DNA from: Mugil cephalus
Lineage: Eukaryota > Chordata > Actinopteri > Mugiliformes > Mugilidae
Direction of reading: 5' to 3'
NCBI RefSeq assembly: GCF_022458985.1
Contig: NC_061771.1
Location: forward strand, 16,546,001-16,610,000
DNA: 64,000 bases
Position 1 is the first letter of the stretch; each line of letters begins with the position of its first letter. A program made the translations under genes and the position numbers. Shown piece by piece: positions 1 through 64,000 of the stretch. The notes under the pieces are model-generated. The model made no database searches and had not been told where the DNA came from. It saw nothing but the letters and a program-made list of their open reading frames with translations.

Positions 1-310
1 TCACAGCAAGTCTTCCAGGTCCTGAAGCAGCAATACCGCCCCAGACCATCACACTGCAGCATGATGTCTAGCTTTTGAGGGTCATTTTGGCCCACTTCAC
101 TTCTATCGACTACTTCACAGGTTCTATTGAAGTGATTTCTTGATAGACAACAGGTGTGGCAGTAATCAGGCCTGGGTGTGGCTAGAGAAACTGAACTAAG
201 GTGTAATAAACCACATGTTATGTTTTAACAGCGGAGTCAAACACTTTTTTTTCCCACTTAGTAACAACAACCTCCATTTAAAAACCGCATTTTGTGTTAT
301 TGAGGAAGAA
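1..310. repeat. Fragment of a common teleost DNA-transposon-like interspersed repeat
   Basis: The segment runs from a motif like 'cagaccatcacactgcagc' through 'aggcctgggtgtggctaga' to an A/T-rich tail containing 'aaacactttttttt'. I recognise this order of motifs from a very abundant dispersed fish repeat. The left end is cut by the window and no intact terminal repeat is visible. The exact superfamily is uncertain. It lies downstream of the tbc1d9 stop codon. Confidence 0.6.
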
Positions 311-1615
311 ACTGACGAACTTCCTGTTCCTGTGAATCTAATACTGTTTGAGTTACAGTAAATCACAGGTTTTAGCTTTTGCAAGTGACATTTTCCCTTA
401 AACGAGTTCTTAAACAAGTGATAATGCCACTTGGGAATTTGTAAAGCTGCATCCACTGTGGCTTCAACTCACTGTCGAGGAAATGGAGATTACATCCTGT
501 CCCACCAGATGGCAGTAGCACCCACCACGCAGTCTGATGAAGTCGATGAAGAAGAGGCTTGAGGCGTTGTACTGTGCAGCACTGAATCAGCCATACTGTA
601 ACTTTAATTAGATGGAGTGATACACAACGCACCAGAATCCAGAGTAATAAGACCAGGATGTTTAAAATGTAAACTATTCACATAAAAACAACTTTGAAAA
701 TAAACAATATAAAAATGTTCAGAGCAAGAAATAAAAAATAAAATAAAAAATAAAATAAAAACGGAGTGCAGAAGGCAAGCAAATACAACTTAGTGGTTCA
801 CATTATGTTGAAAATGTAAACAAACAGCATTTTAGTGTAAATATCTTTGAACACGTACTTTCCTTTGAGTTCCTGAACTATCGAAATGTTCTCGACAACA
901 GTGACTGATGAGTAGTTTGCTTTTCAGCCAGTATGTGCTAATATCTTTTCCAACCTTACTGGTGTTGAAAATATTAAAAGAGGACTGGAGAAACTCTTTT
1001 TTTTTTCTCCAATTCTCCACTTATCCCTGGAGGCGAATATCCAGGGAGTCGTGGGTATTTGTGCGAAAAGGAGAACAGGATTTGCCAAAGTGACACACAG
1101 TTTTACACGATGGCGCGTGAAAATCCAGTCTACCGGTGAATTTTCACAGCTTCATTTCGCATTTGTTCACACCTTCATCCAGTGAGAAATGAAAGGAAAA
1201 GAACTGATTAGCAGCAAATGGAATCGTAAAGTAGGGAAGCAATAGTTTAGGAGGATACAATGTGGACTATAAATATCCCAGTGTGGTACTGTACGGTATC
1301 TGTGGACATTTACATCTACATAGCCTAAGAGTACTTGAGATTACAATATTAACACCTATGCATATTGTCTTATAAAGTACAGCTACTACATGTACACACT
1401 GATTTAATCTGGGCAAAGCATAATATTAATGTCCTGTTCCCTCTTAGCTGGGACAGAATCTAGTGATTGTTACATTGAGAGTCTTTCGTCTTTAAAATAC
1501 AAGGCTAAGAGAAGTTTTGGTCACACTCATCCTATCATACATTTTACATTTACCTTCGCTCTCCTGGAAAACACCACCGACTGATAATCACATGTGAGTC
1601 CGTGAAGTGAAAATC
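311..1615 (-). other. Probable tbc1d9 3' UTR and downstream flank
   Basis: No convincing coding sequence was seen here. The stretch follows the tbc1d9 stop codon on the minus strand and is AT-rich. No canonical AATAAA was found on the minus strand. Two ATTAAA variants, at 1403-1408 and 603-608 (minus strand), are candidate poly(A) signals. An A-rich simple repeat built from AAATA units lies at about 727-763. Confidence 0.35.
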
Positions 1616-4600
1616 TCAACCGGACAGCGAGATCTCATAGTCACTCGTGGACAGCAGGGGGCGCCCGACTTTGCGCACATTCTTGGCGTTGGTTATGCGG
1701 GCCGCCACCTCCGCTGGCTTCTCGAAGTAGCGCACCAGCGCCTGCTCAGTGAGGACCGAGGCCAGGAACTGCTCGAAAGTGATGGCCCAGTCTTTGTCGA
1801 TGCTGGTGCTGTGCGGCAGCCCCCGGTCGTGCGGCCCGGCGCCGTGAGGGCGACCGCCTCTTTCGCCGGTGGAGCCGCTGTCGCTGCGCACCAGCACCGT
1901 GTCGTCCGCGATGTCCTCGCACTGCAGCTTCTCGTCCAGCTCGTGGGAACCTGCGCTGAGCACCGAGTACGACGACATGGACGTGTCATCTTTGGTCTCA
2001 TCATCTGAGATGAGCATGGCAGACGACGTGCCCGTGTCTTTGGGGGACGAGTCCTCCAGCTTGATGTCTTGCATAGGGGGCAGCTGCTCGTTTTCATCCC
2101 CTTTCCCCTCGTCGCCGGGGATCGACTTGTTCTCCAGAACGTCAGGGGCGAAAACATCTTCCAGGCCCTCAGCTTCCTCCTGGGTGGGTTTGGGGACATC
2201 CGAGACATCTCTCATGCACGTGTTCGGCTCCGACGTCCCCTCGTGGTTGTAGTCCTTTCTGCCGGAGGAGAAGAGCTTCCCCACCTCTCCCATCTCCAGC
2301 AGCAGACTGGTGACTGTGGCTGTGGCGTGATAGAGCTCCTGTTCCGCAACATCCTCATTGAACATGCTGTAGAGGGTCTTGCAAAGCTCAATGAACTGGC
2401 TCTGAATGACAAAAACAGAAAAAATAAATAAATAAAAGGTCACTCATGGCTGGACTATTATTCATCTGCTACGTAAATCGCCACAATGAGTCTCACCTGA
2501 TTCAGCTTCGGGAGATCTTTTGTGTTTTCCCGTTTAGGTTTCGCCTCCTGGTTCCACAGTTTCAGGTAGTTGCGGTAATCAGGAGTGTTCAGTTTCTTCA
2601 CTGTCAAAATGAAAACAAAGAATGTGATAAAAACGTTGGGGAGGGTTTCAGTCACGACCACAAGTATTTTAGCGTGGGAACAGAAAAGACGCGAATGTTA
2701 TTTTGGGGTGTTTCTAATTCTTAGAGCTCTGCATTTCTTCTCGTTCGCATTGGTAAACAGAAATAATTGTTTTTTGAAAACAAGCTTGTTGTTCACATCA
2801 TAATTATATACGGAGAATGAATATTCATGGACGGACAGGCCTGTACAGTCATAACTAATCATACTGTAGATGACGACTGTTAATTCATTGCTAATCGAGA
2901 CTAAAGCCATTTTTCTCATAAACATCTCGCTGCTCATCTTAGACACAAATGAACACACGACATGTTGACTTTCTGTAATCCACGTGACTGTGTGGCTTAC
3001 CTTTTTCAGTTTTGAATGTGACTCTGACAAAGCCATCGTCCTTCTCACTTCTGCACTTTGAGTCATGGCCTAAAAAGAATTGAGAGTGAATTTTGTGTAA
3101 AAACATTATTTGATTATTAGTAGCTCAACTGAACATTCAGCACCGGCCGTTTAGCAGCATGAGCAACATCTCGTACATAAGTAGGTTATTCTTCTCTACA
3201 CCATAATGCACACTGTAGTGTATCACACTACCTCATCATCATTTATTCGGAAAGCAATCATCCAAACAACATCATCTCAGATCAACTAGGCTGTCTCTCC
3301 CTTTGCTGCACATCCACTCTGGCCCCATTTAAAAACTCTGCAAACATTTGTTCCTGTGCGTGTGCTGTCATCACTGTCCAAGCCTCGCATAATGTCTGTA
3401 GGGTTAAAACAACCACAGTTTCACCCTGCAAACAGGTCAGGCAAATATTGTGGTAACAACCTCTCGTCTTTAATGGCGTAAACAGTCTCATCAACCTAGT
3501 TCATAAAGAATAAATGCAAAACAAATGACTGGATATGTGAAACTGAAAACATATTGAGGGTGCATACTGTGTTTGTCCAAGACTGAGAATGATATAAACA
3601 ATGGATCACGACGGTATTCTTTGGTCAGGGGTAGAAGTGCACTAACAAATAATATTCAATGAGAGCGAGCACAGCGAGGGAGCGCTGACCGTGGGGAAAA
3701 AAATGATACAGTAGTGGGCAAAGCGTGGGACAAATATATTTGGACTCGTATTGGGCAGCCAGGCTATATGCTGCAGGGACGTACTGATTACATAATAAAT
3801 GTTACGTATGTGTGAAAGTCTCACCGATGGATGTTTCTGGAGTGATGTCTTCAAAGAAGTACTGAGTGGCCTCAAAGGCTGAATCGGGTTCTTCCTGCTC
3901 ATGAGTGAATTCTGGTGAAAAAGAGAGACCCAGCTTTAAACTTTTCAAGCTCAGAAGTGTTCTGTCATCTGCCCGAGGACGGCCGGATCTGACTAATACA
4001 TGCAGCATCTAATCATGACACAAACATGAGTAGTGGCTGATGCACGAATTAATGAACGAATGAAAAAGGCATATTCATCGTATTACTGTGGAGTTGGTGG
4101 GTGACTGCTCACGAAGTTGCTATTACAGGAATAAACAAGGTTATGCCATTTATTATTACTGGGATCAGGCTATAAAAATCTTCTAAAATCCTCTTTCGTG
4201 CTGATACCAGCTGACGTAACGCTGCGACAGTGGGCTGACTCAATTTTGCAAATGTGATGAAAAGATAAACAGAAGTCTGTAATGAGTTGAATTTAAAACA
4301 TATTGAACATTTTTTTTTACTAATTTACATCTCAGAAAGTGATTTACAAAGTGAGACTAGAGGCAATAATCCTGCTCCACGGAAATGAAAACACCTACAC
4401 ACTCACCAGGTAAAACGTGCATCTTATAGAGGAGCTTCAGCTTCTCAGTGAGGTCCCCGTGACACAGAACACCTACAACACACCAAGCTTCAGGGATCAG
4501 AACCTGCTTCCAAACGTGGTGCGTCAATAAATTTAAAGCCACAAAACACACTCTGCTCACCCAGGCCATTGATGAACTCGCGGAAGTTGATGAGGGTGTC

Positions 4601-7600
4601 TCCATTTTGGTCGAGGAGACGGAAGAAGCGCACAGCTAAGGGGTCCGAGTGGGCTCCGTTGGCCCAGGGGAAGAGCAGGGCGAAGAGGCCCTTGAACTGT
4701 TCCACGTCGATGCGGTACTGCTCCAGGTACGGCAGGCTGGGGTCGTGGCGCTCGGTGGGGTTGCTGCTGCCGCCCCAGTAGCAGCTGGTCAGGTGCTCCG
4801 CCTGCAGACAACAGGAAGAGAGCAGAAATTAAGAAAAAAACATGACAGTGTAAATGTTAAAAAGAACTGCAAGAGCAATATGACAAAGCTTTTTTTTTTT
4901 TTTTTTTTAACTGAGCTTTAACCCTTTAAAGCCTGAACGGACCGCTAGCGACCAGTTAAAGCAGGCTGTATTTGAATTACCGTAATTCGCGTAACTCCCA
5001 GTGGTCTGTGCTATTGAGAATTACCAACAAATTCCTCCAAACAACTCTCTCTTCCTGGGTCTCCCCAACCTGTGTCATCATTACCGTAATGGCAGCTGTT
5101 TTTCCAGAAAAAAGTTTTGAATTCTGTCCATCAGTGATTTACGGTAATTCAAATACCGCAAGCTTTTTTTTTATGTTAAGGTCTTAAAGGGTTAAAAAAA
5201 ATGACACGGCCGTACTAATAAATAATAATCTTTATCTTATGTGCCTATAACTGAGACTCTGATAGTGTGTTTAGAAATGAATTTCACTCTTTAAAGTGTG
5301 AGTCATAAGTACACGAGATATGAGTTATACGAGAGACAAATGACTAAAGCACTAATTCCAAGACTTCTCGGAAATCTGTCTCCAACTCACCTTGAAGAGC
5401 ACATAGAGCTCCTCTAGCTCGTCAATACTGAAGGCGGTCTCCGTTACAATAGTCCTGACCTGAAATACAAAATAACTGCATCAAGTGAAAACAAAACAGG
5501 GAGGATATTTGTCGATTGTTAGTGCACAGCCTGTGATCTAATGATGACTGGAACGTGGCTCATTCTGCTTCTCTCAGATCTAATTTGACTTGCAGAGATA
5601 AGCATCTGCTATCTGCACACCAGAGCAGAGCAAAATCAGTCGAGTGAGAACCTTTACTCCCGATGATGGAGACTTGTAACAATTCAAAGATCGGCTTGAT
5701 TCGTAGTAGTAAGTCAGCGGGTGCTCACCACGTTGCGTTTGGTTGTGTCTTCAATGGTTTGGATCACTCTCAGCCTCTGTTTGAAACGCATTTGTTCAAT
5801 CACGTCTGCACGAATGGAGCCGAATTTCTGATAGGAAAGAAAATGTGGGTTAAACTAACTGTAGCAGTACTACTGTTATTATTAGAGCGGGAACAATAAA
5901 GATGAGACTGGGAGATAACAGCGTGGCTCAGGAGACAGACGGGCTTCTCAGTCACATTTCAATTATATTACACGTTCAATTAAAGATGAAGACACACAGC
6001 ACTGCTATCCATAAATAAACAAATACAAGAAATTGATGGCAAACAGACATAAGAGGCATACGGCATGATGACATAAAAAAAAAAAAAAAAGGCTGAATTT
6101 TCCAGTGTGGCTTTCAAGAACCAAAGAAAAACTGAGCGCACAGGTGGACACACAGTTAAATGTCGAATACCTCGTAGGAGCTGCGGACCAGTTTGAAGAT
6201 GTCGACCTCTGGATGCGGTTCTCCGTTATCGGTCAGTAACGAGTGCAGGTGGGGGATGGGAGGGAGGGTGCTATCCTTGTTGGTCACACTATCCAAGTAC
6301 CTGCAAGAGACAAAGAGAGAAATCAGATTCACATGACCAAGTAGCCTCGCAGCAATTTGAGTAAGACTGACGAGGGAAAGGGAAGACTGGGAAAAATGTG
6401 GATCATCAGACCAAATTAACAACAGCCGGACCTCGACAACTCAGTGGCCGTAACCACGGAGACTTCTCCGTCTGTGACGTCACCTGCGTACCCTCTCTAA
6501 CAACACAGGCATCACCAAAACACACCTGCCCAGTACAGTCATGGCCTCCCCGTCGTCCTTGCAGCCCAGCAGCTGGTGGATGTTGGCGTGCAGAACAGAG
6601 AGCGCCAACTGGAAGATGACCTTGATGCCGTCGTAGAAGAAGCAGTCCACGACCACCACCGCACTCTCGAATGGCATGACAGACAGGAAGAGGGTGAGGA
6701 ACCAGGAGAGGGAGATGGTGGAGATGACCCCGAGGTCTTGCATGCAGTCGTACAGCTGGGGAACGTACTCGCGGGCGAGCTCCTCGAACACGCCCTGGTC
6801 CACGAGCGCTCCTGAGCAAGAGAGGGAACGAAGGAGATTATGTTAAAAAAAAAAAAAAAAAAAGTAGCAGGCGCTGGTCGAATATCTCCAGCATCAAAGC
6901 TCACACTGACCTACGACCCTTGTGTTGTAGTAATCAGGCAGCATCCTCTCACAGAGCGCCACTAGCAGCCAGAAAGCCTCTTCTTCTTTAGAGTAAAGCA
7001 GCAGCACCGACGTCACAATATTCATGGCCTAGGGAAAAAAAAGGTAAAGAAGAGCAAATAAATAAATAAATCAAGTACTGTCAAGCACTGTCATGTTTGT
7101 CAGTTCATGTGGAAACAAAAACCTCTGTGTGTGTGTACCTGACAGTATCCTATGTTGGGGTTTCTGAATGCGTAGGCGGTGAGGACCCTGCGGAGGGCAG
7201 CGATGCCCATCTCGTTCTGAAAGGCCGGGTGCTCAGGGAGAGAGCGGTGAAGGTCTCTCTCAATCTCCTCCGTTGCCAGGTTGTATTTGCCCATTGATTT
7301 CTCAACCAGGTCTTCGTAGTATCCAGGGTGAGTGGCCATCTCGTTGATCGCCCCTAGGGAGGAAAAAAAAACACATCAGGTTTTAGGAGGTTGAAAGCAG
7401 CCTCTATGAGACAAAGCTGTAAACAGGTAGCTACTGTACACAGATGACAATGGAAGGTCATAAATATTATATTTAAACAGAAACATTTCAACCATCACAG
7501 CATCTAAGCTCTGATGTGATACAGATTTAGTGTCTTGCTTAGGTTTGTGGCAGCTTCTTCTGCTTCATTTAGACTTTTACCCTCATAACTAGATACTAGT

Positions 7601-10600
7601 TGGTGTAAAACATGATAGCGGACATTTCAGTGGATTCATTCTGCAGCCGGTCACATAACAAAAGTGGACAAGGTACAAAACCTCATGAAATGTTACAGTT
7701 GAAATTTGTTTAACTTTTCTAGTTTGATATGACACACAAACATAAATTCTATCAATAGTAACGAGCTATAACTTCGCTAATTAGCAAATACTAATTTGAG
7801 GACATCGGGAAATTATTATTTGATATTCTGTCTTCTTTCTGTTCACATTTTGTTACATTTTTGTGACTTTATTATAATATACAGTGAAATAATCCCTGTG
7901 TCAACATATGAGGACATAACTTTTTCCAAAAACTACTTCCAGTTCAAAGATGATGCTTAGTTTTTAAACCCATATACCTTGGAAAAATTTAAAAAAAAAT
8001 GCCTTGCAAGCTAAAGCTAAGGTCTCAGGAGGTTAAACTGTGTGTCTAGTAAACAGGAGATCCTGGGTTTGAATCCCAGCAGTGCCGTGCCCCAGGTGTT
8101 ACAAGTACTAGCTAATAAATGATGGGTCACACACAGGGACCATTAAATGAAAATGTTTCATGATAGTGCTGTTTATATTTTCTTCTGTACGTTGATCCCC
8201 AGTCATTATTGTTTGAAAGCAATGAAATATGAACTACTGATGCATTGAAAAAGATTTCACAACAACTTCAGTAATGAAAGTGGATGATTACAGTATAATA
8301 AAACCTAAAACACTGATTTTAACTACTTTTTTAGTTTTATTTTATTTACTTTTTATTTATTAAATCACTCTATCAGTGAATACACTTTATTAACCATAGC
8401 AACTCAGACTTTATTTAGAAGCAAACTGTGGGTCTTTAAAATGGCCTCATAGTCATGAAATAGTAAAAATGCTGCACATGTGAACGAAATGTAGAATGAA
8501 TTAAAAGTACAAAATGGATGTTAATTCAAACTGCATTGCTATTTGAATTCCACCTGTTCGTGCTCCAGGTTTACTGGGCACGGTGATCCTCATACCTCAG
8601 TGCTTAAAGGAGTTTGCCTCAGAGGGAAGAATCTCTCCAAACTAGTTTTAACAGCAGCTCGGCAACAGGTGAACGTTTAGAACAGTAAATGCTTTCTTTG
8701 GAGGACATTAGGGTGACTCAAACTAATTTCTAGAAATATAAGTGTGACTGAGGAGAGCACAATGAACCTCTGGCAACAACAACAACAACAGTGAGTCAGA
8801 AGTAGGTCACCAGGGAAAGAGGGAGGAGTGGTTTGTAAGCCACGTACGCTCAGGTGAGGATGAACACACAAGCTCAAGCTTGTACCACTACACACGGTGC
8901 ATGTGAACGGCCCAGAGCACTTCAGAAAATGGAACATGCTGCGACAGACAGAAAGATGAAAGCTTTTTGACTTCAGCTAAAGTTTGGTGGCCAAGTTGAA
9001 ACGCTTGTGTTCACACACTTTTTTTTCCACACACGTACAAGTTGTTGTAAACAGATTCAAGTGAAGTGTACGTGCACGACTTCTAATGCATCAAGCAAAT
9101 CTCCAAACAGCATTTCCTCTACATTAAAACTAATTTGTTGTACTTTAATTTGAACTAGATAATTTGAGCATTTACAGTATTTAAGTGTGGAATCAGTGCA
9201 CGAGATTTCTGAAAACATGGACGCTAAGTGAATGTTAAGTTAATGTGGTTTCAAGCTTCGCAACATCACAATAGAACATGCAACTTCAACCATTTAATCT
9301 AATGGAAATATAGGGTTTATTTTCCCCAGCTCCACTGCAAACTCTGGACTTATTCAACAGACGCAGACCAACATGGACAGAGAACCAGAAGAAGCCTGGA
9401 CACACTAAACTCTGCCTGTATTCATCTTTTCAAACACTTGCTTAAACAACTGTTTTGCTGCCGCGTGCGTCTGTCCCTCCAAGAAACGAGTCACGTCACC
9501 TGATGTTTTACCCAGACAGAGGCAAAGAAGCCCAGAAATGAGATGAGACTGTATTACATTTATATTTAGTGCACACAGAGAGGAAACAATCGGATCAAAT
9601 GTCGCCATGGTAATTAGACACTACTGTTTTCCTTTTAAATTGATTATCAACGGTTTACACCGCCACTCCCAGCTCCTTCGTCCATCACGGATTAATTAAA
9701 ATAAATCCTTCTGGCCACTTTAAATTGTGTGCACTGGGTACGACACGTATGTACATATGTGTGTTTGGGAAGCTGTTAATAAATGAGCATCAGGTGTTTT
9801 CAAGCATGCCACACAAAAGCAGCTTAAATTTAAAGAAATCAGTATAAGTAAAAGCCTGTTTCTGAGTATTCATGTCTCACATGTCTCATATGTCTCGTAT
9901 GGCATTCCAGTGTGAATGTAGTTTGCAGGGTGTGGTCGTCCAGGTACTGTGTACAGCTTACTAACTAAGCTCAGAGTGTGCATGTTTCATGTCTCTCTCC
10001 ACATTTCCTCACCGGAGAACAGCAGCCAGAGCTCTCCTCTCATACTCTCTGGGATCCCCTTGAGAACGAGCTCCTTCGTCTTCTCTGTGCGGTACATACA
10101 CACTCCCTGTCCGAACTCGGCAAAGTGGTTCTTCCACGCCTGCTCCTTCAGGAACTCCTTCGCCTGGGCAAACAGAGGAAGCTGTTGAACTCCATGCAGT
10201 TTAATTTCCATGCAGCGTAGTGTTGAAAGATTCGAAATTAGAGTGGATCAGACTAGAATCAGGTGTTACTATGTGCCAAAGTGTAACTTAACGAACCAGT
10301 TTGGGATTAAACTCCTCGGGGGAGCGTCGGCGATACATGGTCATGAGGGCTTGTGTGGCTGTGGGCACGCTGCTGTCATTCAGGTTGAACGTGCGCTCGC
10401 TGTCTGAGCCCAAACTGTGCTGAGGGCTGCTGGAGAGCAGAGATCCGTGCTGGGAGTAAACCTGGAGACACGTCACAAGTCAGACAACACAGAACAATGC
10501 GTTTCCTCTGCACTTCATCTCCCTACAGGAGAAAACAAACAAACGAAACCTCCAAGCAATTCTCACCTCGTCGTCTGAACTGTTAAGGCTGCCGGTAAGT

Positions 10601-13600
10601 TCCCTCTCCAGGCAGATCTTGGAGGTGGTTTGTTGCAGGAAGTCGGAGATCCTCTGCACCAGGAAGTCTCGGTCTTTCAGGTTGGCAAACAGGAAGGTCA
10701 TGCGGTTCTTGGTACTGATGGAGAGCGGGCTGGGCAGCACATTGGAGCTGTCTGCCTTCTCCACGATGGTCACCTGCAGGACATCAGGGAACGTTCACAG
10801 ACGCAATAAATGACCAGTATCGTGGTGATCAACTGTTTTTTTTTTTTTTTATAAAAATATGTCTATATTTATATAGATTTTCTAATATCTTTAATAATAT
10901 AAGATAATACAAACCAGACTTAACTAAGGAGAATGATTCACTGCCTGTCTAATTCAAATATAGGAAAAGGAATATTCTGATCAACAATGACAGTAATATT
11001 ATGACATGAAAAGAACTACACTTCACAGATACAAAAAAATGTTGCACTTCTAACATTAAACTATCGCTTTTTGACCATTTGGAACATTTCTACCTGTTCT
11101 GACCTCTTTTCACTGGATCCAAGTATGTTTTACAATTGATTTTAAGATGTTAGTGTCTCAGTGGACTGGCCCCACCTTATCTCTCAGACCCCCCAAACCC
11201 ACACATCTCACTAAGGTCACTCAGGTACTATTTACTTGTCCACAGGTCAAGAATGAGGCAAGAGGGAGATTTTGCTTTTGCAGCCCAAAACCTCTGCAAC
11301 TATTTGCCTCTTCATGTTAGGGTGATCCAGACACTGTTTGCTTCCAGTCACAGAACTCTTTTTTTTTTCTCCATTATTTGGCATTTCATTTTTGTAAGTT
11401 TTTTTTTTTTTTTTTATCATCTTGGTAAACTTCTTTATATTTACTGTGGTGGTTTCATGATTTTTGCATGTCTTGTACTGAACGTTCCTCAGATTTTTCT
11501 TGTTTTTGGGGTGTTTTTGTTTTAATTTTAATAGAAGGCCACGGACAGAGACAGGAAAACAGACAAGAAAGATGACCCAGACTTGAATCAAACCTGACAT
11601 AAGGATGACAGCCTCGGTTCATGGGGCACAACCCTGGGAGCCACAAGGGAGCCACTCATTTTGTTATTTTTGTAATTTTATGAAGCATAACCCAGCCCAG
11701 GGCTATCTTTGGCAAAGTGGATGACTGTGGCTTAGAATGAAAGCAGCATTTTGTACACACTGTGTGTTTCCAGAGCAGAGGGGAAGTGACCACCCCTACC
11801 TCTCGACATTATCAAAAACACTGATATGTCTTGGCCATTGTGAGTGTATTTTAAATGTTCTCGTGTGTTGCTGCTTTCCAGACAATGACAATAATAAAAT
11901 CACTTTTCTGTTCTTCTACTTGTGATGCTTTATTTGCAAAATTTGCTCTCTTGCAACCCGTTAATAAGCAGACGACTCACCTCCCGTAGGGGGATAATGA
12001 GGCTACACAGCGTCTCTTCCTTGCTGGTGAAGCAGATGTAGTTGGTGGAAACAAACATCTGCCCCAGGATGTGCATCTTGTTGAAGGGAGTCCACAGGGT
12101 GCAGTCTGTGTGTCCGTCCAGCTTTTCATCTTTGGGCAGGCGGAAGAGCGCCCGATAGCGCTCGCTCTTTGCTCTCGCGTCCAGATCTCTGAAAGATGCA
12201 AAATGTTAGGGACTTCTGCATAATCATTCATATTTAAGGTGGTTTTGCTCCCTGTGGTTGAACAGTCTGGATGGAGGAATGAAGCTACGCATTTGTGTGG
12301 ATACAACAAAGTCTTATGCAAGAGCAGTCATCATTAAAAACAGATGTACACCACACCACTCTGCAGGCAAACCAAGAAGTGCTTACATAAAGTGTACTGA
12401 ACAAACATTGGACCCTGAGGCCATTTTAAGGGCCCACAGAGAGTGAACTGAGTTCATATTCACAGTACCTTTTTGTTTTAAGACGCATAGTGGCAGTGCA
12501 CTGGCAGTTAAACTCTAAAATCCAAACTTACTAGATCATTTTAGGCCTCTGGGCAAACTGTGTTGTTTGCTGACTCTGGATAGCCAGGATTGTATAATCA
12601 CGTATAAACAGAGATTATCATCTATGATTCTGTGATTAGTGTTCCTACCTCTTGAGGGCCGAGACCTTCTTGGGCGACTTCTTCTTGAGCTTGGGCAGCG
12701 AGCGGTCCTGTTCGAACCCTTTGTTGTCGAGAAGTTGGCGCATGGCGATGTTAGCCAGCTGCTCGGCCAGCTTGAAGGTCTCGTTGATGTTGAGGAAGAC
12801 GGAGAAGACGTGCTCGTTGGAGCGAGTGCTCACCTTGATCGCGTCGGGCAGCAGGAGGGTGGCGCTCTTCTCCAGCTGGGTGATATCCGCCCACCGCACC
12901 ACCAGTTTGACTGACGGCAGGAGAAAGAAGATACCAATCAAAGGTAGCCCTTATGGTTTAAAAATCAGGCTTATCCTCCTGAGACCCTGCGTCCTCACAT
13001 GGGGACATTAGGTTTTAGGTTTGAGGCAGCTTATTCTGCTTCATTTCGACCTGTTGTCCTCATAAGTGGACCTCTTTATCTGTCATTTAGTGATACCAAA
13101 GGGTCAATACATTAGTGGGTATACAAAACGTGATAGCATGCAATTCAGCGAAATCTTTATTTTATTTTAAATTTGTCTATTTATGCTTATTAACTTCTCT
13201 AGTTTTAAATGACATGCAAAAATCAGTAGTAACAAGCTACAGCGTTGCTAATTGGCAAATACCCATTTGAGTACATTGGGATTAAATATCCTGCTCAAAT
13301 ATGATGTTTAGTTTTTATAATTCTTCGGTCCTTGGAGAAATTAGATTAATTAATACATAAGAAATAAAAGTTTGAGTCTCAGGAGGTCTAAGCTAAGAAA
13401 GACTTTGTAAATTTGGAGTCTGATCATGTAGATATACTTTGATTTTTACAGTTTCTACTGCTGGAAGCTGACCATTTTTATCAATTATTCCTTTGCATTA
13501 GATGCATTGACATGAACAGTAAGCAAACCCAAAAATTCCCCTACAAATTCAAATTTCTTTACATGTAGATTAACATGAATCCAACATATTTTAGTAAAGA

Positions 13601-16600
13601 GATAAGGGATAGCTTAATATTGAATGTAAAATGATAATAATAATGTATATTTATATAAATAGCACCAGGCACTGAGTTTAATATAGAACACATATAGTAG
13701 ACAGGGGGTTCCTACTTAATCTCTCCATCAGTTTGGGGTCCTTGGCCTGAAAAACACTGAAGACCCCTGATATAGATCACGACAATCTGACATTTCATAT
13801 CGAACCTTCTTTTCCCAGTAGGTAGGAATAGAAGCAGAGGTGGTTGATGCTGAGGTAGAGCCATCCCTGTCGAGGCACCTTCCCCTTCCAGTAGCTGCAG
13901 GAGTAATAGTTGACCAGCTTCTCCTCGTCGGGCATCCCAAACAGCTTACGAAACTTGGCGCTGGCCTCCTTGAACTTGTCCGTATCATCGTCCTCTTTGA
14001 CATCGTGGTTCTTGTTGTACTCTGCAATGATGCCCTGCAGCAAGATGGAGCGAGAACGACGTAATCAGCCAGGACAAGGAAAATTGGGATTGTATCGTGA
14101 GGATCAGCAGTGGCAGATTTTTTACTGCCAGATCAAAAGTCTCAGTGGTAAATTAATTGTATTAAGGAGCTATCCGTGAAGCGTGTAGGTCTTTAAATGT
14201 TTGCACTTTTCACTCTTAGCACCCAACAAGTAAAACTACTAAAAATCTAACCTTTAACTAAGGCTCTGATTGCACTTACCTGGACTTTTCCTTTGACAAA
14301 GGTGGTAATGTCATTCTCGTTCTCAAAGATGGAGAGAGTCTGCAGAAGGTTGTGTTCCAGCCACTCCCAGTGCTCTGTGATCTCTTTACGGGAGGTTCCT
14401 GCAGAGGAGGGAGGGAGGAGGGAGGGGGGAGGAGGAAAAGAGGAGAGGAGGCGAGGTGGAGAGAGGTCAGAGCACTCAGCCAGCCAGTTAACATGGAACA
14501 TGAAGGCATAATGTTTCAGAATACAGTAGCACTCGCCACGCATGCTGAAAAGTACTGAAAGATTTACATTAAACTCTTGCATAACTGATTAGCAGATATT
14601 CATTAATCAGCAATGTAATTAACTGTAATTTAATCTGCATCTGATTCACTGGCACTAGAGATAATAAAACTCTTCTTCTATGACAGTAAATTGAATATTT
14701 TTAGATTCCCCTTAGGCTCTGAGATATCTTTAGCACTAAAGCTGAGCTGGGAGATCCCCTTTAATGGAGGAACAGAGGACACTAACTTTATTTATAAACA
14801 GAAATACAGACATTTCCACTTAAATGGGTGCTGATTAAAACTGGTCTTTTTTCACAGCAGGAGGACCTGAGTGCAGTCATGGCTGCCACTGTGGACGATA
14901 ATTCCCCTCAACACTGCTGCAAAAACAGGCCTTCAGTGAGTGCACACTGACTGCATTAGCCATGTCTGGCAGACTGCTCCACTCTCCTGCTATCTCTGGG
15001 AGGGGGGAATTAAGAATTGGGAGGGGAAGGAAGAAGGAGAGGGGAGCCCATCCCATTTCAAAGCAAAGCCAGTCTTTGTAAGTCTCCATTTCACATGAGG
15101 AATGGTCCTATTTTTTTATATTCCTTTGGTAGTGAGCAAGCGAATTAAACACATGGAGGTTCATGAATAAATTAGCTATTTATAGCAGCCAAACTGATAG
15201 ATCGCTAACTAATTGCCTTAGCAGCCATAATTCTGTGTAATTTCTAATTTGTAAATGCTCCTTATATTATGTCAGGGTAGCACAGAATAGACTACAGTCT
15301 CACATCGGAAAAACTGGGTTGACGTGGTATTTTCAGACCTGGGTCGACGTGCCTTTGTTGTGCTTTCACAATGCCAGCAGTCCTGGATCTGACCTCCCAC
15401 TATGAGCTATGAGAGCTATGTTGTGTTTTTTTTTCCTCCCTCTCGTACTTCATCGCGTCAACAACGTCATCTCTACACATTTAAGTACACTGCACGGCAA
15501 GATAAACAATGGGCAACATGGTGTATTTTTTTTTTTAATGCTTTCAGTTTGTTGTTGACCCAAAGAATCGACCGGTCAAACCCCTGCTCCCTCAAAGGCT
15601 GCTGATATTTAAATAAATCACTGTGTCCTGCACAATGCCTGACATCTGCCGCCAAATCTCCTCTCCTCCTTGGATGCAGAGCAGCTCGGGGATCTCACGG
15701 TCTTTCCACTGCGCTGCCATGATTTACAAAAAAAGTGTGGGACATAGCTATACGAGCTGCATATAAACACAGCCGCACATGACAGCTGGCACATAAAAGA
15801 CCGCTGCCTCTGATTTGCATGATTAACTGTTTACAAAGCTCTTACTTTTGATACTGGGAAACAGCGAATGGGAGTTTGCAGAGAAGAGGACATGTAGATT
15901 GTAAGAAACAGCTGAATACCATAAAACTCCACCAAGTGATTAGCTGGAAACCATTGATTTCTGTACCCGTGCCTGTTCTCCTGCCCTCTGAATCCACCGG
16001 GACATGATGTAATGCTTGCCTGCATGTTTGTGGAAACTGAGGAAGGCATGTGCAGTAACACAGGCTTCTCTGCTGGAGTAGCCCACTTAATGTACTGCAC
16101 CATGGTGTAAAACACCAAACTGGACAGAGGCATTGAATAGAGGCCTGCTTTCCTTCAAACACGTGTTCTGGGGGATTGACATGCACATACCGTGAGCAAT
16201 GATCCAGTAACCTAAAGAGTCAGGAGTCTGGTAGAGGATCCTGTATGGGGCCATCCGAGCACTCGAGTCCAGAACGACGTCCAAGGTCCCAACCAGCAAA
16301 CCTGCAAGAGGCCACAACAGTGTTATTAGAGACGGAAAATTCACACAAAAATATACTTTTGTTGTCAGAAACGCAAAACACTTAAAGGTCAGTGGGTTGA
16401 CCAGTGAATAGGTTCAGCAGCAAAACAAAAGTCCCAACACACAGATGATGTGATAACTGACTGATTAAGTGTATTCATACATTTACACCATGTTGTTGTT
16501 CTAAAGCAAAGGGGAAACCCGCAAAGTCTTGTGGTTTTAAGCATTGAGTGTATGACAAACATCCTGTGACCTTAAGACCTCTGCTCTATATTAAAGGCAT

Positions 16601-19600
16601 TAGTTTACTTGTTAGGCTTCTAAATGGAGCTAAAACCGTTATCTTTAAGTGTGAAACGCAGGTTTAGGCGTGACTATGCGGCACTGATAGACACATTTTA
16701 TCACAGACACATATCACAATAAAACCACATTCTGTAAATAAGTCCTGTTACATGAAGCATTTTTTTTAACTCCAACCTCTGGTCTGTGAAAGTGAAATAC
16801 TGTGAATGGGTCTAACCCAGTGGTGTGAACCTATTCCGTTTGATGTACTTTATAGAGTAGCATTTATATTTTAGCTTCTTTTGAGCTGTAAGTGCACTTT
16901 AAAGGAGAATTTCCCTTTAATGAGAAGAGAGGGTAACTCTCAGCATGTGGAGACAGCTGTGTGTCTTCTTTGTATCTGGAGGAGCTGAGAAAATAATCTT
17001 GCCGCAGATTTATCTCAGCATGTGTTTAGGACACCACGGTCTTCTTAAATGTAAGCCTACTTAACAAACCACAGAGAGGTGGACATCAGTAAGAGCTAAA
17101 GGCAGGACATGAGTGAGACCACTCACCAAAAAAGTGGTCTGCCTACACCAAAAGAGTTTTTACACCATTACTATCCATATGGTGACCATCTAGGGCAGTT
17201 GGATTTTCATGAGACCACATGAGCGTCCATCTTTCCAGGATTCGAGCAATGCACTTGTGGCCAAAGCACAGTGGTGTGTCAGTCAGAATCCTGCTCTGGT
17301 CAGTAAGGCTTCCAATCAGACAGTGATATGCAGGGTTTTTTTCCCCTCAACTTCTCAGACAGTTCAGAGTAACAAAAACATCTGTCTCATCAGGTTAGCA
17401 CTACAAAGAGTTGTTTTTATGATTCATTATTACACGGGATAAGATTTCACAATCCCTTGTGCCAAGATCCAAGGCAAAACACATTTAGAAGCCCAGTCCA
17501 ACTGAAAAACCGACCAGCAGGCTAACAGTCAGCTAACAGCTAAAAACCAACAAGAAGACACCAGCTAACTAGCCTAGCCAACAGCAGTAGGCAGCATGCG
17601 GCATATCATTGGGGTTTGCAAGTGTGCACCTCCCTTTACCGATGTTTCGTTAACTTAGACCTATGACACTTCAAGAAGGCTTAACAGTGAGCTCCAGCGT
17701 CCTGGAGTCATGCCCCTCCATGCTGCCACCACAAAACCATGTGACTTTAAACCACAGAGAGATTAGTTTAGCCCCTTTTACTGCTGTCCCCCAAAATACA
17801 AAATTGTGTGGGTCGGGTGTCCGAGCTACCTCTCCCCCCAGAAGGGAAGGGGTGGGGTGAGGATACAAACTCTAGTTAAGTGTAGGGGAAGGTGGGGGGA
17901 TAAGAACACAAACCCAGGTTTGAGTAGGTGTTGGAGATTGAAGATACAGGACTAAACCACGACCTGCACACCCAAACACAGAGAGATTATCTTAGCCCTA
18001 ATCTCTATTTGTCAAGCATGACAACACATGGACGATCATTTCACAATGGTCCACTTATGTATAAGGTGACAATAACTTGCCATGAGCTGCAAGAAAATAC
18101 CAGGAAAGTAAGGAAAGGAAAACACTTCTACAAAAACATGGATGCTAAAAAGTTAATTTATTAAATAAACTTTGCAAATGATTGATGGGTAAGACCAGGC
18201 ATTAGATACGTCTGTTAAAGAAGATGGTTTGCAAACGGTTTTCAAGTTGCAGGATTATCATGAATCAACAATTACATACGCAGATGTTTTGTATTTTTTA
18301 AAGGGATGACCTGAATATCTCACCAGCAAAACATGTTTAGCAAACTGAGAACCCTAAAAGTTATTTGTGGCTTATTAAGACGCTCCTAATTAGAAAGTGG
18401 TAACACTATCAGTTTCAGTTTAGAAAGGTTCAATAGTCACTTTCCGAGCAATTTTGCAGCTGCTGTTTCCGATTCTTATATAGATATACGTTCGACAGCC
18501 ACAAGAGACAGGTTATTTTTGTTCTGCATCTCATCGGGGCAAACAAAGTGTGAGTCACACAGAGACAGCTTGAGCGGGAGGGGGAGGGAGGGGAGGAAGG
18601 AGAAGACAAGTCAGGCTGTGGAGAAAGAGACGTTTTCTTATTTCAAGCCTGAGAAAAAGAGGAAAATAATAATAAAAAAAAGTGTAAAGCTGTGTGGCAT
18701 GGGCCCACTGACCTCCCCGCTTTGCACTGTTTCTCTACGGGCTCATGTTAATTCCTCTCTGCTTTCCTATTTTACAGCAATCCTCATCAGTTTCTCTCAT
18801 CGCTCAAAAGAAACAACAAATAAAGGAAATTAGGCTTCACTAGAGCCTAAGAGCTAATAACCATAGAACAAATGAAAGCTACTATGGGGATGAAGAAGTC
18901 AATGCAGCAGTAATCAGCAGGACCTGACTTGACTCAGAAACTCAGGACAAAACACACACTGACGCCTGACACTTGGTTTATGTCTCTGAGTGAAACAAAT
19001 ATGTGCTGGGAGTGTGAACACAACTTCCTCTTTAACTATCACAAGGTTAAACAACAGTCATAAGTGTTGCATGTTGACCTCCGAGGAGCATTTGAGGTGT
19101 TACCCACTCAGCTAAAAACCCACTAACCATAACAAGCTGTTCAAGGTGTCAGCATCACCTTTTTGTTCTCTTACGCCTTGTGTGAAGATTCATGAATACC
19201 AGCACATTTTATCTGCATGGGATGAGTGGTTCAGTCTACGGCCCTCTGAGTTGAGGTTTGACACGGGAAACTCAGGTGAAACCACCATGTTTGTTAAGAC
19301 CACCTTTTCAAACCTGAAAAAAGTAAAACCCAAAACAGAGAGAAGGAAAGCCTCTGTATTTATACGTCTTTGAGGAACAGGCCACTCCAACATGCGTGTG
19401 TCTCTGCAGCATTAACTCATAAAACCAAAACCCACATGACTACATGTTCCAACTCACACTTTACAGCAATCAAATCTTTCCACAGTGAATGAGTGGGCAC
19501 ACAAACACCAAAACAAACAGACAGCACACGGAGCAAGACGCAAAGCTGCTGTTAATGGTAGATGCGCCGTTAATTGTTTCTGTGTGGCAGGAAAATTCAA

Positions 19601-22600
19601 AGCGAGAGATTGCCCTCTGAACATAACAAGCTGTGAAGTCATGTGACGCTTTGTGTCTCTCTGTTCTATTATAAGAGGGAAAAAAAATGGTGTTCGGTGT
19701 GTTATTTACTTAGTGAAGGAACAGGAAACCAAACTGAAACCATAAGACCAAAAAAAGCATCTTGTGTTTTTAGTTTAATAGTTAATAGTTTATGTCCTTT
19801 CTCTGCCAAAAACCACCAACCTGGAGGCAGAGTTGCTGGTATAGGATGTTTATACAGAACACACAGAGAACCACTGTCCCCCCCAAGACTTTAAAAAAAC
19901 AACAATACAGCTTCGAATAACAGAAATCTGAGACAAGCCTTAATCATCATCACTATATGCAGGTTCCAGTTTTTAGATACACCAATGAGGCATAACATTA
20001 TGACCACCTTCCTAACATTGTGTAGGTCTCAGTTGTGCCTCCAAAACAGTTCTGACTCATCAGAGAATAGACGTGGGTCTTCTGAGGGTGTCTGTGGTGT
20101 CTGGAAACAAGATGTTGGGGTCTTTGGGTCCTATGGGTTCAGGGGAGGGGCCTCTGTGGATCAGGCTTATTCCAGTGCATCACACAGAATTGTGCTGTTC
20201 TTCATGTTTTTTTGAGTTGTTCCTAAACTGTTTCTGTGAGTGTGCCCGTGTCAGGCTGCATCCTGCTGGGAGTGACTGCTGACATTATGTGAGTGTCATT
20301 GATATGGGGTGGGGGACCCTGGTCTGGTCTAGGTGGTCGGTACACGCCTAACTAACATCCGCATGAATGTCAGGTCCAAATATTTCCCACCAGAACATTG
20401 TGCTGTCACAAGATGGTCAATGTTACTTAGTTCTCCTGTATCATGGTGGTCATAATGTTATGCCTGATCGGTGTACATTTCTGCTTTTTCCACTGGCCAC
20501 CACCACCCTGCTGACATTAGAGACTAGTCTCAAAGTACAAGTTGTTCCATACAATGTACATGACACATTCACACCAGACTAACATACAGTAATTATCAGC
20601 TGGATTGTGAAACAGTGGCAAGTTGCGTAACAAATGACTGAGTTTGTTCACAATCGGAACATAACTTGGGGAAAAAAACCTGAAGGGGAAATTTCCTTTT
20701 TGACAATTCAAGATCATATCATAAGTGTAAAATTATATGATGAATTATGAATAGAAGGAGAGAGTCATGTACAGTGTCACATGGCTGGAGCCCCTAGAAG
20801 TCATGAAGAAAGCAGCAGGTTGTGTTTATCATTGTTGCGTTAGAAGAGGGACGGATGCAAAACAACAACCAAGCTGTCATGTGAAAATGAATAGAAGTTG
20901 TTTTGTGAAATTTTGTTTTTGCTTCCTTCCTCCCAGGACAACAGCAGCGACTCATCTAGAAGACACAGGGTGCTCGGGTTGGGAGGCTCCCTGTAAATGA
21001 GTCCTTGCTTCTATGGTGTTTGAAAAAGCTGAGAGCTCTTGATCCAGATGACATTAAAACACACACCTGAGCAGGCCCGTCCAATTTTGCACACGTGTAT
21101 TGGACAAAAATGGAGATCAGGCATAACATTACGACCACCTTTCTAATTTGTGTGTAGTTCTCTCTTGTGCGTCCAAGTCGGTTGTGACTCATCAGGGAAT
21201 GGACATGGGTCTTCTGAGGGTGTTATTATTGGGGGACTTTGGGTCCTGTGGGTTGATCCGTGGATCAGGCTTGTTGGTCATTTTAGCATCTAGGGAATTG
21301 GGAGGCCAGGTCAACTTGGTGACAAAAAATAAATAAATAAATCACTCAATGTGAACGATAGATTTATAATTCTCAGTTCCATACTAGTTGCCTCAACTTT
21401 TTAATGCATGATACCTTCAATGCTACAAAAAGCATTTGTGATTGTAGACTGTTGTCCCTTTTATTTTACTACAATTTTACCGTGACTCAGATTTCTGCTC
21501 TCTCTATTTCGTATGCAACGATAAATTAGAGGGGATTTACTCAAGCTCTTACCATTTGACATACAGGGAAATTATAGTGTTGGCGTGAAATGTGGAACTG
21601 AGCTCATTTAGAGAGAGGATGTCCTGTTTGACGTGTCAGGCTCAGAGGGTTTGGAGGAACTTCCCAGTGGATGAACACCCAGTTTCTATTTTTGATTATT
21701 TTATTTTTCTTAAAGCCAGAGGAGCAGACTGTCACATACTCACTAGCTGTCACGTTCTATGTTCGCGTTGTATAAATTTGTCTTGCACTCGTACTCATAC
21801 ACCATGCTGCCACCCGTAAGCCACACAAAGACGCTGCTGTTTTCTTGTGGCGCCATTTGCCATTTTCCAGTGACAAAGCCATGAAAACAGGAGCCCCAGG
21901 ACTGTCGCCGTTGAAATTGTTGACCAGAGTACGGAGCAGTAAAAAAAAAAAAAAAAAACAATGCTCCACCCTGCTGCCGATGGCTTCCCCTCTCCCTGGA
22001 AGAACAGTCTGAGGGCAGTGCCAGTGTCACCGGGAGCCGAGTGCCAACTGGCAAACAATGCAAGTCAGCAAGCTCCGCTTTTACATAACAATGACATCAT
22101 CTCTCCTAGCACCACTTAGCACACTATGTGTTACCACAGCAAGAACTCACCAGCGAGCAGGAGGCTGCAGATCCAATTATTAACGTAAAAGAAGAGATCA
22201 CATCGCAAATATTTGATTTTTCATTAGTAACCGGTGTATTCTTTTTGTAACATGTAAAGTAAGAAAGTGTCCAAAACCTTAATATTTACACTGACATGCC
22301 AGTTATATACCATTAACTGATTTGTCTACAGTCAGAGAAACACTTTACTGAGGGACATTTATTTGAATGGTCACAGTTGCTTTATGGAAATACAGCGATT
22401 TGCATCAAATAAAAATGTGCAACTGAGCTCATCCATTACATTTCATGGTATTAGTGTTCCCGTGGTAACTGGCATATGACTAATAAAATTAACAGAGCAA
22501 TGTGATGAAGTACCACCAATAAAAAGCAAAACTGTGAAATCTTGCGTATTCTTTGGTTATTTAAACTTCTAAAGACATTCACCGCCTAGGATTCACAAAA

Positions 22601-24197
22601 AATAGGAAAAGTTTTTTAAAATCAAATAAATCCAATAATCGTGCGTATTTAGATAGATATGGTTCTTGTGTACAATGGAGTCGCATGAAAAGTGGGTGGG
22701 GGGGATTTCAAACATTATTTAAATTAATACCATAATGACAGGAAATTAGAAGACGTCTATGACAGAAGATTTTCTCAGTTTCGCCCACTCCACAGTCAGA
22801 CTGGTCCCCAGAGATTTTACTCTTGTCACAGTTCTTGGGAATTAAAGCTCAGTGACCAGTGACACTTGACACAAAGCGAGAGTTTCTCTGCAGGGAACTG
22901 ACACTGAGCTGACGAACACCGATCAGTCGGAACAGAGACTTTGTTTTGTTCAGCACTGAATCACAGACAACCACAGAGCCCACAGAGATGCAGGTACAGT
23001 GTGTGGGAACGCATCATCAAGTCTGACTTTCCCCTACGGGGGGTCGCCAAAGGTCTTACCTCATCTCATCTTAATTATCAGTTTGTAAGATGGAAAGTTC
23101 AGTTTTATGTTGAGATGTTGAGCATCAATTTTCAAGATGAGGTCAACTTACTGAAAGTATATTCCTAAATTAATTAGTACTTAAGCAAATTGCCAAACAG
23201 TCAATTTGTGCCCATCCAATATTTCACCACAGTTTCTGTACAAAACACTAAATATAACAGAATCCGATATTTATTATGAGAACCCAAACAGTTTGAGCTA
23301 CTGTAGTTTTCATGAACCATATTATGTGTCTGACATGTTGAGGTGTCTCTTATCCATTTACCTAGAATACCATAGATTGTGATCAACTGGAAACAGCTGA
23401 ACACAGGTAAAGAACTCATCCAAATCTCATAAATCTGGGAGATAAACACATGACTTCATTCTGACACCGTGCGAACTTTCACCAGTCACTTCCATAACCT
23501 GTCTCTTCTCCTCCTCCTCCTCCTCCTCCAACTGCTGACCCATTTTGGATGGAATAGGAGAGGGAGGAGGAGTGAGACAAGGAAGAAGGGCAATGATTCA
23601 GCATGATCTAGGAAAACACAATCTCTGCTTGGTGGTCAGACAAGTTCACCGTTGTTGTGGCCATTAGCAGCTGCACAGTAGAAAACCACAGCTCCAATTG
23701 TTTGTTGTTGTAGAAATGGCTGAAATCGAAATTCCCCTGCAAACAGGAACAATCTTTTTTGATAACCATAGTGTGACGGGCTTTCTGAGGAGACCGTATC
23801 ATCAGACACGTGCTGCTCTTTGACCCTAATTTAGTTTGAAGTCAGACACATGGTCAAAGGTTGAAAACACTGTGAACAATTCAGAATTTACATTGGGCAC
23901 TTCCAGGTGAAAGGCCGTCAGAGCTTATTGGTCATGTGATCATCACACTAGGGGTTTCCGACGTCCAGTGAGGACGTGTGGTGATAATGCATCTTATACA
24001 CCGCAAATGTTCGGATTAAAACGATATGCTGCTATGGATTTGTCATCGAGTCATGTAGTGCAAAGACCGGACTCACCCGCCAGTCCTCCGCCTCCATCCC
24101 CGTGGCCTTTCCTTTTCTGGAGGATGAAGTATGGATTTGCTCTCTCGGTGATCCATAACGCACCCGCCAGCAACACATCTTCGGGACTGACCCACAT
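1616..24197 (-). CDS. tbc1d9: TBC1 domain family member 9 (TBC1D9), complete, 21 coding exons
   Basis: Predicted Rab GTPase-activating-type protein of 1280 aa (human about 1266). Exons in transcript order: 24077-24197, 16191-16301, 14280-14398, 13806-14034, 12649-12910, 11981-12188, 10567-10773, 10297-10461, 10013-10163, 7139-7353, 6911-7028, 6526-6811, 6171-6300, 5729-5827, 5391-5459, 4561-4801, 4407-4472, 3825-3911, 3001-3069, 2497-2600, 1616-2401. All junctions are GT-AG and phases sum to an open frame of 3843 nt. The start [15 protein letters not shown] matches the family N-terminus. Two GRAM domains lie at about 145-212 and 290-358 and the TBC domain at about 508-720. Both catalytic fingers are present: IxxDxxR as I555-R561, and YxQ as Y594-Q596. 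An EF-hand loop lies at 894-905 (D894, N896, D898, E905). The C-terminus is acidic and serine-rich. RNF150 and ZNF330 as neighbours favour TBC1D9 over TBC1D9B. The GAP activity and its Rab substrate are inferred from the family. Confidence 0.96.
4922..5191. mobile_element. piggyBac-type MITE (TTAA flanks) in a tbc1d9 intron
   Basis: TTAA at 4918-4921 and TTAA at 5192-5195 flank a 270 bp element. It begins CCCTTTAAAGCCTGAAC and ends, read in reverse complement, CCCTTTAAGACCTTAAC. Subterminal sequences also pair: TATTTGAATTACCGTAA near 4969-4985 is found inverted near 5138-5157. TTAA target sites and CCC-starting ends are hallmarks of the piggyBac superfamily. It has no coding capacity, so it would be non-autonomous. 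Confidence 0.75.
7530..8034. repeat. Dispersed repeat with CCTCCTGAGACC-type end, copy 1
   Basis: This segment aligns by eye with 12974-13389. Both hold in the same order a GCAGCTT-TTCTGCTTCATTT block, an AACTTYTCTAGTTT block, a TAGTAACRAGCTA block, and a right end reading GTCTCAGGAGG. The left terminus of this copy is eroded. It appears to be a non-autonomous DNA element. Confidence 0.6.
8061..8092 (+). repeat. tRNA-like 3' half fragment (T-arm, possible SINE remnant)
   Basis: The segment CTGGGTTTGAATCCCAG forms a perfect 5 bp T-stem with a 7 nt loop and contains a B-box-like GGTTTGAATCC. CAGTGCC follows and could be an acceptor-stem strand. No matching 5' half (D-arm, or GGCACTG) is seen upstream, so this is not a functional tRNA gene. 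It is either a SINE head remnant or a tRNA fragment. Confidence 0.45.
10774..11980. other. tbc1d9 intron 6
   Basis: AT-rich intron between the two exons that encode GRAM domain 2. It carries several poly-T runs (for example 10831-10850 and 11401-11415) and old-looking non-coding sequence. I see no coding exon. Confidence 0.6.
12189..12648. other. tbc1d9 intron 5, nothing recognised
   Basis: 460 bp between the exons at 12649-12910 and 11981-12188. No coding, RNA or repeat signature was recognised. Confidence 0.6.
12974..13389. repeat. Dispersed repeat with CCTCCTGAGACC inverted ends, copy 2
   Basis: Left end TCCTCCTGAGACCC is mirrored at the right end by GAGTCTCAGGAGGT, giving short terminal inverted repeats. 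The internal order matches 7530-8034, so two copies sit in introns of the same gene. Short ends and lack of coding capacity suggest a MITE. Confidence 0.65.
13622..13775. repeat. Dispersed repeat, copy 1 (partner at 46355-46437)
   Basis: The words GAGTTTAATATAGAACACAT and ATATAGTAG followed by AGGGGGT also occur at 46395-46433, with similar flanks (ATGATAATAATA, TATTTATA, AGCACYAGGC). The segment GGGGTCCTTGGCCTGAAAAA then follows only here. It looks like an old dispersed element of unknown class. Confidence 0.5.
14399..16190. other. tbc1d9 intron 2, no gene recognised
   Basis: 1.8 kb intron with a purine-rich AG tract at about 14401-14465 next to the exon boundary. The rest is AT-rich sequence with no convincing coding potential. 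Short ORFs on both strands lack family resemblance. Confidence 0.6.
19980..20473. mobile_element. TA-flanked MITE with GGCATAACATTATGACCACC ends, full-length copy
   Basis: Terminal inverted repeats of about 29 bp: the left starts CACCAATGAGGCATAACATT and the right reads in reverse complement CACCGATCAGGCATAACATT, then both share ATGACCACC. TA dinucleotides at 19978-19979 and 20474-20475 fit a Tc1/mariner-type target duplication. It is about 494 bp long with no transposase. Two further copies lie at 21115-21290 and 59789-59963. Confidence 0.85.
21115..21290. mobile_element. Partial copy of the GGCATAACATTATGACCACC MITE
   Basis: Starts with GATCAGGCATAACATTACGA and keeps the family's GACTCATCAGGGAATGGAC and TGGGTCTTCTGAGGGTGT blocks. 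It then loses similarity before any right terminal repeat. It lies in the same intron and orientation as the full copy about 0.6 kb away. Confidence 0.75.
23507..23529. repeat. CTC trinucleotide microsatellite
   Basis: About seven tandem CTC units in tbc1d9 intron 1. Its position is easy to define and length variation between individuals is likely. Confidence 0.85.
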
Positions 24198-24900
24198 ATC
24201 TGCTATTTTAAGGGATCATTGAACACAAGGGGCTGCCGACGGCCGCCGTCAAACTGGTCCTGAGGGAACGGGTGTTCGGAGAGGGGTCACTCAATTATTT
24301 AAATAAAGGCCGACGGTGGCCTGAGCGATTCCTGCCCCTTAAAAATATGGTCTGGTATTGGATGTCCGAGTCGAAGTAAGACGCGCATGCGAGCGTTGCT
24401 ATAATTAAACCTGCAAGGCGCGGATCGGTTAGGTTCGGCCTGCAATATGGTAGTCCAAGCACCACATTTCGTGCACGCAATCCCTTTCTAGCGCCCCCCG
24501 CCTCGTTTGTGCACGACGGGCTTCTAAGTGTCCAGAATTCGCCGAGGAGTCGCGGGGCGCCTGGCTCGGTTTACCGCAAAAGCGTAACGCTGGATCAGTC
24601 TTTGTTGTTCGCGCTCCGCGGCAGGTGCGATCCACTCCGTCGTTGCTCGCTTCACACAAGACACCGCGATGCACCGATCGGAATCAACAGCGAGCAGCCC
24701 GTACGTCCCTGCTGCTGTAATGTCACGCCGTGTACTAAAACAAAACGACGACACTTGAAGAGAAAACCCAACAACAACGATGCAGCCCTTTCCTTCTCCA
24801 CCTCCTCCTCCTCCGCTGGAGCGCAGCCGCTGCCGCACGCAAAATAAAGCGCGTCACGGACTGCGCGACGTCAGCGAGCAGGAGGCGGAGGAAGTCATGT
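24198..24900 (-). promoter_or_regulatory. CpG-rich promoter and 5' UTR of tbc1d9
   Basis: The sequence upstream of the tbc1d9 start is visibly GC-rich with many CG dinucleotides, unlike the AT-rich flanks, and so resembles a CpG-island promoter. A CRE-like TGACGTC (minus strand) lies at about 24867-24873. No clear TATA box was seen. The transcription start cannot be fixed from sequence alone. ORFs here on both strands are composition artefacts. Confidence 0.6.
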
Positions 24901-25984
24901 GTGGGGAAATAATGAATGAATACAAACATCAGACATAATACACAGTCACATTGTCTTTTACGCAAGGGTGCGCGTACTCGAATTCCAATCGATTAAGGTG
25001 GCCTTTATCTATTGATGGACGCCGATCACGCGGATGACACCCATGTCGACACCCATTTTACCTACTTAACGCGTCAGTGACACGGTGTCACCAAACGTAA
25101 CAGTCATGCCGCACGAACATACCCTCGACTTCCAGTGCTTTTCGGTCGCACCACATCGCCTGCAGTGCAAAGATTTTGACATAAATGCTCCTCGCCCTAA
25201 CCTCAGCACACGCCAGAAAAGACGTGACAACACACACACACACTCGTTTGCTCTCTTTGTGAGAGCACTCTTTGACACAAGGCAGTGGTGTCAGACTCAG
25301 CCGAGTGGGCCAAGATTAAGAAGCGACTTCAAATCACTGGCCAACCAGAATGGACGAAATGACAGATGTGTTATCAGAAATTATTCGTGCAGAAATATGA
25401 ACTTTTTTCCCTCCTACAGCTAAAATAAAGAATTTAGAATAAAACAAAGCCCACTGATTAAACAAGTATCGAGAAAACATTTAAAAAAGAAGAAGAAGAA
25501 AGCCTTTTTTGTGTGTTACTCTAGATTAGGAGATATCCATTTTTTTCCCTCTCAAATTCAGCAGACTTGAAGGGGACATGAGGGAGGATAAAGGGGATGA
25601 AAACCGCACTTTGAGTCTTTTCTACATGTAGTAAAGTGTGTGGCATGTGTGCCAGCTCAGAAATGCTGATAAAAAGCCGTGCAGTCAGTTTGTTAGTTTT
25701 CATAAGACACTCTGTGATTAATAGCCCACAGTATGGTGTCAGGCTGTAGTGGTGTTGTCATTTATATTTTAGTTTTCTGTTGGCTGTGTGTGCTAACTTG
25801 TACAGCGTTTCTGCATTTTTGTGTAAGAATCTCTGTAAACATGTTGTAGCATTTAGTGCTTAACGGTGGCTGAGTCAACCTGGAGTTTGTCAATAAAGTA
25901 GGGAAGGGGAGCTGATTGACGTACCAGCTTAAGGCCAAGGGACACATGCAAAATACTTGCAGGCCGATTCTGATAGATATAAAG

Positions 25985-26165
25985 TACTAAGTGTTGTGGG
26001 CCATATTCAGCCCCTTACCCTTACCATAACTTAATTATAACATTTACCCTAAAACCAAGTCTTACCCGCCAAACGGCCTTTTGAAGAAGCGAGAATTGGG
26101 CAAAATGTCCCCATTTGCACAAATATCCTCGCTAGGATGGTGTAAAACTCAAACTAGACATCCCA
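25985..26165. repeat. Common teleost interspersed repeat (TTACCCTTACCATAAC / AAAATGTCCCCA type)
   Basis: The segment contains CCTTACCCTTACCATAAC, CCTAAAACCAAGTCTTACC, GCAAAATGTCCCCA and GTAAAACTCAAAC in that order. I recognise this order from a highly abundant fish repeat. The element is degenerate and its class is uncertain. Confidence 0.6.
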
Positions 26166-27742
26166 GTATGTATTAATTAGCACTAGAAACATACGCTACA
26201 GTAAAAGGTGGCAGCTGCCTTACCTTGCATAGATCATAAATTGCATTACATGTTTGACTCAGTGGTGCAGAAGTGGTGTATAAATAATTAAGCCTTGGCA
26301 CTGGTCTCAGAGGTTACAGGTCATTTTGCTCAGTAAGCTGTACGGTAAAATAAATCATTAGAGTATGTTTACTAACGGAGTTAATGAGTAAAGTGAGATT
26401 TCATCACAGGACTCCTCAATAATACGGGGGCCTTAATAACCTCAAAAAGCCCGCAAGCTTTGAGAGATTTGTTCTAAGGAGATCACCAAAATATTTTCAA
26501 ACAAATCTTATAAAGATGTGAAATAAAAGTGATAACAGACATGTGAAAATCCCACAAACTCAGACAGCCTTGATTACGTTTTGGTGGTTTCCTGCCCTTT
26601 GTGGCCTCAAAAACAGGATACAAAACAGGGGTGGGGGGGGGGGAGCAACTCTTCATTCACTGGTTGACTCAGCTCAGGCGAAAACGGGGTTTCAGGTGAT
26701 TGTTTACACACTTTCCTTTCTGCTTGGTTGTAGAGTCGACGGGCTGCTCGCTTGCAGGAGCAAACCGTCCACACCAGTTCGCTGTTGCAGATGTACGGAC
26801 AGAGATGAGTGATGAACCTTTACAGTTCGACCGCTTTCCCCACTTTGGTTTCCCCCTTTGGGTTTGATACATGAGTAGAATGCACTGTAGGTGGGTGGGG
26901 GGTGACATGACATTGATGCCCTTCCCTGACCTTTAATCATTCCAGTTGGTCTTATTAGTGCCAGTCTGCAGTGTTAGTTAACACACGCTCTGGAGGCACA
27001 AGTGCATATTAAAACTTAGCAGTATCTAACGAAAAAACCTAACGAGACTAACAGGACTAACACTGGACTCCACATTCATGTGTTAGATGGATTTCCTTAC
27101 AGTATAACTCTTGTGCTGTGTTTATTAATAAAATAATACTAGTAATACTGTATTCATCCACCCTGCTGTGTTGACATGTACCAGCAACATGGTGTACCAG
27201 TCAATCTGTTCCACTTCTTAGTTCCTCAATCACATCCCCATTTTCTTTACATGAAGCCGTTCAGTTCTTCCTTTAAAGAAAAACGGAAGAAAAACTGTGT
27301 TCTTTTGTTTTTTTTTGTATTTATGGACTTAGTTGAGACTGATAAACATGAACATGAAGGCCTCGTGTTTTAAAAACAAGACACGTTGGTTTATTCTCCT
27401 CTTGAAATAATAAATATGCTAATTGGCAATCACGACGTACAAAAGTTAACATGCCATGACATCTAAAGAGCAGCGTAACTATCTACAAACAGAGTCGACA
27501 CAAAACTTAAATAAACACCTTTCAACCCAAATCAGCGATTCAGAAGGGTCCATTTTTGAAGTTTCCTGGGAAGCTACAGATAAACAGAAGCAGCCTTTTT
27601 AAAGAAATGTTAATAATACATTATACAAAATGAAAGAATAAATGAGTCAGCAAATGAGTCAATAAATCGACTCAGAAACTGTTTCAAGAACAGACATCAG
27701 TCACTGATAAGTCTGTCCCACACCTGACCAATTTTCAACCTA

Positions 27743-28110
27743 CCCTCACTTGCCAGTTCATTAGGTACATTGTTCAAATGTACTTCATTTCAGTTCTGCA
27801 TTAAATCTATAACTTTATACATGTTATAATGTTCAGTTCTACGTAGAAACAGCGCTGGAGTGCGTTTTGATGTGTTGCGCTTATTAAGCAAGACCCGCTG
27901 AATGAAATGGGGCTGTCAAAATAATAGAAAACCTGTTTGTACAACTCAGTACAATGGCCCTACAAACCACAGCCTTCAAAATGAAAACACAGTTAAATCA
28001 ACAGCTCCCTGTTATTTTAAGCAAATGCTGAATTCCATCACCTACTGTATGAAGCAAACATACAGAGTTGTTATGGTAGAATGCATTCTTAATGAACTGG
28101 CAAGTGAGTG
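27743..28110. mobile_element. TA-flanked MITE with CTCACTTGCCAGTTCATTA ends, full-length copy
   Basis: The left end contains CTCACTTGCCAGTTCATTA and the right end contains its inverted form TTAATGAACTGGCAAGTGAG. TA dinucleotides at 27741-27742 and 28111-28112 border it. It is about 368 bp and non-coding. Diverged relatives lie at 48750-48990 and, inverted, at 59330-59513. Confidence 0.8.
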
Positions 28111-28536
28111 TATGTCCCCTCTTTAAAAAGGGACTTTTGCACAGTGGAGTTTCTGCCACTGTTCAGTGGAACTGGCCTTTATAGTCTCACAGGGAAACAT
28201 TTAAGTTGTCCCAAATGATATTTCCCAACTCAACAGGATTCTCTGAAAGAATTTCCCTGAACTATGTGGAACTTTGCTGGATATGACTGATATGATCTCA
28301 TGTCTCATAACAAACCGTCACGCACCACCACGGGCGCTCTAGTGCCCTCCCTTGGACAAATTCAAAACTACAGATCCTCGTGTCGTGCTCATGTTGGTCA
28401 CACCCACGTTGATCGCTGGATTGTCACTCCAGAAACTGGGTTGCTGTTACAGCCTCCACCCGTCTGGGAAGCGTTCCCGCAGCAGTTTGGACGGTGGCAG
28501 GTATGTGCTCTGAGCTATTTGGAGAAGCTCCGTCAG

Positions 28537-28542
28537 TTTATT
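28537..28542 (-). terminator. AATAAA poly(A) signal overlapping the stop codon of the AIMP1-like gene
   Basis: On the minus strand the last codons ATC AAA TAA followed by AC create AATAAA over the stop codon. If used, the 3' UTR would be only about 20-30 nt. Use is not proven, and a signal further downstream may be used instead. Confidence 0.35.
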
Positions 28543-30461
28543 TGATTTCAGTGTCACTCATGGTTTGGGCTTTGCACACTCCTTTTCCAAACACTTCAAA
28601 GGCAGCTCCCCTGTAGGTTGCGACTCCTCGGCTGTCTGTGCGGAGGTCGGGCTGAACCTGCTCCCACACCTTCTTTTTGGGGTTCAGCTCTTTGTCTGGT
28701 TCACCTGTCAGTCAGAAAGTCAGTTTGAGAATCATCTCTGTAGCTTAACAAGCCTCATCATATCACATGCAGGTTTGTGATTGCGGGACTTTTCCTGTAT
28801 TGTGTTATATCCTCGCAAAGCTCCTCGCACATCAAAACCGTGAGCAGGATTACACTGCTGTTATAACCTTCTACAAACCCCTTCCATGAGATTATGGAAA
28901 CTGGTTACAGGGATTGGCTCCCTTTCAGTCCCGAGAGGTCAGTGAGGTTTTGTAGATAAGGCCTGCTCAGCGCGCAGTCGAATGCCTGATGAACGGCAGC
29001 GCTGCGAGCAGAGGCACGTTGACTGGTTGAGCGTGTACAAACCTCTTTTTCGATGGAGAATGTTTATCACGGTTAAGATAGCGATTTGCTTTAGGATGCA
29101 AAGAAGTCAGATGGTGATACCTGGAATTCCCTGGAGAGTAACTCTGTCCCCTGGTACTGCTCCGCTTGGAGGTTCAAGGATTTCCACCTTGTCTGCTGAG
29201 CTGGCGCACAGGAGCACAGCCTGGTTCTCCACTCCCCCCGTCTTAACTGGCTCCAGGTTACACAGCAAGACCACCATGCGATTTTGCATCTGCAAGAGGG
29301 TGAGGAGATTAAATAGACTTTAAGATTTTTTTTTTCAGGTTTTACAGCTTTTAGTGCAATGTTGTGCAAAGATGATTTCAGCCGGGACAAAAATTAAAAC
29401 ATTAACCTACACGTCTATAACACTGTATCTTGATAAGTGTCTAAATGATAAAGATTTGGTTGATTCTGGCTAAAATGCACATCTCATGTCTGTATATAAA
29501 TGCTTGTATATCTCGTGTAAATTCTTCTTCTTTACTACCTCATTCTTATTCTTCTTTTATTTTAAGATTATTTTATTTCATTTTATTTTTATTCCTATGG
29601 TCTGGTTCATACATGTTCTTTCTCATCTTGGGACTGTTGGACGAAACAATTTCCCTGCTGTGATCAATAAAGTGATCTTGTCGGTAGACTGTTTGTTTCC
29701 ACGATGAACCCCCTCAGTCTTATTAATAACACATTTCTGATGGACAGAACAACTAAAATCAGTGAATGGCCCTGAAAAGGTCCCCTGACTTGGAGGAGCG
29801 TGGAGACTGTCGTGCCAGCACATCAATGCTTCAGACTTATAAGTGACCCAAAGCTTTTCATTTAAAGCACTTCATATCCATCCACTTTAAACTGGCAAAT
29901 AAATAAAGACAGAGACACCATGCAGTATAGTATACATAAATGATTGTCCGTCTAATGGAATCACCTCTAAAGCTAATACAAAAATTACCTTTCTACTTTA
30001 CAACACCATCTTAACTGAAAGCTCCTGTAAACCCGATTATTGGCTCTAATCTACTTAAATCTGATGAGACGTTCAGTGACCTTCATAAGCACCAAACTGG
30101 CAGGAAAAACACTGTTAGTTTGAAGCAGCAAAGAAGCACATTATTCATTCATCTGAAACAGAATAGATCTGAAGGGACAGTATAATTATATTTCAAGTAA
30201 AAGTCCAGAAATCCGTACTCAGTTGATACAGGAGCATAATGCCATAGTGTACCTGGTCCACAGGTATGTGCGTGGCCAGTTCGCTGACCACTGTCCTCGG
30301 TGAAGCCTCTCCCACATCAACCTGCTCCACGTACAGGCCATCCGTGTCTGGAGGCTGCAGAACTGAAATTATACGTCCAACGCGCAGGTCCAGACGAGAA
30401 ACGTCCGCTTTGGCGTCGTCTTGGCTGCACGAGTCCTGCTTCTTTGACACTTTTTGCCCTC
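28538..30461 (-). CDS. AIMP1/EMAPII-type tRNA-binding domain, three C-terminal exons
   Basis: Exons in transcript order: 30253-30461, 29121-29289, 28538-28704, with GT-AG junctions and continuous phase (1, 0, 1). They encode about 181 aa closely resembling the C-terminal half of AIMP1 (p43). AIMP1 is a scaffold of the multi-tRNA-synthetase complex whose C-terminus is the EMAPII OB-fold domain. Diagnostic stretches are VSRLDLRVGRIIS, YVEQVDVGEASPRTVVS, MVVLLCNLEPVK, EPDKELNPKKKVWEQ and FGKGVCKAQTMS. These match AIMP1 better than the tyrosyl-tRNA synthetase C-domain. The usual AIMP1 N-terminal coiled-coil exons were not found upstream in this window. The only same-strand candidate 5' exon is the Tc1 helix-turn-helix ORF at 31214-31586, whose donor phase (1) fits the acceptor at 30461. 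The gene is therefore either a diverged aimp1 paralog with an unrecognised 5' end or a fusion with transposase sequence. Confidence 0.85.
28705..29120. other. AIMP1-like last intron, nothing recognised
   Basis: 416 bp intron with ordinary GT and AG ends on the minus strand. No repeat or other gene was recognised. Confidence 0.6.
29290..30252. other. AIMP1-like middle intron, nothing recognised
   Basis: 963 bp AT-rich intron. It contains a T-rich tract at about 29560-29600 but no coding or RNA signal. Confidence 0.6.
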
Positions 30462-31160
30462 CTGGCAATAGAAGAAAGATGAACACGAGTTAATAATAAA
30501 TCATTTTTGGCAAAAAAAAAAAAAAACAAAAAAAAACAACCAACAGCATTAAACAACAGATGTTGCAGATGTTTTTGCACAGAGGAACAGAGGACATAAA
30601 GATAAATAAAAACCTTAAATAAGTGCAAAAATGCATAATGCTCTGTGAATTATATAAATTTGCCATAATGCACATCAGGATATAAAGGATAAAGAGATAC
30701 TGTAAGATCTTGCACATGGTGTAGAGGTTAATTTTGCTAATTGTTTAATAAAAACACACATATATGTGCGTGTATGTAACACGTATATTTTAAAAATACT
30801 AAGATACGTTTTTCAGTGGGAATCATTAAATGCTGACAGACTGACATTATAGCAGCATAGTGGTGATAGGGGCCAAAGAACATTTGACTTGATGGGGCCC
30901 CACAAAAGCTATTTATTTACTGTTATCACGTGGAGCAAAAATGAAACTTATTCACTATGAAAGTAAGAGTGTATGGTGTGATTTGAATTAGCTTAAATAT
31001 GAGCAAACAGGTAAACATCACCGATGCTCTTGCAGCTGAATGGATCAAATTATCGCAGCCAGGGGACGAAATCCCGTGAGCAACTCGTCTAAAGGCGACT
31101 GCTCAGCTACCACGTGTTAGAATAATGCAGGTGTAAAATTTGTGCATGGTCAAAGGCACC

Positions 31161-31586
31161 CTACGCCCATTTGTGGCCGTTTAACCTCTGGCTCCCGGAC
31201 CTCCGGGACGCACCTTTAGGCTTGCTGTACGAGGACACCCGACCGCGGAAACCCATCTCATGGAGCTCCCTGCGGACAGTGGTGGAGCTCACGCTGGCCC
31301 CGGAGGCGGTCTGAAACTCGCTGGTCAGAGCCTGTATGGAGGGCAAACACTTCCCCAGCGCCACCCTCTCCAGCACCTGGCGGTCCTCCTCCTTCAGCTT
31401 GTGCGGTCGGCCGCTCCGGGGCAGAGCCGTCGTTATTCCTCCACGTTTCCACTTCAGAATCACGGCGCTCACAGTGGAGCGAGGGAGGTTCAAGAGGGCG
31501 GAAATCTCGCGGACTGACTTTTTGCACAGGTGACATCCCACGACGGTGCCACGCTGAAAGTCACTGAGCTCCTCGCTGCGCCCCAT
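31161..31586 (-). CDS. Tc1-type transposase N-terminal DNA-binding ORF, possible exapted exon
   Basis: Intact 141-codon ORF starting MGRSEELSDFQRGTVVGCHL. It resembles the N-terminal half of a fish Tc1 transposase. First helix-turn-helix lies at about residues 10-50 (REISALLNLPRSTVSAVI), a GRPR-like linker at 57-63 (RSGRPHK), and a second helix-turn-helix at about 66-115 (VSSTTVRRELHEMGFRGR). The catalytic DDE half is absent. Base composition is strikingly GC- and CpG-rich compared with the flanks and with the Tc1 copy at 31942. After K124 there is a splice donor AAAG|GTGCGT (exon end 31214) in phase 1. That phase is compatible with the AIMP1-like acceptor at 30461. Joining 31214-31586 to those three exons gives 918 nt with no internal stop, or 305 aa. 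A TATA-like box lies 116 bp upstream of the ATG. Alternatively it is a truncated element whose frame survives by chance. Confidence 0.55.
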   Translation of the reverse strand: MGRSEELSDFQRGTVVGCHLCKKSVREISALLNLPRSTVSAVILKWKRGGITTALPRSGRPHKLKEEDRQVLERVALGKCLPSIQALTSEFQTASGASVSSTTVRRELHEMGFRGRVSSYSKPKGASRRSGSQRLNGHKWA

Positions 31587-31701
31587 TCTCTCAGCGGCGT
31601 TTGGAGAGAGCTTCAGCTTTGATTTCTCACCTCAACCCCCTCCTCCCACCAGCCTCCTCCATGGACCTAGTCCCCGCTCTCCTTCTTCTATGGTTTGTGG
31701 C

Positions 31702-31709
31702 TTTAAATA
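31702..31709 (-). promoter_or_regulatory. TATA-like box upstream of the Tc1-HTH ORF
   Basis: TATTTAAA on the minus strand lies 116 bp before the ATG at 31586, a plausible core-promoter distance. A short upstream ORF of 11 codons (starts near 31663, MEEAGGRRGLR) lies in the putative leader. The function is inferred. Confidence 0.35.
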
Positions 31710-31770
31710 CTAGTTCAAATGCTAACTTGTACTTTACCGCCGCTCTCAGGTTGAACGGCGAACAACAACC

Positions 31771-31811
31771 ACAATTCGCAGCTGCTTGTATAACACACAG
31801 TTGCGAATTGT
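31771..31811. repeat. Short perfect inverted repeat (ACAATTCGCA / TGCGAATTGT)
   Basis: Left arm 31771-31780 and right arm 31802-31811 are exact reverse complements. Extending four more bases inward gives one mismatch. It could fold into a small hairpin or be a remnant of an element end. It lies between the HTH ORF and the CA microsatellite. Confidence 0.5.
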
Positions 31812-31876
31812 AACGTAAAAATAAATGTATAAACCCTTAAACAAGTTTTTTTTTTTTCAGTACAACATTTGTACCT

Positions 31877-31878
<2 letters not shown>

Positions 31879-31937
<59 letters not shown>
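31879..31937. repeat. AC/CA dinucleotide microsatellite
   Basis: An uninterrupted run of about 29 AC units ends a few bases before the left end of the Tc1 transposon. Confidence 0.95.
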
Positions 31938-33549
<1,612 letters not shown>

Positions 33550-33789
33550 TATATATACACAAAGTACACTACAAAGTACTAAAAGTTTTTACTACTGGCT
33601 GCAGGTACAACAATACATTTCATTGTGCATTGTACTTTGTATAACTGGTGTGATGACACTTCATGAGATTTACAGCTCATTCCACCTTTCAGTGGAAACA
33701 TGTACAAAGCACAATTCTACTATATCCATATTTCAGAAATATCAGTAAAAAAAAAATGTAATGGAAATGCACATTTGTCGCATCTCCAG
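33550..33789. other. Spacer between Tc1 element and coiled-coil exon
   Basis: 240 bp of AT-rich sequence. It ends in a possible splice acceptor, TCGCATCTCCAG, at 33789. No exon was recognised. Confidence 0.4.
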
Positions 33790-34354
33790 ATGTGCCTGCC
33801 ACATCTCCAGCCCAAGGAAACAAGGCAAAAGAAGAGATGGCTCTTCTTCATCAGGAGCTCAGCAAGAAGACGGAGATGCATGAAAATGTTTCTCTGCAGA
33901 GTGAACAGCTAGAAGAGACTCTCCAGACAGAAAAGAGAAAAAGGAAGGAAGCAGAGATCTGTCTTCAACAACAAGCAGAGGAGACCACTAAAGTTAAAGC
34001 TGCACTGACTCTCATGCAGACTCAGATGGACGAGCAACAACGCCAGTGGGAGGAGGAGAAACTCCACTACCTTTCTGAGAACATAGTGATGACAGCAACT
34101 ATAACGGCTGCAGCTACCAAGACGAAGGAGGACCTGGAAAACCAGAAAAGACAGAGGGACCAGGAAAAGGCCGACATCCAGCAGCGTATACAATCAACGA
34201 ACAAGGCCATCAAGAAGACGGTGGAGGAGAAAACTATAGAAAAGTGTTAATGGACAGACAGCAGCATCTAGAACAGCAGATTGAGGAGGGACCGAAAAAA
34301 GTGAGGAAGAAATCTCTGAAGGAACAATTCCTCAACTTTTTCAGAAGAACTTGA
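33790..34354 (+). pseudogene. Orphan coiled-coil terminal exon with one frameshift
   Basis: After an acceptor-like CATCTCCAG, a frame encodes about 152 aa of charged heptad-like sequence rich in E, K and Q (for example EEMALLHQELSKKTEMHEN and LQQQAEETTKVKAALTLMQ). It stops at 34248-34250. Around 34200-34240 a one-base shift opens a second frame continuing NYRKVLMDRQQHLEQQIEE and ending KEQFLNFFRRT before TGA at 34352-34354. The continuation has the same coiled-coil character, so a single-base deletion or a read error is likely. AATAAA follows at 34644. No upstream exons were found, and the Tc1 element lies 240 bp upstream. I do not recognise the family. It could be the 3' exon of a decayed gene or a live gene with an assembly error. 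Confidence 0.5.
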
Positions 34355-34643
34355 GAGACCCAGCCTCAGTCTAGTCTGACCTCTGTCATAACCACAAGCC
34401 TATCACCCCCTCCTCCTCCAACCCCTCCTCCTGCTGCTGTGTTTCAGTTGATGTATGAATATGTAGAATTGTAAGTCTCACATCAGCTGAGTTTAACATT
34501 TGGGATGTTTTATTTTGAAAGTCTAACCTTCTTCATTCTTTACTTAATTACAGCAATCTCTGTACTACATTCGGTGCTTACCTGTTGGGAAATTTTGTCT
34601 TGTTATTAATAGCAAGGTTATTGTTGAGTTTCTGCAGGCGTTT

Positions 34644-34649
34644 AATAAA
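34644..34649 (+). terminator. AATAAA poly(A) signal after the coiled-coil exon
   Basis: A canonical hexamer lies 290 bp after the predicted stop, with a GT/T-rich stretch (CTTTGTGTCTTTTTGTTT) right after it, as expected for a cleavage site. Confidence 0.55.
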
Positions 34650-37600
34650 TCTTTGTGTCTTTTTGTTTAAACGTTTTAATCACTTGCCTTAACACCTTAA
34701 GTCTCAAATCCCTTTTTAAAGGAAAACAAAAATTATTAACCTACATAGTTCAGCTATAATCATAGTGTTACAATTGCTCACTGTGAAAGGAAACTTCATA
34801 ATGAAATAAGGATTAACATGTGAAGTGTGTGCAAAGGCAAAAACACAAGAAACTTAAAGTATAAACAAGTATAAAAAGGAATGAGTAGTAAGTTATATAA
34901 TTTATTATAATCTGCTTCATTCGTCTGATGTTTTATTGCTTTTTGTCATCTGAGGTTCTCTGTAATTTGTTGGCCAATCACCCATGTCATTTCTGGGTGT
35001 AACAAAGATTTTCAAGACTTTCAGTGTCAGATTAAACAAAATGTTCATTTTGCCCCAAATCAAACCAGATTGTTAAAGTCCACCGAATTCTACCACAACC
35101 CTTATCTTCCTTCTTCCTCAGTTATTACGCTACAGGTCAATGTCAAGGTTTTATGCTGCCACCTACTGGACTCTTCAGGCATGTGTAACAACGTGTCTTC
35201 ATGTTGTGTTTACTTGCTGTTTTATAGTTCGCCTTTGACAAGTTTTTACGAAGACATCCAAATAAAACCACTGTGTCGTCCCATACTTCCAACAATCATG
35301 TAACACCCCACAGTTCTATTTTCTACATCATTGGCATTTTAGAAATGTTTTTCTGCTAAACATTTCTAAAACAGAGAGGCTGTGCTCAGAATTATTCTAG
35401 CAGTTTCTTTACATTATCTTTTTCATAGTTTAGTGTACATTATTACATATATTGGCTGGACATAGAAGACTTGGTGTAACAATAAATACAATTTTATTTC
35501 TTGCTGGTAAAAATGATTAAAACAAACAATAATTACAAAAGTGAGTGTATGAGATTTGATTAACCCGTGCTTCTCCCGTGCATCATTATAGAGGTCTGCG
35601 TTAAATGTGCCACCTCACAAGTTTTTTTCCCCCTCCATTATGCAGTGCCTTTCTCCTCACAATTTTAAGATGTATTTTATGTATGAGGATGTGGCTGTTT
35701 CTTATATGTGCACTAGAATCCATGTATGTTTAAGCATGTTGTCTTTGCTTTGAAACCATGTTCTTCTCAACAATCTCAACAATCGGGGGGAGAAATCAAG
35801 ATCAGACTCTTAGATACTATATATAATTGCCAATGTTTTGATCTTCCATCACATCCTGAATATGATAAAACTCAAAACCACTCCCTTTGAAATAGTTTAC
35901 CGTGGACACAACCCTGCAATTTGTGCAATTTCCTCGCAGTCAGGAAATATCCCAAATTCTTTCCATTCAAAAGGGCCCTTAAATGTCCACAGGAACCATT
36001 GATACTAAGTGCTGACGGCTTGGATTTTACTCGCGGGTGCTGCTGATGTATGTGATGTTAACTTGTTAACAGCAGTGACAAAGTGCGTATTAAAAGGAGA
36101 AAGCCACATGTTCCCAATTTATGTGATGCTTTACTAGGTTACAGGGGGAAGAGTTTGTGCTGCTTCCCACCTGGGAAATCCTCACGGGACATGAAACCAC
36201 TTTTTGACATTTTGCCAGAGATGACTCTTGCATTATTGAAGGTCAGGATGATATTTTAGCCCACATGCAAAATGTTGCTCACTACAGCTTTTTCCTGGAC
36301 AGTGCAGGACGTCTTTATTTGGATTTTCCTCACTCCATCTCCGTTATTGATTAACGTTCCTTTGCATTCTGTCTGTAGTTTATATTCAGCGTATGTAAAA
36401 CAAACGGGTTCGTAAAAGTTCAAAACGCCTGATTCAAATTTATTGTACCACACAACCATAGACGTTCCTACACATGCATCGTGTGAAGTACAAAAAAAAG
36501 GACAGAGACGCTGCTATTCATATTGACTTTTATATCCCAAAATAGCACTGCTGTTATTTCTGTTGTGTATATATGTTTTACAATATATCGATACCCTCCA
36601 CCCCCACATACACATAGTACAGATACAAGATCACAACATAATGCAGTAAGCAACAGCTGACTCATGCGCCGCGTTCAACACCGTAGCTCCCTTTCTTTAA
36701 ATACAAGAAGGGACTCCTTCGGGTCAGGCTTTCCCAGTCACTGGAGGGTTAAAGTGCAATACAGACAAGCAGAAAACACACATGGAGATATAAGTAAAGG
36801 AAACAGAGAATACCTTCATTAACTATAACAAGGTTGGATGATAAGGCTTTGTTTCACAGGTCCATGATTTCAGAAAAGAAATCTACAGTTTCTACAATTC
36901 CCTCGAAGGAAGAACATAGTCGGAACTAATTCATGGGAAAATAGACACAATGCTCCACTTGTCTGTTTAATCAATGTAAATAACTGCAGTTTGCGTACTT
37001 TCACTTTGTTTAACCTGCAGAGAAATGTAAAAAAAAAGTACTCATTGTAGGTTTTCCTCATTAGGATGGATTGTCACAAATTACTACGCCTTTATCTGTA
37101 CAAGTTCTGCAACGTATGCAAGTACTCTTATTTCAGTTTTACTATTTAAATTTTATTCTACTTAGGTGCTATTCTGAACTGATTCATTTTTGTCAGTCCG
37201 TAAGCACCGTGCAACCCCATGACTAATAACATAAATGAATACAAACTAGATTAACAAACAACTTCCTTCAACAGAATTTACATGTTCCCATAAATTAGCA
37301 GAAACCCTGAAGGAAATGAAGACATTAAATAGCGTCGCGGTGAAATGTTTTCTCCATGAATTTGTTGAATGTTCTTACATGAAGGATTTTTTTTTTAATT
37401 CTAAGTGTTCAAATCCTATTGAGTCCTAAGAGAGAGCTGTTATTGTAACATTGTAAACGGACAAAACTGAGAGATTACACGTACACCTTAATCATACAAT
37501 GTGAACTGCCCCGAAAAAAAAATAATCCACCTTGTTTCATTCTGTTGCACAAAGATAATCCAGCAATGCATTGATGCCGACCAAACCAAATGGTCAGAAT

Positions 37601-39941
37601 AAACAAATATTTGTGTGTGAATGTGAGACGGAGGCATGATGACAAACTGTGTGAGAAGACAGATGAGGAGAACCACAGATACTGATATATAATCCTCCGT
37701 ATGGGGCAGTCTTAACGTCCATGTGACCTGATGCAACATACAGACGCTCAAAGGTCCAGATTAAGCCGAGTATTACACATCTGTATCCATACTGAGCTGG
37801 AAAGAATCATGTTGTTCCTCTGCCTTCACGTCCACAACACAAAGATGTACAACTAGAGATAAGTTTTTTTTAATCTGTCAAAAGGTCTATGAGAAGCGTT
37901 TTCTCCCATTATGCTATCACACATGTCAGTTAGGCTGAAATTATATGCTACATGTAGGAGAATATGTAGAAATAAAGTGAGGTAACGTAAAAACTTTTCC
38001 CCACCAACAGGAAGTACAACAGGGTGAATAACTGCCCTTTCTACTTCATGTGGTACTAATGTTAGGAGCTGGGAAGTCTGTGTTATATAATAGAGTCCCA
38101 GGTGGGTGCAGGACTTAGTGGAAACAATGACTGGAGGAGAAAACCACCAGTTAAATTCCACTGGCTCCATGGGCTGAGTCAGTGTGTCTGTGCTTCTTCA
38201 GTGTGCAAGTCTGCTGGAATGTGAGAGGAAAAAGACCCAATAAAGCGCTGGATTCTGCTGTTATTCACAAGACATTACTCAAGCGGTTAGAGACTAACTG
38301 ACAAATCCGTAAACAAAAGACAAAGCAGTAAAAAAAAAAAGCAGAACAAAGAATTCTACCACACACTGAAGTGTGCATTAACAATCATCAATGTCAGTCT
38401 ACGTATGTGCAAGCTAAGCTGGCTTAGCTTTCTGTTAGATGTGGATGATGACAATAGTGTTGTAAGGGGATGTGTAGTGTGACCAGAAAACTGGGACGTA
38501 AGCTTTCTGGCATCGTTCAAGCTGTAATAACCGACCTTTACCACAGTATCTCAGAGACTCAACCACTATACGCAACATTACATCTGCTGGTAGGAGCTGT
38601 CATTAACACACCAGTGCTTTCTTTCTCCCCTCATGTCTAGTGAATGAACATCTCTCCTCTGGAATGAGTAGAAGAAACTGACAGCAAACGATGCTGTGAG
38701 AAAAAGTAGAGAGAGAAAATAAAACAAGAACTGCAAAGATGAAGGGCTGACAGCTGAATGAACTGAAACTGAAAAGGTTTGTAATGTAATTTACCTGTTT
38801 TTATGTTTTAGTTATTCAGTGAATTTGCAACCATAAAGCACTTACTTGAGTGGTTTCTCAGTGCTTAGAGGGTACAAACAGACAGACACAGACGAAAAAC
38901 AGATGATAATGTTTAGCGGTATCAAATAGCATATAGCAGACCCCTCTGATGGCACAAACAGTGCCTTTAGCCAGCTTATGAATATATGCATTAACAATCT
39001 GTACTATTTCACTGCCGTATAAATCATGCTTCAAGCATCGAGCTCCTCAAAATAAATCCTAGCAATGCATAGTTCCCCCCGGTTTTCCTCGAACACAGAA
39101 CTACTTAATGCTGTGTCTCCTGGTTATCTCTTAGCTTCGGTTTAGAGACATTCCTTCCAGCTAGCCAGGCAAGGAAAGCAGTGTGCATAAAAAAAAAATA
39201 AAATAAAACAAAACACAACAGATAAGCTTGGCACAAAAGACTCCACACATTTATACCGGCTGCCGCGCCAAGTGTTTGTATACAGATGTGCACACACTGC
39301 CAGATTTGGTAGTGATAACTGCTACGGCCGGCTGGATTTAGCAGCATTGTGAGCGGGAACGATTCCCTCCTGACAGACAGCAGGGAGCGATCAATTATTC
39401 ATGTGCCATGATGACATGAGTTCTAATAATTAGCAGCAGTTTCAGTAGGGCAGTGGGTGACATCACTTCAAACTGACATGCTATGATTGTCAAATGTGAG
39501 GACAGAAATATTGACCTTGTCTCATTGTGTTATTTCCTCTCCACAACAAGAATATTCAGTTGGTTAGAAATTAAGGTTCACAAAATAGAAACGGAAACAG
39601 GTCCATTTAGAAATTACAGCATGACGTGTGCTTACATAATCCAGCTCTTTGTGGCCACGCACGACCTGAATCTCAAGTTTTTAAAGGACCCAAGTCTTAA
39701 ATTAAAAGTTGCTGGTTTGAAATCACACCAACTCCTTACGTGTGCTATGTACCGTACACATCCCTCACATCTGGAAAACTTCAAGAATCGTTGGCAGTGA
39801 TCTCGTACCAAACAAGACGTTTTTTTACTGTAATTAAAGCTGCAATCTGGTGTAAAAGAGGTCCAGCTCATCCTGTGTCCATATCGTGTCCCCGCAGCAG
39901 GTTTGTGTTACGGTTAAGGGCTCCGACGTCTCCACAGCCAA

Positions 39942-39960
39942 TGTGTGTGTGTGTGTGTGT
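39942..39960. repeat. TG microsatellite
   Basis: About nine TG units in the rnf150 3' flank. Confidence 0.85.
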
Positions 39961-40140
39961 TCCGGACGACCGGTTTAAAGATGTGAAAAGATTACGTGGA
40001 CGAAAACTGGGCCACCGCGAAGTGTGACCTGTGACTGGCTGGTCTGGTTGCCATGACGGCTAAGATATGAGGAACATGTCCACAAATGTAGGGCGTACCA
40101 GTTTTTCGCTCAGTGAAGACATAAGTGGGTGTTTTGTGCA

Positions 40141-40146
40141 TTTATT
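40141..40146 (-). terminator. Candidate rnf150 poly(A) signal AATAAA
   Basis: A minus-strand AATAAA lies 128 bp past the rnf150 stop codon. It would give a short 3' UTR, and longer alternatives cannot be excluded. Confidence 0.4.
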
Positions 40147-40273
40147 GGATTTACATCCTGTAAATTAGCCAAAGATGTGGACTCTGGCGGCGGTCTGATT
40201 GCCCAGTCACGTTCTGGTTCTTCATTTCCTGCCTGGACATCCAGGCTTTTTTTTTTTTTTACCCCCGTATGCT

Positions 40274-40697
40274 CTAATTTTCTCTGGATTTGGCCTCGTC
40301 ACATTCTTGCTCATCGGACAGCTGTACTTCGGACATACCGTCCTCCATGCCCAGGATGATGGATGTGTCTGAATCGCTGGTGAGAGGAGGCTGGTGCTCA
40401 CCTGAGGGAACAGAGAAGGAGGTAATTCATTACTCTGTGGGTCACTAGTAGTGACACTGCTACTTCTGGACAGAGCCAGTAATCCACAGCAAGTTCCTAA
40501 GCTTTTGTATTTACTTGGGTCAATGTCATTAACTTTGTCACTAATGTCACTTAACTAACTCGCAGGCATCAGAAACAAGTCGAGCGCAGCATCAACTCCC
40601 TTCATACTTTCACACCTTCTGGCACTGTAATTTAATACACAAACGTAAACTGACTGCCGTAAACATAAACATACCTGATACAATCATACCTGACTGA

Positions 40698-40729
<32 letters not shown>

Positions 40730-43700
40730 TGTGCTTAACTGACAGATAAAGAAGCTCAAGTTTCAACTTCAAATGAGATATGTTTAGTCAGATTGGCTCA
40801 GCAGCGACAGGGGCGGGGCCTACTGTGCACAGGAAGCTTAGATTGACAGGTCTAGTGTAGCGCTCTGTGAGATACAGTGTCTTCTGTCTCCATGTATTCC
40901 TTTACTTAAATACGTTGGATGCGTGTTAATGTGCATTTGAAGACATTTAAATTTGTGGGGGAAAATATAAAAATTTATAAAAAATGACAGATCAACCAAA
41001 GATTTTGCAACTCCCGTGCAGTACCTCCAAGGACTCTCTAAGGGTTGCGGACCCCCTGTTGAAGACCTATGATTTAATATAATGTTTTTAAATAAGCAAC
41101 ATACAGTTCAGCGACAGGTTTTCTTTCACCAATCTGGTGGTACTCCAATGACCAATTAATGGCTGCAGATGTCCCTAATAAAACCCATGTCCCCCTATCA
41201 GTCACTCATATTAAGATAACAACTAGGAAAGTCCTCAGTTCCAGGAAGTAATGTCTTTGTCACACTTGGTAAATGGCTGAATCTGCAGAGAACGATAGGC
41301 ACTGAACCAATTACCCCAGCACTCATTAATCAGGCCAAAGATGCAGCGCTAGCGACACTTCATCACTGCCAAGCCACAGCAGCAGATCTCCTTGTTCATC
41401 TCGTGTTACTGCCTGTTGTTGGCATCGTCTCTGTTTGCTCATTGGTGCTGTGACATGCGACATATCACCTCTAATTTACATTCTAATTAGTCTCCGCTGG
41501 CTTGTAGCCAGCTGATCTACTGCTTGTCAAGGAGACAAAAGTAAATGTAAGTCTGTGCTCTACCAGCGCATAATGAGTATTTAGCCGATTTTTGTTTTCT
41601 TTGCAGTAGTTTCAACGCATAAAGAAGTGTTTCCATTTCCTTGTATCTGGCTGTATGCAAACCGAGTGCTTTTCTTATTATTTTATCCACCTCATTTTTA
41701 TAAGTGAGCAGAATAAAAGAATCAGCTCTCAGTATAATACAGCAGTAAGTCTTCCATAAACTGCATTCATTAAATTGATGATAAAGTGCAGTTTATTCTA
41801 TAATTGTTACAACAAACCTGGCCAGTACAAGTGTTGGACTGCTACGAGTTGCGTCATGAAGAAACAATTACTGACATGTGACCAAATATTAAAAATATAA
41901 ATAAAAATCACTTCCCAGTTTATTCCTCTGTTTAACAAAACAATAGGAGGCTTAAAAAATCTGACTTGATACTTCACATTTGTCAAAAATGGCAGGAAGA
42001 ACACATGTAAGGACATGTGCATGAACTCACACATGTTAACACACACACACACACTAAGTGTTTATAGGTTGCAGATGTTTAACAGCTGTTAAAGCTACAA
42101 CTCTGAGGTGGTTGCGTAAGGTGGTATAATGTAAAGAACTGGGTATCTGAGTGTATGTGGGTTAGCTTGTGACTTTCTAGAGTTTTCCCCTCGCTTGCAT
42201 TATGCAGGAAGATCTGAATGAGCAAAAACTGGCCAGGTGGCTGCTGACCTAATTCAGGCCTCAGAATAAAACACTCAAGCCTGGGCAAAAAGTAACACAA
42301 TGTCCTAACATCCTGTTACTTATTTTTTTATTTTTATTTTTTTAGAAATATTATACTTGAATAAGAGTGAATTGAACATTAAACTTTCCAACTTGACAGC
42401 CTGTGTTGTAAGAAGTAATTAGATCATGTACCTAAGTAAAATGTAAATTATCACAATGGAAAAATGTTGCAGAGAGATAAATCCGGAGAATCTTTGCCTT
42501 TTTGAAAGATAAACAACTGTACTTACACCTTACTTTACGCTTTGAGTTTTAAAAAAATGATCTCAATTCTGTATTTTCAGGTTTTTAAATGAAACCTGTC
42601 TGTGGTGGAAGTACCAACCACTTAGGCAAAAGTCATAATTCACTGAATAACTAATCAATACACAGTATTTTACAAGCTGATGTGGTGATTGGTAAAATTG
42701 TGACCAGTAAAATGACCAGTAACAAGTGTGAGATAAGTAACACTACTGTGACATGAGAAATCAATCAACAGAGCGGGTCCAAAGCGCTGTCCACTTCTGT
42801 CACAGTCCTTCTGTCATTTAGATGTTAAATGTGAGTACGTACTGCTGGCAATGATGCGGCTCTCCCCTTGATGAGGCGCTGTCTCTGCATCCGGATGGAG
42901 CTGCAGGTCTATCGCTCTTCCTGCTGGATCCAGCACCACCGTGCTCTCGTTGACTGTGATGTCACTCGCGCCACTGATGGGGTTGGTGGGTGGACCCCCG
43001 ACAGTCGTCTCGTAGTCCGGAGGAGCCTCATCCGAGCAGTCTGCACTGAGCTGTAGCAAACCATGGACGTGTTGGGAGATGCTTTCATGTATGTGTTGTA
43101 ACAGTATCAGTTAAAAAGACAAAATCAAAGGGAACTTACTGGGATTCCTAGAGCTTTGAGGATGTTCATTTTGCACATGGGACACGTTCGGTGGTCCAGC
43201 AGCCACGGGTCCACACAGTGCTTATGGAAGAGATGTCTGACAAAAAAAAAAAAAAAAGGCAACACATTTTCATTTCATTTTCAGCTGCTTAAATGTGACA
43301 AGCCGTGAAATGAGATGCTGTGGCTTATGACTCAGTGTTGAAGTTACAGTATGTACAGCAAAGTGAAAACACAAACACTTTACTTGCACGGTAGTATCCT
43401 CACAACATCGTTAGGCTTATATCCTTCAATGCAAACGGCACAGTTGTCAAACTCTGACTCAGTTTCCTTAGAAAACAGAAACAGAAAAATTATAAATGTG
43501 GAGAAATATCTTTGAATTGACGATGCAGCTGCAAAAATAAACATGCTATTAATGTACGTAAAATAATAACTTGCGGCATGTGGAGCTGTGTTACCTTGTC
43601 TCCCTTCTTAATGGTGCGTACTTGAAGCTTACTGATGGCCTTTTTGGCAGCATCTCCCAAACGCCTCTGCAGACATAAAAAAATACTCTTGAAAAAGTAT

Positions 43701-46700
43701 TGAACCCAGAGAGTGTGAAGGTAAATCAAATTAAGAAACAAAACTGAACCCAAATCAGACAAGTTCAACCAAGTTTTTACTTTTAAATCATAAGTAAATT
43801 TAAAAAGATAGATTGAGGTGTCCAGGTCAAGCTCTTGGCAGCTTTATAAGCGCTGCCAAGCAACAGTGGGAAAAAGTACCTGTAAATATTATTAGTCAGG
43901 TAACAATTTCTTTGCTAATGATTTCTCAACAAAAGAGGAAGAAATTTAAAAAAAAAAAACTCTTTTAAGACCAAATGAAGAAATAATTCGACTCAATTCA
44001 CCTAACATTTTCCAGTTTCTTCAAAAGAAAACAACAATAGAAAAAAATACAGAGCTGCCTTTGGTGAGATTTATTTACACAAGTCATGAAACACACCGTT
44101 ATTCTTTAAGTGTGAAAGGGCTGCTCTACTCTACGAACCTGCCTGGTTAATACATTGAAAGCAGTTTTGTTCAATGTGACTGAATTCTTTGTACAACATG
44201 AATCGAGATAATTGAAAGTGAAAATGTAAACAGCAGTCGTCACTGCTACAGCTCTTATCATAACAGACGGGGCGACGTATTGTCACAAGAACGTCAGTGA
44301 GGGCCGTTCATGATAAAGAAACAAGTATTTGCTCTGTGGGCTCAGAGCGGAGTCATGTCCGGCCAGCTGTCAGGTTAATTCTGGGCTTCACTTAGATCTG
44401 TACAGGGCTGCAGCAGAAACACACGACCTCCAAAAACGTTGCACCACGTGAACACAGTCATACCTGGTTGCGATCTCTTGCGTTAGCGTAGCGGAACCTC
44501 TGGATGTAGTAGAAGACGAGCCAAGCGAGCGAGATGATCATGAGGACGATGAAGGAGATGGAGACAAACACTACGGACGTCCTGCTCACGTACTTCTGCA
44601 GGTTGCGCGTTCCTATGGTGATGTACAACGTGACCAGAATTCTCTGCTCCAGCAAGGCCGCAATCTCACGACCTTTAGGCTCTGGGATCATGACGGCCAC
44701 GACATCGCCTGTATCTGCACAACACAGAATGGAGGAATGTCTTTTATTCAAATCTTCACATACTTGACTTGAATTGCCTAGTAAACTATTTTTGATAAGT
44801 ATTGTTTTATATTTAAATATTTCATAAATGAAATATTTGCTTATAACATTAAGATTTTATTAGATTTTCTTTTCTTGGTCTTACAAGATATTGAGGGAAA
44901 AAGTATGTCTTTGGTAATTATCTATTATTTTTAACAGATTAATTGATGATGAATGTAATGGTGTTGGTTAATAATGTAACTGCTAAAAAAAATAAAAATA
45001 AATCAGAGTGTTAGGTAGCAAGGAAAAACAGATTAACAACTATTATTAACACAGATTAACAACTATTATTTTCATGCTTTATAAAGCATCAAATAGGCTC
45101 CATCTTATTAGGCTAGTTGTAGGGATCAATCATTTTACAGAATAAGCAGCCACGCCTCCAAAGCTGAATAATGTGACTTTAAAGGTGTGGTGTTTTTGAA
45201 ACGGAGGAGGCATTACCAGCTCTGCTGGTTCAGACTGGGGTGAATACTGTGGTAATGCCGACTCTTGGGTCAGCTGCTGGGAGCTTAGACGAGACAGATG
45301 AAGCAAAGCCTCACTCTCAGCGTTAGAGGCTTCCTACCAGGAACCATCTGTTGATTTTGTTGCTGTGCACAACAACAGGTTTTGTATTTTGACTACAGTT
45401 CAGTCTCCTGATAACTCCTGCCAACGCACTATGGCTGTTAATACAGCTGCGGGACTGACTGACAGCCTTAACTTTTGAGGAAGTTAAACTTATCTTTATG
45501 CTGAAACCTACTCCCTGTGATACGCTGCTCACTGACATCAGCTAGTACACCAATCACAATCTCAAGAATGTAGACAAGCCTTAACCCAACATATCAACAT
45601 TAATTGTGTTTTTTTTTTTGTGGCATATTTGGTGTATTTTGCCCTGGATACTGTTAAAATGAGGTCCTTAATCTCAGTGTCTCAGGCTTGTTTCTACTGA
45701 TATGTGGCCATCAGCATGTAGTTCAGTAAATATATGACCATGAGTCCCCTCCACACGAGCTGGGTTGTGCTTAAGGTTTCTTCTTCCTATTAAAGGGTGT
45801 TTGTCTTGGCCACAGTTGCCTTGGTGTTTCTCTTGGGGTTTCAGTCTCCCAGATCTCCAAAGTGTCTTGAGACAATTTCTATGATTTGCACTATATCAAT
45901 AAAATTGAATTAAAATGAATTGTATTTGTTTTCTTTTTTTATTATTAATATAATTTGATGGTTACTTGATGAGTTATGAATAACAGACCCTGTTAAGTCA
46001 CCACCCAACCTTTTCAAATGAGGCAACAGATGACTGAGCTGGGGCCAACGGGCAAATATTTGACCCTATAAGTATTTCAATATTTAATGTGTTTTCATTA
46101 TTATGAACTGTGTGTCTGTCTAAAAACTAGATATTGTACTGGGTGACTTCTAATGTAATAAACAGATATCTGGATATGAACGCAGAATAATAAATTATCA
46201 ACAAACTAAAAATTTCTTTTCAGCTTCACATTAAAAACACTGAACCAGATTAGCATTATTTCCGCCCACAATTAAAGTTTCTTTAAATACACTTAATATT
46301 AATATTTGAATCTGTGTATTATTTAGAATAGAATAGAAAAACGGAACGCAAAACGATGATAATAATAGTAATGTGTATTTATAAACAGCACTAGGCTGAG
46401 TTTAATATAGAACACATATAGTAGGTAGGGGGTCCATAAAAACCAGTAACTCCATGTATTCACAAATTAACCAGGACTGTTCTCAAGTACAACAGTGATT
46501 GGTACTGGTTATAAAAATGCGGCATTTCTCCGTGTTAGATTTTGCATTTGTTGACGGAGAGACACATGGGATGTCTACATGACTGAACAACTTCTAGACA
46601 CAACAGGGAATAACAATGCTGTGTTTTATAAGCCGTCAGACAGTGGGGTTGATGATTCCAAGAATCGCTTTAACAGTCTGAGCACTGTTACATCATATTC

Positions 46701-49700
46701 CCTCTGTTGCCTGTTTGCTGCTGACTGGCTGCATGGGGTTAGGGAGGCTCCCTGTGGTGGTTTATTCCTCCTATCAGTTGCTGTAAACAGTGACTTTATT
46801 CAACCTGCACGGACGTGATTCTGCCACGCAGCTGGTGCCGCTGACAGAGTGGTGTGTTTTGTGTTTTCCCGAGGAGTTAACGACTTCATATCAGACTGAT
46901 ATGAGCGCAGTTGTAATATAGTAATGTTGTCAGGCTCATAATGCCTTTATGTAACAGCTCTGTTGTACAATCTGCACAGCCGTTACATTTTTGTTTGACC
47001 CAAGATCAGTGTTTAATTTTTATAAAACATGCAAGCATCTGCAAATCAAGCATTTATGTGTATGTAAAACATAGAAAGAGCTGAAAAAAGCAGTTGTTTT
47101 TTTTTAACAATACAGGAATAAAGCAGATCAAAATAGCCTTTGAAATTCTTCCATTACTGACAACTACGCATTTAATACTCATCCAGCCAGTAATAAACAC
47201 AAAGCACTGCATATATTAGGTGACTGCTGCCTCAAAATGAGCTTATGTATATTCAAGTTACTAAAGCAAACACCACCTCAAACAATGACTGAGAAAACAA
47301 ATGCTTAAATTTGGACAGCAAACAGACGGCGAGGCCACTTGTTGCCATGGTTTTTACCTGCCTGCGTCACTTGGTTGAAAACTGCTTTAGAGTTTGTAAA
47401 ATTAATGAGACTGACAATACAGCTCAGGTCTTCCACAATAACCCAAGTTCGTTCTCAAGGCTTCCTGAATGTAGTGCAAGTGTAATCTTATATACAAACA
47501 CCCCTCCCCTGCAGGTTTATGGTTTTATTCAAGCATGACCATATGGTGTAGACATAAAGAATCACTGTGATGCAACCACTGCCTTTAAAAACACGAGGTT
47601 AAGCCACAGCACCTCGAAAAATAAACACATTTTAGACACAAAACTGTTGCTTTTAAACTCTTAAATCACCCATGCTCGATCTCCATGGCCAATCAAAATA
47701 GGGAAAGGCATATTAGGACATGTAAGAGTTCCCTACTAAGCCTTAACTCTTATCTCCTTCGCCGTGACGCAGTCAGAGGAGACAAAAATAGCTGCTTCTA
47801 AAACAGGAGGGCAATGTCGGAGACTGAACTAGTGAAAAGATCTGAGGCACACGACACCAAAATGTGGCAGCGATGACGGATTAATACTGAACGGGGTTAA
47901 TTCAGTGGTCGGCAGCCTGTTCAGGCACTGTGTTTGATTTCTTTAGAGGGATCAATGTCTGCTGCACAGTGGTTAATGCAGATACACAAATTACTGTAAA
48001 GTTAAATGGTTAGCTGCTTATTAACCACAATGACTTAAACATGACTGTTTAACAAAGCAACATAAGGTTTTTAATCAACCAGACATAGAATATTTAATTT
48101 AAGGCATAAATCAGAACAGTTTGATCAGAACAGATGAAGTCAGCATAATGTCTGAAAACCAATGGAAACTGTAAGCCTAAAAACACTCTAAATGTAAGAA
48201 AATTCATCTATCGGCATCGCCAAAGCTTTCTAATTACCATTTTTATATTCCTTTTATTAATCAATATTAACATTTTAAGTTTTCAAACATATCAAGACAC
48301 ATATCGTTAGCATAATAGTATAGTTACCTACGTCATATACAAAAGTTTTCGGAAACATTGATATTCTGACAGCAAGTCAAAAAATGATTTTAATGAGGCT
48401 GATGATATACAAAATACAAATATCATGAACCGTGTCAAATGCAGCTATGCCACAGCTACTGACACACGACGGCACGGGGTCCCAGTAGCACAGTAACACA
48501 TAAATCAGCCGCTAAGCCGGTGGAGTGTTGATGATCTGACTTACGAGGCCACTGACATAACCAAAATGATCAACGGCTTAACCGACAGGTTTTGGATGCT
48601 GGCAGGCAACCGATTGTTTTTCACAGTTTACTGTGTGTTCCCAACATCTTATGTAGGTGTTCAGATGGAGTTAATCCCACTAAACGTGCACGCAAGGCAC
48701 GCCTGAAGCGATTGTGAAGCTTAAGATGGCCAGTTAATTCAACCCATCTGTGCACCTACGCTCACTTCCTAGTTCATCAGGTACACTAGTGAAAACCAGT
48801 GAATCCTAATGGAACTATACAGTCTAGCACCAAATCTCAATTTGGAGGATGTAGGTTGTGGTGTGGTTAAAGTCAATTAAACTCTATTTTTTTCTATGTG
48901 TTTAGTGTAGGTCACTGACTAAAAGAGGGCTGTCAAAATACTGGAAACATTTAATACAGTTTAATAGAACAAACCACGTTCTCTGAAATGGAAATAGTTT
49001 GAGTGTGCGGCAACGCTCTTTGTCTTGCTGAATGACAATCTGAAAAGATGTTGATCTGCGAAGGTTTGGGAACAACTATCGGAGACAGAGAGAGATCACA
49101 GAGGTAAAGTTTGAGACGTTAGAAAACGTTACTCAAACATTACCCAGCCTCGGAGCAAAACTGTTCTCAGCAAAAGAAAAGAAAAGAAAAAGAAAAAGGA
49201 GAAGAAAGACGCCTTTAACAAACACAGTTTCCCCCTATGGCACCAATGCCTGCGGCCTAAACATCACAGGTCAACAGAACAGGTGAGTCCATAAGTAGGT
49301 GAAGAATTTGCTTCCAGTTAATGTACGGTATGTCAGCAGGACGTATTACTGAACACTACTAAAAAAAATATTTACTTTAGGAACTCGTGCTCTAATTTTG
49401 AAAGGTTCAATTTCTAGTGATTCTGTCTCAGCATATGGAGTGAAAACTTTAGGGCCATACTTTAACGGGACTTAGTGTGAACAACTTATTATCCAACAGG
49501 TGTAGCTATTGTTATACTTCAATACAACACATACATGTGATTAGCTTTGACAGATAACGGGCTTAAAAATGATAATGACCATGATTATACAGAACAAACC
49601 CAAATTATCGCTCTTGCAGACAACGAAAAGTTGAACAAAAGTTTCCCACAGCTCAGTCTTAGGGAGGAAAGGTTAAATTCAATCTCAGTGTCATGATGGG

Positions 49701-52673
49701 TTTTCTGGCTCTGGGACTGAGGATTTTACAGGCCAGCTGTGTTGGCTCAGGACAGGGAAGCGCTCCGTTATTTTTTTTTTATTGGCCAGCCTCACAATCA
49801 GTGCACACGTTAGTGAGACCCGTTTCTTTTGTCACCGCGTCCCTCCGTAACCCTCCTCCTCTCCATCAGCTCTGCCTTTTGCAGCTCTCCTGGCTACGGT
49901 CTCTGTTTCGTAAAGTGTCTTAGTTTATATTTATGTCGTGGCTAGAAGCAGGACGAGCCTTAAAAATAGCCTGGTGCCTTGAATCTTTTGCTGTGGGCGC
50001 ACCAGGGACGAACATTATCGTCATCGCAGAGGAGGAAAACAAGATGATTAATGATCAAACACTGAGGGTTCCCTCAACAAACATGTTGTCAGGAGACCTG
50101 TACCTCAGGTTACTAGAATTTCCACCCACACATTTCAACACAAATAGTACAGCTTTAATGATCAACTGTACTGTCGGAGAAGCATATTGATGCTGTCACT
50201 TGTCTCACAGGCTCTACAGCTCATCAGATTAGTATTTCCATTCACCTTGGAAAGTACAGTACACAAGAGATGACTGGATTCTAGTATAGTATGGAGGCAA
50301 CATTACATTTTGATATCAAAATAAGAAATTTGAATGAAGCCTTAGAAGCTTTGCATAGAACTTAAATCAGCTGCTTATCTTGTGCTCAGGCTCCACAAGC
50401 GCATGGCTGACGTCCAGTAATTTCACCATAATGCCATTAGGTGTTTGATACATATTATCTGAACATCTGCTTCTGCACTGGTCTTTCTGACGGCCCTTCA
50501 TGCATTACACTGTTGTCTGGCACAGCAGCGCTGGTCCGGTCAGCCGTGACCTTATGAAAACTAGCAACGAGCTGAGAGCACACTTGCAATGGAAATTCAA
50601 TTCAAATGGAAAAAGAAGGATCATCTCAGGTGTAAATGTTAGTGTTTGCTCCTTTTTGTAGTGAGTTACGTAAAATAGAGCGGGACAAACCAGAATTTCT
50701 CACTGCTTAACAAACGTGGAACTTGTTTATTCCAACAAGAGAAGCCGCTGTTAAATAAAAAGATAAAAAAAAATCACATTTTGAAGAAGTTCCAATTACA
50801 AAAGCCTAGCAGGCATCTGAGGACCAACATTAGCCTACTGATGATGAGGACATATATGAAAAATAAGTATCTATCATCAAATATATTTATTTTTAAGCCC
50901 CTAGAGGTTTGTAGAGAGACACTATATATGTCTCACATCTTAGAGAGGAGTCATGGACACGTACACCATGCAGACACCTTCTTAATCAGCCTCTTTACCT
51001 CATCTGAAGGAGAGTCTATCCTATGACTCTCTAGAAACAACCTGTGGATGACGGCTGCAAGTAAAACACACGCTCTTCTGTTTATTTTACATTAAACCTT
51101 AAATAAGAGCGAAAAACAAGACCATGGTTTAAAATAGCTGTCACAACAGGTAGCGGGTAAAGTACGCAGCTTGGTGCATTTTAAAGAGGGAACTGTTTGT
51201 CTAATTATCTGTGAGTTAGCCTGCACTGCCTCTGGCAACAAAGCAGAAAATGTGACTGGGCTTAAAAGACCCTGACAGTTTGATCTAGAGCTCAGGTTTT
51301 TTTGGGACAACTAATATCTGCAATTTTTCGGCAATGTATTGATTGTGGTGGATTTTGAGGGTTTTTTTAGCTTTACTTTCAGAAGTAACTCCGAGTTGTG
51401 TTTGTCTGCAGAACCTTAAACTGTGTGTGATTATAAAGGCTCCATTCATTTAAAAAAAAAAAAAAAAAAGCATGTGCAGTTATGATGAGGAGACTCTTTG
51501 ATTCACACACATTATGCTTCTTATTACAATGAGGTCATCCTTTCTTCTAAACACTTCAGTGAAGTAGTTATTTGGCAGCTGCGTCTGCACAGTGTCAGAA
51601 TAACAGTTTAACCTCCCAGTGGATACTGGCCACAGGCTAAGATTAAGGGGAAATTAAAGTAAAGCCATTAATTTATAAACAAATGATTTAAACACGTACG
51701 TGGACCTCCCAATTGTGTAACAAACGCAGGCAGTGAATTAATCTGACAAAATTCTCACAGGGCTGCTTTTTTTAAAAGTATGGAAATACATCTGAAGGAG
51801 AGCAAACATCCATAAATAGCACTGTTACACACAATTGCACCAGACTTTTAGACACCACGCGAACAAAAGGAAACAGATAATCTGGAGGTTTCACAGTCAA
51901 GTTCGACAACACATCCTACAGGTTAGTTGACAAATTCAAGGCAAATTCAGGAAATCTATTAAGTGGAAACGAGCCCATCTCTTTGGGGAGCAAGCACGTC
52001 GATTGTTTTTGTCACGGGGATGCAGGAGAGCCCTGAGACCTCGGCAGAGGGGACGCAAACCTCGATCTCCACCAGAGATGTCAAATACAAGTGGTGAATT
52101 AGCGGCATGTTTGCTTCCAGGCCTCAGGACACCTGTTGTCGGACGCCAGCTCCGACTGTAGTCATTAACACAGTCGAGGAAGAAATGCGTGTTTTGTTAG
52201 ATGAGAAACTGTCGCTTACCTGGATGGGGCATTGTTATGGTGTCGTTGGCGCTGCTGGAGCCCATGTTGTACACGACCACCGCAGAAGCATTTTGGTTTG
52301 CCGCGTTACGGATTTTCTCTCGGAACGTGCAATTCCCCGCAGCCACCAGCGCCACCCAGGCGGTGTCTTTGTGGACAGGAGGGAACCTGACGCCGGGGTC
52401 GCACGCCTGTCTGTCCTGCGGGAGGACCGGAGCCAGGACCAGACCCCTGGCTTCTCTCTTGGGCGAGTGCTCGCCGTACCGACCGCACTCTGCTTTTTCT
52501 GTCCTGACCTCCGAGGTGACGGGGTCCAGATAGGTGATGTTGACAAAGGCTGTGTACCACTCCTCCTTCTCCGCGACCGTGAAGTCCAAGCACAGCAAGT
52601 GGACGAAGCAAAACGACAGCAGCCACGTCGATAGAGCCAGACTGCGGCAAGCTCGGATGAGGGACGGGGCCAT
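40274..52673 (-). CDS. rnf150: RING finger protein 150 (PA-TM-RING E3 ubiquitin ligase), complete, 7 exons
   Basis: Predicted 430 aa (human 438), of the Goliath/RNF130/RNF150 family of endosomal membrane E3 ubiquitin ligases. Exons in transcript order: 52220-52673, 44464-44714, 43595-43666, 43384-43466, 43140-43236, 42843-43050, 40274-40401. All junctions are GT-AG and phases add to 1293 nt. An N-terminal hydrophobic signal lies at about residues 10-30. A luminal protease-associated domain follows to about 185, with several N-glycosylation sequons (NIT, NCT, NAS, NDT). A single transmembrane helix spans about 198-222 ([20 protein letters not shown]). The RING-H2 at 268-308 has all ligands: C268, C271, C286, H288, H291, C294, C305, C308. 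The cytosolic tail includes [10 protein letters not shown] and ends [12 protein letters not shown] plus an acidic stretch. TBC1D9 and ZNF330 as neighbours support RNF150 rather than RNF130. A teleost a/b paralog cannot be assigned from sequence alone. Confidence 0.95.
40402..42842. other. rnf150 last intron
   Basis: 2.4 kb intron containing a TG microsatellite (40698-40727) and poly-T/A tracts. No other gene was recognised. Confidence 0.6.
40698..40727. repeat. TG microsatellite
   Basis: About fifteen tandem TG units in the last intron of rnf150, interrupted at its right end by TTTGTG. Confidence 0.9.
43667..44463. other. rnf150 intron 2, nothing recognised
   Basis: 797 bp between the transmembrane-encoding exon and the small 72 bp exon. 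No repeat or conserved element was recognised. Confidence 0.6.
45660..45925 (+). repeat. Non-LTR retrotransposon 3' tail (teleost LINE type)
   Basis: Contains TTCTTCCTATTAAAGGGTGT, TTGGCCACAGTTGCC, AAGTGTCTTGAGACAATTTC and a tail TATCAATAAAATTGAATTAA. This order is typical of a very common fish LINE 3' end. It is 5'-truncated, as is usual for LINE copies. The exact clade was not determined. Confidence 0.65.
46355..46437. repeat. Dispersed repeat, copy 2 (partner at 13622-13775)
   Basis: Shares ATGATAATAATA, TATTTATA, AGCACTAGGC, GAGTTTAATATAGAACACAT and ATATAGTAG with the tbc1d9 intron copy. Confidence 0.5.
48750..48990. repeat. Degenerate relative of the CTCACTTGCCAGTTCATTA MITE
   Basis: Starts GCTCACTTCCTAGTTCATCA and later has GGGCTGTCAAAATACTGGAAA, which matches the corresponding block of 27743-28110. 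It also contains GGAGGATGTAGGTTGTGGTG, shared with the copy at 59330-59513. No clear right end is visible. Confidence 0.55.
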
Positions 52674-53020
52674 AGTGCGGCTGCTCTTGGATGGATAGGC
52701 AGCTCCGGGGGGACGTCCTCACTGGGAACCTCGCATCACGCACCGTCTTCTTAAAAAAAAAAAGAAGAAAAAAAATGAAAAAGAAAAAAAAAAGCAGTGT
52801 AAATGCGTTAGACTCTCAGGGCATCCAGGGCTAAACCCCGAGCCCTCACACACGAAGTGGCTACAGAGTTTGTGCGCTACGTACAAGTGCTCACCACCTG
52901 CAGGAGAGGACGCTCTGTTGTTATTCACCGTCAGCTGATTTACATCGTCGCTCGCGAATGGCTGGCGGCTCATTAGCACGTGACGTAGGCGTGGACAAGA
53001 CGCGTCTGACGCGCGACATC
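52674..53020 (-). promoter_or_regulatory. rnf150 5' UTR and promoter region
   Basis: GC-richer than the flanks and CpG-containing, directly upstream of the rnf150 start. It carries an E-box CACGTG at 52977-52982 overlapping a CRE-like TGACGTA (52981-52987). A long interrupted A tract lies at 52751-52792. The assignments are by motif only. Confidence 0.45.
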
Positions 53021-53036
53021 ATGGTAAACAAAGTAT

Positions 53037-53055
53037 ACATATATATATATATATA
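53037..53055. repeat. AT dinucleotide microsatellite
   Basis: About nine AT units between the divergent rnf150 and znf330 genes. Confidence 0.85.
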
Positions 53056-58144
<5,089 letters not shown>

Positions 58145-58249
58145 ACGAAGACTGAGACTGCAGAGCCTGTGCAGGTGGAGCAGTCCAAAATGTTCCTTTG
58201 TGGATGTTCACTTGTTACAAGAAGAAATGGCAACATACTGTACATGTAA

Positions 58250-58255
58250 AATAAA
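58250..58255 (+). terminator. znf330 poly(A) signal AATAAA
   Basis: A canonical hexamer lies 106 bp after the znf330 stop codon, giving a short 3' UTR. It is the first such signal downstream. Confidence 0.7.
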
Positions 58256-58449
58256 AGCTCCTCTTCAACTTAGATGGTATTGCCCAGAATGCTTATCAGT
58301 ACTAGTGCTGACATGATGTCCAAATTTCTGTACTGATACCTTTTAGTGTCCACCATCTTTCTTTGAGGAGTATAATTATGCTTTTTCTACAATACCTACA
58401 AGAGAAGCTGTACATGAACTAGAATAATAAAATAATTGTTTCAGTTTAA

Positions 58450-58650
58450 ATCATCTCATCTCATCTTCTACTACCGATTATCCTCACTAGGGTTGCGGGG
58501 GTTGCTGGAGTCTATCCCAGCTGACATCAGGTGAGAGGTGGGGAACATCCTGGACAGGTCGCCAGCCTATCACAGGGCTGACACACACAAACAACCATTC
58601 ACACTCGCACCTGTGGTCAATTTAAAATCACCAATCACCCAACGGGCATA
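58450..58650 (-). repeat. Teleost interspersed repeat (LINE/SINE-like 3' tail)
   Basis: Contains TCTATCCCAGCTGACATCAG, GTGAGAGGTGGGGAACATCC, GGACAGGTCGCCAGCCTATC and ACACAAACAACCATTCACAC. Together these are the hallmark of an extremely common fish repeat. Another copy in the opposite orientation lies at 63036-63215. Confidence 0.75.
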
Positions 58651-59329
58651 TTGTTGGAGGTGGGAGGGGTCAATGGGGTCAGAAGTGTGAAAGTTGGGAT
58701 TTATGTTTTCACCATCAGTTTTTCAACATTTTCTAAAAACTCATGAATACAAAATGGCCCTAAACACCACATTATCCATCATCCACGTCAGTCAGAGCTT
58801 TAACAAAATCTAGTCTTGGTTGAGGCGTTGATCCGTAATCTGGAAAGTAAATTCATCAAAACTGTAAATTACATAGTACACGTTCTAAAAGCTATACGAC
58901 ATCTTCATGTTGACCTAAGCCAAAAAAAAAAAAAAAAAAAAAAAAAATCAATCATCATCAGATGTAACATGTCGCCAACTCATTAATAATTCAAATAACT
59001 AGGTTGTGGTCACCGTCACGGGTGGGTACATCTGCAGGGCCCAGTGTGAGTGGGCACCATCATCACCACGGGATCTGCACAACTGGGCTCATTTTTCTGT
59101 CTTCCTTCCTAAATCAGTATTGATGGTCTTTGCTGCACACGGGGAGAAGAGAGATGCCCACTGACTGCCGAGAACAGAAAAAAAACTACAAAATAAATAT
59201 AAGAATTACTTTTTTTTTAAATATCAAAAACACTTGCTAGCTGGAGTACTAGTGAATTTTAACCCATTTTTTGGCATCTGACAACCCAGTTGTAGTCAGT
59301 GATCAAGGCTAAATAACAGAAACACCTCA

Positions 59330-59513
59330 GTGTTAAATCCAATCCAGTTTAGCAACACCACAAACTACATCCTCCAGAATGATCAGACACTTTACACTAT
59401 TTCAACATAAACATGAACATTACTACGGTTATGAAGCTATAGATTTGGTGCAGCACTGTTACATTAGAATGGATTTAACGTGATCAGTGAACCCAACGAA
59501 CTGGCAAGTTAAC
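59330..59513 (-). repeat. Inverted, degenerate copy of the CTCACTTGCCAGTTCATTA MITE family
   Basis: Right end AACGAACTGGCAAGTTAAC corresponds to the MITE terminus. On the minus strand GGAGGATGTAGTTTGTGGTG matches the block in the 48750-48990 copy. GCACCAAATCT is also shared. Confidence 0.55.
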
Positions 59514-59788
59514 ATTAGCATAACATGTCTTGTTTATATTGGCGCGAGCTGTTTACAGTAGTATGGATACAGCAGTACCAGTCTGTTGATGTTCGTGTCA
59601 AAACTTGAAAACGTTTACAAATGCTTATCATACAATGTGAACAGGCCCCAACTTTCAACGGAGGGTGGATTAAACACCCACACTGAACGTACATGTTTTG
59701 GCACAAATCCATCCTCAGAGTTATGTGGATACAATTCGGTGATATGGACAGCAGCAGAGTTTATACAGCTGAGGGTTATAGCGAATTA

Positions 59789-59963
59789 CACTGATCAAGC
59801 ATAACATTATGACCACCTTCTTAATATTGTGTAAGTGTCCCTTGACCCTCGAAAACATCTTATTCTGGGAATGTACATGGGCCTTATGAGGATGTCCTGT
59901 GGTGTCTGGTAATAGGATGTTGTGTACGTGCCTTTGTGTGTGTTATGTTATGCATGACCAGTG
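59789..59963. mobile_element. Short internally deleted copy of the GGCATAACATTATGACCACC MITE
   Basis: TA-flanked (59787-59788, 59964-59965). The left end starts CACTGATCAAGCATAACATT and the right end reads in reverse complement CACTGGTCATGCATAAC. At 175 bp it is about a third of the full-length copy at 19980-20473 and keeps blocks such as TGTCTGGTAATAGGATGTTG. Confidence 0.75.
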
Positions 59964-61081
59964 TATATGCGTACATATGACTTTCCTCACCCTATCACTT
60001 TGACTACAAGGGCCAATCACATGTATGTGTATAGTGTTGTAAACTAAAGTGATCTTGATTTCATTCAGTTGTGTGCGCCCCCCCCCCCATAAAAAAAGAA
60101 ACAAAGACAAAACAACAAAAAACAGTAGCTAATGAATTCAACACATCTGCCCTGCTCCACTGCGAAAAAGAGGAACTGTTCAAATTGCTTCTGTTCCTGT
60201 GGCTGGAAAATCAGTTCTGATTAGAGGGGATTCTAGAGTCTGTTGTGGCCACAAGCAAAACTTTCCAGGAATTTCCAGTGTTCATCACCAATATGTTACA
60301 AATAATGTGACACCAACGACAAATGTATGAAACCAGAGTTTTTTAAATTCCAAATGTGAAAATGCAATGGTAAAGAACAATAAAAAACAAAACGAATAAC
60401 TAAATAACAAGAAGGTTGTTACAGTACATTGTAAATAATTTGGCATCATATAAATATACAATAAAAATATAAATAAAGTAAATAACTTCAAAATACCCTG
60501 TATAAACTTAGTATAAAATATACATTACACTGTAAATAACCCACATCGGTGCAGACTAAATTGTCCTAAAATTAACAAGTTTTCACAGCAGTAATGAATT
60601 TTTACAGGGCATAGCATATGTTATCCATTAGGGTGGAATACTGGACTTACGGTTTTCATCTTCAGCATTTGGTAGGGGCACAACTGTCTGTTTTGTGGTT
60701 ATACATTTAAGTAATGATCCAGAAGAGAGATAAGAGAGAGATTTTTAATTGTTCATCTTGGGCATAGCTTTCATTATTCATTGCTGACATAGCATTCATA
60801 GACTAATGCTTAAATGCTGTTTTTCCATCCAAATCACTCCCAACATGTTGTACTTCAACAAACACCCATGTCCACACAGCAGACAGACACAGCAAGGATG
60901 GTACAACAAGTAGCCTAAACTTTACAATAAATACCGACTAAAAAAAACAAAAGTTGGTTGCTGGTACTGGTGCCCCCTGTGGCACAGACTGCGACTCCTC
61001 TCAGTGTGGATGGCCCCAAAGATAGCGCTTCCTCAATCCTCAGTGTCATGCCATGTCTCCCTATTGTCAGTAATGACAGTG

Positions 61082-61223
61082 TGCAGGTGTGTGTGTGTGT
61101 GTGTGCGTTTACTTGTAATTGTTTCGATTTATGTGTGTAAAGCACTTGGTGTTGCATGTCTACGCATGAAAGGTGCTCCATAAATAAAGTTTGATTTTGA
61201 TTTGATTTGATTTGATTTGATTT
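61082..61223 (+). repeat. Non-LTR retrotransposon 3' tail ending in a TTTGA pentanucleotide repeat
   Basis: A GT microsatellite (about 61087-61105) precedes GTGTAAAGCACTTGGTGTTG, ATGAAAGGTGCTCCATAAAT and AAAGTTTGATTTTGA. Tandem TTTGA units follow to 61223. This is the typical 3' end of a fish LINE. It is 5'-truncated. Confidence 0.65.
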
Positions 61224-61443
61224 AAACAACAACAAAAAAAAAAGGTTGCATATATATATAGCTGTTAAGGGGGCTTCAATAGTGACATTGTAATACTGAA
61301 TAGTCCACATTTCAATACTGTTCAAAAATATATTTTCTTTTTTTTTTTTTTTCGGTACGTAAAACAGCCCTTGGGTCACGGTGCCCCAAGCAGTTTGCCT
61401 GCCTTTCATACTCACAAGCTTCGCGTCGTTTTACTGTCGAGAG

Positions 61444-61674
61444 TTATCTGTTGAGGTAATCAGCTGCACTTGCTGGTTGAGTTAAAAGTGCCAAGGAACT
61501 ACACAGTAGTGTTAGTGAACTGAGCGTCTTGGAGCAGGAGTTTGGCCGCAGATCCCCACACTTATGATTTGTGGCATTTGTAACAGCGGCTTCCTCCTGA
61601 CTGGTGTGCAATAAAGTGACGAAGCAGAGGAGGAGTGAACTTGTTCTCCAGCATGAGAGCAGGGCGTGTGTCAT
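61444..61674 (-). CDS. Small ORF with signal-peptide-like start, unidentified
   Basis: 76-codon ORF starting MTHALLSCWRTSSLLLCFVTLL, a strongly hydrophobic signal-like N-terminus, then EEAAVTNATNHKCGDLRPNS with cysteines and one sequon (NAT). The family is not recognised. A TATA-like TATTTTTA lies about 50-60 bp upstream of the ATG on the minus strand. It starts 167 bp from a plus-strand signal-like exon pointing the other way. It may be a short secreted protein, a first exon with an internal donor, or chance. Confidence 0.25.
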   Translation of the reverse strand: MTHALLSCWRTSSLLLCFVTLLHTSQEEAAVTNATNHKCGDLRPNSCSKTLSSLTLLCSSLALLTQPASAADYLNR

Positions 61675-61841
61675 TGTCAACTCGGTCTGCGCAAAATCTG
61701 AACTGCGCTCACGCTCTCCGCAGGCATTAAAAATACTGGACGCAGACCAATGAGACAAACCAGCTTTATCGTAAGAAATGAAATGCAAAAATGTGATCTT
61801 GGCCTGCTGCTCCGCTGGGTAGGAGAGAAACGGCTGCGCAG

Positions 61842-61910
61842 ATGAGAGACTTCGTGAAGGCGCTCCCGGTGATCCTCTTTCAACTCACATGTCTCGGAGA
61901 TCAGCGAGCG
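61842..61910 (+). CDS. Candidate first coding exon of a secreted or membrane protein (partial)
   Basis: ATG at 61842 encodes 23 residues, MRDFVKALPVILFQLTCLGD then QRA, a typical signal peptide. The exon ends at a strong donor GCG|GTAAGC in phase 0. Flanking sequence is GC-richer than the surroundings, and a CCAAT motif lies about 95 bp upstream. Later exons were not recognised before the window ends. In human the next gene after ZNF330 on the same strand is IL15, so an il15-type gene is a synteny-based possibility. Nothing in these 23 residues proves that. Confidence 0.4.
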
Positions 61911-62599
61911 GTAAGCTGCTTTTCACTGCGTGTTGTGGACGTGTTAACAACCCGTTGCCGTATTACAACTGACGTTTGAACTTGCGACTGGATTACAGTC
62001 GGCCCTTTAAATTGGAAAGGAGAAAGGAAAGCAGTGGTGAGTAAATACCGGAGGTGTGTCAACTTGGTGATCCACGTGGGTGCACGGGAGACAGCTGTTG
62101 GTGTACCGTGTGTGGCATTATGGTTATTTGGTTTAAAACAAATATCGCTGCACCGTCTGTTTAGTTTCACTTTCAGTTACAGCTCAGGACGTGGTTCAGT
62201 AAGCCCCTCCCTCTGTCTAGAGTTTGTGACGATGATGTTTGGAGACAACAAACATCTGGAAAATATGCACGTTGGACTTTTACTCCATGTTGTAGTCGTG
62301 AGATCGACGTCTTGATCACAGTGAAAACTTTGAAGAAACCTTTGAAGAAAAAAAGCATAAGTTTAACTTTAAAAATATATAAAAATCTAATTAAACTTTA
62401 AACAGTTTCAGATGTGCACAGTATTGTCACAGTATTGTAATATAATACTCTGTCTGGACAAAAATAAATAAATAAATAAATTGCCACGTCGATTTAACTA
62501 AGAAAATAGCTACAAGCTTCTACTGGATAATTGATTGTCTTATTAATCGCCCATTGTCTTATTTAACCCCAACTGATGCAAAGAGTAGCGTCTTATTTC
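61911..62599. other. Putative intron or flank, nothing recognised
   Basis: Follows the candidate first exon. An AAATA simple repeat lies at about 62460-62480. No further exon could be called. Confidence 0.4.
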
Positions 62600-63035
62600 T
62601 CAAAAGACAGATCCCATGGTAGTGGAAAAGATGGTAGTTCGTTTGAGAAGGGTCAAATCATTGACATGCATCAAGAAGTGAAAAAATCTAATGAGTTTGA
62701 AGTAGAAACTACTGAACTGGATTAAGAACTGTCCATTATTTAAAACTGGAAGGATAGTGGGAGACCATGCTCTAATGCAATCCCAACATTTGGTGAAATC
62801 AAATACAAGTGATGGATGCATCAGGGTAAGAAGAGAGGCAGATGAAGTCATGCAGCCATCACGTCTAGTGTCTACAAGCCAGTGGGGGCAGTGCTGTGAT
62901 CCGGGGTTGCTGTTGTTGGTCAGGGATTGGCCACTACCGAGTCCAGACCATAAACCCCAGTGAGAATCTTTGGGATGTGCTGGAGAAGGCGCACATACGT
63001 CAGACTCTACCATCATCAATACAACATCTTGGTTA
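62600..63035 (+). pseudogene. Heavily decayed Tc1-type transposase remnant
   Basis: Fragments of transposase sense survive on the plus strand. An N-terminal FEKGQIIDMHQEV helix lies near 62640-62680. Near 62928-62990 a DWPLPSPDHKPQ-like stretch is followed by an ENLWDVLEKA-like one, corresponding to the [11 protein letters not shown] catalytic block of Tc1 transposases. Stops and shifts interrupt it throughout, and terminal repeats were not found. It is much older than the copy at 31942. Confidence 0.65.
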
Positions 63036-63215
63036 GCACTGATGCCTGTGAGTGTGATGATGATGAGTGTGAGTGTGAATGTTCAATTATCGAAGTGTTA
63101 GCCCTGTGATAGACTGGCGACCTGACCAGGGTATTCTTCGCCTCTCGCCCAATGATAGCTGGGGTATGCTCCAGCAACCCCCATAATCCTAAGATTATGG
63201 ATTTTGATGGAGTTG
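63036..63215 (+). repeat. Teleost interspersed repeat (LINE/SINE-like 3' tail), opposite orientation
   Basis: Contains GAGTGTGAGTGTGAATGTTC, AGCCCTGTGATAGACTGGCG, ACCTGACCAGGGT and CGCCTCTCGCCCAATGATAG. These words mirror those at 58450-58650 on the other strand. Confidence 0.75.
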
Positions 63216-64000
63216 TAAATTAAAGCAGCTTTAAATGAAAATGCTCAATCACGGCATGTACTCCAAAAATGTATCTAAATACATTCACCACTAATGTTGT
63301 ATTTATCATTACTGTTGTTGCATAAACTTTGATCCTGTATGTTTGAGACAATTCTGGCATAAAAAGAGTAGAACTTGTACACATTATAGCTGTTCCACAA
63401 AAAGCTTAATCTTCATAGGTGATATGTGAATATCTAAGTTTTACCTTAAAACTTCGGCAGGTGAACACAAGACCTTCCACCTTCCACTAGAGGAACGCGA
63501 GTCTTAAAGTTCAGACAGACTGCCTACACAGCGTACGCATGTGCTTGTAACACATGCATCAGAAAAAAAATAAACAGAAATACAATCCGTCTGTCAGATT
63601 TAGCACAGCAAATATATCGGTTGGCCAGTAACTCAGTCAAAGTTGTAGCTCAGCAATAACCAGTCGAAATAAACAAGCAAACTCTGAACAGGTTGCTGTC
63701 AAGAGTTTGGCATTTCTTGCAGTGGATTCTGGCTTTTTAAACTTGAAAGATAAATGGTCTTCACTGACTGTTTAACTGATTGTTTGCCCATTTCTTAATG
63801 ATATTAATTACTCAACAACTATTGAAAAGTTCCTCCAGGATCATAGAGTCACGTGAAGACGTAGGACTAAGAACAATACAGTGACTGAGCATAAAGTGTG
63901 TGTTTGCCTATGCAAATGAAACAGTTCAAACAGTACCAACTATGCCCAGGTCCAGACAGGGTAGACAGGCGGTGCAAAGATGAGACAAAGAGTCTAATAC
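63216..64000. other. Right end of window, nothing recognised
   Basis: AT-rich non-coding sequence. No ORF of note and no repeat was recognised. Confidence 0.5.

What the first reader, a model, noticed from the sequence alone, without database searches (positions are those of the whole stretch)
28538..31586. Possible host-transposase fusion: Tc1 helix-turn-helix exon joined to an AIMP1/EMAPII tRNA-binding domain
Seen in sequence: an intact 124-codon Tc1 DNA-binding segment (31214-31586, minus) ends at a donor AAAG|GTGCGT in phase 1. The next same-strand acceptor with coding sequence is 30461, entering the EMAPII-domain exons in exactly the matching phase. Joining the four exons gives 918 nt without a stop (305 aa). 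The usual AIMP1 N-terminal coiled-coil exon is not found in the window, and a TATA-like box lies upstream of the transposase-derived ATG. Established: transposase DNA-binding domains are known to be captured as exons of host genes, as in SETMAR-type fusions. Inference: a DNA-binding tail on a tRNA/cytokine-type OB-fold protein would be a new architecture. Phase match alone has a one-in-three chance.
Basis: partly seen in the sequence, partly recalled or inferred. Interest (0 to 1): 0.85.

Follow-up and report, generated by a model that had tools for sequence, protein, structure and literature searches.

The report
Transposase DNA-binder fused to AIMP1 duplicate
In this fish-like genome, an extra copy of a gene that normally helps handle transfer RNA seems to have swapped its front end for the DNA-gripping part of a jumping gene, and changed its RNA-gripping residues, which suggests a new kind of DNA-binding protein; no transcript has been seen yet.

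Summary
Four minus-strand exons (31586-31214, 30461-30253, 29289-29121, 28704-28538) join to 918 nt, 305 aa, without a stop.

The 3' part is a third AIMP1 copy: 74% identical to a canonical aimp1 1 Mb away, dN/dS 0.20, without the coiled coil, which the genome search finds only at the other two aimp1 loci. The 5' exon is a Tc1 DNA-binding domain with no second copy found (best long match 55% aa).

The exon does not look like a decaying transposon. Twenty-nine relatives have median dN/dS 1.2 against their majority; the exon has pS 0.84 but pN 0.27, no stop, and only its coding part is recognisable. Constraint before and after capture cannot be fully separated.

New here: at all seven positions that hold the tRNA 3' end in the related Trbp111, the window differs from aimp1, including all three residues that aimp1 shares with Trbp111 (p about 4e-5). 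I read it as an AIMP1 duplicate that lost its complex anchor and probably tRNA binding and gained a DNA-binding domain.

The junction rests on phase, donor strength and lack of another start; there is no transcript and no second species. Known kind, new partner as far as searched.

The parts
31703..31709 (-). TATA-like box TATTTAA, 123 nt upstream of the ATG
   Evidence: a pattern match only
31214..31586 (-). Exon 1: ATG and Tc1-type bipartite DNA-binding domain, 124 codons plus 1 nt, donor AAAG|GTGCGT
31425..31586 (-). First helix-turn-helix (PAI-like), residues 1-54; residues 1-52 are 75% identical to the Tc1 family majority
31257..31391 (-). Second helix-turn-helix (RED-like), residues 66-110; residues 67-119 are 42% identical to the majority
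30462..31213 (-). Intron 1 (752 nt); no recognisable transposase catalytic remnant
30253..30461 (-). Exon 2: start of the AIMP1/EMAPII OB fold
30334..30366 (-). L12-loop stretch of the OB fold (bounds set by me), 7 of 11 residues changed against aimp1a
29121..29289 (-). Exon 3: second part of the OB fold
29212..29259 (-). L45-loop stretch (bounds set by me), 8 of 16 residues changed; places equivalent to Trbp111 K73, R75, I77, F78, S82 and M85 all differ from aimp1a
28538..28704 (-). Exon 4: C-terminal EMAPII part and stop codon

Best explanation
A host-transposase fusion gene. SHOWN: a duplicate of aimp1 (dS 0.67 from aimp1a) kept the EMAPII exons under purifying selection, has no coiled-coil exons that a search finds, and lies between GRAM/TBC exons and a PA-domain exon on the same strand. 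752 nt upstream, in matching phase behind a strong donor, lies the DNA-binding half of a Tc1 transposase, open in frame, constrained at the amino-acid level, and without recognisable remains of the rest of its element. INFERRED: the exon is spliced to the EMAPII exons as the first coding exon. The protein cannot join the multisynthetase complex as AIMP1 does (no coiled coil) and binds tRNA 3' ends poorly or not at all. It binds DNA through the two helix-turn-helix units, perhaps at terminal inverted repeats of the source Tc1 family or at sites descended from them, with the OB fold as a structural or protein-contact module, as in SETMAR- and KRABINER-like fusions.
For: Joined frame 918 nt, 305 aa. 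Best other protein match L008, 55% over 119 residues; the next nine (L009-L017) carry 1-4 stops. By DNA none of 38 other matches covers more than 128 of 373 bases. Against the family majority, 29 copies have dN/dS 0.24-5.3, median 1.22, and 26 of 28 (L009-L036) carry a stop in the fragment; the exon has pS 0.84, pN 0.27, identity 71/75/31% at codon positions 1/2/3. At 38 fourfold sites of unchanged residues only 11 match. 0 of 2000 neutral simulations reach its 58% aa identity (maximum 42%); 65 of 2000 keep the frame. The family element is about 1.2 kb; in the window similarity covers the ORF start only, and the 17 residues past the donor match no better than shuffles. EMAPII part dN/dS 0.20. 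Coiled coil found only at the two other aimp1 loci. Donor among the best 6 of 841. Two tri-helical units predicted. tRNA-contact places 7 of 7 changed, p 4e-5 within the OB region.
Against: No transcript and no second species; scans of genome contigs and viral contigs found no relative, but those are collections of prokaryote genomes and viral contigs. Part of the constraint on exon 1 could date from its time in an active transposon of a family now absent here. Only 150 of 2419 candidates were scored, short matches reach 72% over about 50 residues there, and the DNA search skips very common words. Third positions are not uniformly saturated: 47-53% identical in codons 1-30, 47% in 61-75. The donor matrix is recalled, and the gene's own other donors score only about 0, so weaker first exons cannot be excluded (31 phase-1 donors behind an ATG score >= -0.1, 8 of them >= 90 nt). 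Four of the seven tRNA places already differ between Trbp111 and aimp1a. The structure model has 5 rows, mean pLDDT 74, pTM 0.39; no Foldseek hit passes E 0.001, and the best ones superpose badly (rmsd 7-9 A, TM below 0.4).
Confidence: 0.72

Rival explanations
1. Two separate genes: a domesticated stand-alone Tc1 DNA-binding protein (141 aa from the same ATG to the stop 17 codons past the donor) and an AIMP1-like gene with an unseen first exon.
For: The HTH frame reads on 17 codons past the donor to a stop. Weak alternative phase-1 donors exist. Selection on the HTH does not itself prove splicing. In one search, 4 of 149 other alignments run past residue 125 (to 126, 127, 131 and 140).
Against: Most long protein matches end at residues 119-125, next to a strong phase-1 donor; DNA matches end 33 nt before it, and the 17 residues past it match seven relatives no better than shuffles do (171-261 of 500 as good). 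The EMAPII exons lie 752 nt downstream on the same strand and lack a start. No native AIMP1 5' exon was found near.
Confidence: 0.15
2. The HTH is the remnant of a recent insertion from a divergent, active or horizontally acquired Tc1 family; its constraint predates insertion, and it sits by chance before an AIMP1 duplicate.
For: Tc1 elements are common here; one of another family lies directly upstream at about 31960-33530. Saturation against the L008 family could reflect divergence of a separate family.
Against: No second copy of such a family was found. No TIR or catalytic part beside it, although a neutral remnant would be seen up to about 0.5 substitutions per site (27 of 30 simulations); at 0.33 per site an unselected exon keeps its frame in 15% of simulations. 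Deletion of the 3' part could evade this. The AIMP1 part is not decaying (dN/dS 0.20).
Confidence: 0.1
3. A fusion that is transcribed but has no function: chimeric splicing of a duplicated gene on its way to loss.
For: No expression or phenotype data; tRNA-contact residues are changed.
Against: Both halves show pN well below pS and usable splice sites; outside the two tRNA loops the OB and C-terminal part differ from aimp1a at only 22 of 135 residues.
Confidence: 0.06

Closest known systems
SETMAR (Hsmar1 transposase fused to a SET domain) and KRABINER
   Same: Host domain joined to a transposase DNA-binding domain; SETMAR's DNA-binding domain (7s03) is the eighth Foldseek hit, E 0.03. KRABINER and the class were seen only as cited in passages of PMC12062965; the rest is recalled.
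   Different: Here the partner is an AIMP1/EMAPII OB fold, the HTH is at the N-terminus, and no catalytic domain remains.
Caenorhabditis F-box A2 genes with an N-terminal Tc1/mariner HTH (PMC12062965, abstract and passages)
   Same: An N-terminal Tc1/mariner HTH coded by one exon, no transposon sequence consistently flanking it, purifying selection on the HTH.
   Different: Partner is an F-box; there the HTH was reported not to act in transcriptional regulation, so DNA binding cannot be taken for granted here.
AIMP1 (p43, EMAPII precursor)
   Same: Best solved relative of exons 2-4 (4r3z, E 6e-74); same exon phase at the EMAPII entry as this genome's aimp1.
   Different: No coiled coil found, and the places for the tRNA 3' end are changed.

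Membership tests
Host-transposase fusion gene | Transposase-derived domain intact in frame and constrained | tested here: met
   pN 0.27 against pS 0.84, no stop; relatives near neutral. Constraint before and after capture not separated.
Host-transposase fusion gene | Rest of the transposon lost or inactive at the locus | tested here: met
   No catalytic remnant, flank similarity or TIR found
Host-transposase fusion gene | One transcript joins transposase exon and host exons | not testable with these tools
   Only phase, donor strength and lack of another start support it
Host-transposase fusion gene | Conserved at the same place in related species | not testable with these tools
   No related animal genome held; two searches found nothing
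AIMP1 | EMAPII OB fold and C-terminal domain | tested here: met
   4r3z E 6e-74 over 180 residues
AIMP1 | N-terminal coiled coil that anchors to the synthetase complex | tested here: not met
   Found only at C2:15.57 Mb and C1:29.16 Mb
EMAPII-like tRNA 3'-end binding OB fold | Contact residues of the L12 and L45 loops (Trbp111 K33, K73, R75, I77, F78, S82, M85) | tested here: not met
   None of the seven Trbp111 residues is present; aimp1a keeps three (K73, S82, M85). 7 of 7 places differ from aimp1a. Mapped by motif spacing and the aligned range, not by a printed alignment.
Tc1/mariner transposase DNA-binding domain | Two tri-helical HTH units | tested here: met
   HTH_SB 47.4 bits; six helices from H9-20 to H101-110; top fold Tc3 1u78, E 0.002, weak superposition
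Tc1/mariner transposase (enzyme) | DDE catalytic domain | tested here: not met
   None seen in 30462-31213

The most novel reading that the evidence does not exclude
An AIMP1 duplicate has been turned from a tRNA-handling subunit of the synthetase complex into a DNA-binding protein: complex anchor replaced by a Tc1 transposase paired-like domain, and tRNA pocket dismantled by changes at its contact places, giving a new OB-fold regulator that may bind transposon ends.
Probability: 0.5. Interest if true: 0.75.

Novelty: new member of a known kind. Interest (0 to 1): 0.62.

Why it matters
A survey of tetrapods reported that transposon DNA-binding domains tend to fuse to host domains of gene regulation (Cosby et al. 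2021, known to me only as summarised in PMC12062965). Here the partner would be a translation factor, and the partner itself seems to have given up its RNA function, so the two halves may have evolved together. With two full aimp1 genes kept in the same genome, the case is open to direct tests: does it bind DNA, has it lost tRNA, is it nuclear.

Tried and rejected
Chance phase match: rejected as a sufficient account, given the selection pattern and the donor. Retained AIMP1 5' exons: searched in the window and genome, none found near. Decaying Tc1 copy: rejected by codon-position pattern and simulations. Catalytic remnant in the intron: none seen. Similarity past the donor: four of 149 protein alignments run past residue 125, so I tested the 17 residues against seven relatives; shuffles do as well in 171-261 of 500. 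The first codon alignment of relatives failed for minus-strand loci and was redone with both strands; its failed rows were not used. The promoter scan models bacterial promoters and says nothing here. Of three family loci searched for inverted repeats, only L009 showed long ones. Literature: 'AIMP1' with 'transposase' gave 2 papers, one mention of each word apiece in the listing, neither opened; other searches. No listing there showed an AIMP1-transposase fusion; only top rows are listed, subscription papers and preprints are not held, and Cosby et al. 2021 was not held. Seen of papers: passages only of PMC12062965 (with abstract), PMC10027918, PMC4284789, PMC11286949 and PMC11224427. The number of family TIR sites in the genome could not be counted.

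Full report
Observation. The four exons are present as described, with boundaries 31586-31214, 30461-30253, 29289-29121 and 28704-28538 on the minus strand. Joined they give 918 nt, 305 aa and a stop. The HTH exon ends in phase 1 and the EMAPII exon is entered in that phase, the same phase as the corresponding exon of this genome's canonical aimp1. Pfam finds HTH_SB in exon 1 and tRNA_bind in the EMAPII part.

The host part. The window lies at C2:16.546-16.610 Mb of a 635-Mb, 24-contig genome. Besides the window, three loci carry this domain: a full aimp1 at C2:15.57 Mb, a second, diverged aimp1 at C1:29.16 Mb, and a C14 gene that I read, from memory of its sequence, as tyrosyl-tRNA synthetase. 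Both other aimp1 genes keep coiled-coil sequence. A genome search with the coiled coil finds three matches, all at those two loci. The window's EMAPII part is 74% identical to aimp1a with dS 0.67, dN 0.14 and dN/dS 0.20, and 49% identical to the C1 gene. So it is most simply a later duplicate of aimp1a, under constraint, without its 5' exons. Neighbours by Pfam are GRAM and TBC exons on the 3' side, a PA domain on the 5' side, and NOA36 beyond. I recall these as tbc1d9, rnf150 and znf330, neighbours on human chromosome 4q31; that naming is from memory.

The transposase part. The genome search with the HTH peptide scored 150 of 2419 candidates. The best other match is L008, 55% identical over 119 residues; the next nine carry 1 to 4 stops; short matches reach 72% over about 50 residues. 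The DNA search gave 38 other matches, none over more than 128 of 373 bases and all within the first 140; it skips very common words. No second copy of the whole exon was found.

Selection. I aligned the 119-codon fragment of 29 family copies (L008 and the 28 loci L009-L036, the best-scoring ones; none dropped) and compared each with their site majority. They have dN/dS from 0.24 to 5.3, median 1.22; 26 of the 28 loci carry at least one stop, and the other two carry shifts of frame. They behave as near-neutral relics. The window exon has pS 0.84 (beyond the correction), pN 0.27 and codon-position identities of 0.71, 0.75 and 0.31. Of 38 fourfold sites in unchanged residues, 11 match. In 2000 neutral simulations to the same nucleotide difference none reached the observed amino-acid identity of 0.58 (maximum 0.42), and 65 kept an open frame. 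The first HTH unit is most constrained (75% identity, pN 0.17), the second less (42%, pN 0.38). Against uniform saturation: third positions are 47-53% identical over codons 1-30 and 47% over 61-75.

What is left of the element. Family copies share sequence from about 137 nt before the ATG over about 1.2 kb. L009 has 36-nt inverted repeats at its ends; L008 and L012 showed none so long. In the window, DNA similarity begins 7 to 21 nt before the ATG and ends 33 nt before the donor (all 55 hits looked at). Most long protein matches end at residues 119-125, four of 149 run further, and the 17 residues past the donor match seven relatives no better than shuffles. No TIR-like site lies in the window with up to 3 mismatches. 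A neutral catalytic remnant would have been seen in 30 of 30 simulations at 0.4 substitutions per site, 27 of 30 at 0.5, 18 of 30 at 0.6 and 3 of 30 at 0.8. So the coding exon has outlived the rest of the element, unless the rest was deleted. This is the main reason to place part of the selection after capture, and it is not proof.

The junction. The donor scores 5.06 on a recalled vertebrate matrix; 6 of 841 GT sites in 12.5 kb reach that, itself included. It closes the longest phase-1 ATG frame among 31 with a donor score of at least -0.1 (8 of them 90 nt or more), and the only one of 90 nt or more with a score of at least 4; one donor of 5.71 ends a frame of 13 nt. The gene's own later donors score about 0, so donor score alone cannot exclude the weaker ones. 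The EMAPII frame has no ATG upstream in exon 2.

A changed tRNA site. A 2024 structure of Trbp111 with tRNA shows that this OB class holds the 3' CA end with residues that include K33, K73, R75, I77, F78, S82 and M85 (PMC11286949, passages). At the seven equivalent places the window differs from aimp1a seven times of seven (S to G, K to E, A to V, M to T, R to G, S to N, M to V), against 46 of 180 overall (hypergeometric p 5e-5; within the OB region 27 of 105, p 4e-5). Four of these places already differ between Trbp111 and aimp1a; the three shared ones (K73, S82, M85) are all changed in the window. The two loop stretches, whose bounds I set, hold 15 changes in 27 residues, the rest from the OB start 22 in 135. 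The residue list comes from the paper, but I made the comparison after noticing the region. I infer that tRNA binding is weakened or lost while the fold is kept.

Structure. AlphaFold2 on exon 1 (5 rows, mean pLDDT 74, pTM 0.39) gives six helices in two groups of three. Foldseek ranks the Tc3 bipartite domain first (E 0.002), then Pax6, Mos1 and, after Pax5, SETMAR (ranks 1 to 8). None passes E 0.001, and superposition is poor (rmsd 7-9 A, TM below 0.4). By sequence, the best solved match is Sleeping Beauty's first subdomain (E 1e-4).

Mechanism. I think it most likely that the gene makes a nuclear DNA-binding protein. AIMP1 uses its N-terminal helical domain to assemble the synthetase complex (PMC11286949, passage); this copy has none that I can find, its tRNA pocket is changed, and its N-terminus is a kept transposase DNA-binding domain. 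Likely targets are ends of the source Tc1 family or sites descended from them. The splice, expression, location and target are all inferred. The F-box A2 case warns that a captured Tc1 HTH can serve protein contact instead.

Novelty. Host-transposase fusion is a known kind. An AIMP1/EMAPII partner was not seen in the listings, which cover open-licence papers only and show top rows only.

Noticed in passing
L008 1501-2487 (C3:24244783 onward): A 328-codon Tc1-like frame without a stop, although its nearest relatives carry stops and shifts; it reads WSGES where I recall WSDES in Tc1, so the first catalytic Asp seems lost. A late relic or a second domesticated gene.
   Followed up: partly
window 31960-33530, +: A Tc1 element of another family, with its transposase frame in two pieces, lies directly upstream of the fusion's putative promoter.
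   Followed up: no
window 33762-34247, +: A 162-codon coiled-coil-like frame without a Pfam match at E 0.001, between the Tc1 and the PA-domain exon.
   Followed up: partly
L039 (C1:29.16 Mb): The second aimp1 is itself strongly diverged: 53% identical to aimp1a over the EMAPII part.
   Followed up: no
window 31001-31750: GC about 0.59 and CpG o/e 0.7-0.8 around exon 1, against 0.42 and 0.54 for the window: island-like, though much of it is the exon itself.
   Followed up: partly
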